From contig NZ_JAGIAS010000011.1 in assembly GCF_017744695.1 (NCBI RefSeq), positions 124,001 to 188,000 on the forward strand: a stretch of DNA of 64,000 nt. The letters are read 5' to 3'. Position 1 is the first letter of the stretch. Each line of letters begins with the position of its first letter. Shown in pieces: positions 1 to 64,000 of the stretch. The DNA is from Dyadobacter sp. Its GTDB lineage: Bacteria > Bacteroidota > Bacteroidia > Cytophagales > Spirosomataceae. The position numbers and the translations under genes are program-made. The notes under the pieces were generated by a model that did not search any database, was not told where the DNA came from, and saw only the letters and a list, made by a program, of their open reading frames with translations.

Positions 1-1171
1 TGCCGATCAGCGGTAAAAATGCACAAAGCTGAAACACATATTCGATGCTGGTATGATCGGCCAGGTTGCCCAGCAACGCGGAACCAAGCCCTCCCATACC
101 GAAAGACAATCCAAAGAACAGTCCGCCTATCAGCCCGACTTTCCCTGGCACCAATTCCTGAGCGTAAACAACAATCGCGGAAAAGGCTGAGGAAATGATC
201 AGTCCGATACAAACCGACAGGATGGTCGTCCAAAACAGATTGGCGTAGGGTAACAGCATGGTGAACGGTGCGGCTCCGAGGATCGAAATCCAGATGACAT
301 ATTTGCGCCCGAACCTGTCCCCTATCGGCCCACCGGCGACGGTTCCAATGGCAACGGCCGACGAGAATATAAACAATTGGATTTGAGACTCCTGGATCGT
401 CAGACCAAATTTATTCATGAGAAAAAATGTATAGTAACTGGTCATCCCGGCCAGATATACATACTTGGAAAAGATCAGGATCAGCAGAATCACGAGCGAG
501 AAAACGACTTTGTTTTGACTCAGTGAAGCGTGGACAGCGGATACTTTTTTAGCCGATTTAGGCAAAATACCCCCTCTGTACCATTGCCCTATATAAATGG
601 CAAGTACGCCGCCCAGCAGCGCGGCCACCGAAAACCACATGATGCCGTGCTGGCCAAAAGGTGCGACAATCAATGCGGCTAACAACGGGCCCAGCGCACT
701 GCCGCTGTTACCACCGAGCTGGAAAAAAGACTGGGCGAACCCGCGTTTGCCTCCCGATGCCAAATGCGCAATGCGCGAGGACTCCGGATGAAAGATCGAC
801 GATCCGATACCGATCAGGCTCACCGCGATTAATACGAACCCGAAGGAGTTTGCCCAGGCCAGTGAAAGAACCCCAATCAGGGAGAAGCCCATACCTATTG
901 CAATCGAGAAAGGTTTGGGATTTTTGTCTGTATAAAGGCCTACAAACGGCTGCAATAGCGAAGCGGTGATCTGGTAGCACAGCGTCACCAGGCCGATCTG
1001 CGCGAAACTCAGGTGAAAATCAACTTTGAGCAAGGGGTAAATCGACGCAATGACTGCCTGCATCGTGTCATTCAACAAATGTGCGAAACTGATCGCAAAG
1101 AGAATCGGATAAACCGTTCTCTGAGGTTGCAGAACGGAGGCGGATGGTTCCTGAACGGCTGAACTATTCAT
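1..1171 (-). CDS. MFS exporter, Fsr (fosmidomycin resistance) type, partial
   Basis: Membrane transporter of the major facilitator superfamily, predicted to export a small molecule by proton antiport. It is absent from the ORF track because it has no stop before the window edge; I translated it by hand from the ATG at 1171 and found 390 open codons. The sequence has repeated hydrophobic helices and the Fsr-like N-terminal pattern FAHLLNDTMQAVIASIYPLL, plus a GDRFGRKYV loop between helices. It lies 31 bp after the GntR stop on the same strand, and its start codon is inside a 20-bp sequence repeated at the GntR start, so the regulator probably controls it. The C-terminal end is missing. The Fsr call is by recalled family pattern; the true substrate is unknown. 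Confidence 0.85.
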   Translation of the reverse strand, partial: MNSSAVQEPSASVLQPQRTVYPILFAISFAHLLNDTMQAVIASIYPLLKVDFHLSFAQIGLVTLCYQITASLLQPFVGLYTDKNPKPFSIAIGMGFSLIGVLSLAWANSFGFVLIAVSLIGIGSSIFHPESSRIAHLASGGKRGFAQSFFQLGGNSGSALGPLLAALIVAPFGQHGIMWFSVAALLGGVLAIYIGQWYRGGILPKSAKKVSAVHASLSQNKVVFSLVILLILIFSKYVYLAGMTSYYTFFLMNKFGLTIQESQIQLFIFSSAVAIGTVAGGPIGDRFGRKYVIWISILGAAPFTMLLPYANLFWTTILSVCIGLIISSAFSAIVVYAQELVPGKVGLIGGLFFGLSFGMGGLGSALLGNLADHTSIEYVFQLCAFLPLIG

Positions 1172-1185
1172 CATATCATCTGATG
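1166..1185 (-). promoter_or_regulatory. Operator-like repeat at the MFS start codon
   Basis: Twenty bases here are identical to 1854-1873. Read on the minus strand the core is CATCA-N7-TGATG, an inverted repeat, and the MFS start codon ATGAAT lies in its right end. Two exact copies at two neighbouring gene starts, one of which encodes a GntR protein, suggest a binding site for that regulator. The site is inferred, not known. Confidence 0.55.
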
Positions 1186-1202
1186 TTTGATGGTAAAAAA
1201 AT

Positions 1203-1859
1203 TTAGTGTTTCAATATTTGCCTGGCGTAACGCAATGCCTGCTCTTCGTTACCATCTCTGATACTTTCGAACAGGGATTTATGCAGGTCGTTGGTTTGGA
1301 TGAACGTAGTGGTGTCGGGGTAAATTTGTAGAAACCAGCTTTTCAACCGGGATGAAAATGCGTGATACATATCGGCCAGGATTTCATTCCCTGAGGCCAT
1401 GGCAATGCTCACGTGAAAATTGATGTCGGCCTGAATGCATTCCTCGATCTTTTCCTGCTGAGAAGCCTGGATCCGCTCGTTCAGAAAACCTTCTATTACA
1501 TCGAGTTGCTGTTGGGTACGATTGAGCGCCGCTTTTTGCGCGATTTTAATTTCCAGAAGCTGCCTTACTTCATCGATATCTTTTGCCGCAGCGCGGTTCA
1601 GGCGCTGGTGTAAAGTTTCATTGTCTTCTACAAACTCATTGATGAACGTCCCCAGCCCCTGCTGCACGCGCAACAAACCGGAGTTCGCCAGCATTCTGAC
1701 CGCCTCCCGAATGGACGAACGCCCTACCCCGTATTGCTTCATCAATTCGGGTTCAGTCGGCAATTGCTGCCCAGCCACGTACCGCCCCGAACGAATATAG
1801 TCTTTGATCTGGCCCGCCACTTCATCCGCCAAAGATCTTTTCTGTATGCGCATATTCAT
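1203..1859 (-). CDS. GntR family regulator, FCD (FadR) subfamily
   Basis: DNA-binding repressor that usually responds to a small carboxylate-like ligand. The winged helix occupies about residues 5-70 (LPTEPELMKQYGVGRSSIREAVRML, then GLGTFI), and an all-helical FCD ligand domain follows at about 85-215. The ORF track starts 18 bp upstream at 1877 (MSSDDMMNM). I prefer the ATG at 1859 because the repeated operator-like element then has the same position relative to ATGAAT in both genes; the longer start is possible. It is probably co-transcribed with, and controls, the downstream MFS exporter. It is divergent from the sigma factor at 2009. Confidence 0.88.
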   Translation of the reverse strand: MNMRIQKRSLADEVAGQIKDYIRSGRYVAGQQLPTEPELMKQYGVGRSSIREAVRMLANSGLLRVQQGLGTFINEFVEDNETLHQRLNRAAAKDIDEVRQLLEIKIAQKAALNRTQQQLDVIEGFLNERIQASQQEKIEECIQADINFHVSIAMASGNEILADMYHAFSSRLKSWFLQIYPDTTTFIQTNDLHKSLFESIRDGNEEQALRYARQILKH

Positions 1860-1873
1860 CATATCATCTGATG
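1854..1873 (-). promoter_or_regulatory. Operator-like repeat at the GntR start codon
   Basis: Second exact copy of the 20-bp element at 1166-1185. Here the inverted repeat is longer: TCATCA-N7-TGATGA on the minus strand. It covers the proposed start codon of the GntR gene, which would allow autoregulation. Confidence 0.55.
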
Positions 1874-1976
1874 ACAAAGATATATGGGTTCAGGAGAAAT
1901 CCATACTTCCAAAAGAAAAAACGGACCGAATGTCGCTCCGGTCAACTTATCAGACTAAATTTTATAAAAATTGTAA

Positions 1977-1995
1977 TAGTTTTGTCTCAAAACTA
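1977..1995 (+). promoter_or_regulatory. -7 box and short palindrome before the sigma factor
   Basis: TAGTTTTG fits the Bacteroidota -7 consensus TAnnTTTG. It also forms the left arm of a perfect 8-bp inverted repeat (TAGTTTTG-tct-CAAAACTA) followed by five T. The ATG of the sigma gene is 13 nt further on. It may be a promoter with an operator over the transcription start, or an early terminator or attenuator. No good -33 box was seen. Confidence 0.45.
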
Positions 1996-2008
1996 TTTTT
2001 CCCTCATC

Positions 2009-2602
2009 ATGGCTACGCACAAATCAGATAACGAGCGCGAGATGCTGCGCGAGCTGGCTGACGGGAGCGAATCTGCTTTTGTGTGGATTTTCGATGCATA
2101 TAGCCCCAGGGTCTACCGGCTTGCCTTGAAATTTCTGAACTCGCCGCACGCCGCGGAGGAAGTTGTGCAGGATGTTTTTATGGATGTGTGGCTGGGACGA
2201 AAAAAAATGGCCGACGTCCTGAATTTTGGAGCGTACCTGCATGGAATGGCTAAAAAGCAGGTCTACGACGCGTATCGCCGCAAATCCAATTTTCTCGAAA
2301 TGGTCCGCGAAATCGGCTACCAGGAACAATCCGACAATGCAACCGAGCGGATGGTCTACGAAGATGAGCGTGAAAGGCTGTTGCAGGACGCAATCCGCAG
2401 CTTGCCCGAACATCAGCGGGAAATCTTCCAGCTAGCCCGGGAAGAAGGGCTGACTCACGAGGCCATCGCCGAACGAATGAACCTTTCGAGATTGGCCGTT
2501 AAAGCGCATATGAAGCGCATACTACGTTTTATCCGCACGCGGCTTGAACCGGTTTTAAAGGCTGAGACCCTGTTCTGGCTGCTAATCTTCACAACAAAAT
2601 AA
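2009..2602 (+). CDS. ECF RNA polymerase sigma factor (FecI/SusC-linked)
   Basis: Extracytoplasmic-function sigma factor that directs RNA polymerase to the adjacent uptake genes. Region 2 is seen near residues 25-90 (FDAYSPRVYRLALKFL, EEVVQDVFMDVW) and region 4 near 125-180 (LPEHQREIFQLAREEGLTHEAIAERM). The ORF track begins at 1871, but the first 46 residues are unlike the family; MATHKSDNERE at 2009 gives 197 residues, normal for the family. It is followed by FecR, SusC and SusD genes on the same strand, the usual order of Bacteroidota sigma-controlled nutrient uptake loci. Confidence 0.92.
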   Translation: MATHKSDNEREMLRELADGSESAFVWIFDAYSPRVYRLALKFLNSPHAAEEVVQDVFMDVWLGRKKMADVLNFGAYLHGMAKKQVYDAYRRKSNFLEMVREIGYQEQSDNATERMVYEDERERLLQDAIRSLPEHQREIFQLAREEGLTHEAIAERMNLSRLAVKAHMKRILRFIRTRLEPVLKAETLFWLLIFTTK

Positions 2603-2711
2603 TTTTTTTTAGAAAAAATTGCCCCCTTCCCCTTTTTCAGGAGACATGTGAAATAGGGAGTCGTTCGCGGCTCCGATCCATTCACAGGTTACCAGAAAAA
2701 CAGATGGCTTC

Positions 2712-3755
2712 ATGAGCGCCGACAACGATACAAATGCCCCTAACGATTTCAACCAGTCGGGAACAGAACGATTTGATTTTCTCATGGCCAGATATCTGGC
2801 CGGAGATGCCTCCGATCCGGAAAAAGAAGAGCTCCACCAGTTGACTGAAAACGGCTATGCACCGCGTTTCGGGGAGTGGCTCGATGCACATGCCGATACG
2901 GATTCGACCGAAATGGCCCTGCCAGGAAAGGCACGCGACGAGATACTGACCAATATCCTCGGGGCAGCCCGTCCCAAAACCCGGCGGATGCCCGCATGGT
3001 GGAGTTGGGCAGCAGCCATTCTTTTGGCCCTGGGCGGTTTGATGTGGCTAACGTTGAAAAACAACCAGAGCGCTCCAATGAATGTAACCCGGACGGACTC
3101 GCCGCCTCCGAAAGACGACTTACAGGTCGCAAAGGGAAAGCAATTCCTGATACTCCCCGACGGAAGCAGCGTACTGATGAACGAGCGTGCCGAGCTCACC
3201 TATTCGCCTGCCTCTTTTCAAAACGGCTCCCGCGAGGTGACGTTGCAGGGAGAAGCCTATTTTGACATTGCTCATGACCCTTCGAAGCCTTTCCGGGTGA
3301 AGTCAGGAGCAGTGGTGACGCGGGTACTGGGCACCGCATTTAACGTGAATATGCTGGAAAACAAAGTAGTCGTCACGGTTGCGCGGGGGCTGGTGGAAGT
3401 GGGGAGCACGCATCACGTGTATGCGAAGATCAGGCCGGACGAGCAGATTACGGTCGATACCCGGACGCAACAATACAACACGGCCTCGGTGAGCGCGATC
3501 GAAGAAACCGCGTGGAAAGATGCCTACCTGGTATTCGATAACATCGATCTGGAAAAAGCCGGTCAGCTCATCGGAGAACACTATGGTGTGAAACTGGCTT
3601 TCACCCGCGCGGAAATCAAGAAATGCCGGATCACCGCCTCGTTCCTTCATCATGAGAACCTGGATACCGTGTTGACCGTGCTTTCCAAAATGATCGGGGC
3701 TACTTACACCATCGAAAACGGCAACGTGTCGATAGAAGGTGGCTCCTGTGATTAG
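2712..3755 (+). CDS. FecR family anti-sigma factor
   Basis: Inner membrane protein that holds the sigma factor inactive until the receptor signals through its periplasmic STN domain. An N-terminal cytoplasmic sigma-binding part (about 1-90) is followed by one membrane helix at about 95-116 (AWWSWAAAILLALGGLMWL), a FecR domain at about 140-235 (LPDGSSVLMNERAELTYS, GEAYFDIAHDPSKPF) and a C-terminal DUF4974 domain at about 260-345. The 347-residue length is typical. It lies 109 bp after the sigma gene, and its partner receptor is the SusC gene at 3991. Confidence 0.93.
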   Translation: MSADNDTNAPNDFNQSGTERFDFLMARYLAGDASDPEKEELHQLTENGYAPRFGEWLDAHADTDSTEMALPGKARDEILTNILGAARPKTRRMPAWWSWAAAILLALGGLMWLTLKNNQSAPMNVTRTDSPPPKDDLQVAKGKQFLILPDGSSVLMNERAELTYSPASFQNGSREVTLQGEAYFDIAHDPSKPFRVKSGAVVTRVLGTAFNVNMLENKVVVTVARGLVEVGSTHHVYAKIRPDEQITVDTRTQQYNTASVSAIEETAWKDAYLVFDNIDLEKAGQLIGEHYGVKLAFTRAEIKKCRITASFLHHENLDTVLTVLSKMIGATYTIENGNVSIEGGSCD

Positions 3756-3888
3756 TGCAAATGCCGGTATCACCCTGATTATCATCACTAAACCCCTATA
3801 ACGATGTCGTACGGAGCAGATCTTGCGATTTTCCCCAGAGCTGGCTGACGCATACCATCCTCCCGGAAAATTCAAACAGCATTCAAGC

Positions 3889-3921
3889 AAAAGCCCTTCG
3901 GCGGGAACCGAAAGGCTTTTT
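3889..3921 (+). terminator. Intrinsic terminator after fecR
   Basis: Stem GCCCTTCGG / CCGAAAGGC (one mismatch) with a 6-nt loop, flanked by an A tract and ending in TTTTT. It sits 134 bp after the FecR stop and before the SusC gene, so the receptor is likely transcribed from its own promoter. Confidence 0.65.
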
Positions 3922-3990
3922 ACCCGCAAGTTAGGCGTAACGAACGGGTGTCGCTTTTAATAATTGGCTATCACTAAAAACGTCTGGTAA

Positions 3991-6900
3991 ATGTACAAAA
4001 ACTTTATCATCGGGGGAAGGTATGCACTTTCCAACCACCAGCCCGGTCTCCGATTTGTTATGCGCTTAGGTTTATCCTACTTAATCATCGCAGTAAGCTG
4101 TATTCAGCTCATGGCCGCCCGGCCTTCCGAGGCGCAGCCCCTGGCCGAGATGCAGGTTACCATTCAATTGAAAAACGAAGGTGTGCGGGAGCTCTTCCGT
4201 AAAATCGAGAAGCAAACCCCGCTTCGCTTCGCTTTTATCGAGAACCAGGTGGACAACGAAGCGCGCTTTGTGCTTGGGAAAGGGACCTATCGGGTCACCG
4301 AACTGCTCGATAAAATGCTAGGTTCGTTGCACTTAACGTATATGAACACCGGTAGCATGGTGTATATCATCAAAAACCCGCAGAACGGAAAAGAAGCGGG
4401 CGCTCCGGCATCCGCTCCGGCCAAAGAGCTGCCGGAGCCGCATATTGATACGAAAACCCTCCCTGTGAAAGGGAAAGTAACCGACGAGCGGGGGGAGCCG
4501 TTACCGGGTGTCAATGTGATCGTCAAAGGCACACAGCAAGGCACGACTACCGACCGCGAAGGGAATTTCAGTTTGGATATTCCCGATGAAAATGCCGTGC
4601 TGGTGTTTTCGTTTGTGGGCTATGTGAGCAGGGAAGTTCAGGCCGTCGGGAACAAAACACTTATCGAAATTTCCCTGAAAGTCGATGAGAGGAGCCTCGA
4701 CGAGGTGGTGGTCGTGGGATATGGTACTCAGAAAAAAGGGAACGTCATCGGCTCCGTAGCCACCATCAATGCGCAGTCCGTTGAAAACAGGTCTGCTTCA
4801 ACATTATCTTCCTCACTGGCCGGCTTGGCGGCGGGCGTCAATGTGCAGGCTACCACAGGCAAGCCGGGTGCTGACGGGTCCAGCATACGCATACGCGGTA
4901 CGGGCACCTTGAACAGCACTTCTCCGTTGGTCGTGATCGACGGGGTGGTAGGTTCAATGGATGCAGTGAACCCCAATGACGTGGAAAGCATATCCGTGCT
5001 CAAAGACGCGGCTACGGCGGCTATCTACGGCTCACTTGCATCCAATGGTGTTATCCTGATCACGACCAAAAAGGGTACGAAGGGCAAAACTTCCGTGAAT
5101 TATACCGTGATGACCTCCCTGCTCCGGCCCAACAACGTACCCGAGTTCGTAACCGATTATGCCAGGCACATGCGCCTGGTCAATGAGGGTTTCAACAACC
5201 TGGGACAGGCTTCGGTGTATTCCAATCCCACCATCGAAAAATGGGAAGCCGCCAGGGCTAACCCCAACACCCTGACAGCCCAGGGAATTCCCAACAGCGT
5301 GGCTTATCCGAATACCAATTGGGGAAAGGTGTTGTTCGGAGCGCGCAGACTTCTGCAAAACCATAACCTGACCCTCAATGGCGGCTCGGAAAATACGCAA
5401 TATCTGTTTTCGGTCGGCTATCTGAACAACCCGGGTACCATGCCCGAAACCGGGGCCGACAATGTGCGGTTGCGGATTAACCTGCAATCCAAAGTCGCCC
5501 GGTTTCTGACCGTGGGAACACAAACCTTCGGCGACCTCCAGCGTACCAGTGTTGCTGACGTAGCCACTGCCTATTCCTACCTCACCCAAACCGTTCCCGG
5601 TGTTTATCCTGTTTATCAGGGTAAATATGGCTTTCCGGCCGCCGCGGAGGAATCGGCGACAGCCAACAACGCAATCGCCTGGTTGTACAGCCAGGGAGGC
5701 AACAACCGGGTGAGCCGGATCAATACGACCTTGTTTGCGAAGCTGGATCTTTTCAAAGGGTTGGAGTTTGAATCCAAGGTGCATTACAATCAGGGCTACA
5801 CCGAGAATGATACCCACCCGGTTCCCTACGAAAAATGGAACTTCGCTACGAATACATTAAGTACCGCCGCGCAACCCGCCGCCCAAATGACCACCCGTTA
5901 TTCCCTGTACAAGAGTCGCAACATGATCCTGGACAACGTGCTCCGGTATAACAGGGAATTTACCCATCACGAGGTAGGCGCGCTCGTAGGCTACAACCAG
6001 CAATATTTCAACCAATACAACTTTGACGCGTCCAAACAGGGCCTCACGCATCCGGACCTTACCACTTTGAATTCGGGCACGACAATGACCGGCATCAACG
6101 GCGATGAAACCGACTACGGGCTGAAATCGGTTTTCGGGCGGCTCAATTATTCCTTCAAGAAACGGTACCTGGCCGAGGCGGTATTCCGCTACGACGGTTC
6201 GTCGCGCTTTGGGGAGTCGAGCCGCTGGGGCTTTTTCCCGGCCTTCTCGGCAGGCTGGCGCATTTCGGAGGAAGCTTTTATGCAGCCCCTGGCCGATGTA
6301 TTCGATGACATCCGGATCCGGGCTTCATGGGGACGAACCGGAAATAATGCAGCCGGCAACTACGATCATTTGCCCGCGTATGGCACGGTGAACTACTCTT
6401 TCAATAACACGGCAATCAAGGGCCTCGCCCAGACTAAAACGGGAAACCGTAACCTGAGATGGGAAACGACCACGACGACCAACATCGGGCTCAGCGGTTT
6501 TGCGCTCAGACGGCGGTTGAATTTCGATTTGGATGTATATAAAGGTTTTACGGACGGAATCCTTTTTGCTCCCAATGTCCCGCTGATAGTAGGCACCGCC
6601 AGCCCCGCAACGATGAATATCGCCGAAGTCACCAAAAAGGGAATAGAACTCAGCCTCGGATACCAGGACCGGATCAACGATTTTCAGTACTCCATATCGG
6701 CCAACTTTGCCTACAACACCAACCGGGTCGACCGATATAAAGGCAGTTTGCAGGAGGGATATGCGGATGTTTCCGGAAATCGCGTTTATCAGTCCAACAT
6801 CGGTACGGTGTCGACCGGTTCTACCGAGCGGATTCTGGAAGGCCATACCATCAATGAGCTTTATTTATACCCGGTTTATAACGGCTCGGGCAACTACCGG

Positions 6901-7632
6901 CACCAGGATGGTTCCCTGGATGTCAACGGCGGACCGCGGGACGGGATGATCCGGACGGCGGAAGACCTGACCTGGTTGCGTGGGATGGTCGATGCAGGAT
7001 ACCGGTTTCAACCCGCAGACGGCATCGATCCGACGAAAATCTGGTACGGGGATATCATTTACGCGGATACCAACGGCGACGGCATCTACGGTAACGTCTA
7101 CGACCAGCAGTTTACAGGAAAACGGGCCGCGCCTTCCATTAATTACGGGTTGACGCTCAACCTGGCTTACCGTGGTTTCGATCTTTCCATGATCTGGTCG
7201 GGCGCCGCGGGAATGCATTACTACTGGAACACGATTTACCTGAACCAGTCGATTGTTGCGCAAGGCAAATCGATACCGGCGTTGGTGGCCGACAACCACT
7301 ATTATTTCAATGAATCCAACCCCGCCGATCCTGCCAATAACCTTACAGGGCATTACCCGCGGCTCAAAGGGATCACAGACGCGCAGAACGGACGCACCAG
7401 CGATTACTATCTGTACAATGCATCCTTTGCCAAACTCCGCAATCTCCAATTGGGCTACACCGTTCCCGCCCGGCTCACAGGCAAACTGGCTATGAGCAAA
7501 TTGCGGGTATATCTGGCAGGCGAAAACCTGCTGACCCTGACCAGGTTTCCGGGGCTGGATCCCGAAATCGGGCCAAACCCCAATTATCCGACCATGCGCC
7601 AGTTTTCACTGGGGTTGAATGTTTCATTTTAA
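3991..7632 (+). CDS. SusC/RagA TonB-linked outer membrane receptor with STN domain
   Basis: Outer membrane transporter for an unidentified, probably glycan or oligomeric, nutrient, powered by TonB. Order of parts: signal segment about 20-48, STN signalling domain about 55-125 (QVTIQLKNEGVRELFRKIEKQT), a carboxypeptidase-regulatory-like beta domain about 158-232 (VKGKVTDERGEPLPGVNV), the SusC signature DEVVVVGYGTQKKGNVIGSV at 237, plug about 240-345, then a 22-strand barrel ending LGLNVSF with the terminal aromatic used for barrel insertion. The STN domain is what FecR reads, tying this gene to the sigma/FecR pair upstream. The length of 1213 is normal for STN-containing members. The SusD partner follows after 9 bp. 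Confidence 0.95.
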   Translation: MYKNFIIGGRYALSNHQPGLRFVMRLGLSYLIIAVSCIQLMAARPSEAQPLAEMQVTIQLKNEGVRELFRKIEKQTPLRFAFIENQVDNEARFVLGKGTYRVTELLDKMLGSLHLTYMNTGSMVYIIKNPQNGKEAGAPASAPAKELPEPHIDTKTLPVKGKVTDERGEPLPGVNVIVKGTQQGTTTDREGNFSLDIPDENAVLVFSFVGYVSREVQAVGNKTLIEISLKVDERSLDEVVVVGYGTQKKGNVIGSVATINAQSVENRSASTLSSSLAGLAAGVNVQATTGKPGADGSSIRIRGTGTLNSTSPLVVIDGVVGSMDAVNPNDVESISVLKDAATAAIYGSLASNGVILITTKKGTKGKTSVNYTVMTSLLRPNNVPEFVTDYARHMRLVNEGFNNLGQASVYSNPTIEKWEAARANPNTLTAQGIPNSVAYPNTNWGKVLFGARRLLQNHNLTLNGGSENTQYLFSVGYLNNPGTMPETGADNVRLRINLQSKVARFLTVGTQTFGDLQRTSVADVATAYSYLTQTVPGVYPVYQGKYGFPAAAEESATANNAIAWLYSQGGNNRVSRINTTLFAKLDLFKGLEFESKVHYNQGYTENDTHPVPYEKWNFATNTLSTAAQPAAQMTTRYSLYKSRNMILDNVLRYNREFTHHEVGALVGYNQQYFNQYNFDASKQGLTHPDLTTLNSGTTMTGINGDETDYGLKSVFGRLNYSFKKRYLAEAVFRYDGSSRFGESSRWGFFPAFSAGWRISEEAFMQPLADVFDDIRIRASWGRTGNNAAGNYDHLPAYGTVNYSFNNTAIKGLAQTKTGNRNLRWETTTTTNIGLSGFALRRRLNFDLDVYKGFTDGILFAPNVPLIVGTASPATMNIAEVTKKGIELSLGYQDRINDFQYSISANFAYNTNRVDRYKGSLQEGYADVSGNRVYQSNIGTVSTGSTERILEGHTINELYLYPVYNGSGNYRHQDGSLDVNGGPRDGMIRTAEDLTWLRGMVDAGYRFQPADGIDPTKIWYGDIIYADTNGDGIYGNVYDQQFTGKRAAPSINYGLTLNLAYRGFDLSMIWSGAAGMHYYWNTIYLNQSIVAQGKSIPALVADNHYYFNESNPADPANNLTGHYPRLKGITDAQNGRTSDYYLYNASFAKLRNLQLGYTVPARLTGKLAMSKLRVYLAGENLLTLTRFPGLDPEIGPNPNYPTMRQFSLGLNVSF

Positions 7633-7641
7633 AGAAAAAAG

Positions 7642-9402
7642 ATGATGAAGAAATTCTTTGCTATAATCCTTGCACTGGGCCTGGGCGGCTGTCAGGATAA
7701 TTTGTTGGATACAGTCCCCTACTCTTCCGTTTCCAATACAACCATGTGGACGACCGATAACCTGACCGATCTCGGGGTGGCCGGTGTTTACAATACTTTC
7801 AGGCTTGAAATGGGCCATAGCGGGCTCACCACCGTACATGAGCTTTATCAAACGGACCGTTTCGGCTATACCGGCCAGGGACGCTGGGACGAGCCGCTGC
7901 TCAGGGGCACGATCACCGCGGGCGATGCCATGTTCTCAAAAGTATGGCAGCACATGTACGAAGGCATCCAGCGGGCTAACGACGCCCTTTTGAATATTCC
8001 CGCAAAATCCCCTTCCGGCGAGCAAAAGAAAGCCCGATACCTGGCCGAATGCAAGTTTCTTCGGGCCTATTTCTATTTTCGGCTCAATCAGCTGTACAAA
8101 GGCGTCCCGATTTACCTCGAACCCTTTACGCCTACCGAAGCTACCAAACCCAGGGCCACCGAAACGGAGGTCTGGAATCAGGTAATGGCCGATCTCAATG
8201 ATGCCATCAACGAGCCGAACCTGCCCGACCGCTACGCCAGCGGAAATGCCGACTACGGCCACGCCACCAAAGCTGCCGCCTACGCGTTACGCGGGAAAGT
8301 GTACATGTACCTGAAACAATGGGAAAAAGCATCGGCCGATTTCCAGAAGGTGAAAGACGCCGGGCATGCATTGTTCGGCGACTACAAAGCATTGTTTACC
8401 GAGGCCAACGAACAATGCCCTGAAATGATTTTCTCTATCCAGCATCGCGGCGAGCAGGGATATGGAAACAACTTTCAGCTGTTTATCGGCTGGCCCTCGG
8501 CATTTCGCCGCGGCTGGAACTACTACCTGCCATCGCCCAATCTGGTGGATCTTCATGAAAATATCGATGGCACTCCTTTCAAATGGGACGATATTATACC
8601 GGGTTTTAGCGCCTTGACCATGGCAGAGCGTGAAGTATTTTTCCTCAGAAACAACATCACTGCCGAGGAGCGCGCGGCTGCGAGCGCACGCGGGGCCAAA
8701 ATGAGTTTGTACCTGCCGCAGGGCAACGAGGAAAGGATCAAAAAGGCCTATGAAAACAGGGACCCCCGTTTACAGGCCAATGTGGTCACCCCTTATGCCA
8801 CGTTCCGCGGCGCTTTCAATTTTACGGATGTGGAAAGCCTGCAAACGATGCGGTGGCCGTTCCGGGGACAGGCCGCTGCGGGCGGTGATATCCAGAGCGA
8901 CACCCAGATCAACTTTTACTACTTCTATCGCAAGTTTGTGATCGAAGGCGTTACGGGGTTGATAGACCGGAACTACGGCCCTACGGATTTCCCGATCCTG
9001 CGGTACGGCGACGTGCTGCTGATGTGGGCGGAAGCATTGAACGAATCGGGCGCAACGTCCGAGGCGGTGGAAAAGGTAAACGAGGTGCGGAAAAGAGCCG
9101 GGGTCGCATTGCTGAATTCCAATGCGGCTACCGCCGTGAAAGGCCAGGAAGATCTGCGGCAACGAATCCGCAACGAACGGAGGATCGAGTTGCCCGGTGA
9201 AGGGATTAACTATTTCGACGAACTGCGCTGGAAAACGTGGGGCGAAAAGGTATTCTACAACGGAAGCGGCAAGAAGCAGATTTGGGGCGCCAATGTAAGC
9301 GATTATTCCTATAAAGGAGATTTCCTGATGACCTGGCCGATCCCTACCGGCGAGATTCAAATGAACCCGAACCTGGTTCAAAACCCGGGATGGATTGATT
9401 AG
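7642..9402 (+). CDS. SusD/RagB nutrient-binding outer membrane lipoprotein
   Basis: Surface lipoprotein that caps the SusC barrel and binds the substrate. The signal peptide ends in a lipobox LGLGGC (lipidated Cys17). A SusD-like N-terminal domain (YNTFRLEMGHSGLTT, RYLAECKFLRAYFYFRLNQLYKGVPI) is followed by the RagB/SusD C-terminal domain with the conserved DFPILRYGDVLLMWAEALN and RNERRIELPGEG stretches and a terminal PIPTGEIQMNPNLVQNPG. 586 residues, full length. It is the last gene of the sigma-FecR-SusC-SusD locus; no hydrolase follows, so the substrate cannot be named. Confidence 0.95.
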   Translation: MMKKFFAIILALGLGGCQDNLLDTVPYSSVSNTTMWTTDNLTDLGVAGVYNTFRLEMGHSGLTTVHELYQTDRFGYTGQGRWDEPLLRGTITAGDAMFSKVWQHMYEGIQRANDALLNIPAKSPSGEQKKARYLAECKFLRAYFYFRLNQLYKGVPIYLEPFTPTEATKPRATETEVWNQVMADLNDAINEPNLPDRYASGNADYGHATKAAAYALRGKVYMYLKQWEKASADFQKVKDAGHALFGDYKALFTEANEQCPEMIFSIQHRGEQGYGNNFQLFIGWPSAFRRGWNYYLPSPNLVDLHENIDGTPFKWDDIIPGFSALTMAEREVFFLRNNITAEERAAASARGAKMSLYLPQGNEERIKKAYENRDPRLQANVVTPYATFRGAFNFTDVESLQTMRWPFRGQAAAGGDIQSDTQINFYYFYRKFVIEGVTGLIDRNYGPTDFPILRYGDVLLMWAEALNESGATSEAVEKVNEVRKRAGVALLNSNAATAVKGQEDLRQRIRNERRIELPGEGINYFDELRWKTWGEKVFYNGSGKKQIWGANVSDYSYKGDFLMTWPIPTGEIQMNPNLVQNPGWID

Positions 9403-9438
9403 GCGGGCCCATTGTCCGCCGGCCTGTTAATTCCCGCG

Positions 9439-9552
9439 CTATTCCAGTTTGGCAAAGAAATCTTCAAACATCAGGTAAGTATCGAGCCGGGTATAGACGC
9501 GGATCAGCCGGCCCTTGTGATTGTACTGATATAAATCCGCGTAAAAAGATAT
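9439..9552 (-). pseudogene. C-terminal remnant of an NTF2/SnoaL-like protein
   Basis: On the minus strand 38 codons (FYADLYQYNHKGRLIRVYTR ending LMFEDFFAKLE then TAG) follow directly, and in the same frame, after the stop of the AraC gene. There is no start codon of its own. The aromatic, alternating pattern resembles the last strand and helix of NTF2-like (SnoaL) proteins, which is recall rather than a search result. I read it as the tail of a gene whose front was lost. Alternatively it is a former C-terminal extension cut off by the AraC stop. Confidence 0.42.
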
Positions 9553-10437
9553 TCAGAACTTCGTTGCCCTTTTTCGGAACTGCGATGGCGACATGCCGGT
9601 AAACTGTTTGAATTGCCGCGTAAAGTAAGAAGTCGATTGAAAATTAAGCTCGAAAGCGATGCTGGAAATATCCTTGCTGATATCCTGAAGCAGGATCTGG
9701 CTATGCAATATGCTCAACTCGCCGATCCACTGCTTGGGCGGTTTGCCGGTTGTTTCTTTAATGCATTTACAGAGATAATTCTCTGAAATGGAAAGCTTGT
9801 TGGCATAAAACAACACTTTCTTTTCCGTTTGGTGGTACCGTTGAACAAGGTCTTTGAATTGCAATGTGATATAGAATGTCCTTTTAATGGACGCCTCTTC
9901 CAGCGATTGATCGGGCCGCATTTTCATCAATGCGGCCTTCAACAACAACCCACTGATTTCAATATTATCGTTCGAGCTCAGTTCCAGTTCGAGCAGCCGG
10001 AGCAAATGCGACATCCAGTTCTCGGTCGGCTTGGACAGCATCGCATACGGCGAAGTTTTGAAGAAATGGTAATCGGTGCTTTTGTCGAGGGAAATATTTT
10101 CAAGAAGCTCATTTTCAAATACAATAAAGAAGCCTTCCGTATCTTCCGAAATTTCGAGTGTGCGGGTAATGCTGCCCTGCTTGATCAGCAGCACAGAGCC
10201 CGGGCTGATCTCATATTCGGAGATTTCCAGTTGCTGTTTAATCCTCCCGCTGGTCACGAAAATGATGAAGTTGAAAGTGGTCCGGTAGGGAAGGACCGGT
10301 ATCAATATGTTCCGGAGATAGTTTTCTATCCGGTACAATTGCAGTTTTGAATTGTTGAAATAGATCTTTTCCGATAAGCCGGGCAGGAACAAACTTTTGT
10401 ACTCGAAGTTTGACAACATCTTGATCGTATCGCTCAT
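9553..10437 (-). CDS. AraC family transcriptional regulator
   Basis: Probable activator with an N-terminal cupin-like sensing domain (about 30-130) and a C-terminal AraC double helix-turn-helix (about 195-290): LSISENYLCKCIKETTGKPP and SSIAFELNFQSTSYFTRQFKQFTGMSPSQFRK. 294 residues, normal length. It lies at the distal end of the urease block, 32 bp beyond the decayed TonB receptor and on the same strand, so it may once have regulated that receptor. Its present target is unknown. Confidence 0.9.
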   Translation of the reverse strand: MSDTIKMLSNFEYKSLFLPGLSEKIYFNNSKLQLYRIENYLRNILIPVLPYRTTFNFIIFVTSGRIKQQLEISEYEISPGSVLLIKQGSITRTLEISEDTEGFFIVFENELLENISLDKSTDYHFFKTSPYAMLSKPTENWMSHLLRLLELELSSNDNIEISGLLLKAALMKMRPDQSLEEASIKRTFYITLQFKDLVQRYHQTEKKVLFYANKLSISENYLCKCIKETTGKPPKQWIGELSILHSQILLQDISKDISSIAFELNFQSTSYFTRQFKQFTGMSPSQFRKRATKF

Positions 10438-10469
10438 AGCATCGCAGATATTGGATCGTTTCTCACTGA

Positions 10470-11373
10470 TTAAAATTTGAATGCAACCCCGGCCTTCAAA
10501 AAGAATGGAGTCCCCGGTGTGAATGTCAGCTGGTCATATCCTCCGGCCGGTTCTCCTTTCAGTCGGGTCGTTGCCGCAAACATCGCCTCGTTCCATTTCG
10601 TATTGAACAGGTTCTGGATCTGGAAGCTCAGTACCATGGCTTTCTTCTGATAACTCATGATCAGGTCATTCACGAAATAGCCATTGGCGATGATGCTTTT
10701 ATCCTGGGTCGCGGGTCTGTCGTGCATGTACCTGTATCTCAAATTGGCCGTGAACCCATTGTTAAACGTAAATGCAATGCCGCCGGTACTGGTCATCGTT
10801 GGCGCCAGGTCGACATAGTCATTTCCCCGCTCTTCGCCCGTTAGCCTCGGTCGGGCCAGATTTACGTCCGAATCCAGGTATAGCCAATGAAATGGCTGGT
10901 ACCGGAATGTCAGGTCAACCCCCACCCTGCGGGTACTTCCGACCGCCGACGTACCGTAGCTGTCGCCATTCCAAATGTATTCATTCTGCAAGAAGCTATA
11001 CCAAAGCGTGGGAATAAATATGAGCCCCGGCGCCGGCGTCCAGATCGTCCCCAGGTCGGCGCCTACCGACCAGGGCAGGATTTCCTTCCCGTTCTGCGCC
11101 ACCACCGCGCGAACATCGTTCGAATGAAAACCCAGCCCCGATTTAACGAAAAGCTGCATGGCCGGATTCACGTTGTAAAAAACGTTCAGCTTCCGGCGAT
11201 TTGGCTGTCACAACTACCGCGGACAGCATCATCGCCATGGAATCGCTCAAATATCCATTTTCATTGGCGGTCACCCGCGTACTATCGGTTTTGATGTCGG
11301 CGCGCACCTTTCCTGCCAGCAAGGAAAGGCTAATCAGCGCGCCCCGCAAAAACTGGCCATTCAAATCATTCAT
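10470..11373 (-). pseudogene. TonB-dependent receptor, internally deleted and frameshifted
   Basis: Two pieces in different frames. The upstream piece (from 11373) carries a signal-like start and the pre-plug pattern SAVVVTAKSPEAE, then stops at 11143. The downstream piece reads KLNVFYNVNPAMQLFVKSGLGFHSNDVRA and continues through barrel strands to the stop at 10470. The plug and the first half of the barrel, several hundred residues in the family, are missing; the junction is near 11185-11205. Its place between urease/nickel genes and an AraC gene suggests a former nickel-chelate receptor (inference). It should not make a working receptor. Confidence 0.8.
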
Positions 11374-11408
11374 TAAAATAAAAGTTTGTTGATACTTCGG
11401 CCGTGCCC

Positions 11409-12317
11409 CTACTCGTCGCTTTCGTTACTGAACTGGTAAAAAAGCTTCCTGATCGGCAAGGTGAGCCAGGTCCCTAACACGAACGGGAATGTCAATACGC
11501 CCCCTGCTTTGGTCAGGATGTCCCAATCCGCTTTCAGGAGGTAGATATCGATCAGCACCGCCAATGCACAGGCGATAAATGCGAGCAGCCCGTCCTTCCG
11601 CTTCACACCTGCAAACACGATGGAACACAGCACCGCATTGAAGCTGAACAGCCCGATATGCACCTGGGTGATAGGTTCGGCGAAAAGGAGGGCAATCCAG
11701 GCCCCCAGAATAGATCCCGCCAGGCCGTACAATGCCGCCACGGGATTGGAGATAAACACAGCCACCATAAAGATCACCCCGGCCAGAAAACTTCCCTGGA
11801 AAATCACCTCACCGAAACCATTGGTAGAGGTCGTAAAATCATTCACTTCATTGCTGAACATGCTGGTTTCGACCAATGCCACCGGCGCGGGTATGGCCGT
11901 AAAATGGTGCAGGCAAAACACGACCACCCAGGTGACCAGAATAAAAGGCAATGTAAAAACCGGGATTTTCCGCTCGATGAAAAAATGCTGAATCACCGCC
12001 GCTACCGCCGAACCTGCGATAATCATCACCCATACGACCGGCTCCGCACGAAAGTGGAACGTCAGTGCAACGCCCACCAGCGCAGCGCTGAAACCGTACA
12101 ACCCCATGCTGATCTGCGCCGGATCGTACTTCAAAATACGGGCGGTAAGCGTGCCGGTAGCAGCGGCCAGAATCGCGGCGATGCCCATCGTGGCATCATC
12201 GTAGAAGATACCCGCCAGGAACAACAAACCTGTCCAGATATTTTCCTGCAACATGATCTGCCCCACGCCTTTGAGGGTTTCCGAGATAAAGGGGGCTCTT
12301 TTTCCTATTAAATCCAT
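11409..12317 (-). CDS. Urea transporter
   Basis: Inner membrane channel-type urea transporter of the UT/Yut family. About ten hydrophobic helices in two homologous halves; family-like stretches include QISMGLYGFSAALVGVALTF in the first half and THVHIGLFSFNAVLCSIVF-type sequence (ITQVHIGLFSFNAVL) in the second, the paired NP(G)LxGFNA-type pore segments. 302 residues, normal length. It lies 32 bp after the nickel permease gene and finishes the functional part of the urease block, supplying substrate to the cytoplasmic enzyme. Confidence 0.9.
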   Translation of the reverse strand: MDLIGKRAPFISETLKGVGQIMLQENIWTGLLFLAGIFYDDATMGIAAILAAATGTLTARILKYDPAQISMGLYGFSAALVGVALTFHFRAEPVVWVMIIAGSAVAAVIQHFFIERKIPVFTLPFILVTWVVVFCLHHFTAIPAPVALVETSMFSNEVNDFTTSTNGFGEVIFQGSFLAGVIFMVAVFISNPVAALYGLAGSILGAWIALLFAEPITQVHIGLFSFNAVLCSIVFAGVKRKDGLLAFIACALAVLIDIYLLKADWDILTKAGGVLTFPFVLGTWLTLPIRKLFYQFSNESDE

Positions 12318-12349
12318 TTTGTTGAATATTGTTTGAAAATCCTTTTAAC

Positions 12350-13048
12350 TCACCATCCCAAAAACACCATCCCGGTCGCGCAGAAAGTGATCGCAACGCC
12401 ACTCACGACATGGATGTAGCGTTCGAGCCGCTCGGTCCGGAGAAAACCATAGCCATAGCAGCCCAGCAACACCATAAAGAGCATGGTAAGCACCGTACAA
12501 GCCGTGAAAACGCCGATCAGCACCACTACTTCGACCATGGAGCGATTGGTACCTGAAAAGAACAGCAATGGCACCAGCGGTTCGCTCGGCCCCATGACAA
12601 AGATGACAAACAGCACCAGCGGTGTCACCTTCACCCGGTTACCGGGCATCACCGCCTCCCCATGCCGGTGCTCATACACATACACCTCGTCGCTCATCAC
12701 GTCGAAATGCTTATGCGGGCGGTTGAGGTACGCGTGGCGCAGCCCGAAGAGCAGGTACCCCAGCCCGAACAGCAGCAGCGCCCAGCCCGAAAGGTTTCCG
12801 CGGATATCCTGGAACCAGGAAATCCTGTTCAAATGCCAACCAAGGTATACCCCTACCAAACCCAGGAGTACCGAGCTGAAAATGTGCGCAAAACCGCAAA
12901 CGATCGTGAGCAATATGGTCCTGCCCATGGTCCATTTGCGGGAGCGCGACAGCACGATGAACGGCAGGTAATGGTCCGGCCCCGCCGCCGTGTGGATAAT
13001 GCTGATGGATGCAGCCGTGAGGGCCAGCACAATGAGCGTTGAATTCAT
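12350..13048 (-). CDS. NicO/UreH-type nickel permease, urease accessory
   Basis: Polytopic membrane protein of 232 residues with about six helices. The N-terminal helix carries HTAAGPDH, a histidine-aspartate-histidine pattern like the metal-binding helix of UreH/NicO nickel permeases, and a cytoplasmic His-rich loop EHRHGEA (about residue 127) that could hold metal. It overlaps the end of ureD by 4 bp, showing translational coupling to the urease operon, so nickel supply for urease is its likely job. HupE/UreJ-type assignment is an alternative. Confidence 0.8.
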   Translation of the reverse strand: MNSTLIVLALTAASISIIHTAAGPDHYLPFIVLSRSRKWTMGRTILLTIVCGFAHIFSSVLLGLVGVYLGWHLNRISWFQDIRGNLSGWALLLFGLGYLLFGLRHAYLNRPHKHFDVMSDEVYVYEHRHGEAVMPGNRVKVTPLVLFVIFVMGPSEPLVPLLFFSGTNRSMVEVVVLIGVFTACTVLTMLFMVLLGCYGYGFLRTERLERYIHVVSGVAITFCATGMVFLGW

Positions 13049-13842
13049 ACGAGACTAGCTTTACTTTCCTCCCAGATCAGATTTTGAATACTTTGGAAGC
13101 GGTCGTACAACTGCTCGCCCCCGTGCCCCAGGCAGCGCAACACAAACCCGTCGTGCCGGACCTTGGAAATACCAAACTGCATATCCTGCTCGCCCTGCAT
13201 CATTTCATAAATACATTCGATGAGCTCGTCCACGGGCTGATTTTGGGTATTTACATAAATCAAAGTCCCCTGGTGGGTGAACCCTTCAAGCAGGCCGATC
13301 GCCGACAGCGGCATCAGCTCGGGCAGCAATAGCACATTGTCTTTCAGTACCAGCTTCTGGCGGTGCCTTACTTCGATCAGGTTCTGGAAATGGCTGTATT
13401 TAAAAACCTCCCCGTGGTATTTCCGGCCGCAGGTGATGATCTCGCTCATCAGGAACTCGCACCCGTCACCAATCGAAACTTTCGTAACGCTTTTGAATGT
13501 CGAATTTTCATGCGGTACCACCGGATGCGGAACGTAGGAGAACGCCGCCCCATCGGCCAGGTTCACCTGCATCGACTGCGAAGCGCCGCGTTCCATGTTG
13601 AACAGCCGCTGGTAGGATTGCGACTGCAACTGCAAACGCGCATTTTCCTCGACTTCGATATGCAAATCATAATGGTCACCGTCCAGAATACCGGGCGACG
13701 AGCTCATCACCATCAGATAGGCGGCGCCATCCGACTTCGTTTGCCCCACCGGGACCACGCGAAAGGGCGCCGACACGAAAACATCTTTCATGTACGACTT
13801 CTCTCCGCGCGCACCGGCTGTGATGCTCAGTTTACAATCCAC
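13045..13842 (-). CDS. ureD: Urease accessory protein UreD
   Basis: Scaffold that binds apo-urease and, with UreF and UreG, delivers nickel to the active site. 265 residues. Family-like segments include SYMKDVFVSAPFRVVPVGQT, MVMSSSPGILDGDHYDLHIEV and PHPVVPHENSTFKSVTKVSI. The start is GTG, overlapping the ureG stop by one base (TAGTG); family homology begins at once, so no later ATG is preferred. It lies after ureG and before the nickel permease. Confidence 0.93.
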   Translation of the reverse strand: MDCKLSITAGARGEKSYMKDVFVSAPFRVVPVGQTKSDGAAYLMVMSSSPGILDGDHYDLHIEVEENARLQLQSQSYQRLFNMERGASQSMQVNLADGAAFSYVPHPVVPHENSTFKSVTKVSIGDGCEFLMSEIITCGRKYHGEVFKYSHFQNLIEVRHRQKLVLKDNVLLLPELMPLSAIGLLEGFTHQGTLIYVNTQNQPVDELIECIYEMMQGEQDMQFGISKVRHDGFVLRCLGHGGEQLYDRFQSIQNLIWEESKASLV

Positions 13843-14483
13843 TATCTGACGAGGTTGGGTTCTTCAATTTCTTCCAGCAGGGCATACTTCCTGATCCAGT
13901 CGATAATGCTGTCGACGCCTTCGCCCGAGCGCAGGTTCGAAAAGATGAACGGCTGGCCCTTACGCATGCGGCGCGCGTCGTGCTCCATCACTTCCAGGCT
14001 CGCGCCCACGTACGGGGCCAGGTCTATTTTATTGATCAGCAGCAGGTCCGAGCGGGTAATGCCCGGCCCACCTTTACGCGGTATCTTCTCTCCTTCGGCC
14101 ACGTCGATCACAAAAATGGTAACGTCCGCCAGGTCGGGGCTGAATGTGGCCGAAAGGTTATCGCCGCCGCTTTCAATCAGGATGATTTCAATGTCGGGAA
14201 AGCGGTTGACGAGCTCGTCCACGGCTTCCAGGTTCATGCTCGCGTCCTCGCGGATGGCGGTGTGCGGGCATCCGCCGGTTTCGACGCCGATGATCCGCTC
14301 ACGGGGCAGCAAGCTGTTTTTCGCCATAAATTCGGCATCTTCCTTGGTGTAAATGTCGTTGGTGATCACGGCCAGGTTATAGTCGTTCATCATCCTGCGC
14401 GACAGGCATTCCAACAGCGCGGTTTTGCCGGAACCCACCGGCCCGGCCACGCCTATTTTCACATATTCTCTCTCGTTCTTCAT
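13842..14483 (-). CDS. ureG: Urease accessory GTPase UreG
   Basis: SIMIBI-class GTPase that hydrolyses GTP to load nickel into urease. P-loop [17 protein letters not shown] near residue 12, the conserved metal-binding CPH in [29 protein letters not shown], and the base-specificity loop [11 protein letters not shown]. The ORF track starts 63 bp upstream, but [20 protein letters not shown] at 14483 matches the family start and gives 213 residues. It is in the operon between ureF and ureD. Confidence 0.95.
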
Positions 14484-14564
14484 CGTTAATTTTCCTTTGA
14501 ATGTTTTTTCCGCCATTTCCATGATTTTCCCGGCGGCGGGCAGCATTTGACTTTTTTTGCTCTT

Positions 14565-15260
14565 TTAAGACATATACAATCTTGAATACAGCCGCTCATG
14601 CTGCATGCACCGGATATCGAAAGCGATGTTGCAAAGGCCTACGAGCTCCCTGTTTACCAGCAGTGTATCTTCCGCCAACTGGTACAAAACCGGTTGCAGG
14701 TCGAGCATCAGGTCCTGCCCGTCGAGCTGCCCGAGCGGAACAAGTTTCACGGCATTGGTAATGAGCCCGGCGGCGGCGTTGTAATAGAATGCCAGCAATG
14801 TGTCGTGCAAAGGAATGCCGAGCTGCCTGGCCAGCAAGCCGAATGCGAGGCAGTAGTGACCTTCTGCATTTTTTTCCTTAATCTGCCGGTCGAATGCATC
14901 AGCGAGCGCCGAGCTTCTTTTCCGCTGAAAAATTTTCAACAGCCGCACGCCCAGTTTCTGGCTCGCCTCGCGGATTTCCCTCGGGCTTTTCAATGCGCTG
15001 CATTCCTGGTCCAGCTCCACCAATGCATCGATATCCGCAACCGCCTCATACGCGAGGCGCACGAAGGAAGCGTCGTTGTACTTTACATTGTACATCAGCA
15101 TGTTCGTCACAAACTCCTTGGCAGTAGCCGTGGAATGCACAATATCCTGCTGCACATAGGTTTCCAGACCATTGGAATGCACATAACCGCCAATCGGCAA
15201 AGTCGGGTCCGACAAATGCAGCAATGCGGCGAGAAATGAATTGGGGCTTTCCTTTTGCAT
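14565..15260 (-). CDS. ureF: Urease accessory protein UreF
   Basis: All-helical protein that bridges UreD and UreG and gates GTP hydrolysis during nickel loading. 231 residues with the family hallmarks LLHLSDPTLPIGGYVHSNGLETYVQQ at the N-terminus and the QLGIPLHDTLLAFYYNAAAGLITNAVKLVPLGQ stretch near residue 150. It starts 5 bp after ureE and is followed by ureG after 81 bp. Confidence 0.94.
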   Translation of the reverse strand: MQKESPNSFLAALLHLSDPTLPIGGYVHSNGLETYVQQDIVHSTATAKEFVTNMLMYNVKYNDASFVRLAYEAVADIDALVELDQECSALKSPREIREASQKLGVRLLKIFQRKRSSALADAFDRQIKEKNAEGHYCLAFGLLARQLGIPLHDTLLAFYYNAAAGLITNAVKLVPLGQLDGQDLMLDLQPVLYQLAEDTLLVNRELVGLCNIAFDIRCMQHERLYSRLYMS

Positions 15261-15265
15261 AATCC

Positions 15266-15781
15266 CTATTTTGAAACGGACGAGGCCAGGTTAATAATTT
15301 TTGAGAAAAGCGACTGCTCCGCGCCTCCGTGCCCGTGAGGCTCTACATTGGATTTCAACCAGTTGAGCAACTGGCGCACCTGTTTTTCGGGTTGATAACC
15401 ACTTGCCTGCAACCACCGGAACATCGGCTCCTCGTAAGGCATCAGCACCTGGTCGTCGTCAATGAAAAGCGGCATATGCTTGTTCCCGATCTCATAGCAT
15501 ACCGTACCCATTTCGAGCATCGTCGCAGGCGAGATCACGATCGCCTCGCAGGGCCTGATATGCACGCTCACGATCCGCCCGGCATCGGCATACACAACAT
15601 CGTTCTGCCGCAGGCGCTGGCCCTCGCGCGTAAAGCGGATCGCAATTTCGACGCCGCCGTTCGTAAACCGTCTATGGATCTTCTTGGCACTCTCAAACCA
15701 TTCTATTTCAAGGAGATCAACCGCCTGACCGTTATTCGGCCAGGTCGCCAGGTTCCCCAGAATATCATTGATAATCGTCAT
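15266..15781 (-). CDS. ureE: Urease accessory nickel metallochaperone UreE
   Basis: Cytosolic chaperone that carries nickel to UreG. 171 residues: an N-terminal peptide-binding beta domain (IRFTREGQRLRQNDVVYADAG, about 50-75) and a C-terminal metal-binding domain with EIGNKHMPLFIDDDQVLMPYEE around residue 105, where the conserved histidine lies. The His-rich tail of some family members is absent, leaving one PHGHGG patch near 152. Its ATG overlaps the stop of the outer membrane protein gene by 4 bp. Confidence 0.92.
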   Translation of the reverse strand: MTIINDILGNLATWPNNGQAVDLLEIEWFESAKKIHRRFTNGGVEIAIRFTREGQRLRQNDVVYADAGRIVSVHIRPCEAIVISPATMLEMGTVCYEIGNKHMPLFIDDDQVLMPYEEPMFRWLQASGYQPEKQVRQLLNWLKSNVEPHGHGGAEQSLFSKIINLASSVSK

Positions 15782-16410
15782 GATTTTTTCTTTTGGAAAT
15801 GGAAGTTTTTGGAAATGCCCGTACCGAAAGTGGCGCCACTAAGTCCGGCCGTGAAATTGTTGGTGGAGGCGCCACCCTTCGGCTTCGTCATGAGGTTGGA
15901 AAGCTCCCCGAACTTGAATTTCAATGCCCATCCCTTGCCGAGCAGCACGCCGAGCATCGGGTAAGCCCGCAAACGATAACCATTGAACTTTTCCTGCGTG
16001 CGGATTCCCTGCTCGCCCCATACGTAATGTGCGTCTACTTGCGCGATCAGCAGGAAATGCTCGCCGATCATTATCGAAGGACTGTACCAGATCCCGGCTT
16101 CGCGCTGCTTCATCCGGTAGTCGGTCGCAGATTGCTTTTCACTGGAAAATGCGAAATTGACGCCGATCAGGTCGTTGTTATTGATAAAATACCCGAGCCC
16201 GAGGGGAATGCCCGCACCGGGACTGGTGCTGAATGAGCTGTTGTGGTAGCCCGGACCATTCGTTTTGGAATAATCCAGCGAGCCATACAACATGAACTGG
16301 CCCTTCGGCCCGTTGTCGGTGGCGCTCAACCGTTGCGCCGAGAGGTTTGCCGCCGCCAAATGGCACAGCAAGCCCGTCATCAAAACCGTCAGGTTTTTTA
16401 AGCGGATCAT
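15778..16410 (-). CDS. Predicted outer membrane beta-barrel protein within the urease operon
   Basis: No family recognised. A clear signal peptide (MIRLKNLTVLMTGLLCHLAAANLSAQ) is followed by alternating hydrophobic/polar strands rich in Gly, Tyr and Asn, e.g. QFMLYGSLDYSKTNGPGYHN and RLRAYPMLGVLLGKGWALKF, and an end GISKNFHFQKKKS, all consistent with a small 8-10-stranded barrel. The ORF track start at 16455 adds 15 hydrophobic residues; I use the ATG at 16410, which gives a normal signal peptide (210 aa). It is set between ureC and ureE and overlaps ureE by 4 bp, so it is expressed with urease. A role in passage of urea, ammonium or nickel across the outer membrane is speculation. Confidence 0.8.
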   Translation of the reverse strand: MIRLKNLTVLMTGLLCHLAAANLSAQRLSATDNGPKGQFMLYGSLDYSKTNGPGYHNSSFSTSPGAGIPLGLGYFINNNDLIGVNFAFSSEKQSATDYRMKQREAGIWYSPSIMIGEHFLLIAQVDAHYVWGEQGIRTQEKFNGYRLRAYPMLGVLLGKGWALKFKFGELSNLMTKPKGGASTNNFTAGLSGATFGTGISKNFHFQKKKS

Positions 16411-16479
16411 TTGCAGGATTTTTTGAAGGAGATGTATCAAAAGGAGTAAAATCACATTTGATACACCTCTGGGTTGCTA

Positions 16480-18201
16480 CTAAAAAAGGAAGTACAACTG
16501 AGCCAGCGGCAACTTATCGGCGGGCTCGCAAGTCACGTGCACACCGTCCACTGTTACCTTGTAGTTTTCCGGATTCACTTCTATTACCGGCGTTTTGTCG
16601 TTGTGGATCAGGTTCTTTTTGGAAACATTCCGGCAACCGACCACCGGCAGCGATGCTTTGCCCAAACCATACGACTGCACCGTTCCATTATCGAGCGAAA
16701 CCTGGGACACAAAATTCACACAGGTAGCCAGCCGCGCCTTGCCATGCGCCCCGAACATATTGCGGTAAATCACAGGCTGAGGCGTAGGAATGGACGCATT
16801 CGGGTCGCCCATTTTGCTCGCGATCACAAAACCGCCCTTCACGATCATTTCTGGTTTGGCCCCGAACAATGCGGGTTTCCAGATCACCAGATCGGCAATT
16901 TTGCCCGGCTCAATCGACCCGACATATTGCGAGATACCGTGTGCAATGGCGGGGTTGATCGTGTATTTGGCTACGTACCGTTTCACGCGGAAGTTGTCGT
17001 TTTCATGCCCGTTATCCTCTTCCAGCTCACCGCGTTGTTCGCGCATTTTGCTCGCAGTCTGCCAGGTGCGGGTAACCACCTCTCCTACCCGGCCCATGGC
17101 CTGGGAATCGGAGCTCATAATGCTGAACACCCCGATATCGTGCAGAATATCCTCGGCAGCAATGGTCTCCGGACGAATGCGCGAGTCGGCAAAAGCCACG
17201 TCTTCCGGGATATTCTTACTTAAATGATGACACACCATGAGCATATCCAAATGCTCGTCGATGGTATTTTTCGTGTATGGCCGTGTCGGGTTGGTCGAGG
17301 CAGGAAGCACGTTGGGATACATCGCCGCTTTGATAATATCCGGCGCGTGGCCTCCGCCTGCGCCTTCGGTGTGGAAGGTATGGATCACACGGCCGTTGAT
17401 CGCATTCATCGTATCTTCCAGAAAGCCAGCCTCATTAAGGGTATCCGTGTGAATGGCCACCTGTACATCCAGCTTGTCAGCGATCGTCAGCGAGGCGTCG
17501 ATTACGGCGGGCGTCGCTCCCCAGTCTTCGTGGATTTTCAAACCCAATGCCCCCGCTTCGATCTGCTCCTCCAATGCTTCCAGTGACGCCGAATTTCCCT
17601 TTCCGAAAAAACCCAGATTCATCGGGTAGTCGTCTGCCGCTTCGAGCATTTTCTGAATATTCCATTTGCCTGGCGTCACCGTGGTGGCATTGGTACCGTC
17701 ATTCGGGCCGGTCCCGCCGCCGATCATGGTCGTAATGCCATTGTACAATGCCGTCTCGATTTGTTGCGGACTGATGAAGTGGATGTGCGTATCGATCCCG
17801 CCGGCGGTAACGATGTAACCATTGCCACCGTGCACCTCGGTAGAGGCTCCGATGATCAGGTCGGGGTGTACGCCGTCCATAATGTCCGGGTTCCCGGCTT
17901 TGCCGATGCCAACGATCTTGCCATCTTTAATTCCGATATCGGCCTTCACGATCCCCCAGTGGTCGATGATGATCGCGCCGGTAATGCATAGGTCGAGCAC
18001 ACCCTGGCTCCGTAGCGCCGTTGCCGACTGGCCCATGCCGTCGCGGACTGTTTTACCGCCGCCAAACTTCACCTCGTCGCCATATACAGCGTAATCTTTT
18101 TCAATTTCAATGATCAGGTCGGTATCACCCAGGCGAACTTTGTCTCCGGCTGTCGGGCCGAGCAGGTTCGCATATTTTTCTCTGCTTATTTTGAGGCTCA
18201 T
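16480..18201 (-). CDS. ureC: Urease subunit alpha
   Basis: Catalytic subunit of urease, splitting urea to ammonia and carbamate. 573 residues, full length. Active-site residues are visible: the nickel-binding pair in [14 protein letters not shown], the lysine to be carbamylated in [40 protein letters not shown], the mobile-flap cysteine in [15 protein letters not shown], and the aspartate in [12 protein letters not shown]. All look intact, so the enzyme should be active once nickel is loaded. It starts 1 bp after ureB. Confidence 0.97.
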
Positions 18202-18202
18202 C

Positions 18203-18577
18203 TTATTGATTTTTGAAGTCTAATAAACCGGCTTTTTGCAATGCGAGCTTTTTGTTAAGCTCCAGTGTGGTATCGCCATTGACCAGATTATTGATGCCGA
18301 TCACCCGGCGGGCACCGCCCAGGGCTACCAGCTCCACCGTTTTTTCTTCTCCCGGTTCAAAGCGCACGGCCGTCCCTGCGGCGATATTCAACCGCATCCC
18401 GAATGCCGCCTCCCGGTTGAAAGCCATTGCTTTGTTGACTTCGAAAAAATGGAAATGCGAACCGATCTGAATGGGGCGATCGCCCGTATTGGTCACTTTC
18501 ACAGTAGTTGTCGGGCGGCCTTCATTGCAGATAATGTCGCCCTTTTTGATAAAAAATTCTCCTGGTATCATGCGCAT
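18203..18577 (-). CDS. ureB: Urease subunit beta
   Basis: Structural beta subunit of urease. 124 residues, with [20 protein letters not shown] at the start, [49 protein letters not shown] in the core and the family end of ALxGxRxVxGxNxLVNG type. Separate ureA and ureB genes are the usual bacterial arrangement, as opposed to the fused form of Helicobacter. It lies 12 bp after ureA. Confidence 0.97.
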
Positions 18578-18589
18578 CAGGTTTAAGGG

Positions 18590-18892
18590 TTAACGAATAG
18601 GCTCATGAACGGTCACCAGCTTGGTACCATCCGGAAACGTCGCCTCGATCTGGATATCGTGTATCATCTCGGGCACGCCGGGCATCACATCGTCGCGGGT
18701 GAGCACGGCTGCCCCTGCCTGCATCAGATCGGCCACGGTACGCCCGTCGCGGGCGCCTTCCATGACGAAGCTGCTGATCAGCGCGATCGTTTCGGGGTAG
18801 TTGAGCTTCACGCCCCGCGCTTTACGTTTGAGCGCAACCTCACCTGCCAGGTGCAGCAGCAGCTTCTCTGTTTCTCTTGGTGTTAAATGCAT
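18590..18892 (-). CDS. ureA: Urease subunit gamma
   Basis: Small structural subunit of urease, 100 residues, full length. Family hallmarks: [60 protein letters not shown] and an end [15 protein letters not shown]. First gene of the operon, which runs on the minus strand through the nickel permease and urea transporter. I saw no convincing -7 box in the 60 bp upstream. Confidence 0.97.
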
Positions 18893-19185
18893 ATGGATAT
18901 TCTATTTTGAATTGATTTTGAAGACAGTGATTGTCTGAAAAACGCCGCTCACGGTAACCTGCAAACACACGCCTTTCCTGTCCCATACAGATTACCTGTG
19001 GGCCAAAAAGCTCCCTGAACCGAAGCCAGGCGGCTGGTTAAAAGGGGAAGAACCGCGAACTTACATGGATATACGAAGGCCGGAACGGGCAGTTCAAAAC
19101 CGGAACGGCACAATACGGCCGCACGCCCGTTCAGAAACAGTACATACACCGGATGCCAAATGCACACGGCAGTGCCGGGAAGCAA
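18893..19185 (-). other. Intergenic region upstream of ureA
   Basis: About 290 bp between ureA and the small minus-strand ORF ending at 19186. It should contain the urease operon promoter if the small gene is not co-transcribed. I see no clear TAnnTTTG box or terminator. The 78-codon ORF here starts with TTG and looks random. Confidence 0.4.
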
Positions 19186-19560
19186 TCAGAAAGGAATGAT
19201 CAGGGATCGATACAGAATGTACCGGGGAAGAGACCGCACAAGAACAAGCCTTGGAGCGGCAACGGAAACACCCGGGTCGCCATCGGCACGAAAAACAAAG
19301 GACAAGTACCGGCTGAAAAGACCTGTAAGGGTGTTAAAATCCTGGTTGTCCCTTTTTTCTTTGGAGACGGAAGACGTGTTTTCCTGCACTTCGAGCATCG
19401 CCGCCTCCTGATAGTAGTTGTCTTTATCAGGAGATTTTCCGATTGCCTGGCAGCCACTTGAATCCTTCATCGACACGACGGCGGGATGCCCCAAACTCTG
19501 GGTTCCGGTTGTCGTCAGAATGACAAGGAGTATGCCAAAAAGGATTCTAATGCAGCTCAT
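19186..19560 (-). CDS. Small exported or membrane-anchored protein of unknown function
   Basis: Not recognised. From the ATG at 19560 it encodes 124 residues: a hydrophobic segment CIRILFGILLVILTTTGTQS that could be a signal peptide or anchor, a polar charged middle (SPDKDNYYQEAAMLEVQENT), then RYLSFVFRADGDPGVSVAAP and a hydrophobic C-terminus. The track start at 19653 adds 31 unlikely residues. It is on the urease strand, about 300 bp upstream of ureA. The composition is plausible for a real gene but there is no family support; it may be spurious. Confidence 0.42.
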   Translation of the reverse strand: MSCIRILFGILLVILTTTGTQSLGHPAVVSMKDSSGCQAIGKSPDKDNYYQEAAMLEVQENTSSVSKEKRDNQDFNTLTGLFSRYLSFVFRADGDPGVSVAAPRLVLVRSLPRYILYRSLIIPF

Positions 19561-19884
19561 TGGATGCCAGCAGAAAATTACATCATCTTTCGGGTGATAA
19601 ATGTAGATATTCCTGCATCCACCGGTTTTCAATAATCTGGACATTTTTTGCACAAATCTGGAAAACTATTTCATTTTGGTTGCCTCATCCAAAGAGCATG
19701 TTTTTGACAAATTGCTCTTCCCAGCTCTTCTGAACCGCCTGTTAATTCCATTGAAATATAGTTTTTCAGCAAAAAATCGGTGGTTTGTTGCATCATCCCT
19801 GCAACGTTTAACCCGAACGGTTATCCTTTACCTAGATGACGTAATGATTTATTCAAATACCAACCCGTTTCGATAACTGCCGAT
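19561..19884. other. AT-rich intergenic region
   Basis: About 320 bp between the small unknown ORF (minus) and the S41 peptidase (plus), so it should hold divergent promoters. It is visibly AT-rich around 19650-19760. I see no gene, and no box I would trust. Confidence 0.4.
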
Positions 19885-20931
19885 ATGCTTTGTTTTCGCT
19901 GCCGCCTTTTGCTCAATCTTCTCCTTCTTTTGGGTGTAAGCACCTTTTCGAGTGGCCAGGACACCCCGCTTTCGCCCACAGCCCAACAGGAAGATTTTCA
20001 GTTTATCCGCGACCAGATATTTAGCGTGCATGCCAACCCATTTTCCCTGTTGACGAAGGAAAGTTACGGGGCCTACCTTGACTCTTTGGCAGCCGGCTTA
20101 AACGAGCCATTGTCGGCAGCCGGTTTCCAGAGAAAGGCCAGCCTTGCCCTGATCCCGTTGGGCGATGAACATGCGGTTGTGTCCATTCGCAGTGCTCATT
20201 CGGGTAAGAAGGGCCTGGCTGATAGCGTCGCTACCAATATATCGTATCGACGGACAGGTGACGTCGGTTATATTCTCGCCCGTTCCTTTGCCACCAGAGG
20301 AGGCCAGGATTTACCCGTTTATGAGCGTTGTATCGACAGCATCTTTGCGATAATCCGTCGCGACGGCATCAGACGTCTGGCGATTGATGTCAGCAACAAT
20401 GACGGCGGGGCATCCGCAGTTGGGAATATGATCATCAAGCATATCTACCGGAAACCTTACAAAACTTATTCCATGAATTGGAAACGTAGCCAGGCCTACC
20501 TGGCCAAATTGAAGTCGTGGGGACTCAGCGACGAGGCCTATGAAAAAGCAAAGCCCGGAGAAATACTTCACTTCTCTTCAGGGACCGCGATACCCGATAA
20601 GGTTCCCCATGCATTCAAGGGAAAAGTGATCGTTATCGTTGGCCCGAGAACGTTCTCCAGCGCGATAATCTTTGCCACGCTGATTCAAGATAACGGGATC
20701 GCACCGTTAGCCGGAGAAACGCCTGTCAGCGGGCACCCCACTCATTTCGGGGAAATGTATTCGATCACTCTTCCCCACTCCCAACTCGAACTGCGGTTTG
20801 GCGTCAAAGAATGGATACGGCCGGCCGGGCGCGGAAAGGTGAATAAACTCATACCGGATATTCCCTGTAATATTCCGGCCGACGGAGATTTCCCGATGCT
20901 GGTCAAACAACTGAGGTGGCAGGAATTCTGA
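19885..20931 (+). CDS. S41 family (C-terminal processing-like) peptidase
   Basis: Predicted exported serine peptidase of the tail-specific protease fold. N-terminal signal segment (about 6-24), helical region about 30-80, then the S41 core: VGYILARSFATRGGQ, RLAIDVSNNDGGASAVGNMI and GPRTFSSAIIFATLIQDNGI, where the serine in FSSA is the probable nucleophile. No PDZ domain is evident between N-terminal region and core, as in the shorter Bacteroidota members. 348 residues. It stands alone, upstream of the ars cluster with a 65-bp gap and no clear functional link. Confidence 0.85.
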   Translation: MLCFRCRLLLNLLLLLGVSTFSSGQDTPLSPTAQQEDFQFIRDQIFSVHANPFSLLTKESYGAYLDSLAAGLNEPLSAAGFQRKASLALIPLGDEHAVVSIRSAHSGKKGLADSVATNISYRRTGDVGYILARSFATRGGQDLPVYERCIDSIFAIIRRDGIRRLAIDVSNNDGGASAVGNMIIKHIYRKPYKTYSMNWKRSQAYLAKLKSWGLSDEAYEKAKPGEILHFSSGTAIPDKVPHAFKGKVIVIVGPRTFSSAIIFATLIQDNGIAPLAGETPVSGHPTHFGEMYSITLPHSQLELRFGVKEWIRPAGRGKVNKLIPDIPCNIPADGDFPMLVKQLRWQEF

Positions 20932-20953
20932 CCGGCCCATCCAAAAAATAATC

Positions 20954-20992
20954 ATCGTAATATTGCGATATGAATTATTACTGCTATGTTTG
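20954..20992 (+). promoter_or_regulatory. arsR promoter with overlapping ArsR-type operator
   Basis: TTG (20963-20965), 19 nt, then TATGTTTG (20985-20992) fits a Bacteroidota -33/-7 promoter. The imperfect palindrome ATCGTAATATTGCGAT (20954-20969) covers the -33 box, and ATCGTAATATT recurs at 21352 before the next gene. The ATG of arsR is 4 nt after the -7 box, so the message would be leaderless or nearly so. Binding by ArsR is inferred. Confidence 0.6.
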
Positions 20993-20996
20993 CAAC

Positions 20997-21326
20997 ATGG
21001 GAGTTACGAAAACAGAGATATTCACCGAACAGCAAAACCGCGTGGCGGACCTGGCCAAGGCATTTGCGCATCCTGCGAGGGTAGCGATATTACAACTACT
21101 GATTGCGCGCAAGGCGTGCGTATGCGGCGATTTAGTGGACGAACTGGAACTAGCCCAGGCGACAGTATCCCAGCATTTAAAGGAGCTGAAACGAATCGGT
21201 ATTATTCAGGGCGAAATCAACCCGCCCCGCGTTTGCTACTGTATCAATCCCGTGGTTTGGCAGGAAGCGAAATCAGCCTTCGGGGGGATGCTGGATTCTT
21301 TTGCAGATATTTCCTGCTGTAATTGA
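20997..21326 (+). CDS. arsR: ArsR/SmtB family metalloid-responsive repressor
   Basis: Winged-helix repressor released by arsenite. From the ATG at 20997 ([14 protein letters not shown]) it has 109 residues; the track start at 20970 adds nine residues that overlap the promoter. [29 protein letters not shown] contains a vicinal cysteine pair in the ArsR metal-binding position, and [32 protein letters not shown] is the recognition helix and wing. Additional cysteines at the C-terminus (ISCCN) may help bind the metalloid. First gene of the cluster arsR / DUF6428 / arsC / arsN. Confidence 0.9.
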
Positions 21327-21351
21327 TACAGCTATTTTTTTGAGTAAATCA

Positions 21352-21367
21352 ATCGTAATATTACATT
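21352..21367 (+). promoter_or_regulatory. Second ArsR-type operator before the DUF6428 gene
   Basis: ATCGTAATATTAC repeats the core seen at 20954 and contains the perfect palindrome GTAATATTAC. It lies 16 nt before the DUF6428 start, inside the cluster, so the downstream genes may be repressed separately from arsR. Confidence 0.5.
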
Positions 21368-21382
21368 ATAACAATTAATACA

Positions 21383-21937
21383 ATGAGCCACATATCCAAT
21401 CCCATGAACTGGCTGGCGTTCAGGTCAGCATTGGAACAAAACCCGGATCTGCACCTGCAATTCGAATACGAAGAAGGCAAATTGGTGGACCCGTCCTTTC
21501 ACATCACCGAAATCAAGCAAGCGCCGATCGTATCGGTAGATTGCGGCGGTGTGATGAACCGCTGGACAGAAGTGATTGTACAGCTTTGGGAGCCGCCGGT
21601 TAAGCAGACCGACTGCTCGATGCAGGTCGGTAAGGCATTAAAAATCGTGAGCCTGGTCGAAAAATCCCTGCCGCTGGATCCCAACGCGGTCGTCAAAATC
21701 GAATTCGGTAATTCCAGGTTCGACACCCGCCAGATGTACCCAGGGGATTTCCGGGCCGATGAGGATAACTTTACGGTGGGCCTGGTTCCCGATTTCACGC
21801 AATGCAAAGCACAGACCCGAGACCAGTCCTGCGGAACAGGCACCGGGAGCACGGCATGCTGTGGAAGTGCCCCGCAAGCGCAGGTAGCGGTCGCGGCCGA
21901 AAGCGCCTCGTGTACACCTGGTTCGGGATGTTGCTAA
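21383..21937 (+). CDS. DUF6428 family protein of the arsenic cluster
   Basis: Conserved protein of unknown function that is often found next to arsR and arsC in Bacteroidota. 184 residues. The body includes LVDPSFHITEIKQAPIVSVDCGGVMNRWTEVIVQLWEPP and a TDCSMQVGKALKIV stretch. The last 45 residues are a Cys-rich low-complexity tail (CKAQTRDQSCGTGTGSTACCGSA, then SCTPGSGCC) that could bind arsenite or another soft metal. It sits 56 bp after arsR and 19 bp before arsC. Family naming is from recall; the metal role is inference from the cysteines and context. Confidence 0.8.
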   Translation: MSHISNPMNWLAFRSALEQNPDLHLQFEYEEGKLVDPSFHITEIKQAPIVSVDCGGVMNRWTEVIVQLWEPPVKQTDCSMQVGKALKIVSLVEKSLPLDPNAVVKIEFGNSRFDTRQMYPGDFRADEDNFTVGLVPDFTQCKAQTRDQSCGTGTGSTACCGSAPQAQVAVAAESASCTPGSGCC

Positions 21938-21956
21938 TTTTAAACTAAATTCACAT

Positions 21957-22361
21957 ATGAAGAAAATACTCGTGTTATGCACGGGCAATTCAGCCCGCAG
22001 CCAGCTGGCCCAGGCCTATTTGCAGCATTTTGCCGGCCAGGGTGCCGAGGTTTACAGTGCGGGTGTCGACCCAAAAGGTGTCAACCCCGTCGCCATTCAG
22101 GTAATGGCCGAAGATGGCATCGATATCTCGCACCATACCTCCAACCACGTCGATGAGTATACCGGCATGGCATTCGATTACGTCATCACCGTGTGCGACA
22201 AAGCCCGCGAACAATGCCCTTATTTCCCTTCGGGGAAAATGGTCCACCGTAGCTTTTCCGATCCGGGGCACGTACCTGGCGAGGACGTAATCACTACTTT
22301 CAGGAGGATCCGTACCGAGATCAAAGAATTCAGTCGCGAATTTATCAACCAGAACCTGTAA
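21957..22361 (+). CDS. arsC: Arsenate reductase, thioredoxin-coupled (low-MW phosphatase fold)
   Basis: Reduces arsenate to arsenite. The phosphatase-type loop CTGNSARS gives the catalytic Cys8 (C-X5-R), and VCDKAREQCPYFP gives Cys80 and Cys87. The spacing 8/80/87 matches Cys10/82/89 of the Staphylococcus plasmid pI258 enzyme, which shuttles a disulfide between these three and is renewed by thioredoxin. The DP acid motif is in SFSDPGHVPGED. 134 residues, full length. Its stop overlaps the next start by one base. Confidence 0.92.
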   Translation: MKKILVLCTGNSARSQLAQAYLQHFAGQGAEVYSAGVDPKGVNPVAIQVMAEDGIDISHHTSNHVDEYTGMAFDYVITVCDKAREQCPYFPSGKMVHRSFSDPGHVPGEDVITTFRRIRTEIKEFSREFINQNL

Positions 22362-22852
22362 TGGCTATCACGCTGCGTCCCCTCATTGTGTCCGACTGGC
22401 CGGCAGTGAGGGAAATTTACCAACTTGGCATTGATACCGGCGATGCGACCTACGAAACGCAGGCACCGGAAATCGACGTGCTGAAAACAAAGTTTTTGGC
22501 TGAGCCGTGCCTGGTCGCCGAAGACGACGGTCACGTCGCCGGCTGGGCCATGCTCTCGGCTGTATCCAGCCGCTGTGTGTACGGCGGCGTGGCGGAAACC
22601 AGCATTTACGTCCACCAGGCACACCACGGCAAAGGCATCGGGTCGGCGCTATTGGCAGAGCTCGTGCGGCTCAGCGAGAAACATGGTTTCTGGACCTTGC
22701 AAGCTCAGATATTTCCGGAGAACCGGGCCAGTATCGCGTTGCATTTACGCCACGGTTTCCGCCAGGTAGGTTACCGCGAGAAACTAGGGAAGCACAACGG
22801 GGTATGGAGGGACGTCCTGTTTTTGGAACGACGTAGCAAGGTAGTAGGTTAA
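22361..22852 (+). CDS. GNAT acetyltransferase, phosphinothricin/arsinothricin (ArsN1) type
   Basis: N-acetyltransferase of the PAT family, which detoxifies phosphinothricin-like amino acids; members in ars operons (ArsN1) acetylate the arsenic antibiotic arsinothricin. Seen: ETSIYVHQAHHGKGIGSALL (acetyl-CoA binding loop), TLQAQIFPENRASIALHLRHGFRQVGYREKLGKHNGVWRDVLF, typical of PAT proteins. 163 residues. Overlap of one base with arsC (TAATG) argues for co-translation and hence an arsenic role. Substrate is inferred from context only; methionine sulfoximine is another possible substrate. Confidence 0.85.
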   Translation: MAITLRPLIVSDWPAVREIYQLGIDTGDATYETQAPEIDVLKTKFLAEPCLVAEDDGHVAGWAMLSAVSSRCVYGGVAETSIYVHQAHHGKGIGSALLAELVRLSEKHGFWTLQAQIFPENRASIALHLRHGFRQVGYREKLGKHNGVWRDVLFLERRSKVVG

Positions 22853-22878
22853 AAGTGATCACTCCCTGCATCTGCATT

Positions 22879-23919
22879 CTAACGTAGTTCGATTAGTCGC
22901 CCGTCGCCTTGCTCTTTCAAAACACCGAATGAACTAAGCTCGTATCCTTCCTGACGCATCTGACCTTCGAACTCGATGGCGTTGTCCGGGTCAACGGCAA
23001 TGAGCAGTCCACCGCTCGTTTGCGGGTCGGCCAGCACGAAGCGCTGTGTCTCGGTCAATGCGCCGATTTTATGTCCGTAACTCTTCCAATTCCGTTGGGT
23101 ACCTCCCGGGTAACAGCCCTGGTCGAGGTAATGCGGCAGCGAGGCAATGACCGGCACTTTCTCAAAGTCGATTTCCGCAGCCAGGCCGCTTCCCTCGCAC
23201 ATTTCAGCGAGGTGTCCCAGCAGGCCAAAGCCGGTCACGTCGGTAAGCGCTTTCACGTAATGCATTTTACCCAGGAGTTCACCGATCTTATTGAGGGTGG
23301 TCATACTTTGCAATGCCATCAGCGCATCTTCCGGGCGGAGTATGCCGCGTTTCTGAGCGGTGGAAAGTATACCTACGCCCAGTGGCTTGGTTAAGTAAAG
23401 CCGGCAGCCGGGCGTGGCGGTTGAATTTTGTTTGAGTTGTTCCACCGGCACCATGCCATTCACAGAAAGCCCGAATACGGGTTCCGGGCAATCGATGCTA
23501 TGGCCTCCTGCGAGCGTAATACCCGCGTCGGCGCATACCGCACGCGCGCCTTCGAGCACGCGCTGCGCGGTTTCGGCCGGGAGCTTATCCACCGGCCACC
23601 CCAGGATGGCGATCGCCAGCACGGGCTTCCCGCCCATTGCATACACGTCGCTAATGGCGTTGGTAGAGGCGATGCGGCCGAAATCGTAGGCATCGTCCAC
23701 AATAGGCATAAAAAAATCCGTCGTTGAAATAAGCCCCATCCCATTGCCCAGGTCGAGCACGGCGGCATCGTCCCTTTTGTCGTTTCCGACCAGCAAGCGC
23801 GGGTCTATGGCTACGGGCGAATGGCTATGCAGTATGGTATCGAGTATAGCCGGACTGATTTTGCAACCGCATCCGGCGCCATGTGAGTATTGTGTAAGTT
23901 TGATATCCTGAGCGGTCAT
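22879..23919 (-). CDS. selD: Selenide, water dikinase
   Basis: Makes selenophosphate from selenide and ATP. 346 residues, full length. The glycine-rich N-terminus HGAGCGCKISPAIL holds the catalytic Cys and Lys; it is a cysteine form, not selenocysteine. The AIRS-type ATP-binding and C-terminal domains are seen (NDAISDVYAMGGKPVLAIAI, LTDVTGFGLLGHLAEM, LADPQTSGGLLIAV). The start overlaps the mnmH stop by 4 bp. With mnmH as its only partner here, the selenophosphate should go to tRNA. Confidence 0.96.
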   Translation of the reverse strand: MTAQDIKLTQYSHGAGCGCKISPAILDTILHSHSPVAIDPRLLVGNDKRDDAAVLDLGNGMGLISTTDFFMPIVDDAYDFGRIASTNAISDVYAMGGKPVLAIAILGWPVDKLPAETAQRVLEGARAVCADAGITLAGGHSIDCPEPVFGLSVNGMVPVEQLKQNSTATPGCRLYLTKPLGVGILSTAQKRGILRPEDALMALQSMTTLNKIGELLGKMHYVKALTDVTGFGLLGHLAEMCEGSGLAAEIDFEKVPVIASLPHYLDQGCYPGGTQRNWKSYGHKIGALTETQRFVLADPQTSGGLLIAVDPDNAIEFEGQMRQEGYELSSFGVLKEQGDGRLIELR

Positions 23920-24971
23920 GAAATAGGTTGCCGCAGCTTTCGGGCTGCTATGGTTTGGTTAAAATCTAATACTAACTGCGCATTGGCTTCATCCGAGCCG
24001 CCATTTAACAGAACGCGGAACAACCTGCCGGCATCCTTGTTTGCCAGGGATTTGCGATAGGCTTTGTCGTAATAAACCAAAACCAGCCGGATGAATTCCT
24101 CCATTTTCCCCTCCCTGATCGCCGCTACGGCCTGTGTCGTTTGCAATGGCCCCAGGCGTTTTCGGATACGCTCGGTGCATTCAACCAGAAAATCCGGGGA
24201 CAGTGAACCGTATTCTTCTACCAACCTGGCAACCCGTTCCCGTAAATCGACCTCGATATCGATCATAGGCGCCACGTTCATTTGCTGCCAGAGCGGACGC
24301 GGAATCGCCACCCTTGCGATGTTCAGGTTTTCGTCCTCTATCCACACGGGTGCGTGCGGGCTAAGATCCTTCATAATCCAGGCAAGGTTATTCTCGAATT
24401 GCTCCTGACTGGGCTGCCGCATGCTGTTCATGCTTCCGTAGCTGGATCCCCGGTGTTGCGCCAGGTCTTCGAGATCGATGATTTGTTCGCCCATGTCCTG
24501 CAACCTGCCTAAAATCATGGTCTTACCCGAGCCGGTCATGCCACCCAATATCCTCAAATCGTACGCCGTTGCAAACTGCCGGTGTGCCCATTGCCGGTAA
24601 CTTTTATATCCGCCCCGGATCAAAAGCACCTCGAAGCCATACAAGTCCAGCGCCCAGGCCATTGCCCCACTGCGCATACCACCGCGCCAGCAATGGACCG
24701 CTATGCGTTTGTCGGGAGCAAACTCCAATGCCGACCGGATAAAACCCGACCATTTATGGCCCGTCAAATCAAAACCGAGCAGTATCGCTTGCTCGCGCCC
24801 GATTTGCCTATAGGTAGTACCAACCTGCACACGCTCCTCATTGCTGAAAAGCGGCAGGTTCACAGCTCCGGGAATATGCCCATGGTCAAATTCCGCCGGC
24901 GTGCGCACATCGGCCAGCACGACCGGGTTTTCCAACGCGAGAAAATCCTCTATTGACAGGTTTCGGATCAT
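23916..24971 (-). CDS. mnmH: tRNA 2-selenouridine synthase
   Basis: Replaces the sulfur of 2-thiouridine at the tRNA wobble position with selenium, using selenophosphate. N-terminal rhodanese domain (about 1-130) with the catalytic cysteine in AVHCWRGGMRSGAMAW, and a C-terminal P-loop domain with GGMTGSGKTMIL near residue 145 and DLEDLAQHRGSSYGS after it. 351 residues, full length. Forms a two-gene operon with selD. No selA, selB or selC is present in the window. Confidence 0.95.
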   Translation of the reverse strand: MIRNLSIEDFLALENPVVLADVRTPAEFDHGHIPGAVNLPLFSNEERVQVGTTYRQIGREQAILLGFDLTGHKWSGFIRSALEFAPDKRIAVHCWRGGMRSGAMAWALDLYGFEVLLIRGGYKSYRQWAHRQFATAYDLRILGGMTGSGKTMILGRLQDMGEQIIDLEDLAQHRGSSYGSMNSMRQPSQEQFENNLAWIMKDLSPHAPVWIEDENLNIARVAIPRPLWQQMNVAPMIDIEVDLRERVARLVEEYGSLSPDFLVECTERIRKRLGPLQTTQAVAAIREGKMEEFIRLVLVYYDKAYRKSLANKDAGRLFRVLLNGGSDEANAQLVLDFNQTIAARKLRQPIS

Positions 24972-25065
24972 TCAATCATTCACAATTAAGGATTCACCAG
25001 GTATGATGCCGGCAAAGTTAACAGATAATCGAAACGAAGTGCGAGGGTATATCAACCGATCCTGG

Positions 25066-26316
25066 TCAGGAATGTACCATTAGCAAATAGGTACCTTCAT
25101 CACAATTCCCCTGCGAAGCGACGGTCCATTTTTGCTGCAAATAAAACTGGACTGCAGCGTTATTCGCCGCAACGCATTTAAGTTGAGCCGGGCGACCGAT
25201 CCTGTCAAGACATTCGCTCAGCAGCCTGGTCCCGATGCCGCGCCCATGAAATGCCGGATCCACATAAAGGCAATGAACGAAGTTGTCCGGCTCCCACCAG
25301 GAAACAAACCCCACCACAACCTGGTCGTGAAGTGCGACCAGTATCTTCTCCCCTTCTACGGCCAGGTCGAAATCGCCAAGCCCGTAAGAATCTGCCGGCA
25401 TCCACGGAAATGCGTGCCGGCGTCCTTCCAGATAAATCTCACGCAGCGCCTGGGCATGGTCGGGGGTAAATTCCAACAGCTCGGTTCTACCGGGCTTTCT
25501 TTTTTTACGGTATCCGGATGGCGAAACGCCCTTACTTTTTCGAAAAAGCTTGTTGAGATGGCTCGTGTCGGTAAAACCGAATTCAGTGGCGATCTCTCCG
25601 AGGCGCTGATTGGTATACGCCAGGCGCGATTCGATCAGCGCCAGCCGATAGGCATTAACATACTCCTGAAGACTCTCCCCGGTTTCGCGTTTGAAATACT
25701 GGCTGACATACGTGGGTGATATATTGAAATAGGCCGCCAGCTTTTCGACCCTCAGCGCCTGAGGCGTGTAAATATGCTCATGCACATACCCGAGTAAAGA
25801 CAAAGGCTGAGACGACTGGTAGTGATCCGCTTGCTGGAAAAGTGCGATATTTCTGGCGGCGACCGTAATAATGGTATTCAGCAGCTGTTGCATTACCTGC
25901 GATTGATGGGGGCCGCCGGATTGCTGCTCCCTCAACAGCGCCTCGGTCAATATCCTGATCGTCGGCTTGTCGGTAACCGTTTTAAGAATGCAGCCGGGAA
26001 GATGGTCGTGGTTGTGAAAAATGTACTCAAGCTTTTGAAGCCACTCCCTGGGCTGGCTGTTCAGATAGCCCTGGTTGAAACGGATGAATACAAACCGTGT
26101 CGTTTCCTGTATTTCAAAACCATGGCTATCCCTGGGAAATATCAGGAACAACTTGTCGGGCCCATAGGGTAGCTGGTGGTCGTTGATGATTTGCACGCCG
26201 GTCCCTTCCAGAATGAAAACCATTTCAAAAAAAGTATTTACCTGGCTCTTGGCCTTGTACTGATCCGCTTCAAGCAGCTCTATTTCGTAGGGCTTATAGA
26301 GATTTTTTACCCGCAT
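25066..26316 (-). CDS. AraC-type regulator fused to a GNAT acetyltransferase
   Basis: 416 residues in three parts. About 15-110 is a cupin-like sensing domain; about 170-272 is an AraC double helix-turn-helix (LRVEKLAAYFNISPTYVSQYFKRETGES, LGEIATEFGFTDTSHLNKLFRKSKGVSPSGYRKKR); about 285-416 is a GNAT domain with NFVHCLYVDPAFHGRGIGTRLLSECL, the acetyl-CoA loop, then VAANNAAVQFYLQQKWTV. The reading frame is continuous with no stop or ATG at the joint, and both domains keep key motifs. It is divergent from the DoxX-deacetylase pair. The GNAT may act on the ligand sensed by the cupin, or on a protein; not known. Confidence 0.92.
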   Translation of the reverse strand: MRVKNLYKPYEIELLEADQYKAKSQVNTFFEMVFILEGTGVQIINDHQLPYGPDKLFLIFPRDSHGFEIQETTRFVFIRFNQGYLNSQPREWLQKLEYIFHNHDHLPGCILKTVTDKPTIRILTEALLREQQSGGPHQSQVMQQLLNTIITVAARNIALFQQADHYQSSQPLSLLGYVHEHIYTPQALRVEKLAAYFNISPTYVSQYFKRETGESLQEYVNAYRLALIESRLAYTNQRLGEIATEFGFTDTSHLNKLFRKSKGVSPSGYRKKRKPGRTELLEFTPDHAQALREIYLEGRRHAFPWMPADSYGLGDFDLAVEGEKILVALHDQVVVGFVSWWEPDNFVHCLYVDPAFHGRGIGTRLLSECLDRIGRPAQLKCVAANNAAVQFYLQQKWTVASQGNCDEGTYLLMVHS

Positions 26317-26347
26317 CCTTTCAATTTACCGATTTTTCCAATAAACA

Positions 26348-26371
26348 TACATTTTTCCTCCTGCAAATGTA
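26348..26371 (-). promoter_or_regulatory. Promoter and inverted repeat in the AraC-GNAT/DoxX divergent region
   Basis: TACATTTG on the minus strand (26371-26364) fits the -7 consensus for the AraC-GNAT gene. It overlaps one arm of a 7-bp inverted repeat, TACATTT-N10-AAATGTA (26348-26371), which could be an operator. The -33 box is weak. Confidence 0.42.
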
Positions 26372-26410
26372 CGGAGTTTTGCAGCATCACTAATTTTTAA
26401 TCCTGTGAAT

Positions 26411-26803
26411 ATGAACACAACTGTTTTTTTATTGCTGCGCCTCGGAATCGGTGTAAGTATGTTCGGGCATGGACTGGTCCGTTTACCTAAAATAAATGCA
26501 TTCAGCGATTGGATGACAGGCAGCTTCGCCAAGTCGATGCTCCCCCTGGCGCTGGTCAGGCCGTTCAGTATGGCTTTGCCTTTCTGCGAATTCATCATCG
26601 GTATTTTGCTGCTGGCAGGTCTTTGGACGGAAGCTGCGCTGCTCGCCACAGCGGCCCTGATGCTGTTGTTGCTTTTCGGCACAGCGATGGTCGAAAACTG
26701 GGAAGCAGTCCCCAGCCAGCTCATTCATTTGCTAATCGTCGCATTGCTGATTCAATTCATTTCCAGCAACACCTGGGCAGTCGACAAGGCTTTTAACAAT
26801 TAA
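26411..26803 (+). CDS. DoxX family membrane protein
   Basis: Small inner membrane protein with four predicted helices (RLGIGVSMFGHGLVRL, FSMALPFCEFIIGILLLAGL, ATAALMLLLLFGTAMV, LIHLLIVALLIQFI). DoxX proteins are linked to thiosulfate:quinone reduction or envelope redox functions, but most members are uncharacterised. The track begins at a GTG (26405); I use the ATG two codons later, giving 130 residues. The deacetylase gene follows after 10 bp, so the two are probably an operon. Confidence 0.85.
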   Translation: MNTTVFLLLRLGIGVSMFGHGLVRLPKINAFSDWMTGSFAKSMLPLALVRPFSMALPFCEFIIGILLLAGLWTEAALLATAALMLLLLFGTAMVENWEAVPSQLIHLLIVALLIQFISSNTWAVDKAFNN

Positions 26804-26813
26804 CCGTACGACA

Positions 26814-27758
26814 ATGAACAATCGCAGAACATTCCTTCGTCAAACCGGCGTACTAAGCGCATTCAGCCCATTTGCGAGGCAGACAGGTACAACAAACGCC
26901 CTCAAACACCTTCCCGACAATGCCGTTTCAAAATGGCCGGACGGTTCCCGCCTCGTCGTATCGATTTCCATGCAGTTCGAATCCGGCGGGCAACCCGACA
27001 ACGCCGAAAGCCCGTTTCCGCGAAATATGCAACCGGGGTTCCGCGACCTGCCCGCTGTTACCTGGTATGAATATGGCGTAAATGAAGGCATCCCCCGAAT
27101 GCTCGACAATTGGGATGAGCTGGGCATTAAGGTCACTTCGCATATGGTCGGCGCGGCCGTGGCCAAACATCCGGATCTGGCCAAAGAGATCGTCAGGCGT
27201 GGGCACGAGGCGGCAGCACATGGCATGAACTGGCGTTCGCAGTACGACATGTCTTACAATGAGGAAAAGGCCTTCATCGCCGACGGTGCCGAGGCGGTCA
27301 GGAAAGCCACGGGTGTTGACCCGATCGGCTACAATGCCAACTGGCTGCGGCGTGGGGAAAACACCCTAAAAATACTCGGGGAACTGGGTTTTCAATATCA
27401 TATTGATGATTTGAGCCGCGATGAACCCTTTGTGATTGGAGTAGCAGGCCGCGACCTGGCTGTTGTTCCGTACACGATCAGGTGCAACGATATCCTTTTG
27501 ATAGAAGGCAGAAACTTTTCCGTTGACCAGTTTGTCAACCAGGTCAAAGCCGAGTTTGACTTACTATATAAAGAAGGCGCGACCCGCCGGCGGCAAATGT
27601 CCATCAGTTTTCACGACCGGATTGGCGGTACTCCTCAAATGGTACTGGCCACCCATGAACTGGTCAGGTACATGCAGCGGCACCCGGGTGTGAGCTTCAA
27701 GCGCAAGGATGAAATTGCCCGGATCATACTGTCGGACCCTACGGCGATCCGCCGGTAG
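26814..27758 (+). CDS. Polysaccharide deacetylase family protein (PuuE/allantoinase-like)
   Basis: NodB-fold metal-dependent amidase or deacetylase, 314 residues. The N-terminus MNNRRTFLRQTGVLSAF resembles a twin-arginine-like leader but is weak and lacks a long hydrophobic core. Fold motifs: FPRNMQPGFRDLPAVTWYEYGVNEGIPRMLDNWDELGIKVTSH and VRRGHEAAAHGMNW, where the histidines should bind the metal, and ISFHDRIGGTPQMV near the C-terminus. Such proteins act on cyclic ureides, formamide-like bonds or N-acetyl sugars; the substrate is open. Co-transcribed with DoxX. Confidence 0.85.
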   Translation: MNNRRTFLRQTGVLSAFSPFARQTGTTNALKHLPDNAVSKWPDGSRLVVSISMQFESGGQPDNAESPFPRNMQPGFRDLPAVTWYEYGVNEGIPRMLDNWDELGIKVTSHMVGAAVAKHPDLAKEIVRRGHEAAAHGMNWRSQYDMSYNEEKAFIADGAEAVRKATGVDPIGYNANWLRRGENTLKILGELGFQYHIDDLSRDEPFVIGVAGRDLAVVPYTIRCNDILLIEGRNFSVDQFVNQVKAEFDLLYKEGATRRRQMSISFHDRIGGTPQMVLATHELVRYMQRHPGVSFKRKDEIARIILSDPTAIRR

Positions 27759-27783
27759 TGCAAGCTTCTGCCCAGCAGGAATG

Positions 27784-27814
27784 TTGATGCAAAACTTATT
27801 GATGTAATTTTGCA
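27784..27814 (+). promoter_or_regulatory. Promoter with 7-bp inverted repeat before the short AraC gene
   Basis: TTG (27784-27786), 18 nt, TAATTTTG (27805-27812) is a plausible promoter. The inverted repeat TGCAAAA-N13-TTTTGCA (27788-27794 and 27808-27814) ends on the -7 box and could be an autoregulatory site. The ATG follows at 27831. Confidence 0.4.
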
Positions 27815-27830
27815 AATATTGAATACGGTT

Positions 27831-28211
27831 ATGATAAAAGAAGAGAGCACTTCATCACGGCACAACAAGCTGATCAGCGCCTATTTCGAGCTGATCGACA
27901 TTCACCTTTCCAGACTGGCCGAAGGGCAGGAAACGGAAATGATGGAGCTTGGCGATATCGCGCGGGAATTGTGTGTATCGCACAAACACCTGATCGCGAT
28001 TGTCAAACAAGCGACGGGGCATCACCCGTGCCACTTTTACATTCAAAAGATCCTGGAAAAGGTGAATACGCTGCTGAATGAAACCGATTACCCGGTTGCC
28101 GAAATTGCGCGCAAGCTGAGCTACGATCCTTCCAATTTCACCAAATTCTACAAGAAATATGCGGGAATGACGCCGGGGCAATACCGGCAAAAGATGTTTA
28201 CCCCAGCCTGA
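27831..28211 (+). CDS. Short AraC family protein (DNA-binding domain only)
   Basis: 126 residues that cover little more than the AraC double helix-turn-helix: ELGDIARELCVSHKHLIAIVKQATGHHPCHFYIQK and YPVAEIARKLSYDPSNFTKFYKKYAGMTPGQYRQK. There is no sensing domain; a short helical N-terminus (about 1-40) precedes it. The TTG start of the track at 27810 lies inside the promoter, so the ATG at 27831 is preferred. It may control the SDR gene 72 bp downstream. Confidence 0.85.
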   Translation: MIKEESTSSRHNKLISAYFELIDIHLSRLAEGQETEMMELGDIARELCVSHKHLIAIVKQATGHHPCHFYIQKILEKVNTLLNETDYPVAEIARKLSYDPSNFTKFYKKYAGMTPGQYRQKMFTPA

Positions 28212-28253
28212 AAATTCCGAAAAGTTCACCATACCCGCGCCCGGGCGGTGGTC

Positions 28254-28261
28254 TACCTTTG
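28254..28261 (+). promoter_or_regulatory. -7 promoter box before the SDR gene
   Basis: TACCTTTG matches TAnnTTTG, 22 nt before the SDR start. No clear -33 box, which would fit control by an activator such as the AraC protein encoded just upstream. Confidence 0.4.
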
Positions 28262-28283
28262 ACATTATTCAATAAAAATCACG

Positions 28284-29045
28284 ATGATGTCAAGAAACGA
28301 ACTAAAAGGTAAAGTAGTATTGATCGCAGGTGGAGGCAAGAACCTTGGAGGTTTGCTGGCCCGGAACCTTGCCGCGAAAGGCGCAGCCAAGCTGGCCATC
28401 CATTACAATAGTGAAAGCTCCCGGCCAGAGGCGCAGGCAACCCTCGACGCGGTGCAGGCCGCGGGTGCGGACGGGTTCCTCTTCCAGGGCGATTTGACTC
28501 AGATTGATAATATCGCCCGCTTTTTTGATGAAACCATTTCCCGGTTCGGCGGCATAGACATTGCGATCAACACCGTGGGGAAAGTCCTGAAAAAACCATT
28601 TGCCGAAACCACGGAGGCTGAATATGACAGCATGGCAGATATTAATTCCAAAGTTGCGTATTTCTTTATCCAGCAGGCAGGAAGCAAGCTCAATGAAAAC
28701 GGTAAGGTGTGTACGATCGTAACTTCCCTTCTGGCCGCATACACCGGGCTTTACTCTACTTATGCGGGACAAAAAGCGCCCGTTGAGCACTACACCCGCG
28801 CCGCCTCCAAAGAATTTGGCGCCAGGGGCATTTCCGTCACGGCGGTTGCACCCGGTCCGATGGACACGCCGTTCTTCTACGGCCAGGAAACCGCTGACGC
28901 TGTGGCTTATCACAAATCAGCCTCAGCACTCGGAGGGTTAACGGACATCGCCGACATCGCGCCCCTGGTGGAGTTCCTGGTAACCGACGGATGGTGGATT
29001 ACCGGCCAGACCATATTCGCAAACGGCGGGTACACGACCCGATAA
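28284..29045 (+). CDS. Short-chain dehydrogenase/reductase (SDR)
   Basis: NAD(P)-dependent oxidoreductase of the classical SDR fold, 253 residues. Cofactor loop VVLIAGGGKNLGGLLARNLAAKG (a GGGxxxGG variant of TGxxxGxG), INTVGKV in place of the usual NNAG, catalytic Ser in IVTSLLAAYTGLYS, and YAGQK as the YxxxK active site. APGPMDTPFF and the C-terminal WITGQTIFANGGYTTR are typical. Substrate unknown. Terminated by the hairpin at 29054. Confidence 0.92.
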   Translation: MMSRNELKGKVVLIAGGGKNLGGLLARNLAAKGAAKLAIHYNSESSRPEAQATLDAVQAAGADGFLFQGDLTQIDNIARFFDETISRFGGIDIAINTVGKVLKKPFAETTEAEYDSMADINSKVAYFFIQQAGSKLNENGKVCTIVTSLLAAYTGLYSTYAGQKAPVEHYTRAASKEFGARGISVTAVAPGPMDTPFFYGQETADAVAYHKSASALGGLTDIADIAPLVEFLVTDGWWITGQTIFANGGYTTR

Positions 29046-29053
29046 TCGTTTCG

Positions 29054-29098
29054 AAAGCAGGCTCCAAACGCTTCAAAAGAAGGCAGGAGCCTGCTTTT
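29054..29098. terminator. Intrinsic terminator between the SDR and cytochrome c genes
   Basis: Perfect 12-bp stem AAAGCAGGCTCC / GGAGCCTGCTTT with a 20-nt loop, T-rich on one side and A-rich on the other. It starts 8 nt after the SDR stop and 30 nt from the cytochrome c stop, so it can serve both converging genes. Confidence 0.75.
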
Positions 29099-29128
29099 CC
29101 AAAACAGCTACACGCATTACTCAAAATC

Positions 29129-29743
29129 TCACTTACCCGGTGGTATGTGCGACGGCACCACGTTAGAGACGGGCTTGATGGATTTCAGGTAGGCGAAAAC
29201 CGCACGCATGTCAGCGTCCGTCATGTTCATATAGTTAGGCCAGGGCATTGGCGGCAGCAGCGCGCGCGTATTTGGCAACCCTTTGAACTTCCCTTTACGC
29301 ATCGCTGTGTTAAACTGATCGAACGTCCAGGTTCCTATTCCTGTCTCGTCAGGTGTCAGATTGGCTGCGAATGAAACACCCCACGGACCGGCAAATGCGG
29401 TGCTTTGCCCGTTAAATACTACCCATTCTCCCGTTTTGATAATACTCTGATCGACCTTCCCCAGCGGCTGGGCGCTGTTGTATCCCGACAGGAAGCGGTC
29501 CATATCCGGTGCGGGCCCCTGCGGGGTCATTTTCTTAGGCGAATGACAATCAGCGCATCCCATAACGGTCACCAGGTATTCGCCCCGCCGGACTGCATCT
29601 TCGCTGGCGACGACGTGCTGTTTATCAGCCGGGACCGCCGTCTCCGACAAGTTTCGGATCAGCTGTTTGTGTGTCTCGGGGGCCTTTGTATAGGCACACA
29701 AGGACCAGATAGCCGCGGAAACGGCCAGGTAAATAAGTTTCAT
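29129..29743 (-). CDS. Periplasmic c-type cytochrome
   Basis: 204 residues with a signal peptide (MKLIYLAVSAAIWSLCAYT) and one heme-binding site CADCH at residues 63-67 (VTVMGCADCHSPKKMTPQGP). The C-terminal half (GTWTFDQFNTAMRKGKFKGLPNTRALLPPMPWPNY, MTDADMRAVFAYLKSIKPV) resembles the cytochrome domains that accompany membrane alcohol or aldehyde dehydrogenases, and a methionine in MPWPNYMNM could be the second axial ligand. The N-terminus may have a lipid-attached Cys16. Electron donor and acceptor unknown. Confidence 0.88.
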   Translation of the reverse strand: MKLIYLAVSAAIWSLCAYTKAPETHKQLIRNLSETAVPADKQHVVASEDAVRRGEYLVTVMGCADCHSPKKMTPQGPAPDMDRFLSGYNSAQPLGKVDQSIIKTGEWVVFNGQSTAFAGPWGVSFAANLTPDETGIGTWTFDQFNTAMRKGKFKGLPNTRALLPPMPWPNYMNMTDADMRAVFAYLKSIKPVSNVVPSHIPPGK

Positions 29744-29864
29744 AGCAAATAGATATTTAGGTTTAAAACTGGATCATGCCGGTAATTCTCAACCCCTGAT
29801 GATCAATCGACATTGCAAATTTGCTAAACCGGGTTTTTCAAATATTTGGTAAAAACCAACATTT

Positions 29865-30449
29865 TTAAATCCGTACCTTATTCACCAGTTTGCTGAAATT
29901 CGTCGGGTCGATACCCAGGTAGCTGGCCAGGTATTTATGGGGTACCAATTGAAGGATATGCGGACTGCGCTTAAGTAGATTTCTGAATTTGTCTTCGGAA
30001 GAAAACCGTTGTACTTCCACCAGCCGTTCCATAATGCCCGAAAATATCCGAGTGATACAAACATGCATCATCTGCTGGATACGGGGATGCTGTTGGGCCA
30101 ATTCCTTGAATTCACTGTAAGGCACGCGGATGAAGCTCGAAGGCGTGAGCGTTTCATAATAATAACGCGACGGCTCTTCCATAAGCCCGGAATCCATAAT
30201 GCCGCCGAATGCCGACTTATAGGTAAAAACAAGCGTAGCTTCGCGATTCTCGTCGTCCAGATAGTAAATGCGTTGCACGCCTTCGGTCACGAAATAAAGA
30301 TAGCGTTCCGTTTCTCCGGCAAATGTGAGGATTTCCCTCCGATCTGCCGAGAATGGCTTCCACACGCACGACAATGCCGCCCAATCGTCGGCATCGAGCG
30401 GATGAAACTTGCACATGAATGCGTGAAGCGACTTTAACGATTCCTCCAT
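29865..30449 (-). CDS. Crp/Fnr family transcriptional regulator
   Basis: 194 residues: cyclic-nucleotide-binding-like beta roll at about 25-115 (EILTFAGETERYLYFVTEGVQRIYYLD, SRYYYETLTPSSFIRVPYSEF) and a C-terminal winged helix at about 145-194 (PHILQLVPHKYLASYLGIDPTNFSKLVNKVR). There is no Fnr-type cysteine cluster. This short Bacteroidota type often lies next to a gene it controls; here the neighbours are the cytochrome c and an outer membrane protein on the same strand. Confidence 0.9.
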   Translation of the reverse strand: MEESLKSLHAFMCKFHPLDADDWAALSCVWKPFSADRREILTFAGETERYLYFVTEGVQRIYYLDDENREATLVFTYKSAFGGIMDSGLMEEPSRYYYETLTPSSFIRVPYSEFKELAQQHPRIQQMMHVCITRIFSGIMERLVEVQRFSSEDKFRNLLKRSPHILQLVPHKYLASYLGIDPTNFSKLVNKVRI

Positions 30450-30519
30450 AGATCGCTAAAATACAAAAACGAGGGATTATGCCCTCAAGGAGCACGCTTA
30501 CCCCGCCCCATCGCAAACC

Positions 30520-31347
30520 CTACAATTTGAAAATTACCCCAAGATTGGTGTTACCCTGGAAAAAGAAGAAATGCTGGCTCGCGTGGTCTTGCGGGAAGTT
30601 GGTGGTCAGGATGTCGGGCATATTGATATAACCGCCTTTCATTTCTGCCTGGATAAAGAAATGTTTAAAGAACGTCACGTTCAGCCCGCCGACGAGGTTC
30701 ATCCCGTAACCGGCTACATGCCATTGGTCGTTCTCGTCAAAGTTCAATAGCGTCACGTCTGTTTTAGGATACAAAATACCGATTCCGGCCCCTTCGAAGA
30801 TGTTGAGCTCGATATTCCTGATCCTCAGCTTTCGCTCATCCAGCAAATTGTGCATGCGGCGAAGCTCGATATTCAGGTAGTTCAACCCATTGGTATGCTC
30901 GAATTTCAGGAAATCGCCAGTGAGTTTGATCGGCTCGTTCTCGTAAACCCGGTCGTACTCGGTGCCTGAGCCCGAAATGTGGCCGGTAATGTCGACGGTC
31001 TGATCCTGCTTCATCACATATTTCATGTGGTCGAATCCGAAGGAAAGGCTGAATTCGGGTGTGATGAAGTAACCGATCCGGAAGTTGTACTGCGGTATGG
31101 TCATCTTGGAAGGGTTGAAATACCGCGCGGTGAAGTGCGTCGGCCGGTCTTTCGCCACCACGCTTTTCAGGGTAAAGTCATACTCCTGACCTTTGAAATG
31201 GATGTTGGATTGTGTGTAAGAGGCTCGGTTCCAGCCCCAATAAGCGAAAATCTTGCCCTTTTGATTGTGAGAACTCACAGGAGAGTACTGCGCATATGCG
31301 ATGCTGCTGCATGCAAGCAGTACGCTTGCAATAAAAAATCGGATCAT
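30520..31347 (-). CDS. Predicted outer membrane beta-barrel protein, unknown function
   Basis: 275 residues with a clear signal peptide (MIRFFIASVLLACSSIAYAQ) and many short amphipathic strands rich in aromatic residues and Gly (KGKIFAYWGWNRASYTQ, PQYNFRIGYFITPEFSLSFGFDHMKYVM, HVAGYGMNLVGGLNVTFFKHFFIQAEMKGGYI), ending NTNLGVIFKL. This fits a 10-12-stranded barrel of the OmpW/porin-like size class. No named family is certain. Single gene; the nearest upstream feature is a small ORF 185 bp away. Confidence 0.82.
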   Translation of the reverse strand: MIRFFIASVLLACSSIAYAQYSPVSSHNQKGKIFAYWGWNRASYTQSNIHFKGQEYDFTLKSVVAKDRPTHFTARYFNPSKMTIPQYNFRIGYFITPEFSLSFGFDHMKYVMKQDQTVDITGHISGSGTEYDRVYENEPIKLTGDFLKFEHTNGLNYLNIELRRMHNLLDERKLRIRNIELNIFEGAGIGILYPKTDVTLLNFDENDQWHVAGYGMNLVGGLNVTFFKHFFIQAEMKGGYINMPDILTTNFPQDHASQHFFFFQGNTNLGVIFKL

Positions 31348-31531
31348 CTGATAAAATCGGGTATTTTAAAAACAGGCGAAGCAACCTGCCGGCTCTTATT
31401 ATAACTATCGGAACTTTGCGTAGAACAAATCCAATAATCAGCAAAAAAGAGCCTTTCCATGCTGCCTGGCACTAAAAAGCCAACTATGTAACCATTCGAA
31501 TAGTTCGCTTAAAAAGCACATTTTTAAAATA

Positions 31532-31723
31532 TCAGATGAGTGGTACCGCTTTTACCCCGTTTTCCAACAGCCAGCTCCTGAACAACGCGGCATCCCCGGG
31601 GCAAAAATGGATCACGCGGCCGTTGCGCAGCATGCATGTGAACAGTTCTTTCGACTGAATAAACCGAACCACCTCGATTGCGCGGTAAGGGAAGTCCGGG
31701 AATAGTTCTTTGTTCACTGGCAT
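31532..31723 (-). CDS. Small conserved-looking protein, unknown function
   Basis: 63 residues: MPVNKELFPDFPYRAIEVVR, then LFTCMLRNGRVIHFCPGDAALFRSWLLENGVKAVPLI. The pattern (a beta strand with NGRVIHF followed by a helix with a WLLENGV end) looks like a folded domain and not a random frame, and the ORF has an ATG start in a gap between two real genes on the same strand. No family recognised. Confidence 0.5.
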   Translation of the reverse strand: MPVNKELFPDFPYRAIEVVRFIQSKELFTCMLRNGRVIHFCPGDAALFRSWLLENGVKAVPLI

Positions 31724-31751
31724 ACGTACTTTGGGTTACGTCAGGATAAAA

Positions 31752-31788
31752 GAAGAACAGAGCAGAAATTCTCTTCGCTCTGTTCTTC
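31752..31788 (-). terminator. Terminator hairpin after the metalloprotease gene
   Basis: Perfect 12-bp stem GAAGAACAGAGC / GCTCTGTTCTTC with a 13-nt loop, 44 nt past the metalloprotease stop on the minus strand. The minus-strand sequence after it is TTTTATCCTG, a short U run. It separates the protease from the small ORF at 31532. Confidence 0.7.
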
Positions 31789-31831
31789 GTGAGTGTGCCG
31801 GCCAGACAGGTTATCTGGCTGCTGAATCGGG

Positions 31832-34456
31832 TTATTGTTTTACAAATCGCAGGTTTTCACTGAAATTTATCCCTGTCAGGACGATGCTGTAAATCCCCGA
31901 GGGCAGACGCGATGCGTCCAGTTCATAGCCATTGGTATAGCGGTCGCTGGTTGGGAGTGACACCACGGTCCGGCCGCTCTGATCAACGATTTGTACAGAG
32001 AACGCCTGGCCCTTATGCAGCGACGGATGGATTTTCAGCTTGCCGCTGGTCGGATTAGGATATACCGCCAGTGTCTCTTTGGCACTTTTCAGCTCGATCG
32101 CCCGAATCTGAGAATACTCAAATTTGCCATCATAATCCAGCTGCTTCAAACGGAAATAATATCTTCCGCTTTGCAGGTCCTTCACCGAATACTGGTATTG
32201 CCGGCTTGAATTGGTGGTTCCATTCCCATCTACAAAACCGACCTTGCCGAAGGTTCTCGCGTCGAGGCTCATTTCAATTTCAAAACCAGCATTGTTTCGC
32301 TCCTCAGTAGTTTGCCAGACGAGCGACGCCGAACGCTCCGACGTAGGTTTTACCTCGAATGACACCAGGGTTACTGGCATTGGCGAGCCAATCGTGAAAT
32401 TGACATTCGAGATATCAAAAAACACATTGGGCACGTTGCCCCCTGCTGTGCTGCTGCTCGGCGCTATTTTGATTCTTGCCTTATTCGTATTGACCAGCGG
32501 CAAGACAACCGTGGCAGTTCCCAATGCATTGAGGGCCGTTCCAAGGGTAGTCGGGAATGTCAATCCGCCATCCGTCGACAGGAAAATATCCACCAACGTA
32601 CAATTCACCGGTGCAGCGGCTGTTCCATTGACACTCCAGTTCACCGTGATCAGGCCTGCCAGCGGATAAGAACCGACTGGCCCGAGCAAGCTGCCAGGGG
32701 TATCATTGGTAATCAGGAAGGGGCCGGAGCCGCCGTCCACGTTCACAGTGACCGCGGCTGAGTTAACGCCGCTGTCGTTGTCCCGGACAGTCAGCTTATG
32801 GGTCGTCACCACGCCGATCGAAGGCAATTTATCGCCGATAGCATAGTTTGAACCATCCAGGATTGAGCTTAACCTCGGATAGTAGCGTGTTCCCGGATTC
32901 GCGCTTTCATTGATCGTGACGGGCGCATAGGACCTGAAAAATGGTGGCTTCGAAGCGTCGGAAATCACAGTCGCGGTCAGTGCCGTTTTGTCGGCTTCAT
33001 CGCTGACATTGGTGCCTTCCCATGAATAGCTCAAAACATCGGCCGGATCCGAATCGGTGGCCGACCCGCTGAGCGCGAACGGGGTCGATTTCGGGATTGT
33101 CCAGCTCGATTGCATGGCATTGATCACCGGAATAGCATTGCCGGTAGCTGTCGATGAGTAGCATGATAACGTTTCAATAAATGTATTCGCCTGATCGTAA
33201 TTCACAGTGTGGAAGTTCAGAATAGGCGAGTAACTTCCTTCATAATCATCATTACCGACCAACCCGCTCGACGCTTCGGTATTGTTGCAGGTATAGCCGT
33301 AACTCATAATCGTAGTTCCCGATCCCGGCTCTACCGAGGTGTCGAATGCCCGGGTGGTACATACCGGCACATTGCTATTGTAGCTATGGCTCATATCGAA
33401 CTGGTGGCCGACCTCGTGCTGAATAAGCTGCTGATCGAACACATCCGGATAGGACCCGTCCCCTACTCCTGATACGCCCTGTCCTTTCGAAGCGGGGTCG
33501 CACACCGATCCGCGCGCGGCAATGCCACCGCCCGAACCGCCCGTTGCGCCCAGCACATGCCCGACATCATAACCGCCGGTGATGACATTGTCGAGGTTCG
33601 CCTGGTTTTCGTCCAGCATCGCCGACTGGTCGTCGTTGTTATATGGATCGGTAGCAGCGTCGGTGTAAACGACCGATTCATCACTAACCAGGACAAACGA
33701 CACGCTTAGCTCTTTTCGGTAAACGGCGTTCATGTTGTTGACGTAGTTGGTCAGCGCCGCATAGGCCAAAGTGGCCGTTCCGCCTTTCCGCGCGGTAAAT
33801 TCCCCATTGGCTGCCATGGCCAGGCGGAAGGTTCTCAGCGTAGCTCCGGTAGAGGCGGTGGCGGCACTTCGCTTGTTCCCGGTATTCAGCCGCTTGGCGC
33901 GGCTTTCGCTGTCGAGCGTTCCGCAACGGTTATTGGCGGTTTTCTCCGTGGCTTTTTCAGGACTGATCGCATCCCGGGAGAAATAGCTCCGGTAGGTGCT
34001 GTCGGCCGTGTCCATATTGATTTTTTCAAAATACACCGCATCATTTTCAACACCCAGGATAATTGCATTGAAACCCATGGCAGTGAAGTTGATACGGACC
34101 GAATAATCCTTGCGTGTTACGCCCTTACCCGCGTAAGTCTTGATCTCAGGATGCTTTGCAGCAACCTCCGGGGACAAAATCGGCGATTCGAAAATTTCAA
34201 AAAGCGCTACGTTACCATCAGGCAGCGGGATTTCCAAAACCCGGCCTGCGGCATTCTTCGCGCCAAACTCACGGGGAGCTCCGGCCAGATAGTTCTTCAA
34301 ATTGCTTGTCTGAATACGGAAAACCGAATGCCTCGTCAGATGTGTACTTTCACGGGCTGCGGGGTTATCGCTGGATGTTACCCTGGTAAAAAAGCCCTTT
34401 TGCGCAGCTGCAAATTGAAAGGAGAGCGCAAATAAAACGGTTAGAAGTCTCTTCAT
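31832..34456 (-). CDS. Secreted reprolysin-like zinc metalloprotease with T9SS sorting domain
   Basis: 874 residues. Signal peptide 1-19; N-terminal prodomain about 20-195; metzincin catalytic domain about 200-420 with the zinc motif HEVGHQFDMSH (about 347-357), GTTIMSYGYTC as Met-turn and FHTVNYDQANTFIE; Ig-like/cadherin-like beta domains about 440-680; then a FnIII-like spacer starting MPVTLVSFEVKPTSERS and a C-terminal type IX sorting domain (VYPNPTSGKLKIHPSL to the end LRFVKQ, about 785-874). The protein should be exported by T9SS and the tail removed or anchored at the surface. It is followed on the same strand by a terminator and lies downstream of another T9SS cargo gene. Confidence 0.93.
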   Translation of the reverse strand: MKRLLTVLFALSFQFAAAQKGFFTRVTSSDNPAARESTHLTRHSVFRIQTSNLKNYLAGAPREFGAKNAAGRVLEIPLPDGNVALFEIFESPILSPEVAAKHPEIKTYAGKGVTRKDYSVRINFTAMGFNAIILGVENDAVYFEKINMDTADSTYRSYFSRDAISPEKATEKTANNRCGTLDSESRAKRLNTGNKRSAATASTGATLRTFRLAMAANGEFTARKGGTATLAYAALTNYVNNMNAVYRKELSVSFVLVSDESVVYTDAATDPYNNDDQSAMLDENQANLDNVITGGYDVGHVLGATGGSGGGIAARGSVCDPASKGQGVSGVGDGSYPDVFDQQLIQHEVGHQFDMSHSYNSNVPVCTTRAFDTSVEPGSGTTIMSYGYTCNNTEASSGLVGNDDYEGSYSPILNFHTVNYDQANTFIETLSCYSSTATGNAIPVINAMQSSWTIPKSTPFALSGSATDSDPADVLSYSWEGTNVSDEADKTALTATVISDASKPPFFRSYAPVTINESANPGTRYYPRLSSILDGSNYAIGDKLPSIGVVTTHKLTVRDNDSGVNSAAVTVNVDGGSGPFLITNDTPGSLLGPVGSYPLAGLITVNWSVNGTAAAPVNCTLVDIFLSTDGGLTFPTTLGTALNALGTATVVLPLVNTNKARIKIAPSSSTAGGNVPNVFFDISNVNFTIGSPMPVTLVSFEVKPTSERSASLVWQTTEERNNAGFEIEMSLDARTFGKVGFVDGNGTTNSSRQYQYSVKDLQSGRYYFRLKQLDYDGKFEYSQIRAIELKSAKETLAVYPNPTSGKLKIHPSLHKGQAFSVQIVDQSGRTVVSLPTSDRYTNGYELDASRLPSGIYSIVLTGINFSENLRFVKQ

Positions 34457-34511
34457 AAATGAATAAAATTTAGTTTGATAAACGAACGAATTGATTGATT
34501 ACAAAAACAAA

Positions 34512-34538
34512 GCTTCTCCCGGCATCACCGGGAGAAGC
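34512..34538 (-). terminator. Intrinsic terminator of the T9SS repeat protein gene
   Basis: Perfect 11-bp stem GCTTCTCCCGG / CCGGGAGAAGC with a 5-nt loop, only 5 nt after the stop at 34544. On the minus strand it is followed by TTTGTTTTTGT. Twenty-three bases of it (34515-34537) recur exactly at 38093-38115 on the other side of the gene. Confidence 0.85.
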
Positions 34539-34543
34539 GCAGA

Positions 34544-37500
34544 TCAGCGTGCTATCACCTTGACTGTTTCAATAGCCCCATCGTCATACAGGATTTTCAA
34601 TATACTCACTCCCTTACCCAGCGCCGGAAGCTGGACTGTTTCCGATTTCAGGCGGCCTGTGTCGAACACATTCCTGCCATACATATCCACCGCAGTAACA
34701 TTCCTGACACGTTTCCAATCGGTGACCGTCAGCTGTACAGGCCCGTTGGAAGGATTGGGGTACGCGACCGCCAGCTCTTTGCCGTCTATCCGGATGTTCC
34801 TGACGCTGCTGTATGCAAAAGTACCTTCCCGACCGTCCGAGCCATAGTCGATCATTTTCAGACGATAGAAGTTGTTGCCCGGCCTGGCCTGCTGATCCAG
34901 GTATGTATAAGCTCGGTTGGTCACACTTTCACCGCTTGCTTTGACCGATGCCAATGCAGCCCAGGTTTTCCCGTCGCGGCTATGCTGGATTTCAAACCGG
35001 TCGCTATTTGTTTCCGAAGAAGTTTCCCAGTTCAAACGGGCGTGATGCTCTTCCGCTACCAGCGAGAAGGATATCAATGTTACCGGCATCGGATCGTTGG
35101 CGGAAATCACAAAGTTGTTGTCCAGATAGCTAACGTCTGCCGCAATACGTCCTGTTGGGTATTGGATACCAGCGCAGTCGGCCGTGAGGCTCATGGCCCC
35201 GTCCGCGGTGCCATCACCTGGCCCGCTGCCGGAAATAACCGCCCCGCCCTCGCGGATCGCGAAGTATCCCGAAGGCATCTGGCCCGCAGTGGTACCGCCG
35301 GAAGTGGTGCCCAATACCAGCTTATGACTGCCGGCCGGGACGTTGGAGAACAAGAAGGTACCTGAGGCGCTAACCGGTACGACCGCTTGCGAAGGAGCAC
35401 CCGGTCCTGTGGTAATCAGGGTCACGTAAAGGCCCAATGTCGATCCGTTCACCGGCGAGCCGCTCACGCCGTCCTGGATGCCCGTCGGGTCGTCGAACAC
35501 CGTCCCGCCAATGTCCATTAAACAACCGGTAACCGTCAGGGTCGCTTCGCGCTGTTCCAGGATACAGACGTTATCCGGGTGTGTCACTGCTACGCGGTAT
35601 TTCGCACCGTTCTTCACCAGTCCCACGCCGGTTAGCGTAAGTGTCGCGGTCGTTGCCCCGCTGTAAATACCTCCATCGGCGATATTGGCATAGCCCGACC
35701 CGGTATCCTCCTGCCATTGGTATTTGATGGTGCCTGATACATCGGTAGCACCGGGATCACTATAATTAGGGGTCGATGCGATATAAGCAGTAGTAGAAGT
35801 CGCATTGGCAGCCACAGAGAACGAAGCGGTACCGCCGCTTTCAGCCGACTGGTTTCCGGGTGCGGTGTTAACCAGCAGACGTGTCGCCTTCTTGGCATTC
35901 TGGAAGTTGCCCGTGTAACCGCCTTGCCCCGTCACCTTGCCATTGGCATCCACCTGTACCGGCGAAACTCCCAGCACGCCGTCGGCGTCGCCGTCTGTAC
36001 CACCTGCTTCGATCGCATCGTTGCAGCCGTCGTTGTCACTATCCGGGTCCAACTGATCGGGGATTCCGTCTCCGTCCAGATCGCAGACCGAGGGAAGACT
36101 TGCGCCGAAGGCAAAATTAGCCCAGTTCTCAGCTACCGTGTAGTTGAAGCTGATATTGGTAAATACGCCGGTCATTCTCACAATGGCAAAGCCTTCCGTT
36201 CCGGTAATTTGGGTTGGCGTATTCTGGACAACACCTTGCGACCATAATATTTCTACCGGAGCTCCAAAGGTAATCCCAACAGAAATGGAAGCACTTCCAA
36301 TTGAGGAGAACACGAGTACCGGATCGGTCATCGGGCTGTCAAATGTGAGCGTATTGCTGGTAACCTGGGTGTTTCTGATCGTTGGATTGACATTCGGCAC
36401 ACCATACGAGGCAGGAAATAAGCCTATCGCATACATGCTGCTCGTAGCCCCGATGGGTTGTGAAGACTGATAAGTATACCCTATTCCGTTAATCGTGCCT
36501 GTTGCGGTGTTGCCGCTTATTGCAGGCGCGCCGGACCAGAAAAAAGTGTTCGACGAGCATTCATCCGTGTCAAGGATTCCATCATTGTCGTCATCCAGGT
36601 CACAGGCATTCCCGACCCCATCTCCGTCGGTATCCACGAATGCAGGGTTACCGAAATCGCAGGGAGTCGATATTACCGTAAGCGTTGCGTCGCGCTGCTC
36701 TGCGATACAAGCATTATCGGGGTGTGAGATCAGCACACGGTAAACGGCGCCATCTTTAACCGGACTCACGCCGGTGAGCGTAAGCGTCGCAGTGGTAGCG
36801 CCGCTGTAAATGCCTCCATTGGTTATATTGGTAAAACCCGAACCGGTATTCTCCTGCCATTGGTATTTGATCGTGCCCGACACATCAGTGGCACCAGGGT
36901 CGGTGTAGTTCGGCGTTGATCCCGTGTAGGCGGTGGTGGAAGTAGCATTGGCAGCCACGCTGAAAGAAGTGGTACCACCCGTTGCTACCGACTGGTTTTC
37001 GGGTGCTGTGTTAACCAGCAAACGCGTCGCCTTCTTGGCATTCTGGAAGTTGCTCGTATAACCGCCTTGTCCCGTTACCCTTCCGCTAGCATCCACCTGC
37101 ACCGGTGAAATGCCCAGTTTACCATCGCTGTCGCCGTCGGTACCGCCCGCTTCGATGGCATCATTGCAACCGTCATTATCACTGTCAGCATCCAGTTGAT
37201 CTGCAATGCCGTCCCCGTCGAAGTCGCATACCCTGGGAATAGTTGCCCCGAAAACAAAATTCGCGTAAAACTCGGCTACTGTGTAGTTGAAGCTGAGGCT
37301 GCTGAATGATCCCGTCATCCTTACAATCGCATATCCTTCCCTTCCGGTGATCTGGGTGGACGAATTCTGAGTAACACCTTGTGACCACAATATTTCCACC
37401 GGAGCACCGAAAGTGATCCCAACGGAAATGGAAGCGCTTCCAATGGATGCGAATACCAAAACCGGGTCTGTCATCGGACTGTCAAATGTCAACGTATTAC

Positions 37501-37948
37501 TGGTAACCTGGGTATTCTGAATCGTTGGGTTGACACTGGGCACCCCATATGAGGCCGGAAAATTACCTACTCCAAACAGACCTCCCGTGGCTCCTATTGG
37601 TTTTGAAGATTGATAAGTATAACCTATTCCGTTAATTGTACCCGTTGCGGTGTTACCGCTTATAGTTGGCTTACCCGACCAGAAAAAATCAGATGGGGCG
37701 CATTCATTCGTATCCAGTATCCCATCGTTGTCATCATCCAGGTCGCAGTCGTTCCCAACTCCGTCACCGTCTGTATCCACAAATGCGGGATCGCCCGGAT
37801 CACAGGATGTCATGATGGCCACTGCTTTCGCCGTTGCACCGGGTGTGGCTGATACCGGTGTCTTGTGCGCGACCGGAACGGTAAACGAGGACGAGAAGGC
37901 CAGGAGTACCGCCCAGCTCAATGCCGAACAAAGTAAATTTCTGCTCAT
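34544..37948 (-). CDS. Large T9SS-secreted protein with duplicated calcium-binding/lectin-like modules
   Basis: 1134 residues. Signal peptide about 1-27. Two near-identical modules of about 381 residues follow (about 49-429 and 430-808). Each opens with a thrombospondin type 3-like calcium repeat ([22 protein letters not shown]), continues with a beta-rich domain ([20 protein letters not shown]), a second aspartate-rich [22 protein letters not shown] repeat, and an Ig-like domain ([20 protein letters not shown]). Then a Cna-B/SdrD-like region about 810-915, a FnIII-like spacer starting [20 protein letters not shown] and a type A sorting domain ([15 protein letters not shown]). Likely a surface or extracellular adhesin-like protein; function unproven. 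Confidence 0.9.
35525..36661 (-). repeat. Tandem intragenic module, copy 2
   Basis: Second copy of the duplicated module in the T9SS protein, running from [15 protein letters not shown] to just before TVTGCLMD. Matching positions lie 1143 bp (381 codons) from those in copy 1. It is slightly shorter by about two codons. Confidence 0.8.
36662..37804 (-). repeat. Tandem intragenic module, copy 1
   Basis: First copy, running from [15 protein letters not shown]. Long stretches are identical or nearly so to copy 2 at the protein level, e.g. [14 protein letters not shown] and [16 protein letters not shown], and the DNA stays similar, which points to a fairly recent duplication. Confidence 0.8.
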
Positions 37949-38379
37949 AAAAAATGGTTTTAATAACGATAAACTACCGAAGGCATGCCGCAGAGCCAGT
38001 CGACTGCTGTTGCATGTCGAATTACAGTTATGGAGGAGGGCTGTATTTTCAAACTGAACACGTGCTTTGCTGGCAACCCATTCAGAATCATATCTCCCGG
38101 CATCACCGGGAGAAGATCATATTACTCAACGTTAGAAAAATCACTCAGCGTAATCCTTTACCATGGTCTGATATGCCCTGACCGGCGTATCAATTGCGGA
38201 TTAGCGACAAGACAAAAGTAGGACGTGTAACCGGGAGCCTCATTGCCGAAAATTTGATCATCAATTAAAAAAAAGCATGAATTATATTTAAAAAATTTAA
38301 CGACGTGTCGAATAACTACTATCATTGATTTTCCCTATAATTGTCACCAGTTTCCGGCGACAGCTATTTCTTTTCACAC
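37949..38379. other. Divergent intergenic region with a repeated hairpin
   Basis: About 430 bp between the T9SS gene (minus) and the response regulator (plus). It contains the hairpin copy at 38093-38115 and an AT-rich stretch at 38260-38330 that is the likely promoter zone of the regulator. The short ORFs here look random. No TAnnTTTG box is convincing. Confidence 0.45.
38093..38115. repeat. Second copy of the terminator hairpin, upstream of the T9SS gene
   Basis: TCTCCCGGCATCACCGGGAG and three more bases are identical to 34515-34537. The stem is 8 bp here (TCTCCCGG / CCGGGAGA) and there is no T run on either strand, so it is unlikely to terminate transcription. It lies about 145 nt upstream of the T9SS start. 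Confidence 0.7.
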
Positions 38380-39012
38380 ATGAGTATTCAGATCATCATC
38401 GCAGAAGATCATCCGCTGATTCTGGCGGGAATTCAATTTCTATTGATGGCACACAAACCCGAGGCGGTAATTACCTGCACCAGCGATTTCAACAAGACCA
38501 TCGCGATGCTCGAAAAGCGAAGATTTGATTTACTGATCATGGATATCAATTTGCCCGGTGGCGATAAGGTTACCATGGTGCATTCCGTCAGGCTCCGGCA
38601 GCCTGATCTCCCGATCCTGGTTTGTTCCAGCTACGATGAGCAGCTTTATGCGGTGCCGTTCTTAAAGGCGGGGGCAAATGGCTACATCTCCAAAACCGCT
38701 ATCAACGACGATTTTACCAAAGCCGTAGACCATGTCCTGAGCGGCCGCACTTACGCAAGCCCGGAGGTAATGCAGCAGGCATTTGCCAAATTGCTGGGCA
38801 CCAAAGAGACACGGGAAAATGTGGCCGAGAAACTGTCGGAGCGGGAACTGGATGTCGCGCAGCTGCTGGTGAAAGGGCAATCCACCAAGAACATCAGTGA
38901 GCAACTGAGCCTTTCATCTTCTTCGATCAGCATTTACAAATCCAAGATTTTTGAAAAGCTCGGCGTAAACAATGTGATCGAGCTGACCAAGTATTTTCAG
39001 GTTAATGAGTAG
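38380..39012 (+). CDS. NarL/FixJ family response regulator
   Basis: Receiver domain about 1-120 with phospho-acceptor Asp55 in LLIMDINLPGGDK and the acidic pair in IIIAEDHPL, then a LuxR-type helix-turn-helix about 145-205 (LSERELDVAQLLVKGQSTKNISEQLSLSSSSISIYKSKIFEKLGV). The track starts at 38341, but the ATG at 38380 (MSIQIIIAEDHP) matches the family and gives 210 residues. It overlaps the downstream kinase gene by 8 bp, marking the pair as a two-component system. Confidence 0.92.
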   Translation: MSIQIIIAEDHPLILAGIQFLLMAHKPEAVITCTSDFNKTIAMLEKRRFDLLIMDINLPGGDKVTMVHSVRLRQPDLPILVCSSYDEQLYAVPFLKAGANGYISKTAINDDFTKAVDHVLSGRTYASPEVMQQAFAKLLGTKETRENVAEKLSERELDVAQLLVKGQSTKNISEQLSLSSSSISIYKSKIFEKLGVNNVIELTKYFQVNE

Positions 39013-42000
39013 AGCGCCATTGAAATGGTCATGTAGTTTTAAAAGTGTACTGGCATTCATATGGTCGGCTCTGTGGCTTTTTGCGCCCGCACGTGCAATT
39101 GCCCAGCAGGCGCCCGAAGGATATTGGTTGCAGCAATTTACCGACGAAAACGGCCTTCCCCAGAACAGCGTCAAAGCAATAGCGCAGGATCGGAATGGCT
39201 TTATCTGGCTCACCACGGAGGCCGGTCTCGTGCGTTTCGACGGGCGCCGCTTTATGGTTTTCGACAAATCCGTGATCCCCATTTCAAACAACCGGTTCCG
39301 GGGGTTTGTCCCTTCTCCGGCGACGGGTGCCGAGCATTGGCCGGAGTTCTACGCATTGTCGGAAAAGAACGAATACGTGGGTATCCTGGCCAACGGGCAG
39401 GTGTCGGTAGACAGCTCTTTTTACAGGCTCTACAAGAAGGCTCACCCGATAGCGCATGACGCGGTCAGGTACAACAGTGTACTCGCGAGCATGCCCGCTC
39501 TGCACGACGTCGACCCGGATTCGGAACCCTACTTCGCAGCCTCCGACCAAGGTATTTCGTACATTTGGCGTAACCCGGCGATCACCCGTTATCGGAACGG
39601 CAAGCCCATTTTAGTATCGACAGGTCCTTTCAGGAACTTCCTGCTCGTCGGCCGGGACCCCTACGCGGTCGATTTGAAAGGGGACCTCCTATCGATCAGC
39701 TCCGCGACCCGCGACGTCGTCATCGATGGTGATATTCTCCGTAACAGCCAGTTTTCCCCCGACAAAAACAACTACCGGCTGTTATGGAATAACATCTCGC
39801 GCCAGGCCTTTCTATACCTGGACAACTCCCTTTACCTCGCCAAGTCATCCGCTCCCGGAAGGCTCACTACGCAATTGATCCTGCGAAATTTTGATCTCGA
39901 TAAATTCAAAATTCACTCGCTATACTTCGACGAAAGCAGTGGCATCGTATTCCTCGGCAGCACAACGAACGGCCTGTTTCAACTCAGAAAGCAGGATTTC
40001 CATCCCAACAAACTCGCTGCCGACAATGCGGATAACGTATACTATGCACAGGTTGCCGGCCCGGGACTATCGGTACTTACCTCCCAGGGGTATTCCTTCA
40101 TTGCTCAACCCGGTACCGTAAAGGCGACAGTCCTGCGGCAGGCCCCTTTCCTGGAAAAAACAGGAAGCAGGTTTTACATGAGTCGCTGCCAGGATGGCTC
40201 TTTCTGGCTTCAATTTGCATTTGATCTATACAAAATGGACCCCAGCGGACAAAAAGTCCTGGCACATGTCAGGCTGCCTGAAAAAGCGAAGTCGCTCAGT
40301 ATGGAGTCGGGCGGAAGGCTGTGGGTGGGCTGTGAAACCAATGCGGTGTTTTCGGTTGAAGAGGTTAACGGGCAATTTATACCAAAGCTCAGGTTCAGGC
40401 TGAGCATGAACGAATACGCGATCATCGGCAGAGAAAGCGATGAATCCATGCTCCTGGCTACCGAAGGCAACACCTATCGGCTGAATACCCGAACAGGTAT
40501 TTTGAAAATCGTCAGAGCGCTGAAAGACATGACTGTACGGAGCTCCTACACCACACAGGAAGGCACCTGGATTATGACTTATGGAAACGGGATGTTGCTT
40601 TTGAATGGTGAAAATGCGGTCAAATTCCCGGTTGACGACGACCGTTTTCTCGCAACGGCACATTGCATCGTCGAGGATAAAAAAGGCTTTTTCTGGATCA
40701 CCACCAACCGGGGGCTTTTCCAGGTTGCCAAAAAACAGCTGGTCGACTACGCCACCCGTAAAAGGAGCCTGGTTTACTACCTGTTCTACGACAAAAGTAA
40801 CGGCTTCGGGAGTAACGAGTTCAATGGGGGCTGCTACCCTTGCGCCGTTACCCTTGCCAATGGGATCGTTTCACTCCCGTCGATCAACGGGCTGGTTTGG
40901 TTTAAACCCGAAACCGTCAAAGCCGCACTACCCGACCGCGGAATTTTCATCAGCTCGGCACTGGAAGATGGCAAAGCAATGCCGGCCGCGGATACACTCG
41001 AAATGTCGCAAGGGTTCGAACAGTTGCGGCTGGAAATTACGACGCCCTATCTGGGTAACCCCAAAAATATCCGAATCTATTACTCCCTCTCGGGCCCGGG
41101 CAGAGCGGACGGCTGGATGCCTGTCAATCCCGACTTTGTCATATCATTACCCGGCCTCGGGTACGGGGATTATGTACTGAGGATCAGGAAAGTTACCGGT
41201 TTCGGGGCATATGATTACACCTACAAGACCGTGCACCTGCGGGTTCCGCGCGCATGGTACGAAACCTGGTGGTTCCGGTTCCTGGCCGGGGTAGCGCTTC
41301 TGGCCCTGTTTATCGTATCGGTCAGGTCCCGGTCGGCATACCATATCAAAAAAGAACGTGAAGCCAACCTGATCCGGCATTACCGGGTGATCAGCCAGAT
41401 TATAGCGGCAGTGAACCATGACATCCAGACGCCGCTGCTTTACATTGGTTTTTCACTCAAACAGTTTAATACGTATTTCCACAGGCAACCCGCTGTCGAT
41501 CCGCTCATGGTCCGGCTCAGCGACGAAACGCTCGATACGTCCCAGCGATTGAATACGCTCACCCGGAGTATCCTGGACTATATCAAACTGCAAAGTAAAT
41601 CGCCCTCGGACCGCTGGGAAATCGCGCCGGTCAATGTAGCCGATCTCGTCGCTGTTACCTCACAGTTATTTGCGGGTATTGCCGCACACCGGGAAGTGGA
41701 AATCAAAACCGTGATCGACCCAAAGCTCACGTTCAATAGCGACCCGAACCTGCTTTCCATCATTATTCATAACCTGATCGACAATGCATTGAAAGTCGCA
41801 CAATCTGCGATCACGATATCAGCCGGCGAAGGCGCGGTAAGGCAAATCACCATTGAGGATGATGGAGGCGGCATGCCGTCGGAGCTGGTCGAATGGCTTA
41901 ACCAAAGATACCCATCCTACGAAGACTGGCTGCGCGCCTCCCAAAACCCCGGCCAAAAAGGGATCGGCCTCGTGATTGTCAAGGACCTTTGCGTGCTGCT

Positions 42001-42082
42001 GGGCATTCAAATCAATGCGCACGTCGTGGATGAAAAGAAGACTTCTATCTCTCTGAATTTCGGGAATGCCGTTCCGGGTTAA
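39005..42082 (+). CDS. Sensor histidine kinase with periplasmic beta-propeller
   Basis: 1025 residues. Signal/anchor segment about 16-34; two-component-regulator propeller repeats about 40-640 (GLPQNSVKAIAQDRNGFIWLTTEAGLVRFDGRRF is the clearest blade); Y_Y_Y domain about 680-745; one membrane helix about 757-777 (WWFRFLAGVALLALFIVSV); HisKA-like segment with His803 in AVNHDIQTPLLYIGFSL; HATPase with NLIDNALKVA (about 925) and GIGLVIVKDL (about 986). There is no receiver or AraC domain of the hybrid Bacteroides type; the regulator is the separate gene overlapping upstream. The ligand is unknown; glycan breakdown products are typical for propeller sensors. Confidence 0.92.
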   Translation: MSRAPLKWSCSFKSVLAFIWSALWLFAPARAIAQQAPEGYWLQQFTDENGLPQNSVKAIAQDRNGFIWLTTEAGLVRFDGRRFMVFDKSVIPISNNRFRGFVPSPATGAEHWPEFYALSEKNEYVGILANGQVSVDSSFYRLYKKAHPIAHDAVRYNSVLASMPALHDVDPDSEPYFAASDQGISYIWRNPAITRYRNGKPILVSTGPFRNFLLVGRDPYAVDLKGDLLSISSATRDVVIDGDILRNSQFSPDKNNYRLLWNNISRQAFLYLDNSLYLAKSSAPGRLTTQLILRNFDLDKFKIHSLYFDESSGIVFLGSTTNGLFQLRKQDFHPNKLAADNADNVYYAQVAGPGLSVLTSQGYSFIAQPGTVKATVLRQAPFLEKTGSRFYMSRCQDGSFWLQFAFDLYKMDPSGQKVLAHVRLPEKAKSLSMESGGRLWVGCETNAVFSVEEVNGQFIPKLRFRLSMNEYAIIGRESDESMLLATEGNTYRLNTRTGILKIVRALKDMTVRSSYTTQEGTWIMTYGNGMLLLNGENAVKFPVDDDRFLATAHCIVEDKKGFFWITTNRGLFQVAKKQLVDYATRKRSLVYYLFYDKSNGFGSNEFNGGCYPCAVTLANGIVSLPSINGLVWFKPETVKAALPDRGIFISSALEDGKAMPAADTLEMSQGFEQLRLEITTPYLGNPKNIRIYYSLSGPGRADGWMPVNPDFVISLPGLGYGDYVLRIRKVTGFGAYDYTYKTVHLRVPRAWYETWWFRFLAGVALLALFIVSVRSRSAYHIKKEREANLIRHYRVISQIIAAVNHDIQTPLLYIGFSLKQFNTYFHRQPAVDPLMVRLSDETLDTSQRLNTLTRSILDYIKLQSKSPSDRWEIAPVNVADLVAVTSQLFAGIAAHREVEIKTVIDPKLTFNSDPNLLSIIIHNLIDNALKVAQSAITISAGEGAVRQITIEDDGGGMPSELVEWLNQRYPSYEDWLRASQNPGQKGIGLVIVKDLCVLLGIQINAHVVDEKKTSISLNFGNAVPG

Positions 42083-42103
42083 TCAGCATGGACTAACCCG
42101 GAA
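42072..42103 (+). terminator. Terminator at the end of the propeller kinase gene
   Basis: Perfect 10-bp stem TTCCGGGTTA / TAACCCGGAA with a 12-nt loop, followed by GTTTTA. The left arm contains the stop codon of the kinase gene. The ABC permease gene converges from the other side. Confidence 0.65.
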
Positions 42104-42134
42104 GTTTTACCCGTGGTATCCGAAAGCTGAACCG

Positions 42135-42911
42135 TCATCCCCTTTCCGGCCGGTGTTTGATATCATAGTACGCAATGCCTACTGACAGCACCAGCGCAGT
42201 AATAGAACTGATCGTAAGCACCACGAGTTGTTGCGGCTCCTTATCGAAATCAATGAAAAACATAAACGCTGAATACACGTAGGGATAGTAGATGATTTTA
42301 TCCCAATCCATTAATACGATGCCGGTGATCCACAGGCCCAGCCCAAGGCCGAGAGGAATCACAAAGTTGCGAAAACGCAGGCTGAGCCAATATTGGATAA
42401 CCGAGACGGCCAGACACCCCAGATAGACCCGGCAAGTTATCAGCAGCAGACTGTCCCAAGCGATGTTTCCGGCTGTTAACCGGTACGCCGGATTAAGGCT
42501 GTGCACCAGCAACCCGGCCAATATGATAAACACGTCAAAACAAAAAATATAGACCGGCACCAACACCTGGATCACCACCAACTTCGAAAAGAAAATGTCG
42601 GTAAACGATCGGGGCGAAGCATACACCTGCTTCCAGGTATTGTTGCGAAACTCGATCTGGACAATGAGGTTTGTGATCAGTATGACATACATCGGCAGGA
42701 TCACCGCGGCCACATTTTTCCAATTGACCCGAAAGAATGTCAGCCAGGGGGTCTGTTCTAATTTGGGAAGCATTATATCGGGCCTTTCCAGCAGTATAAC
42801 CACATGAATAGCCGGTATAAAAAGCGCAGCCAGGATCGTCAGCCACAAGGCAAAACTTCCTTTCGTTTTCATAAATTCTGCTGCCGTGTTGGCAAAAAAT
42901 CTCGTTTTCAT
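42135..42911 (-). CDS. ABC-2 type transporter permease
   Basis: 258 residues, six predicted membrane helices (LWLTILAALFIPAIHVVILL, NVAAVILPMYVILITNLIVQIEF, VLVPVYIFCFDVFIILAGLLV, SLLLITCRVYLGCLAVSVIQYW, FVIPLGLGLGLWITGIVLM, VVLTISSITALVLSVGIAYY). It resembles the permeases of lantibiotic-immunity-type ABC exporters. It begins 3 bp after its ATPase gene. Substrate unknown. Confidence 0.85.
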   Translation of the reverse strand: MKTRFFANTAAEFMKTKGSFALWLTILAALFIPAIHVVILLERPDIMLPKLEQTPWLTFFRVNWKNVAAVILPMYVILITNLIVQIEFRNNTWKQVYASPRSFTDIFFSKLVVIQVLVPVYIFCFDVFIILAGLLVHSLNPAYRLTAGNIAWDSLLLITCRVYLGCLAVSVIQYWLSLRFRNFVIPLGLGLGLWITGIVLMDWDKIIYYPYVYSAFMFFIDFDKEPQQLVVLTISSITALVLSVGIAYYDIKHRPERG

Positions 42912-42914
42912 GGG

Positions 42915-43826
42915 TTATGCTGAAATAATTTGTAAGAAGAGTCCTTCAAGGTCATTGCCCACGGCACACAACCGGCTCACGCGTACGCCCCCGCCTACGA
43001 GCATGTGATTGATCGATGCGGCCTCATCAGGTTCCGCATGTGCGACATGCACGGTAAAGCCGCTTTGGGCAAAAACCGTAAACCGGCCGGAGAGGATTTG
43101 TTCAGCCCTGGCAACGTCGTCCACTTCGATCTCCAGCAACGCGTGCCGGTGCTGCAAACTTTGTAATTCGGCCAAGGTGCCCTGAAAAAGCAATTTCCCC
43201 TGGTGAATAATGCATACATGGGTCGCGAGTTTCTCCACTTCCGCCAGCAAATGGCTCGAAACCAGCACCGTCTTTCCCTGATGCCGGTTCAGATCACGGA
43301 TCAGTTCGCGGATCTCGATGATCCCGTTAGGGTCCAGCCCGTTGGTTGGCTCGTCCATAATCAGCAGTTCCGGATCGTGCAGCAAGGCGATCGCAATCGC
43401 AAGCCGTTGTTTCATGCCCAGTGAGTAAGCTTTTGTCTTTTTGGCAGCCGCATCAGAGAGCCCCGTCACTTGCAATACCTCCCCAACCCTGCTCGCCGGG
43501 CATTCGTAGGCCCGCCTGAACACTTCAAGGTTTTCCCGGCCGGTCAAATGCAGGTAGAGGGACGGTTGCTCGATCAGCGAACCGATGCGCTTTAAAATGT
43601 CGATCCGGCTGCCGGGCATCGGATTGCCAAAAAGCCGGATCCCGGAGTTTTCGCTGCGCAGCAGTCCCAGCAGAAGGCGCAAAGTGGTCGTTTTCCCGGC
43701 ACCATTAGGGCCCAGGAAGCCATATATGCTGCCTTGCGGTACATGCAGGTTAATGTCGTGCAGGATTCGTTCGCCTTTTTGAAAGCCGTAATCCAGATGG
43801 TCGGTTTCGATAACCGCTTGTTTCAT
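42915..43826 (-). CDS. ABC transporter ATP-binding protein
   Basis: Energises the permease downstream. From the ATG at 43826 (MKQAVIETDHLDYGF) it has 303 residues; the track start at 43877 adds 17. Walker A GFLGPNGAGKTTTLRLLLG (about 36-54), Q-loop region, signature YSLGMKQRLAIAIALLHDP, Walker B LLIMDEPTNGLDPNG and H-loop VLVSSHLLAEV are all intact. A C-terminal DUF4162-like extension follows. Located just after a LytS/LytTR pair on the same strand, 130 bp away, which may control it. Confidence 0.93.
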   Translation of the reverse strand: MKQAVIETDHLDYGFQKGERILHDINLHVPQGSIYGFLGPNGAGKTTTLRLLLGLLRSENSGIRLFGNPMPGSRIDILKRIGSLIEQPSLYLHLTGRENLEVFRRAYECPASRVGEVLQVTGLSDAAAKKTKAYSLGMKQRLAIAIALLHDPELLIMDEPTNGLDPNGIIEIRELIRDLNRHQGKTVLVSSHLLAEVEKLATHVCIIHQGKLLFQGTLAELQSLQHRHALLEIEVDDVARAEQILSGRFTVFAQSGFTVHVAHAEPDEAASINHMLVGGGVRVSRLCAVGNDLEGLFLQIISA

Positions 43827-43956
43827 TTCCGTTGATTCTTTTGGTGGTGTATCAAAGAAATGCGGCTCTTTTCGCAAGCGGAAATAAAATCACCAACAGG
43901 CCTTTTTTGCCTCCGAACGCTTCGAAATAAACGACTAAAAAATGCGGCCTGAAACG

Positions 43957-44634
43957 TCAGCCGATGCGGCGCAACAAATCTTCGCGAAACATTTCCCCGA
44001 CAGGGACTTTCTTTTCACCTATATATATGATGTTTCGCTCGATCGCGTTGATTTTGTTCAGGGCGACGATAAAAGACCTATGCACACGTACAAAATCCTT
44101 TACCGGCAGCTTCTCCTGGAATGCCGTAAGTGTTGTAAGCGTATCGATCACCTGAGCCCGGGTATGCACCGCCACATAGTCCTTTTTGCCTTCGAGCATC
44201 AGGATATCGCCCAGGTCCACGCGGATCATCCGGTGCGACGACCTCACGAAAAGATACTCCGGGCCACTGGCCATTCGCGGCGCAAGCAGGGACTGCGCTT
44301 TTTGTACCGCCTTCAGAAAGCGTTCGAAGGAAAACGGTTTGACCAGGTAATCGACCACCCCGGCCTCGAACCCGGCGAGTGCGAACTGCGGATAGGCCGT
44401 TGTCAGCACGGCCAGCGGCGGATTGGGGATCGCCGACAGAAAATCCATCCCGTTCACCTGAGGCATATTAATATCCAGTAAAAGCAGGTCACATCCCCCC
44501 TGGTTCAGCATAGGCAATGCTTCTAATGGAGATGAAAACGTGGCGACGAGTTCCAGGAAAGGACATTTGGAAACGTAGTTTTCGATAATTTCCAATGCAA
44601 GGAATTCGTCGTCGATGGCAATACACTTAATCAT
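43957..44634 (-). CDS. LytTR family response regulator
   Basis: 225 residues: receiver domain about 1-120 with Asp54 in LLLLDINMPQVNGMDFL, and a LytTR DNA-binding domain about 135-225 (YLFVRSSHRMIRVDLGDILMLEGKKDYVAVHT, FVRVHRSFIVALNKINAI). Overlaps the kinase gene by 8 bp. Typical of the two-gene systems in which the kinase is of the LytS/YpdA type. Confidence 0.95.
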   Translation of the reverse strand: MIKCIAIDDEFLALEIIENYVSKCPFLELVATFSSPLEALPMLNQGGCDLLLLDINMPQVNGMDFLSAIPNPPLAVLTTAYPQFALAGFEAGVVDYLVKPFSFERFLKAVQKAQSLLAPRMASGPEYLFVRSSHRMIRVDLGDILMLEGKKDYVAVHTRAQVIDTLTTLTAFQEKLPVKDFVRVHRSFIVALNKINAIERNIIYIGEKKVPVGEMFREDLLRRIG

Positions 44635-45670
44635 GGCCCTGGCTGTTGAGTTTAATAGTCAGGTCGGCAACGAATGTATCCTGCTCCTGACTGAATGTAA
44701 GTTCGTGTGCATTCCGGTACAGCAATGCGAGCCTTCGCTGCAAATTAGCAATACCAAAGCCACCGCTATCCTCCGGCCCCGCAGCCCGTATTTTGTTTTC
44801 GGTATGAATGCTAAGTACGGGGCCATCCAGCCGAATCGCGATCTTCATCGGCGATGTCCCGTGTTTGAAAACATTCTCTATCAAAGGCAAAAGCAGCAGT
44901 GGCTGGATCATCACGGCTTGGAGGTTCCCGGAAACCTCCAATCTGCTATCCTCGCCGGATTTGCTGCGCAGCTCGTTCATAGCCACATAGGTACGTACCA
45001 TATCGATCTCCTTTTCAAGTGGTACCGACCCGGCATTGGTTTCATACAGGAGATAGCGCATCATTTCCGAAATGCGGAGGATCACAGTGGGGGTCTCCGG
45101 CGCCTGGCGGAGGGAAAGTGCGTAAAGGTTGTTCAGCGAATTAAAGAGAAAATGAGGGTTAATCTGCCCCTTCAATAGTGCAAGCTCGGATTTGAGATGC
45201 TCATTCTCCGCCTCTTTTTCTTTGCGTAGCTTGCCGTACCAGTCTACACTCAGCCTGATAAACAGCCCGAGAACGGCAAAAACGATATAGTTGCTAATTC
45301 TGGTCATCAATGGCAGTAAATCGCCGCCCAGTATTCGCCTTATCATATGGTTTCCGGGCGCCAGCCGGCCTTCCAGCAAGATTACGCAGGACGCCATCAA
45401 CACCGCCGCGAGCAGGTTCGCCGCCAAAAAACGCGCTATACTATACTTGGGCAGGCTGCTAGGTACCAGGTACAGATAGTTGAGATAAAAACTGCCCGCG
45501 TGCATAGCGAAAGCCAGGCCATAATGCAAAAAAAATGACCCGGGGGACATGCGGGCGAAGTTCCCATAAAAAACCAGGGTCGCGTAAATGCCCCATCCCA
45601 GCAAATGCAGCAATACCGGGAGTTTCCGTTCCAATATCGGCTGCCACGCTTCTTTTGTCGGCTCAATCAT
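44627..45670 (-). CDS. LytS/YpdA-type sensor histidine kinase
   Basis: 347 residues. Four predicted membrane helices in the first 140 residues, a short coiled coil about 145-168 (KLRKEKEAENEHLKSELALL), the His_kinase motif GQINPHFLFNSLNNLYALS with phospho-accepting His173, and a HATPase domain with MIQPLLLLPLIENVFKHG and GGFGIANLQRRLALLY. No extracellular ligand domain, so the membrane region is the probable sensor. Partner of the LytTR regulator at 43957. Confidence 0.93.
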   Translation of the reverse strand: MIEPTKEAWQPILERKLPVLLHLLGWGIYATLVFYGNFARMSPGSFFLHYGLAFAMHAGSFYLNYLYLVPSSLPKYSIARFLAANLLAAVLMASCVILLEGRLAPGNHMIRRILGGDLLPLMTRISNYIVFAVLGLFIRLSVDWYGKLRKEKEAENEHLKSELALLKGQINPHFLFNSLNNLYALSLRQAPETPTVILRISEMMRYLLYETNAGSVPLEKEIDMVRTYVAMNELRSKSGEDSRLEVSGNLQAVMIQPLLLLPLIENVFKHGTSPMKIAIRLDGPVLSIHTENKIRAAGPEDSGGFGIANLQRRLALLYRNAHELTFSQEQDTFVADLTIKLNSQGHD

Positions 45671-45830
45671 ACGCGATAATACCCATTTCCGGATACACTC
45701 GAAAGGAACACCGTCAACGCCGCTATTTTACCGGCCAACGGACGGGTTGAACCGATAGTCTCGCCGAAGCTTACGCGCGCAGTCGACAGACCGTAGGCAG
45801 GCAATACCAGCCAGTATCAGCAATCACACT

Positions 45831-45847
45831 TTTAAGCATATCTTAAG
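45831..45847 (+). promoter_or_regulatory. Two CTTAAG-type repeats before the OmpR regulator gene
   Basis: TTTAAG (45831-45836) and CTTAAG (45842-45847) are spaced exactly 11 bp apart, the same unit and pitch as the four repeats at 47977-48015. They lie 74 bp before the regulator start. This suggests autoregulation by direct-repeat binding of an OmpR-type protein. Confidence 0.55.
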
Positions 45848-45920
45848 AGTCGATCGGATGAATATTCCATTGCTTCTTATTTACTTCGTATACCCTGATA
45901 CCCGTATCACGACCCAGAGT

Positions 45921-46589
45921 ATGCGAATCCTGATCATCGAAGACGAACCCGGCATTTTGAACTTCCTCCGGCAGGGGCTTGAAGAAGAATCCTATTCGGT
46001 AGATACGGCCACCAATGGCCTGAACGGGCTCGAAATGGCGCTCGCAGAAGCATACGATGTGGTACTGCTCGATTGGATGCTGCCCGGAAAAAGCGGTGTT
46101 GAAGTCTGCAGGGAAATCAGGAAGGCTGGTATCAAAACGCCTGTTATCTTTCTGACTGCCCGCGATACGGTCCAGGATACCGTATTCGGCTTGCAGGCCG
46201 GCGCCAATGATTACATCAAAAAGCCATTCAGTTTTGAAGAACTTCTGGAACGGATCAAGGTGCAATTGCGGCCGCAATCAGGCGAGCAGCTTGAATTTCG
46301 GTTGGGGCCCATTTTGGTCGATACCCAATCCCACCAGGTTTTCAGGGATTCACAGGAAATCAAGCTGACGCAGAAAGAATTTGGCCTGCTGGAATTTCTG
46401 CTGCGTAATAAAGGAAAGGTTTGCCGACGGACACGCATCATCGAGAGCGTCTGGGACATTCATTTCGAGTACAATACCGGCGTCATTGACGTTTACATCA
46501 ATTCACTGCGCAAAAAGCTGGGGCTCACCAAAGAGGAAGATTACATCCAGACCATCCGGGGCGTGGGTTACATAGCAAAGGAAATATGA
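45921..46589 (+). CDS. OmpR family response regulator
   Basis: 222 residues from the ATG at 45921 (MRILIIEDEPG); the track start at 45858 adds 21 residues unlike the family. Receiver domain with Asp51 in VVLLDWMLPGKSG and winged helix about 125-222 (LTQKEFGLLEFLLRNKGKVCRRTRIIESVWD, VDVYINSLRKKLG, IQTIRGVGYI). Overlaps the kinase gene by 4 bp. The CusR/CopR-like arrangement with an RND metal pump downstream suggests metal sensing; the direct repeats flanking this pair are its likely binding sites. Confidence 0.95.
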   Translation: MRILIIEDEPGILNFLRQGLEEESYSVDTATNGLNGLEMALAEAYDVVLLDWMLPGKSGVEVCREIRKAGIKTPVIFLTARDTVQDTVFGLQAGANDYIKKPFSFEELLERIKVQLRPQSGEQLEFRLGPILVDTQSHQVFRDSQEIKLTQKEFGLLEFLLRNKGKVCRRTRIIESVWDIHFEYNTGVIDVYINSLRKKLGLTKEEDYIQTIRGVGYIAKEI

Positions 46590-47992
46590 ACAATGCGGGA
46601 ATGACCTCCTCCTATCGAAACCGGATCGCACTAAATTTTACCCTGGGGACGGGGCTATTGGTGGCATTCATTTTTCTGCTGATCTACTACATCGTCAGCG
46701 CGACGGTTTTCAATCGTCTGGAAAAAGACCTCGGCTACGAGTTGGAAAAACATTTCTATGAAGTGGGCGTCCTGCACGGGCAACCCTACTTTGCCGACAA
46801 AGCCGAGTGGCTGGAACGCGAGCACAGCGAACTGGAAATCAATCCGGTATTTGTGGTCCTGACGAGCCTTTCGGGGAATGTCATCGATAAATCACCCAAC
46901 CTTAAAAATGACTCTCTGAAACTCCATTTCTCGACGGTGGATCGCGCCGTTTTCAAAACCACTTTGCAGGGACGGGCGATCGAACAGATACAGGTGACCA
47001 TTAAGGAAAACAACCGGCCGGCAGGCTACATCATTGTCGCAATGCCCATCGACGAATCCGAAAGGGTACTTTTCAATCTTAAGGTCGTGCTTTTGGTCGC
47101 TTTCCCGGCGGCGCTGGCGATCCTGTTCGTTTTTACCAGGTACACAGCCGGCAGAAGCATACAACCCGTGCTGACGGTGATAGAAACGGCCAGCAAGATT
47201 TCCAACGATAACATGACGAGCCGCATTCCAGTGCCGGCTGTTCGGGACGAGCTGCATTTGCTGGTCACCACCCTCAACGAACTGATGACCCGCGTCGAAC
47301 ACGCCATCGAACGTGAAAAACGGTTTACCGCCGACGCCTCGCATGAGCTGCGTACGCCACTGGCTGTGATTAAAGGCACGCTGGAAGTGTTGATACGAAA
47401 ACCGCGGTCGGCGGATGAATACATCAGAAAAATCTCCTTTTGCATCGCGGAAATGGACCGCATCAACCACCTGGTCGATCAACTCCTGCTATTAACCCGG
47501 TTCGAAAGTCAGCAAAAGGCGATGGACATGGGGGCCACAGACCTTTCCGAACTCACCGGTAACATTCTGGTGCGCCACCAGCAGCAAATCGTCGAAAAGA
47601 AACTTTCTGTGGATCTGGAAACCGACGGATCGCATATCGTATATAGTGATCCGTACATGACGGACATCATGCTCGACAATATTATTTCCAATGCTGTGAA
47701 GTATTCATCCGGCCCGGCCGGCCTGATGATCAGGATCGTAACTTCCGGCGAAAAGACGCATTACACGGTAACTGACCAGGGAATAGGCATTGACCCTAAC
47801 GACATCAATCGCATACGCGACGCCTTCTACCGGTCGGCCCCCCTGTCGCACCCCGAGGTGAAGGGTAGCGGGCTGGGCCTGTCCATCGTCAACCGCATGT
47901 GCGAGATGCTTGGGGTAGATTTCAGCATCCATAGCCAGCTCGGCAAAGGCACCGAAGTTACGCTCTCATTTCCAATCTTAAGCCAATCTTAA
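46586..47992 (+). CDS. HAMP-domain sensor histidine kinase
   Basis: 468 residues. Membrane helix 1 about 15-38 (LNFTLGTGLLVAFIFLLIYYIV), periplasmic sensor about 40-155, helix 2 about 160-180, HAMP about 185-238, HisKA with His253 in FTADASHELRTPLAVIKGTL, HATPase with DIMLDNIISNAVKYSS, DQGIGIDPND and GSGLGLSIVNRMC. CusS-like architecture. Its last codons already carry the first CTTAAG repeats of the next promoter. Ligand unknown; metal or envelope stress is inferred from the following operon. Confidence 0.94.
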   Translation: MNNAGMTSSYRNRIALNFTLGTGLLVAFIFLLIYYIVSATVFNRLEKDLGYELEKHFYEVGVLHGQPYFADKAEWLEREHSELEINPVFVVLTSLSGNVIDKSPNLKNDSLKLHFSTVDRAVFKTTLQGRAIEQIQVTIKENNRPAGYIIVAMPIDESERVLFNLKVVLLVAFPAALAILFVFTRYTAGRSIQPVLTVIETASKISNDNMTSRIPVPAVRDELHLLVTTLNELMTRVEHAIEREKRFTADASHELRTPLAVIKGTLEVLIRKPRSADEYIRKISFCIAEMDRINHLVDQLLLLTRFESQQKAMDMGATDLSELTGNILVRHQQQIVEKKLSVDLETDGSHIVYSDPYMTDIMLDNIISNAVKYSSGPAGLMIRIVTSGEKTHYTVTDQGIGIDPNDINRIRDAFYRSAPLSHPEVKGSGLGLSIVNRMCEMLGVDFSIHSQLGKGTEVTLSFPILSQS

Positions 47993-48034
47993 GAATCCCT
48001 TGAGAATCCTTTAAGAAAGCCGGGAATACCTTTG
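47977..48034 (+). promoter_or_regulatory. Four 11-bp direct repeats and promoter of the Rieske-RND operon
   Basis: CTTAAG at 47977, CTTAAG at 47988, CTTGAG at 47999 and TTTAAG at 48010 are each exactly 11 bp apart, one helical turn, on the same face of DNA. A -7 box TACCTTTG (48027-48034) follows, with no good -33 box, as expected for an activator-dependent promoter. The first two repeats overlap the 3' end of the kinase gene. OmpR-family regulators bind such tandem hexamers. Confidence 0.65.
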
Positions 48035-48076
48035 ATTCAAACAGAAAACAATCAGAGTTAATCCCGCTAATCATCT

Positions 48077-48517
48077 ATGAACTCCACCGGACACGCTGAG
48101 AACCTGACCCGCCATGCCTTTCTGCGCAAGCTGGGCTTTGGCGGAGCTGCACTTTCCGCCATCTATTTTGGCAGCCATCTGCAATCCTGTACCAACGACC
48201 GCGTCAATCCCGCGCCCACCAATATGACCCTCGACCTGAACGACCCCGCTTACGCGGCCCTGAAATCCAATGGCGGATATGTCGTGAAGGATGGCGTCGT
48301 CATCGCACGAAGCAACACCGGCGCATACATAGCGGCCACCCGGACGTGCAGCCACGAAGGCCGGAATGAGGTAATTTACCAAACCGACCATTTCTATTGC
48401 ACAGCACACGGGGCCAAATACGACAATACCGGCAAAGGCCTCAACAGTGAAGGCAAGAAAGGGATAGCCGTTTACACAACCTCCCTTACCGACCAGATCC
48501 TTACCATAACTGCCTAA
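48077..48517 (+). CDS. Rieske [2Fe-2S] protein, exported
   Basis: 146 residues. The N-terminus (RHAFLRKLGFGGAALSAIYFGS) is a signal or anchor segment ending in a possible lipobox at Cys38 (SHLQSC). The Rieske cluster ligands are Cys91 and His93 (TRTCSHEGR) and Cys108 and His111 (FYCTAHGAKYD), with the second loop CTAHG replacing the usual CPCHG, so the disulfide pair of respiratory Rieske proteins is missing. Probable periplasmic electron carrier. First gene of the operon driven from 48027; 3 bp before the next gene. Confidence 0.9.
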   Translation: MNSTGHAENLTRHAFLRKLGFGGAALSAIYFGSHLQSCTNDRVNPAPTNMTLDLNDPAYAALKSNGGYVVKDGVVIARSNTGAYIAATRTCSHEGRNEVIYQTDHFYCTAHGAKYDNTGKGLNSEGKKGIAVYTTSLTDQILTITA

Positions 48518-48520
48518 GCC

Positions 48521-49441
48521 ATGCTCAAAACGACATTCGTTCTATTTTTCAGCCTCATAACTTTCATGGCTGTGGCCCAGACCGATCTGATGAAGGAATT
48601 GGAACAAGCCGATGACTCGACCATACATTATGCGGCGGCGACTTTCAAAGGCACCCGCATTATCAACGGGCATTCCATCGAAACGGTTGGCAAGAATAAC
48701 ATGGACTTCATTATTTCGCACCGTTTCGGGGCGATCAATTCCGGGGCAGGCAACTTTTTCGGGCTGGACGAATCCCAGATCCGCCTCGCGCTGGAATACG
48801 GCCTCACCGACCGGCTGATGGTAGGGCTGGGCCGTAGCAGCTATCAGAAAACGATTGACGTTTTCGTGAAGTACCGCTTGCTTCGCCAGTCGGGCGGCTT
48901 GCGTAACATACCCGTGTCCGTTACACTTTTCGCCAGCGACGCGCACAATGCAAGCACATCTACGCCGGACCTTCCATTTTACACCATTACCCAGCGGCAG
49001 ACCTACACATTCCAGGCGCTGATAGCCCGGAAATTCAATGAAAACCTCTCCTTGCAGCTCACGCCAACCATCATGCATCGCAACCTGGCAGAAAAGCCAT
49101 TGGACGCGAACAATCTGTACGCCCTGGGCGTCGGCGGCCGCTACAAGCTCACCAAACGCACCTCGTTCAATGCCGAATACTGGTACACGCCCAAGCGCAT
49201 CGGCAACACGACACAGCGCGACCCGCAATACACCAATACGCTGTCTCTGGGTTTTGACATCGAGACGGGCGGACACGTGTTCCAGCTGCATTTGACAAAC
49301 TCCCGTGGTATGATCGAGAAACAGTTCCTCGGCCAAACGACCGGCAAATGGAGCAACGGGGATATCTTCTATGGTTTCAACGTCGCCAGGACTTTCAGTT
49401 TTGACAAAAACAAAAAACGCAGCAACGGCAATGGATACTAA
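48521..49441 (+). CDS. DUF5777 family outer membrane beta-barrel protein
   Basis: 306 residues, signal peptide about 1-19 (FVLFFSLITFMAVAQ), then FKGTRIINGHSIETVGKNNMDFIISHRFGAINSGAGNFFGLDESQIRL, a recalled DUF5777 signature, and barrel-like strands to the end. Members commonly sit next to YceI and Rieske genes in Bacteroidota, but their function is not established. It overlaps the YceI gene by 11 bp. Confidence 0.85.
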   Translation: MLKTTFVLFFSLITFMAVAQTDLMKELEQADDSTIHYAAATFKGTRIINGHSIETVGKNNMDFIISHRFGAINSGAGNFFGLDESQIRLALEYGLTDRLMVGLGRSSYQKTIDVFVKYRLLRQSGGLRNIPVSVTLFASDAHNASTSTPDLPFYTITQRQTYTFQALIARKFNENLSLQLTPTIMHRNLAEKPLDANNLYALGVGGRYKLTKRTSFNAEYWYTPKRIGNTTQRDPQYTNTLSLGFDIETGGHVFQLHLTNSRGMIEKQFLGQTTGKWSNGDIFYGFNVARTFSFDKNKKRSNGNGY

Positions 49442-49994
49442 GCTTTTCAGATGGGCATTTCTGCTAATGGCCAGCCAGTTCCTGGCAATTTGCGCCAGCG
49501 GGCAGATTTACATGACGAAAACCGGACAAACGAGCTTTTTTTCGGAAACTCCCCTGGAAAATATCTCGGCTGTAAACCAGCAGGTAGCGGTTCTGCTGAA
49601 TAGCACCAACGGGGAAATCGCGGTGCGAATGCAACATCGGGCATTTACTTTTCCCAACAAGCTCATGCAGGAGCATTACAACGAAAACTACATGGAAACG
49701 GAGAAATATCCGGCAGCCAGCTTTACGGGAAAGTTGGCTGAGCATATCGATTACAGCAAGGACGGCACTTACGCCGTGAGCGCGGAAGGTTCCCTGGACA
49801 TCCACGGTGTCAAACAAAAACGGGTGTTGAAAGGTCAGCTGACCATAGACCACGGACAATGCACGCTGAATTGCGAATTCGACGTCAGGCTGGCGGATCA
49901 CAATATCCAGGTCCCTACCCTAGTAATCACCAAAATTGCAGAGTCCATTTCAGTTAAAAACAAGTTCGTTCTCATATTGAAGAAAACCTCGTAG
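49431..49994 (+). CDS. YceI family periplasmic lipid-binding protein
   Basis: 187 residues from the ATG at 49431 (MDTKLFRWAFLLMASQFLAI); the track start at 49371 lies inside the previous gene. Signal peptide about 1-25, then a lipocalin-like barrel: TGQTSFFSETPLENISAVNQ, KYPAASFTGKLAEHIDYSKDGTYAVSAEGSLDIHGVKQKR, LADHNIQVP. YceI proteins bind isoprenoid-type lipids or quinones. With the Rieske and DUF5777 proteins it suggests an envelope redox module. Confidence 0.92.
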   Translation: MDTKLFRWAFLLMASQFLAICASGQIYMTKTGQTSFFSETPLENISAVNQQVAVLLNSTNGEIAVRMQHRAFTFPNKLMQEHYNENYMETEKYPAASFTGKLAEHIDYSKDGTYAVSAEGSLDIHGVKQKRVLKGQLTIDHGQCTLNCEFDVRLADHNIQVPTLVITKIAESISVKNKFVLILKKTS

Positions 49995-50001
49995 CCATTC
50001 A

Positions 50002-53000
50002 ATGCTGAACAAAATCATCGCCTTTTCGGTCAGCAACAAGCTTATCGTGGGACTGGTCGTCCTTGCGCTGATAGGCTACGGCAGCTACGAGCTTACCCGG
50101 CTGCCGATCGACGCCGTGCCCGACATCACCAACAACCAGGTGCAGGTAATTACCATCGCGCCATCCTTCGGTGCGACCGATATCGAAAGACTCGTCACCT
50201 TTCCCATTGAGCAGGCCAACAATAACATTTCGGGACTGAAAGAAATACGCAGTTTCTCCCGCTTTGGCCTTTCCCTGGTCACGATCGTTTTTGAGGACGA
50301 CGTGGATGTGTACTGGGCACGACAGCAGGTTTCCGAACGCCTTGGCAAAGTACAGGGGCAAATCCCGCAAGGCATTGGTACGCCGGAGCTTGGGCCCATC
50401 AGCACGGGACTTGGCGAGATTTACCAGTATGTGGTCCGCGCCCGGGAGGGTTACCGGCACCGTTACGATGAAACCGAGCTCCGCACGATTCAGGATTGGA
50501 TCGTCAGAAGACAGCTCCTCGGCGTGAAGGGCGTTGCGGAAGTGAGCAGTTTCGGCGGCAAACTCAAACAGTATTCGATCGAAGTGGACCCTGCGAAACT
50601 GCTCTCCATGGGGCTGAATATCAATGATGTATTCACCGCATTACAGGAAAACAATGCCAATACGGGAGGGGCCTACATCGAAAAGGGGCCTTCGGTACTT
50701 TATATCCGCAGCGAGGGGCTTGTGGAAAATCTGGACGACATTGGCGGTATCGCCGTCAAAAACCTGCCCGACGGACAACCGGTTTTCATCCGCGACGTCG
50801 CCGAAGTGAATACAGGCTTCGCAACCCGATACGGCGCCATGTGTTATAACGATCAGGGAGAAGTCTCGGGCGCTGTGGTCATGATGCTCAAAGGAGCCAA
50901 CAGCAGTGAGGTGATCGCCGCTGTGAAGCAACGCGTAGCGCAGATTCAGAAGACGCTTCCCGAAGGTGTGGTGATAGAACCATTCCTGGACCGTACCAAG
51001 ATGGTCAACAACGCCATCGGGACTGTTGAAAAAAACTTGCTGGAAGGCGCATTGATCGTCGTTTTCGTACTCGTGCTCTTTCTGGGGAATCTCAGGGCAG
51101 GTTTATTGGTGGCATCGGTCATTCCGTTGGCTATGCTTTTTGCGGTCATCATGATGAACACGTTCGGCGTCAGCGGCAATCTGATGAGCCTTGGGGCACT
51201 GGATTTTGGCCTGATTGTCGACGGTGCGGTGATCATTGTCGAAGCGGTAATGCATCAGATCGCCCGGAGCACCCAATTTTCCGGCACCGGCCGGCTCACA
51301 CAGAAACAAATGGACGAGCAGGTCAACGAGTCGGCCGACCGCATGATGAACAGCGCTGTATTCGGACAGATGATTATTTTAATCGTATACCTGCCCATAT
51401 TCACCTTACAGGGCATTGAAGGAAAAATGTTCAAGCCTATGGCACAAACTGTGGCATTTGCACTGCTGGGTGCCTTTCTGCTTTCACTCACATACATTCC
51501 TATGATGAGCGCGGTATTTTTGAGCAAAAAAGTGAGCCACGCGCCCAACTGGTCGGACCGCGTCATGAACAAACTTACGGCCGGTTACGTGGTCGCGCTG
51601 GAAAAGCTATTGCATCTGCCCAGGCTCGTCATACTATCCGCATTACTCCTTTTTGCTGCGGCGATATTTACGCTTACCACGCTGGGAGGTGAATTCATAC
51701 CTGCATTGGAAGAAGGGGATTTCGCGGTCGATACGCGCGTGCTCACAGGCAGCAGCCTGACCACCACGATTACCAATACCACCAAGGCGGCGCACATTCT
51801 TAAAAGCCGTTTCCCCGAGGTCGAAAAAGTGGTCACCAAAATCGGTAGCGGCGAAGTGCCTACCGACCCGATGCCTATGGAAGCGAGCGATATGATGGTG
51901 ATCCTGAAAGACAAAAGCGAATGGACTTCGGCCAGGACCTTCCCCGAGCTTTCTGAAAAAATGGGCCGCGCCTTGCAGGAAGTGCCCGGAGTGACAGCCG
52001 GATTTCAGTTTCCGGTGCAAATGCGCTTCAATGAGCTCATGACCGGTGCCAGGCAGGATGTGGTTTGCAAAATATTCGGAGAAAACCTGGATACGTTGGC
52101 ATTATATGCGGCCCGGCTGGGCAAGCTTGTCAATCAAGTCGATGGAGCCCGGAACCTGTACGTCGAAGCTGTATCCGGGCTGCCGCAGGTAGTGATCCGT
52201 TACAACCGGAACACCATTGCGCAATTCGGCCTTACCGTAGGGGCAGTGAACCGCATCATAAACACCGCGCTCGCCGGCCAAAGTACGGGGATGGTGTTTG
52301 AGGGAGAAAAACGCTTTGACCTGGTTGTCCGGCTTAGTCCGGCACAAAAAAGGAATGTAGCGCTCATTCGCGATCTGCTGGTACCCGTTTCCGGCGGGAA
52401 CCAGGTACCGCTTTCGCAACTTGCCGACATCCGCATTGTTTCCGGCCCTAATCAGATTCAGCGGGAGGATGCCAAGCGTCGTATTGTGGTGGGCTTTAAT
52501 GTGGCGGGGCGTGACGTACAGAGCATTGTAAGCGAGCTTCAAACGAAAGTCGGCAAAAGCCTGCGGCTTCCCGCAGGGTATTATGTGACCTATGGCGGGG
52601 CCTTTGAAAACCTGAATGCCGCCAAAGCGCGGTTGATGATCGCCGTTCCCGTATCGCTCGTGCTGATCTTCGTGCTGCTTTATTTTGCTTTCAACTCGGT
52701 GCGCGACGGGCTGCTGATTTACTCGGCGATTCCACTATCGGCTATCGGGGGGATTTTCTTGCTGGCCCTGCGTGGAATGCCGTTCAGTATCAGTGCCGGG
52801 ATCGGCTTTATCGCGCTGTTCGGAGTGGCGGTACTGAACGGGATCGTGCTCGTAGCCGAGTTCAACCGCATTCGAAAGGTGGGTGAAAGCGCTATTCAGA
52901 AGGCCATCCTGGAAGGTGCCAGCCACCGGCTTCGCCCGGTCCTGATGACCGCGTTTGTCGCCTCTCTGGGCTTTTTGCCGATGGCCGTCAGCAATGGTGC

Positions 53001-54345
53001 CGGAGCGGAAGTGCAACGGCCATTGGCCACCGTGGTGATCGGTGGCCTGCTGGTCGCGACGGCGTTGACATTATTCGTTTTACCGGTCCTGTACATGGTA
53101 TTCGAAAGCCGGTTCCATATCAAAGCGGGCGCGGCCGCACTCCTGATCCCTGCATTCCTCTTTGCACCGGGTCAGGCCCGGGCTCAAAAGCAGATCGGGT
53201 TGGAAACAGCCATCAACCTGGCCCTGAAAGACAACAGCCAGTTGAAAAGCGAAAAATTACGGGCGGAATACCGCCGGGCATTGATGAAAACTGCCGTTAC
53301 TCTACCGCAAACCGCTGTGAGTATAGAGGCGGGACAGATCAACAGCGCTTACACTGACACCCGGTTTGCATTATCCCAATCCGTGTTTCTTCCGGTGGTG
53401 TACAGGAGGCAACGTTCGCTTCTGGAACAAGAGTATGAGGCAGGCGCCCTGCAAGCATCTGCCACCGCGCTCGATCTGCGGCGTAATGTCACGCATCAAT
53501 TCTACAGGTTACTTTACCTCCGGCAAAAAGCCCGGCTTCTGGGCTCGCTCGACAGCCTGTTCGGGGCGGTCGCTGCACGCGCAAGCGAGCGCCTGGCGCG
53601 GGGAGAGACCAACGTACTGGAAAAGACTAGTGCCGAAATGCAGCTCGGGCAAATCAGGCAGCAGCGGGGGCAGCTGGATGCCGACCATCGGCTCGCGCTT
53701 ATCACATTCAACCTGCTGCTGAACGGATCAGAATCCTATGAACCGGACGACGGCCCGCTCATTTTTCCGGCGCCCGGGTATGCGGATACGGCCAAACTAT
53801 TATCGCACCCCTATATGCAGCTGGCCAGTCGGCAGCAAACCGTTGCCGGCGCAGCCATTGCTGTCGAAAAGGCCCGCCTTTTGCCGGAGTTGAGCCTTGC
53901 TTATAATAATATGAGCATGCGGGGGACGGGAGCCGACAATAAACTGTACAATGGCTGGCCGCGCTTTCAGGCCACGCAAGTCGGAGTAGGCATTCCCCTT
54001 TTCGCGGGTGCGCAAAAAGCGCGTATTCAGGCAGCCAGGATCGCCGCCGAGGCTGCCCGGGAACAATATCAGAGCGAGCACCGGCAGTTTGCAGCTCGTT
54101 ACAAAGCGGCACTAACAGGTTACCTTCAGTTGCTCGAACGGCTCGGCTACTATCAGAATTCCGCAGTGCCCAATGCCGAGCTGGTTGTTTTGACGGCCAC
54201 CCGTCAACTTCAGGAAGGTAATATCAATTACCTGGAATGGGGCCAGTTGATCGCACAGGCCACCTCGATCAGGAGCGAATACCTGGATACGGTCGCCAAT
54301 CTGAATCAAAATGCCATAGAACTGGACTATTTCCTTAGCCAATAA
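50002..54345 (+). CDS. Heavy-metal RND efflux pump (CusA/CzcA) fused to a TolC-type outer membrane factor
   Basis: 1447 residues; a CzcA/CusA protein is about 1040. Residues 1-1040 are the RND pump with 12 helices and the heavy-metal signature DFGLIVDGAVIIVE (Asp401, Asp407, Glu414), NNNISGLKEIRSFSRFGLS and a C-terminal FVLPVLYMVFE. Residues about 1041-1062 (AGAAALLIPAFLFAPGQARA) look like a signal peptide, followed by a TolC-like domain about 1065-1447 (GLETAINLALKDNSQLKSEK, VGVGIPLFAGAQKARIQAA). The former signal peptide could act as a 13th helix, moving the TolC part to the periplasm. The frame is continuous. Metal (Cu/Ag or Zn/Co/Cd) is not decided. Confidence 0.95.
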   Translation: MLNKIIAFSVSNKLIVGLVVLALIGYGSYELTRLPIDAVPDITNNQVQVITIAPSFGATDIERLVTFPIEQANNNISGLKEIRSFSRFGLSLVTIVFEDDVDVYWARQQVSERLGKVQGQIPQGIGTPELGPISTGLGEIYQYVVRAREGYRHRYDETELRTIQDWIVRRQLLGVKGVAEVSSFGGKLKQYSIEVDPAKLLSMGLNINDVFTALQENNANTGGAYIEKGPSVLYIRSEGLVENLDDIGGIAVKNLPDGQPVFIRDVAEVNTGFATRYGAMCYNDQGEVSGAVVMMLKGANSSEVIAAVKQRVAQIQKTLPEGVVIEPFLDRTKMVNNAIGTVEKNLLEGALIVVFVLVLFLGNLRAGLLVASVIPLAMLFAVIMMNTFGVSGNLMSLGALDFGLIVDGAVIIVEAVMHQIARSTQFSGTGRLTQKQMDEQVNESADRMMNSAVFGQMIILIVYLPIFTLQGIEGKMFKPMAQTVAFALLGAFLLSLTYIPMMSAVFLSKKVSHAPNWSDRVMNKLTAGYVVALEKLLHLPRLVILSALLLFAAAIFTLTTLGGEFIPALEEGDFAVDTRVLTGSSLTTTITNTTKAAHILKSRFPEVEKVVTKIGSGEVPTDPMPMEASDMMVILKDKSEWTSARTFPELSEKMGRALQEVPGVTAGFQFPVQMRFNELMTGARQDVVCKIFGENLDTLALYAARLGKLVNQVDGARNLYVEAVSGLPQVVIRYNRNTIAQFGLTVGAVNRIINTALAGQSTGMVFEGEKRFDLVVRLSPAQKRNVALIRDLLVPVSGGNQVPLSQLADIRIVSGPNQIQREDAKRRIVVGFNVAGRDVQSIVSELQTKVGKSLRLPAGYYVTYGGAFENLNAAKARLMIAVPVSLVLIFVLLYFAFNSVRDGLLIYSAIPLSAIGGIFLLALRGMPFSISAGIGFIALFGVAVLNGIVLVAEFNRIRKVGESAIQKAILEGASHRLRPVLMTAFVASLGFLPMAVSNGAGAEVQRPLATVVIGGLLVATALTLFVLPVLYMVFESRFHIKAGAAALLIPAFLFAPGQARAQKQIGLETAINLALKDNSQLKSEKLRAEYRRALMKTAVTLPQTAVSIEAGQINSAYTDTRFALSQSVFLPVVYRRQRSLLEQEYEAGALQASATALDLRRNVTHQFYRLLYLRQKARLLGSLDSLFGAVAARASERLARGETNVLEKTSAEMQLGQIRQQRGQLDADHRLALITFNLLLNGSESYEPDDGPLIFPAPGYADTAKLLSHPYMQLASRQQTVAGAAIAVEKARLLPELSLAYNNMSMRGTGADNKLYNGWPRFQATQVGVGIPLFAGAQKARIQAARIAAEAAREQYQSEHRQFAARYKAALTGYLQLLERLGYYQNSAVPNAELVVLTATRQLQEGNINYLEWGQLIAQATSIRSEYLDTVANLNQNAIELDYFLSQ

Positions 54346-54349
54346 GTGA

Positions 54350-55483
54350 ATGATGGATACCAAATTTTTGCTTTACACTGCACTCGGCCTCATACTTGGC
54401 TCCTGCACAGCCAAAACGGCTGATAAGGATTCCGCCGCCGAAGCGCCAACACAAGAGAACGTCGCAAAGCTGACACCCGAACAAATTCGCAATGCGGGGA
54501 TCGTCGCAGAGTTTCCTAAAGTGACGCCGGTTTCGTCCGTACTGCGTCTGAACGGGAAGATCGACGTGCCGCCGCAAAATATGGTGTCGATCAGCGCGCC
54601 GCTGGGCGGTTATCTGAAATCAACCAACCTCCTGCCTGGAATGCAAGTGCAAAAGGGGCAGGTGCTGGCGGTGCTGGAAGACCAGCAGTATATTCAGCTG
54701 CAACAGGACTACCTGGCCGGCAGCGCCCGCATCAGGTACCTTGAGACCGAATACGAGCGGCAAAAAAACCTGAATAGTTCCAAATCGGTGAGCGATAAAA
54801 CCTATCAGCAAGCCGAAGCCGATTTCCGGGCTCAGCAGGTGGCAGTCAGTGCTTTGGCAGAAAAGCTTCGGCTCGCGGGAATCAACCCGAAGCAGATCAG
54901 CGCTGACCGGATCTCACGCAGCATCAACATCCACTCACCGATCTCGGGTTATGTGTCGCGGGTCAATGTGAATATCGGCAAATACCTGGCTCCCACCGAG
55001 GTGCTTTTTGATCTGATCAATCCATCGGATATTCATCTGGCGCTGAAAGTGTTCGAAAAAGACCTTGACAAAATCCGCAAGGGCCAGCAGGTATTAGCCT
55101 TCACCAATTCCACGCCTGAGCGGAAGCTGGCCTGCGAAGTGATACTGGTCAGCAAAGACCTGTCCGCCGAGCGTACGGCCGAAGTCCATTGTCACTTTCA
55201 GAAATACGAGCCCGACCTTCTACCCGGCACATTCATGAACGCGGAGCTTGCATTGGAATCCCGCAACGCGACCGTTCTGCCGGACGATGCCATTGTCAGC
55301 TTTGAGGGAAAAGAATACATCTTCATCCCCGGAAAGGAAGGATTTGCCATGACGGCCGTGCAGACGGGCAACAGTGAAAACGGTGTTACCGAAATCCTGA
55401 GCCCCGAACTGCGTGGGACACGCTGCGTCACCAAAGGCGCCTACTCGCTGCTGATGTTTTTGAAAAACAAATCCGATGAATAA
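54350..55483 (+). CDS. RND efflux periplasmic adaptor (membrane fusion protein), lipoprotein
   Basis: 377 residues. Signal peptide with lipobox LILGSC (Cys19). HlyD/CusB-type order: beta-barrel entry TPVSSVLRLNGKIDVPPQNMVSISAPLGGYLKSTNLLPGMQVQKGQVLAVLEDQQYIQLQQDYL (lipoyl half), coiled-coil hairpin about 125-190, second lipoyl half SINIHSPISGYVSRVNVNIGKYLAP, beta barrel and membrane-proximal domain to the end. Connects the RND pump and the TolC part in the periplasm. 4 bp after the pump gene; last gene of the operon. Confidence 0.93.
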   Translation: MMDTKFLLYTALGLILGSCTAKTADKDSAAEAPTQENVAKLTPEQIRNAGIVAEFPKVTPVSSVLRLNGKIDVPPQNMVSISAPLGGYLKSTNLLPGMQVQKGQVLAVLEDQQYIQLQQDYLAGSARIRYLETEYERQKNLNSSKSVSDKTYQQAEADFRAQQVAVSALAEKLRLAGINPKQISADRISRSINIHSPISGYVSRVNVNIGKYLAPTEVLFDLINPSDIHLALKVFEKDLDKIRKGQQVLAFTNSTPERKLACEVILVSKDLSAERTAEVHCHFQKYEPDLLPGTFMNAELALESRNATVLPDDAIVSFEGKEYIFIPGKEGFAMTAVQTGNSENGVTEILSPELRGTRCVTKGAYSLLMFLKNKSDE

Positions 55484-55510
55484 AGGCTCTGTCATGAAGG
55501 AGCCATCGGA

Positions 55511-55889
55511 TTACATATGCGAGCGAAGCCTGGCCTCGTCCAAATCCAGCTCTCGCTCCATCTTTTTGATCGCCGCTTCCGAAAAGGAAGCCTCCCGATG
55601 GAACCGCAGCAGCAAATCCCGCTTGAACTGGGTGACGATGAGCTGGTCTTATTGCCGCCCGGAAAGCCGGCCACGACGTATTCCACCCGGCACGGAAAAG
55701 AAGGGGTGGAAGAAAAAGCAGAAAAACGACCTCCGGGTCGAGCTCAACCAGGGGAAGACCAGGAATGAAGCCGATTACCAATCCTACCAGTACAAGCAGG
55801 ATCGGGTATGGAATGCGCACTTTATCGGATAGAACGGAAACGACAGCCAGCGTCGCGACAATAAAAATAAAGGGTATCAAGTCGATCAT
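55511..55889 (-). pseudogene. Na+/H+ antiporter (CPA1 type), internally deleted and frameshifted
   Basis: The front (from 55889) is a typical antiporter N-terminus: MIDLIPFIFIVATLAVVSVL, VRIPYPILLVLVGLVIGFIP and LLFLPPLLFRAGWNTSWPAF. The back, in another frame and ending at the TAA at 55511, is a typical cytoplasmic tail: QFKRDLLLRFHREASFSEAA and ERELDLDEARLRSHM. Roughly 75 plus 45 residues remain of a protein of over 500. The total of 379 bp is not a multiple of three, so the two ends cannot be read together. Non-functional. Confidence 0.8.
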
Positions 55890-56181
55890 AAATGCCTTTC
55901 ACGGTCGGTTTTCCGTGAAAAAAGAAAAATTATTTGCTATCGGCAAGCCCATTTTCGACAATTGTCTTCGCCATCAGCAAATACCGGTCCTCAGCACCGG
56001 AAGCCCGAAGGCGGCGATCCGTGGTAGCGCTTGAATGCTGTCGGTAAACAGCTTCGCGCTTACTTAAAGTGAAAAACAACCTGCAAGCCGGGGCTAAGGA
56101 GCGAAAAGGGCGTTTTGACCGAACCGGGGGCGATTCGAACGACCAAATCATCGGAAACATCGAATGTTTGGAGATGAGCAG
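55890..56181. other. Degraded intergenic stretch
   Basis: About 290 bp between two gene remnants. A small hairpin TTTCACGG-N8-CCGTGAAA lies at 55897-55920. The 76-codon minus-strand ORF at 55930 ends with a helix-like AKTIVENGLADSK that could be the tail of a lost gene, but I cannot name it. Confidence 0.35.
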
Positions 56182-56430
56182 CTACGTTGGCTTCGATTGT
56201 GCTAAGCAGATAAATAAATCTCCGTTATATCCTTGCCCTAAGCCCGGAACGATCGCCAGAAGCGTAGCTTTGCGGGGACTTCGCTGCTTTGCGTCGCGCA
56301 CCTCCGGTTTGCGTGCGGAATCGCCGGAGGCCGCTGTTTTAGGATAAAAGAGGGGCGCTGATTTCGCGGGGGCATTTGCCAGCGTAAAGCAAAATGCGAC
56401 AATGTAAGAGAACTTCTGAAGGTTAGTCAT
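56182..56430 (-). pseudogene. N-terminal remnant of a DUF5683 domain protein
   Basis: From the ATG at 56430: signal peptide MTNLQKFSYIVAFCFTLANAPAKSAP, a linker, then SPRKATLLAIVPGLGQGYNG, which resembles the start of the DUF5683 domain (pattern KA...xxPGLGQxYN). The frame then diverges (DLFICLAQSKPT) and stops, so the domain is cut after about 15 residues. Assignment is by recalled pattern. Confidence 0.6.
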
Positions 56431-56585
56431 GGCTTGCTGATATTTGATGATCGCAAACAACCACGCTAACGCCGTTTCCGCAACATAAAAAATGTTAATT
56501 GTCCCTCAGGTTCTTCTGGATATTCTTTTCAGCAACATCCTATATTTGCTTGTCAGGATCCTAACCCATTTGAAATGTACTCTTT

Positions 56586-57509
56586 ATGAAATTGAAATGC
56601 TTAATTGTCCTCCTTACCACGATTTCCGGGCTGCTTGCGCATAAGACGTCCGCCCAGAACGATCACGGCGAAATAGCCCGAAAGTTATCAGGGTACACCT
56701 CCGAGAAGCAGTTCGCCCTTGTTGACTCCATCGTTTTACCATTCCAAACCTTTCATACACAAGGTCTCACAAAGGCCGGCGGATACTATTTCCTGACGGC
56801 CGTCGATGTGAAGCGCTGGCCCGAAAAGTATCCCGTTCCGGTGGACGGCATGGACCGCGACACCGGCGAAGGCATAGGCCGCGTTTTTAAATTCGACGAA
56901 AGCGGAAAGCTGGTCGCCCAGGTGACCATCGGCGAAAAGAGCATCTACCACCCCGGCGGCATTGACTTTGACGGGAAGTACATATGGATACCGGTTTGCG
57001 AGTATCGCCCGCACGGCAATTCTATCGTTTACAGAATGGACCCGCAGACCATGGAGGTCGAAAAAATGTGGGATGTCCATGATGCCCTTGGGGCGGTGGT
57101 AAGCGTAGCCAAAGAAGAGATCATCGGCATGAACTGGGACGCCGAGCAATTCTATAAATGGGCGCGCAAAGACGACTCGCACCACGGCTGGGAGCTCGTT
57201 TCGAAACAGTCAAATAACATGTTCACGTTCAAAATCCAGGACGCCAAGTACGTAGGCGCCGGAATGATGCTCTGCTCGGGGCTTAACCGGTGGAAACAAG
57301 GCGAACAGAGCTTTGCACTGGGAACCATCCAGCTCATGAAAACGGACGGATATCAGACCGTTTACCAATTGCCACTCTCCATCAAAACACCGCGAGGCAA
57401 CAGTATCTGCAACAATCCCTTCTTCCCCGAGGTCAAAAACGGCAAGCTTAGGCTCGCCTTCGCGCCGGACGACGACCACACGGTTGTTTACATATACGAA
57501 GGACGCTAA
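56586..57509 (+). CDS. DUF6454 family exported protein
   Basis: 307 residues with a signal peptide (KCLIVLLTTISGLLAHKTSAQ). The remainder looks like a beta-propeller: FHTQGLTKAGGYYFLTAVDVKRWPEKYP, GKLVAQVTIGEKSIYHPGGIDFDGKYIWIPVCEYRPHGNSIVY, EEIIGMNWDAEQFYKWARKDD. The family has no established function; naming is from recall. Monocistronic; the promoter of the next operon starts about 40 bp after its stop. Confidence 0.82.
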   Translation: MKLKCLIVLLTTISGLLAHKTSAQNDHGEIARKLSGYTSEKQFALVDSIVLPFQTFHTQGLTKAGGYYFLTAVDVKRWPEKYPVPVDGMDRDTGEGIGRVFKFDESGKLVAQVTIGEKSIYHPGGIDFDGKYIWIPVCEYRPHGNSIVYRMDPQTMEVEKMWDVHDALGAVVSVAKEEIIGMNWDAEQFYKWARKDDSHHGWELVSKQSNNMFTFKIQDAKYVGAGMMLCSGLNRWKQGEQSFALGTIQLMKTDGYQTVYQLPLSIKTPRGNSICNNPFFPEVKNGKLRLAFAPDDDHTVVYIYEGR

Positions 57510-57546
57510 GCCGGGCAGGCCGCATTCATCAAAAATTTTTTCTGAA

Positions 57547-57606
57547 TTTATTTGTGAAACCGATTGGTTGCACATATATTTGCAACCAATCGGTTTCACA
57601 AATAAA
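57547..57606 (+). promoter_or_regulatory. 26-bp perfect inverted repeat covering the DoxX-ArsR operon promoter
   Basis: Left arm 57547-57572 and right arm 57581-57606 are exact reverse complements (26 bp each, e.g. GTGAAACCGATTGGTTGCA), with an 8-nt spacer. Inside lie TTTG (57551-57554), 20 nt, TATATTTG (57575-57582), an ideal -33/-7 promoter. The transcription start would fall in the right arm. A dimeric ArsR-type repressor (gene at 58048) is the obvious candidate to bind it. As RNA it would also fold into a strong hairpin. Confidence 0.75.
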
Positions 57607-57618
57607 CAATCAACAGCT

Positions 57619-57999
57619 ATGAAACAGAAAATTTTGTCGGTTCTCTCCCTATTGACAGGGCTGATGTTCATCAATGCGGGTCTGGATAAATTCCTGCACT
57701 ACATGCCCGTACCGGCCGATTTGCCGGAAAAAATGGTAAAAACAGGCATGGCGTTTGCGCAGATCGGCTGGCTGATGCCGCTGGTGGGCGCCGTGGAATT
57801 GGCCGGAGGCCTGCTGCTGGCCGTGCCCAGGACCCGCGCACTCGGGGCTATTGTGCTCCTGCCAGTCCTTACGGGTGTTCTGCTCACCAATGCCACCGCC
57901 GCCCCCTCGGGCCTGCCCATCGTTTTTATTTTTATCGCGGTGATCGCCTGGGTGATCGTCGACAACTGGGGAAAGTATTTGCCGATCGTATCCAGGTAA
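57619..57999 (+). CDS. DoxX family membrane protein
   Basis: 126 residues from the ATG at 57619 (MKQKILSVLSLLTGLMFINAG); the track start at 57484 lies upstream of the promoter palindrome. Four predicted helices (SVLSLLTGLMFINAGLDKF, IGWLMPLVGAVELAGGLLLAV, GAIVLLPVLTGVLLTNAT, PIVFIFIAVIAWVIVD). First gene of an operon with ArsR and SRPBCC genes. Function unknown; DoxX proteins are often linked to redox stress. Confidence 0.87.
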   Translation: MKQKILSVLSLLTGLMFINAGLDKFLHYMPVPADLPEKMVKTGMAFAQIGWLMPLVGAVELAGGLLLAVPRTRALGAIVLLPVLTGVLLTNATAAPSGLPIVFIFIAVIAWVIVDNWGKYLPIVSR

Positions 58000-58047
58000 T
58001 GCAGCCGGGATGAAGTTATCTTGCACGAAATTATCCGAGATAATCCC

Positions 58048-58368
58048 ATGAGAAGAGATATTTTCCAGGCCATCGCCGACCCGACCCGCAGGGCCATTAT
58101 CGTACTGATCGCCGTGCAGGCCATGACACCCAATGCGATCGCGGAGCATTTCGACACGACCCGTCAGGCCGTTTCGAAACATTTGAAAGTCCTGACTGAA
58201 TGCGAACTGGTCCAACCGCAACAGCAGGGTCGGGAAATCTATTACAAACTTCAGATCGATAAAATGAAGGAGATCGATCATTGGCTGGAACAGTTCCGAA
58301 AGATCTGGGAAAGTCGGTTCGATCAACTCGACAACCTTTTAGAAACACTTAAAAAACAACAGCAATGA
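58048..58368 (+). CDS. ArsR family winged-helix repressor
   Basis: 106 residues from the ATG at 58048 ([20 protein letters not shown]); the track begins at a TTG 27 bp earlier. [44 protein letters not shown] is the helix-turn-helix and wing. The ELCVC-type metal site is absent, so it is not a metal sensor of the ArsR kind; this subtype is usually paired with an SRPBCC protein, as here with a 4-bp overlap. Probable repressor acting on the palindrome at 57547. Confidence 0.9.
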
Positions 58369-58874
58369 AACACAACCTTCAATTCGACTTCGTAGCAGAC
58401 AAAGAAAACAATACATTGACCGTACGCCGCGAATTCCTCGCCGGCCGCCAGCTGGTGTGGGATTGCTATACCAAAAGCGAACTGCTGGACCAATGGTTTG
58501 CCCCCAAGCCGTTGACCACCAAAACCAAGTCTATGGACTTCCGCGAAGGCGGCCACTGGCATTACGCGATGGTAGAACCCAACGGCAACGAATACTGGGG
58601 CTGGACTGACTATATCAAAATTCAGCCGATCGACTTTTACACTTCGACTGATGCTTTTTCAAATGCCGAAGGCGAAATCAACGAGTCGCTGCCGCGTGCC
58701 GAATGGGTAGTTACCTTTACCGACAAAGGCGAAAATGCGGTGGTAGAAACGGTGGTAACCTACAAATCCCTGGAAGATCTGGAAGCGACATTGCAGATGG
58801 GCATGGAACAAGGCATGCTCGCAACACTCGAAAAACTGGACGAATTGCTGGTTAAGTTGACCGGAAGGGCATAG
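58365..58874 (+). CDS. SRPBCC (AHSA1-like) ligand-binding domain protein
   Basis: 169 residues of the START/Bet v1 fold: [44 protein letters not shown] at the start and [40 protein letters not shown] as the long C-terminal helix. Binds an unknown hydrophobic ligand and may sense or sequester the inducer of the ArsR protein encoded just upstream (inference from the common gene pair). Confidence 0.92.
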
Positions 58875-58890
58875 AATGCATATCATGGGC

Positions 58891-58913
58891 GCTGGGCGGT
58901 GACACTGCCCAGC
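58891..58913 (+). terminator. Hairpin after the SRPBCC gene
   Basis: GCTGGGCGGT-gac-ACTGCCCAGC, a 10-bp stem with one G-T pair, 16 nt after the SRPBCC stop. There is no following T run, so termination may be weak. TAGTTTTG at 58917-58924 right after it fits a -7 box for the reductase gene. Confidence 0.45.
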
Positions 58914-58966
58914 CAATAGTTTTGTATATTGAAACTCTAATTCAAAACAGACGAAACACGATCAAA

Positions 58967-59533
58967 ATGAGAAAGCTGATCCTATTTGCACACATGTCCC
59001 TTGATGGTTTTGCCGGTGACAAAAACGGCGGCCTTGGCTTTTTGTCCTACAACAGCGAGCTGCAACAGTTCGCGGATGAGCTGGTCAAAACAGTGGGCGC
59101 CCCGGTTTACGGCAAAAACACCTACCATTTAATGGAAGGCTACTGGCCGACGGTATTGAACGACCCGAATGCAAACGGTCACGCACTGGCGCATGCACAA
59201 TGGGTGCAGGAAATTCCCAAGATCGTCTTCTCGACAACCTTAGCCAGTGCCGACTGGAACAATACCACACTGATCAAAGACAACGTCGTGGATGAGGTGA
59301 ACAAATTGAAACAGCAACCAGGCAAAGACCTGGTGATATTCGGCAGCCCTGGTCTGGCTAAAAGTCTGACAAAACTTGGACTGATAGACGAATACAAACT
59401 GACTCTGCATCCGGTGATACTGGGAGAAGGGATCAGCCTGTTCGATAGAGATGCCCCCATGAGCAATCTGGTATTGCAGGAATCGAGAACGCTCGGCTCC
59501 GGTGTCGTTACGTTGCACTACACGAAGCGATAG
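58967..59533 (+). CDS. Dihydrofolate reductase-fold (RibD C-terminal type) protein
   Basis: 188 residues from the ATG at 58967 (MRKLILFAHMSLDGFAGDKNG); the track start at 58922 adds 15 residues over the promoter. Family stretches: APVYGKNTYHLMEGYWPTVL, IPKIVFSTTLASADWNNTTL, DLVIFGSPGLAKSLTKLGLIDEYKLTLHPVILGEG. NADPH-dependent reductases of this group are common next to SRPBCC and ArsR genes but mostly have no known substrate. Confidence 0.9.
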   Translation: MRKLILFAHMSLDGFAGDKNGGLGFLSYNSELQQFADELVKTVGAPVYGKNTYHLMEGYWPTVLNDPNANGHALAHAQWVQEIPKIVFSTTLASADWNNTTLIKDNVVDEVNKLKQQPGKDLVIFGSPGLAKSLTKLGLIDEYKLTLHPVILGEGISLFDRDAPMSNLVLQESRTLGSGVVTLHYTKR

Positions 59534-59590
59534 AAGATTGTCAGACAGCTTCACCGGAAGCGTTGCAATGAACCCTCTGTTTATAAAATA

Positions 59591-59616
59591 ATTTCAACAG
59601 AATAAAATGTTGAAAT
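59591..59616. repeat. Small hairpin upstream of the second sigma factor
   Basis: ATTTCAACA-N8-TGTTGAAAT, a perfect 9-bp inverted repeat in the AT-rich gap after the reductase gene. It could end transcription from the reductase side or be a protein site; no strong T run follows. Confidence 0.4.
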
Positions 59617-59703
59617 TCTACAATTTAGAAATTCCAACACCCATTTTTACCCCAATTTCTTACTTTTAATTCTGCATTTTTGAAAGATCAAGCAATATTA
59701 TGA

Positions 59704-59724
59704 ATGTATTAATACATATATTTG
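59704..59724 (+). promoter_or_regulatory. Promoter and 14-bp palindrome before the second sigma factor
   Basis: ATGTATTAATACAT (59704-59717) is a perfect palindrome that runs into TATATTTG (59717-59724), an exact -7 box. The sigma ATG is at 59757. No -33 box at the right distance was seen. Confidence 0.5.
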
Positions 59725-59756
59725 GTTAACAACAACTGGTTTGCTGCTAACCTGCC

Positions 59757-60320
59757 ATGAGAACCCTGCCTTCCTCTTTATCCGACGATCAGCTCGCGGC
59801 GCTGCTAAGAGAGGGCGAGGAACGGGCATTCGATGAAATCTACACGCGGTATTGGGACAAGCTCTACTATACCGCGCACCGGATGGTGAAGTCGGCAGCC
59901 GTGGCGGAAGAGATCACACAGGATACATTCATGCTCCTGTGGATTAAGCGGGAAACGCTCGAAATACAATCGCTGGCGCCTTATCTGGCGGCCATGCTCC
60001 GCTATGAAGTATACCGCTACCTGGCTAAATCCAAACAGGCAGAAGAAATCGAACAGTCGATCCGGCACGAGGCTGCACCCTCGGTATCGATGGAGCAGGA
60101 GATTGAAAACCGCCTGCTGCTCGAAATCATTACCAATCTCACCAATCGCCTGCCCGAAAAATGCAGGCTTGTTTTCCAATACAACAAATTACACGATCGC
60201 TCCCTGCCCGACGTCTGCGAAGAGCTGAACATCTCCCCCAAAACCGCCGAAGCGCACCTGACCAAAGCATTGAAGATCGTCAGGGCCAGCCTGAGTAATG
60301 TAGTGGCGTTGCTGTTGTGA
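59757..60320 (+). CDS. ECF RNA polymerase sigma factor, second Sus locus
   Basis: 187 residues. Region 2: FDEIYTRYWDKLYYTAHRMVKSAAVAEEITQDTFMLLWIKRETL; region 4: LPEKCRLVFQYNKLHDRSLPDVCEELNISPKTAEAHLTKALKIV. Typical Bacteroidota FecI-like factor, followed by FecR and SusC. It differs clearly in sequence from the first sigma factor at 2009, so the two loci should be separately controlled. Confidence 0.94.
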   Translation: MRTLPSSLSDDQLAALLREGEERAFDEIYTRYWDKLYYTAHRMVKSAAVAEEITQDTFMLLWIKRETLEIQSLAPYLAAMLRYEVYRYLAKSKQAEEIEQSIRHEAAPSVSMEQEIENRLLLEIITNLTNRLPEKCRLVFQYNKLHDRSLPDVCEELNISPKTAEAHLTKALKIVRASLSNVVALLL

Positions 60321-60352
60321 GGGCCGGCCGCCGACCACCCACAAAAAAATCA

Positions 60353-60373
60353 CCGCCCCACTAAGGGGTTTTT
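60353..60373 (+). terminator. Weak terminator-like hairpin between sigma and fecR genes
   Basis: CCCC-actaa-GGGG followed by TTTTT, 36 nt after the sigma stop. The stem is only 4 bp, so it may at most reduce read-through into fecR. Confidence 0.3.
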
Positions 60374-60419
60374 CCTCCATCTCCCCTCTATGTGTTGCAA
60401 AGGGTCAATCCGCTTTGCA

Positions 60420-61391
60420 ATGACACAGGAATATATCAGATCGCTTGCCAGGAAATTCTTCGACGGGACCGCTACGGAAGAAGAAAAACAGCTATTGCAC
60501 GAGTGGTACGACCGGCTCGCCGACGACCAAAGCCCGGAGACCATTGTCACACCGGCGGGGGAAAGCGCCGACGAAATCCGTGACCGCATGCACGCGGGCC
60601 TGCAAAACCGGCGCGGGCAATACATGCCCGCGAAACGGTTCGGCTGGATACAGAGGCTCACAGCCTGGTCTTCGGCAGCCGCGGCGATCGTTCTGGTCGG
60701 TTTTTTGCTCTGGACCAACGAACGAAAGCCTGCTGCAAGCGACCTCCGGCTGGTGGCGGCACCGCTCGGCAAGACCATCCGGGTAAACCTGCCCGACGGC
60801 TCGCATATCTGGCTGAATGCAGGCTCGACACTCAGCTATCCCGTAGCATTCAAAGGAAAAACCCGCGAAGTAGTATTGCGCGAGGGACAGGCATTCTTTG
60901 ACATCGCCCACGATAAAACCAAACCATTTATCGTCCATGCCAAGACACTGGACATTACCGTCTTAGGTACTTCATTCGATGTTAAAGCCTACAAAAACGA
61001 CCCGGATATCAAAGTGACGGTCAAGACCGGCAAGGTCGGTGTGCAGGTTCGTGACAAACCGGAACAGCCCGCACTGATGCTGCTGCCCGCCGAGCAGGCC
61101 GTGGTACCGGAAAAAACGCAAAAAATCCATGTGAGTGAAATCAGCAAACCGGCCATTGCCCCCTGGAAGGACAACAGGATGGTGTTCGAGGACGAACTGC
61201 TGGTGGAAGTGCTGCATGCATTGGAAAGAAAGTATAACCAGCATATCCTTATCGAGAAACCAGGCCTTTCCACCGAGAAAATATCGCTGACCCTCGACGA
61301 CCAACCCATGAACGATGTGCTGAAAGTCCTGGGTTTCTCCAAGAATTTCAATTATTCACAACTAAACGACAGTACGATAGTAATCAGATAG
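60420..61391 (+). CDS. FecR family anti-sigma factor, second Sus locus
   Basis: 323 residues from the ATG at 60420 (MTQEYIRSLARKFFDGTATEEE), ten codons inside the track ORF. Cytoplasmic part about 1-78, membrane helix about 82-99 (AWSSAAAAIVLVGFLLW), FecR domain about 115-215 (NLPDGSHIWLNAGSTLSYPVAF, EGQAFFDIAHDKTKPFIVHA, VLGTSFDVKAY) and DUF4974 about 240-322 (FEDELLVEVLHALERKYN). Partner of the STN-bearing SusC that follows after 165 bp. Confidence 0.93.
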   Translation: MTQEYIRSLARKFFDGTATEEEKQLLHEWYDRLADDQSPETIVTPAGESADEIRDRMHAGLQNRRGQYMPAKRFGWIQRLTAWSSAAAAIVLVGFLLWTNERKPAASDLRLVAAPLGKTIRVNLPDGSHIWLNAGSTLSYPVAFKGKTREVVLREGQAFFDIAHDKTKPFIVHAKTLDITVLGTSFDVKAYKNDPDIKVTVKTGKVGVQVRDKPEQPALMLLPAEQAVVPEKTQKIHVSEISKPAIAPWKDNRMVFEDELLVEVLHALERKYNQHILIEKPGLSTEKISLTLDDQPMNDVLKVLGFSKNFNYSQLNDSTIVIR

Positions 61392-61556
61392 GAAGAACAA
61401 AAAATACGGGCTGGCTTTCCAGGAAGGCTGGTCTGGTGAATACCGGGAACACTGCGAATGTCCCCGGTATCGGTTGTCGCCTGCCAGGCAATGCTTGGAA
61501 CCATGAATGGCGGGTGGACGCGGTTTAACAGCTTAACCATTAAACATCAGACAAAT

Positions 61557-64000
61557 ATGGTGAATTATTACCATAAGGGGCTCCCCTTATTCAAAAAATG
61601 TATGCGCATTTCTACGCTAATACTGGGTATTAATGTCCTGACAACCGCCTTGCTCATGGCCGGGCCTACGGAGGCCCAGCACGTCAGCATGGATATGCGG
61701 CAAACCCGGGTAAAGACAGTCCTGAGGCAGATCGAGCAGCAAACCGGTCTCACTTTTGCTTTCGACGAGAAGCTGGTGCGTAAAGCACCGGAAATTACCA
61801 TTTACGCACTGGGACAGCCCGTTCCGGCGATCCTGAAAATGATCGAAAAGCAAACCAGCCTGGAATTCAGGCAGGTAGGCAACATGATCGGGATTACGGA
61901 AAGGCCAAAGACGGAAATCCTGCGTGAGATCGTGCCGGTAACGCAAACGCTCGCCCGACCCGTGAAGGGAAAGGTAACCGACGAAAAGGGCGAGGCGTTA
62001 CCCTCCGTGGCGATCCGCGTGAAGGGCACCAATGAAGGGACCATGACCGACGTGGAAGGCAACTATACCATCGATATCGCCGGCGATGAATCCATTCTGA
62101 TATTCAGTTTCATTGGTTTTGTGGCGCAGGAAGTGATGGTTGGCGCGCGCACCAGCGTGGACGTGGCCCTGAAACCCGACGTGTCGACATTGACCGAACT
62201 CGTCGTAACCGGCTATGGCGCCCAGCGCAAGAAGGACCTGATCGGTGCGGTGTCGGTCGTGGACGTCGAACAGCTGAAACAAACGCCCGACGGGCAGGTC
62301 GCCAACCAGTTGCAGGGCCGCGCTTCGGGGGTTACCATCCTGAGCTCGGGCCAGCCGGGCGAAACGCCGCAGGTGCGCATCCGCGGTCTGAATACATTTG
62401 GCAACAACTCGCCGCTGTACGTGGTCGACGGTGTTCCTACCACGTCCATTTCCGACCTGAACACCAACGACATCGCCTCCATGCAGGTGCTGAAAGACGC
62501 TGGTTCTGCCTCCATCTACGGATCAAGAGCGGCCAACGGGGTGATTATCATTACGACCAAAAAAGGGAAGGATAAGGTTAAAATCAATTACAGTGCCTGG
62601 TTCGGGATTCAGACACCCCCGGGAGGTAACGTATGGAACACCCTGTCGCCGCAGGAACAGGCGCAACTGAAATTTCAGGTGCAGAAAAACTCCGGGCTGA
62701 CCGTGGGCGACGACCAGTATGGCTATGGCACCTCTCCCGTCCTGCCCGACTACATTCTTCCTGCCGGAGCCTCGGAAGGTGATCCGCGGACTAATCCGAA
62801 CCTGTATTATGTGAACCCGAACTACACTTCGGTCGATGATTTCAATACCTTTAACCAGATTGTAAAGGCCAACAAAACCGGTACCGACTGGTTTCACGAG
62901 ATATTCAAACCCGCACCTTCCACGAGCCATAACATCTCGCTCAGCGGCGGCAGCGACCAGGGCAACTACCTGTTTTCACTCAATTATTTCAACCAGCAGG
63001 GCGCATTGACCAACACCTACCTGAAACGCTACACGCTCCGCTCGAACAGCCAGTACAACATCGGCAAGCACGTGCGCATCGGCGAAAACCTCGCCTATTC
63101 GATTTCCGACAATCCCAAATCCAGCCTCTCCGACGGCGGCTCGGCCATTGCATTCTCTTTCCGTATGCAGCCTATCGTGCCTGTGCACGACATCATGGGT
63201 AACTACGCCGGCAGCCGCGCCTCGGGCATGGGCGACGCATTCAACCCCGTGGCTATGCGCGACCGCACCCGTTACGACAAAGGACTGGACAACCGCCTGT
63301 TCGGTAATGTTTTTGCGGAATTCGACTTTTTCAAATCTTTTACATTCCGTACCAGCCTGGGTGGCGAGAACTACTCCGGCAGATGGAGCTCGTTTTCCTT
63401 CCCTACCTACGAAAACAAGGAAAATAGTAATACCAATACCTACTCGGAAGGCTCCTATTCCGGCTTCAACTGGACATGGACCAATTTGCTGACCTTTCAC
63501 AAAACAATGGGTAAACACGACCTGACCGTCGCGGCGGGTACCGAGGCTTACAGCGGCAAATACTACGAAATCGGCGGCAGCACGCAGGGCTATTTCTCTT
63601 TTGACCCCAACTACATGAACCTGGGCACCGGCTCCGGCACGCGCACCAATTCGAGCAGCCGTTCCGCGGACGCTTTGTACTCACTCATTGGTCGCCTGGA
63701 TTACATTTACAACGACAGATACCTTTTCGGCGCGATTCTCCGTCGGGACGGATCTTCCAAGTTTATCAACGAGCGTTATGGGTTCTTCCCGGCTGTGAGC
63801 GCGGGCTGGCGCATTTCCCGTGAGGATTTCATGCGCAACCTGACATGGATCGACGACCTGAAACTCAGGGCCAACTACGGGATCATGGGTAACCAGATCA
63901 ACGTGACTTCGGGCAATGCATTCACTACTTACAGCTCCAACCGCCGCAGTTCTTACTACGACCTCGGTGGTACCAGCGGATCGGGCGCGCTGGAAGGTTT
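61557..64000 (+). CDS. SusC/RagA TonB-linked outer membrane receptor with STN domain, partial
   Basis: Not in the ORF track because it runs off the window; read from the ATG at 61557 (MVNYYHKGLPLFKK) it stays open for 814 codons. Signal segment about 17-40, STN domain about 42-115 (VSMDMRQTRVKTVLRQIEQQTGLTFAFDEKLV), carboxypeptidase-regulatory-like domain about 136-215 (VKGKVTDEKGEALPSVAIRV), SusC signature LTELVVTGYGAQRKKDLIGAV, plug and the first part of the barrel. The SusD partner should lie beyond 64000. The gap 61392-61556 contains an 8-bp inverted repeat ATACCGGG-N15-CCCGGTAT. Confidence 0.95.
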   Translation, partial: MVNYYHKGLPLFKKCMRISTLILGINVLTTALLMAGPTEAQHVSMDMRQTRVKTVLRQIEQQTGLTFAFDEKLVRKAPEITIYALGQPVPAILKMIEKQTSLEFRQVGNMIGITERPKTEILREIVPVTQTLARPVKGKVTDEKGEALPSVAIRVKGTNEGTMTDVEGNYTIDIAGDESILIFSFIGFVAQEVMVGARTSVDVALKPDVSTLTELVVTGYGAQRKKDLIGAVSVVDVEQLKQTPDGQVANQLQGRASGVTILSSGQPGETPQVRIRGLNTFGNNSPLYVVDGVPTTSISDLNTNDIASMQVLKDAGSASIYGSRAANGVIIITTKKGKDKVKINYSAWFGIQTPPGGNVWNTLSPQEQAQLKFQVQKNSGLTVGDDQYGYGTSPVLPDYILPAGASEGDPRTNPNLYYVNPNYTSVDDFNTFNQIVKANKTGTDWFHEIFKPAPSTSHNISLSGGSDQGNYLFSLNYFNQQGALTNTYLKRYTLRSNSQYNIGKHVRIGENLAYSISDNPKSSLSDGGSAIAFSFRMQPIVPVHDIMGNYAGSRASGMGDAFNPVAMRDRTRYDKGLDNRLFGNVFAEFDFFKSFTFRTSLGGENYSGRWSSFSFPTYENKENSNTNTYSEGSYSGFNWTWTNLLTFHKTMGKHDLTVAAGTEAYSGKYYEIGGSTQGYFSFDPNYMNLGTGSGTRTNSSSRSADALYSLIGRLDYIYNDRYLFGAILRRDGSSKFINERYGFFPAVSAGWRISREDFMRNLTWIDDLKLRANYGIMGNQINVTSGNAFTTYSSNRRSSYYDLGGTSGSGALEG

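Follow-up and report, generated by a model that had tools for sequence, protein, structure and literature searches.

Four YTTRAG hexamers, directly repeated at a pitch of 11 bp, stand between the genes of an OmpR/HAMP two-component system and an operon for an RND efflux pump in Dyadobacter, and the same array occupies the same place beside the regulator across much of Bacteroidota and in some Calditrichota-type genomes. It recurs phylum-wide with a fixed promoter geometry and an exact length of four units, and it co-occurs with the regulator. Judging from sequence and comparative genomics, we consider it very probable that these repeats serve as operator for the neighbouring OmpR/PhoB-type regulator, which would activate both the operon running from a Rieske gene to the RND pump and its own operon. 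In the window, by which we mean the whole 64,000-nucleotide stretch analysed, the putative four-half-site operator covers positions 47977 to 48015 of the forward strand (CTTAAG at 47977-47982 and 47988-47993, CTTGAG at 47999-48004 and TTTAAG at 48010-48015). A putative two-half-site operator, TTTAAG-CATAT-CTTAAG, lies on the same strand at 45831 to 45847, with hexamers starting at 45831 and 45842. An earlier, sequence-only reading of the window had located all six hexamers, and every one of its coordinates proved exact to the base, as did its placement of the pair upstream of the regulator gene and of the array just before a -7 box, TACCTTTG. This box (48027 to 48034, forward strand) follows the array after 11 nt. 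No -33 partner for this box was apparent in the window.

The repeats are far from what base composition predicts. YTTRAG-N5-YTTRAG gave five overlapping matches in the 64 kb (the palindromic CTTAAG pair is also read on the reverse strand, which accounts for one of the five), where dinucleotide shuffles predict 0.08 and none of 100 shuffles gave more than one match. A first-order Markov model predicts 4e-8 four-unit arrays for a sequence of 64 kb and 5e-6 for one of 7.8 Mb, and an unbiased scan of the window for any hexamer occurring four times at any pitch from 7 to 30 returned eight raw matches, two of which were the array in adjacent registers. Throughout the organism's own genome (7.8 Mb), YTTAAG-N5-YTTAAG occurred at the array and the regulator-side pair only; six more YTTRAG pairs, all containing TTTGAG, were at background. 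A 39-bp weight matrix derived from 138 sites (136 from related loci and the two window sites) scored the array at 45.3, the best value in the window, the regulator-side pair at 21.3 and the next-best position elsewhere in the window at 3.3, these scores being slightly circular because the matrix includes both window sites. At the regulator-side pair of the window, units 3 and 4 could not be recognised.

The gene behind this pair encodes an OmpR/PhoB-family response regulator (45921 to 46589, forward strand) with the receiver (Pfam PF00072) and C-terminal winged-helix (PF00486) domains of that family; its start is most likely the ATG at 45921 (MRILIIEDEP) rather than an upstream in-frame ATG at 45858. 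A HAMP sensor histidine kinase gene follows (46586 to 47992, forward strand; HAMP, HisKA and HATPase domains, PF00672, PF00512 and PF02518). Its TAA stop codon (47990-47992) falls in hexamer 2, and the array therefore begins within the coding end of the kinase gene, as had been read from the sequence. The target operon, on the forward strand throughout, comprises genes for a Rieske [2Fe-2S] protein (48077 to 48517; PF00355, with C-x-H and C-x-x-H ligand motifs in the translation), a DUF5777 outer-membrane beta-barrel protein (48521 to 49441; PF19089, E 4.8e-96), a YceI-like protein (49431 to 49994; PF04264), a CusA/CzcA-family RND pump fused to an outer-membrane efflux (OEP) domain (50002 to 54345; PF00873, PF02321 and TIGR00914, the last at 1164.5 bits, above the cut-off of 701) and a periplasmic adaptor of the CusB/CzcB type (54350 to 55483; PF16576, and TIGR01730 above cut-off). 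The DFGLIVDGAVIIVEA segment of the pump presumably marks it as the divalent-cation type rather than the Cu/Ag type of this family.

To compare loci broadly, we used 80 with regulator orthologues, drawn from diverse Bacteroidota (Dyadobacter, Algoriphagus, Cyclobacterium, Hymenobacter, many Flavobacteriaceae, Chitinophagales and Saprospiraceae) and also from Melioribacteraceae and Calditrichota metagenome-assembled genomes. On the coding strand of these loci we counted 136 YTTAAG pairs at pitch 11, 17 and 7 at the harmonic pitches of 22 and 33, and 0-2 at each non-harmonic pitch. When all hexamers were scanned at pitches 8-29, CTTAAG at pitch 11 came out on top with 97 occurrences, and the best hexamer outside pitch 11 and its harmonic of 22 reached 10. 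Conservation of the repeats upstream of orthologous operons had been named beforehand as a test of the proposed regulation, and an array was indeed present at the regulator and/or the RND pump in 79 of the 80 loci: exact pairs in 71 and, in eight of the remaining nine, arrays close to the consensus that lay either before the regulator gene or at the end of the kinase gene. The sole locus of the 80 with no recognisable site was L085. The array thereby shows what characterises the direct-repeat operators of OmpR/PhoB proteins, namely tandem half-sites about one helical turn apart, near target promoters and conserved together with the regulator. The Rieske-DUF5777-YceI insert between kinase and pump was found in Dyadobacter only, and at the other orthologue loci the pump comes after the kinase, often directly. 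The target as first described, a Rieske-DUF5777-YceI-RND operon, therefore needs to be divided: the CzcA-type RND pump is the core target, and the three genes before it are a Dyadobacter-specific insert within the sampled loci.

Alignment of the 138 sites gave the consensus YTTAAG-N5-CTTAAG-N5-yTnAG-N5-yTnAG-N9-11-TAnnTTTG. Units 3 and 4 averaged 3.6-4.4 of 6 matches against a background of 2.0-2.1, and positions 0 and 5, which flank the array at a distance of one pitch, were at background, with no fifth unit seen on either side in these sites. TAnnTTTG began 31-33 nt after hexamer 2 at 49 of the 138 sites (0.27 in shuffles, maximum 2) and at no other position of the 68 nt scanned. This leaves 9-11 nt between the last unit and the -7 box and puts units 3 and 4 over the -33 region. 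As the -7 box of Flavobacterium psychrophilum is located at -12 to -5 (PMC9723704), the transcript of the window operon is expected to start near 48039, with a predicted leader of about 38 nt. Regulator-side sites in the orthologues lay between -51 and -124 relative to the ATG of the regulator gene, most often at -61. For 35 loci with a site at -60 to -62 (for example L047, L050, L057, L065 and L078), the distance from -7 box to ATG was exactly 4 nt in 34, from which a leaderless regulator mRNA is predicted; such mRNAs make up just 5.5% in F. psychrophilum (PMC9723704). Dyadobacter differs in this respect, since the regulator site of the window lies at -90 and its degenerate -7 box, TTACTTCG (45881 to 45888, forward strand), placed at the standard distance, predicts a start at about 45893 and a leader of about 28 nt. 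The -7 boxes of the regulator promoters at other Dyadobacter loci are likewise degenerate.

Sites and regulator also occurred together genome by genome, in counts that are not independent events because the genomes are related: of 48 Dyadobacter genomes, 17 have the regulator and every one of these carries the site pair, its members about 2.1-2.4 kb apart, and the pair was present in none of the 30 genomes without the regulator whose matches were listed. For one of the 17 (G042), the sites were noticed first; its regulator orthologue had been missed by the protein search and was then found along with the kinase and Rieske genes. This orthologue (L151, 6048-6789) is split into two frames, reflecting either gene decay or an assembly error. 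In 16 whole genomes reached through the loci, 32 of 40 strict sites were at the regulator locus, and the control pattern gave two matches in all. Across 297 genomes of the phylum, 15 of 25 strict-motif matches had a regulator orthologue no more than 3.5 kb away, counting one in G071 slightly farther along the same pump operon. The 10 unlinked matches are no more numerous than those of the reversed-pattern control (about 22), and the total is close to this control as well; the regulator-linked matches alone stand out. The sequence-only reading had looked to a genome-wide scan for further members of the regulon, which did not materialise: strong sites were confined to the array and the regulator-side promoter in the 7.8-Mb genome, so that no wider regulon is visible. 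A large genome-wide regulon was accordingly rejected, given these two promoters and the rate of unlinked matches in the 297 genomes, at or below that of the control. Two Dyadobacter genomes carry additional copies or sites. In one, a truncated second regulator copy (L155, 751-1200; 98 aa, 78% identical) keeps its own site (at 1309); in the other, two extra sites lie near the locus (L157, 2184 and 15452), one with TACATTTG at the standard distance.

The hexamer and its pitch have well-studied counterparts. CiaR of the streptococcal CiaRH system binds TTTAAG/NTTAAG-N5-TTTAAG about 10 nt from the -10 box (PMC3091779), and the array described here shares with this operator the hexamer, the 11-bp pitch, the direct orientation and the gap of about 10 nt that separates the last hexamer from the -10/-7 box. 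The CiaR recognition helix VVEVYVSKVRKKL resembles VIDVYINSLRKKL of our regulator more than that of PmrA does, in a comparison confined to the published CiaR helix. Conversely, CiaR operators have two half-sites and a TATAAT box, whereas here there are four half-sites, the Bacteroidota TAnnTTTG box and an RND metal pump as target; the likeness is a functional resemblance, not shared descent. PmrA (BasR) of enterobacteria, likewise an OmpR/PhoB regulator, binds CTTAAG-N5-nTTAAT, that is, head-to-tail hexamers 5 bp apart (PMC3973317; PMC4660055). Its residues T187, V192 and R210 align with T186, V191 and R213 of the regulator, but the base-contacting N188 and N196 are replaced by G187 and S195. 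Because two of the three base-contacting positions thus differ, the protein contacts of PmrA are not transferable, and specificity through PmrA-like base contacts was rejected. Target genes and phylum differ too, the regulator is 34% identical to E. coli BasR, and it scored 158 bits with the PmrA model NF007928, below the cut-off of 330. The nearest family models of both proteins are those of the heavy-metal systems (CusR/CzcR/CopR/AgrR), a CusA/CzcA pump adjoins them, and the regulator is 43% identical to E. coli CusR, but both proteins stay below the curated cut-offs (regulator, 232 bits with TIGR01387, cztR/silR/copR, cut-off 279; kinase, 195 bits with TIGR01386, cut-off 292). Moreover, AgrR of Cupriavidus, a metal regulator of the CzcR/CopR group, binds the inverted repeat ATKACA-N4-TGTMAT (PMC7380067), in contrast to the direct repeats at pitch 11 found here. 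The operator, as deduced from sequence, is a well-defined addition to the CiaR/PmrA-like direct-repeat class. To call the repeats a 'code', as was done initially, overstates their novelty, because CiaR and PmrA already have the hexamer and the pitch; what is fresh is the length of four units, the -7 box of Bacteroidota type, the stop codon held in common with the kinase gene and the prediction of a leaderless mRNA for the regulator. No prior description of the motif in Bacteroidota was found in the open-access literature searched, which does not prove that there is none.

Could the repeats be something other than binding sites? The probability that they are a chance or compositional artefact of AT-rich repeats is vanishingly small, for even though two-hexamer matches occur at the background rate in many genomes, the excess in the window (five against 0.08) and the count at pitch 11 (136 against 0-2 at nearly every other pitch) do not fit it, and shuffles, pitch controls and reversed-pattern controls rule it out. 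It is also extremely unlikely that the repeats near the kinase stop are kept for encoding the kinase C-terminus and not as DNA sites. The stop codon does lie inside the 17-bp pair at 34 of 65 kinase-end sites, where it is nearly always the TAA of a CTTAAG or TTTAAG hexamer, as in the window, and ends at +4, +15 or +26 from the site start (hexamer 1, 2 or 3). However, 28 of the 65 sites begin only after the stop codon, the -7 box follows at a fixed distance, and the same array stands upstream of the regulator and before displaced pump genes; coding constraint was rejected because these non-coding copies exist. Where genes are inserted between kinase and pump, the site precedes the pump start codon by 81-87 nt in most cases examined, and the array therefore follows the target promoter, not the kinase end.

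Two other accounts accept a response-regulator operator and differ in who binds it or to what effect. Another regulator encoded in the genome might bind the array or share it, the neighbour being only one user, which we regard as unlikely. In three Dyadobacter genomes, CTTAAGTCCATCTTAAG is conserved about 17 nt beyond the kinase gene of a paralogous two-component system whose regulator is 43% identical (L152, 2097; L153, 3944; L154, 3533), and the sites may therefore not be exclusive to this regulator. Similarly, four Flavobacterium-like genomes (Flavobacteriia-type genus g53), with no regulator orthologue nearby, carry CTTAAG-N5-CTTAAG at 125-126 nt upstream of an orthologous TonB-receptor-like gene (L170, 3543; L173, 3520; L175, 3520; L178, 3469). 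Against such sharing, strong sites track the presence of the regulator genome by genome, and the 10 unlinked matches in the phylum compare with about 22 in the reversed-pattern control. There is a similarly slight chance that the site represses, for example if the unphosphorylated regulator blocked the promoter. A protein bound to the array, which lies right next to the -7 box, could obstruct polymerase, but units 3 and 4 occupy the position of a -33 element at a distance of 9-11 nt from this box, which is the geometry of CiaR-activated and class II promoters, and no -33 partner is apparent. What counts against the main reading is the regulator promoter of the window, with just two recognisable half-sites and its degenerate -7 box, together with the siteless locus L085.

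The proposal that the regulator acts on both promoters is hence supported by the comparative evidence, from which we infer binding by the neighbouring regulator, dependence on phosphorylation, activation and a metal signal. In the proposed mechanism, the HAMP kinase would sense envelope metal stress and phosphorylate the regulator, which would occupy the four hexamers at 47977-48015 as two dimers in head-to-tail arrangement. At 9-11 nt from the TAnnTTTG box, the promoter-proximal pair would then stand in for the -33 element that is missing and recruit RNA polymerase, which would transcribe the Rieske-DUF5777-YceI-CzcA/OEP-adaptor genes; class II activation would be the simplest account at the pump operon. 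A single dimer on the pair at 45831-45847 may confer positive autoregulation on the regulator-kinase operon. The chances seem evenly balanced that a grammar of this kind holds at the scale of the phylum, with a fixed four-half-site operator that would replace the -33 element, supply the kinase stop codon and drive a leaderless regulator mRNA in many lineages.

To our knowledge, few operators appear to be defined for response regulators of Bacteroidota. The operator presented here is sharply defined by comparative genomics with regard to sequence, number of units, phase to the -7 box and target, and it would provide a metal-pump regulator with direct repeats of the CiaR/PmrA type in place of the inverted repeats of AgrR. 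It also suggests how activators may work at promoters that have a TAnnTTTG box and lack a -33 element, and it offers a candidate design for inducible promoters in Bacteroidota.
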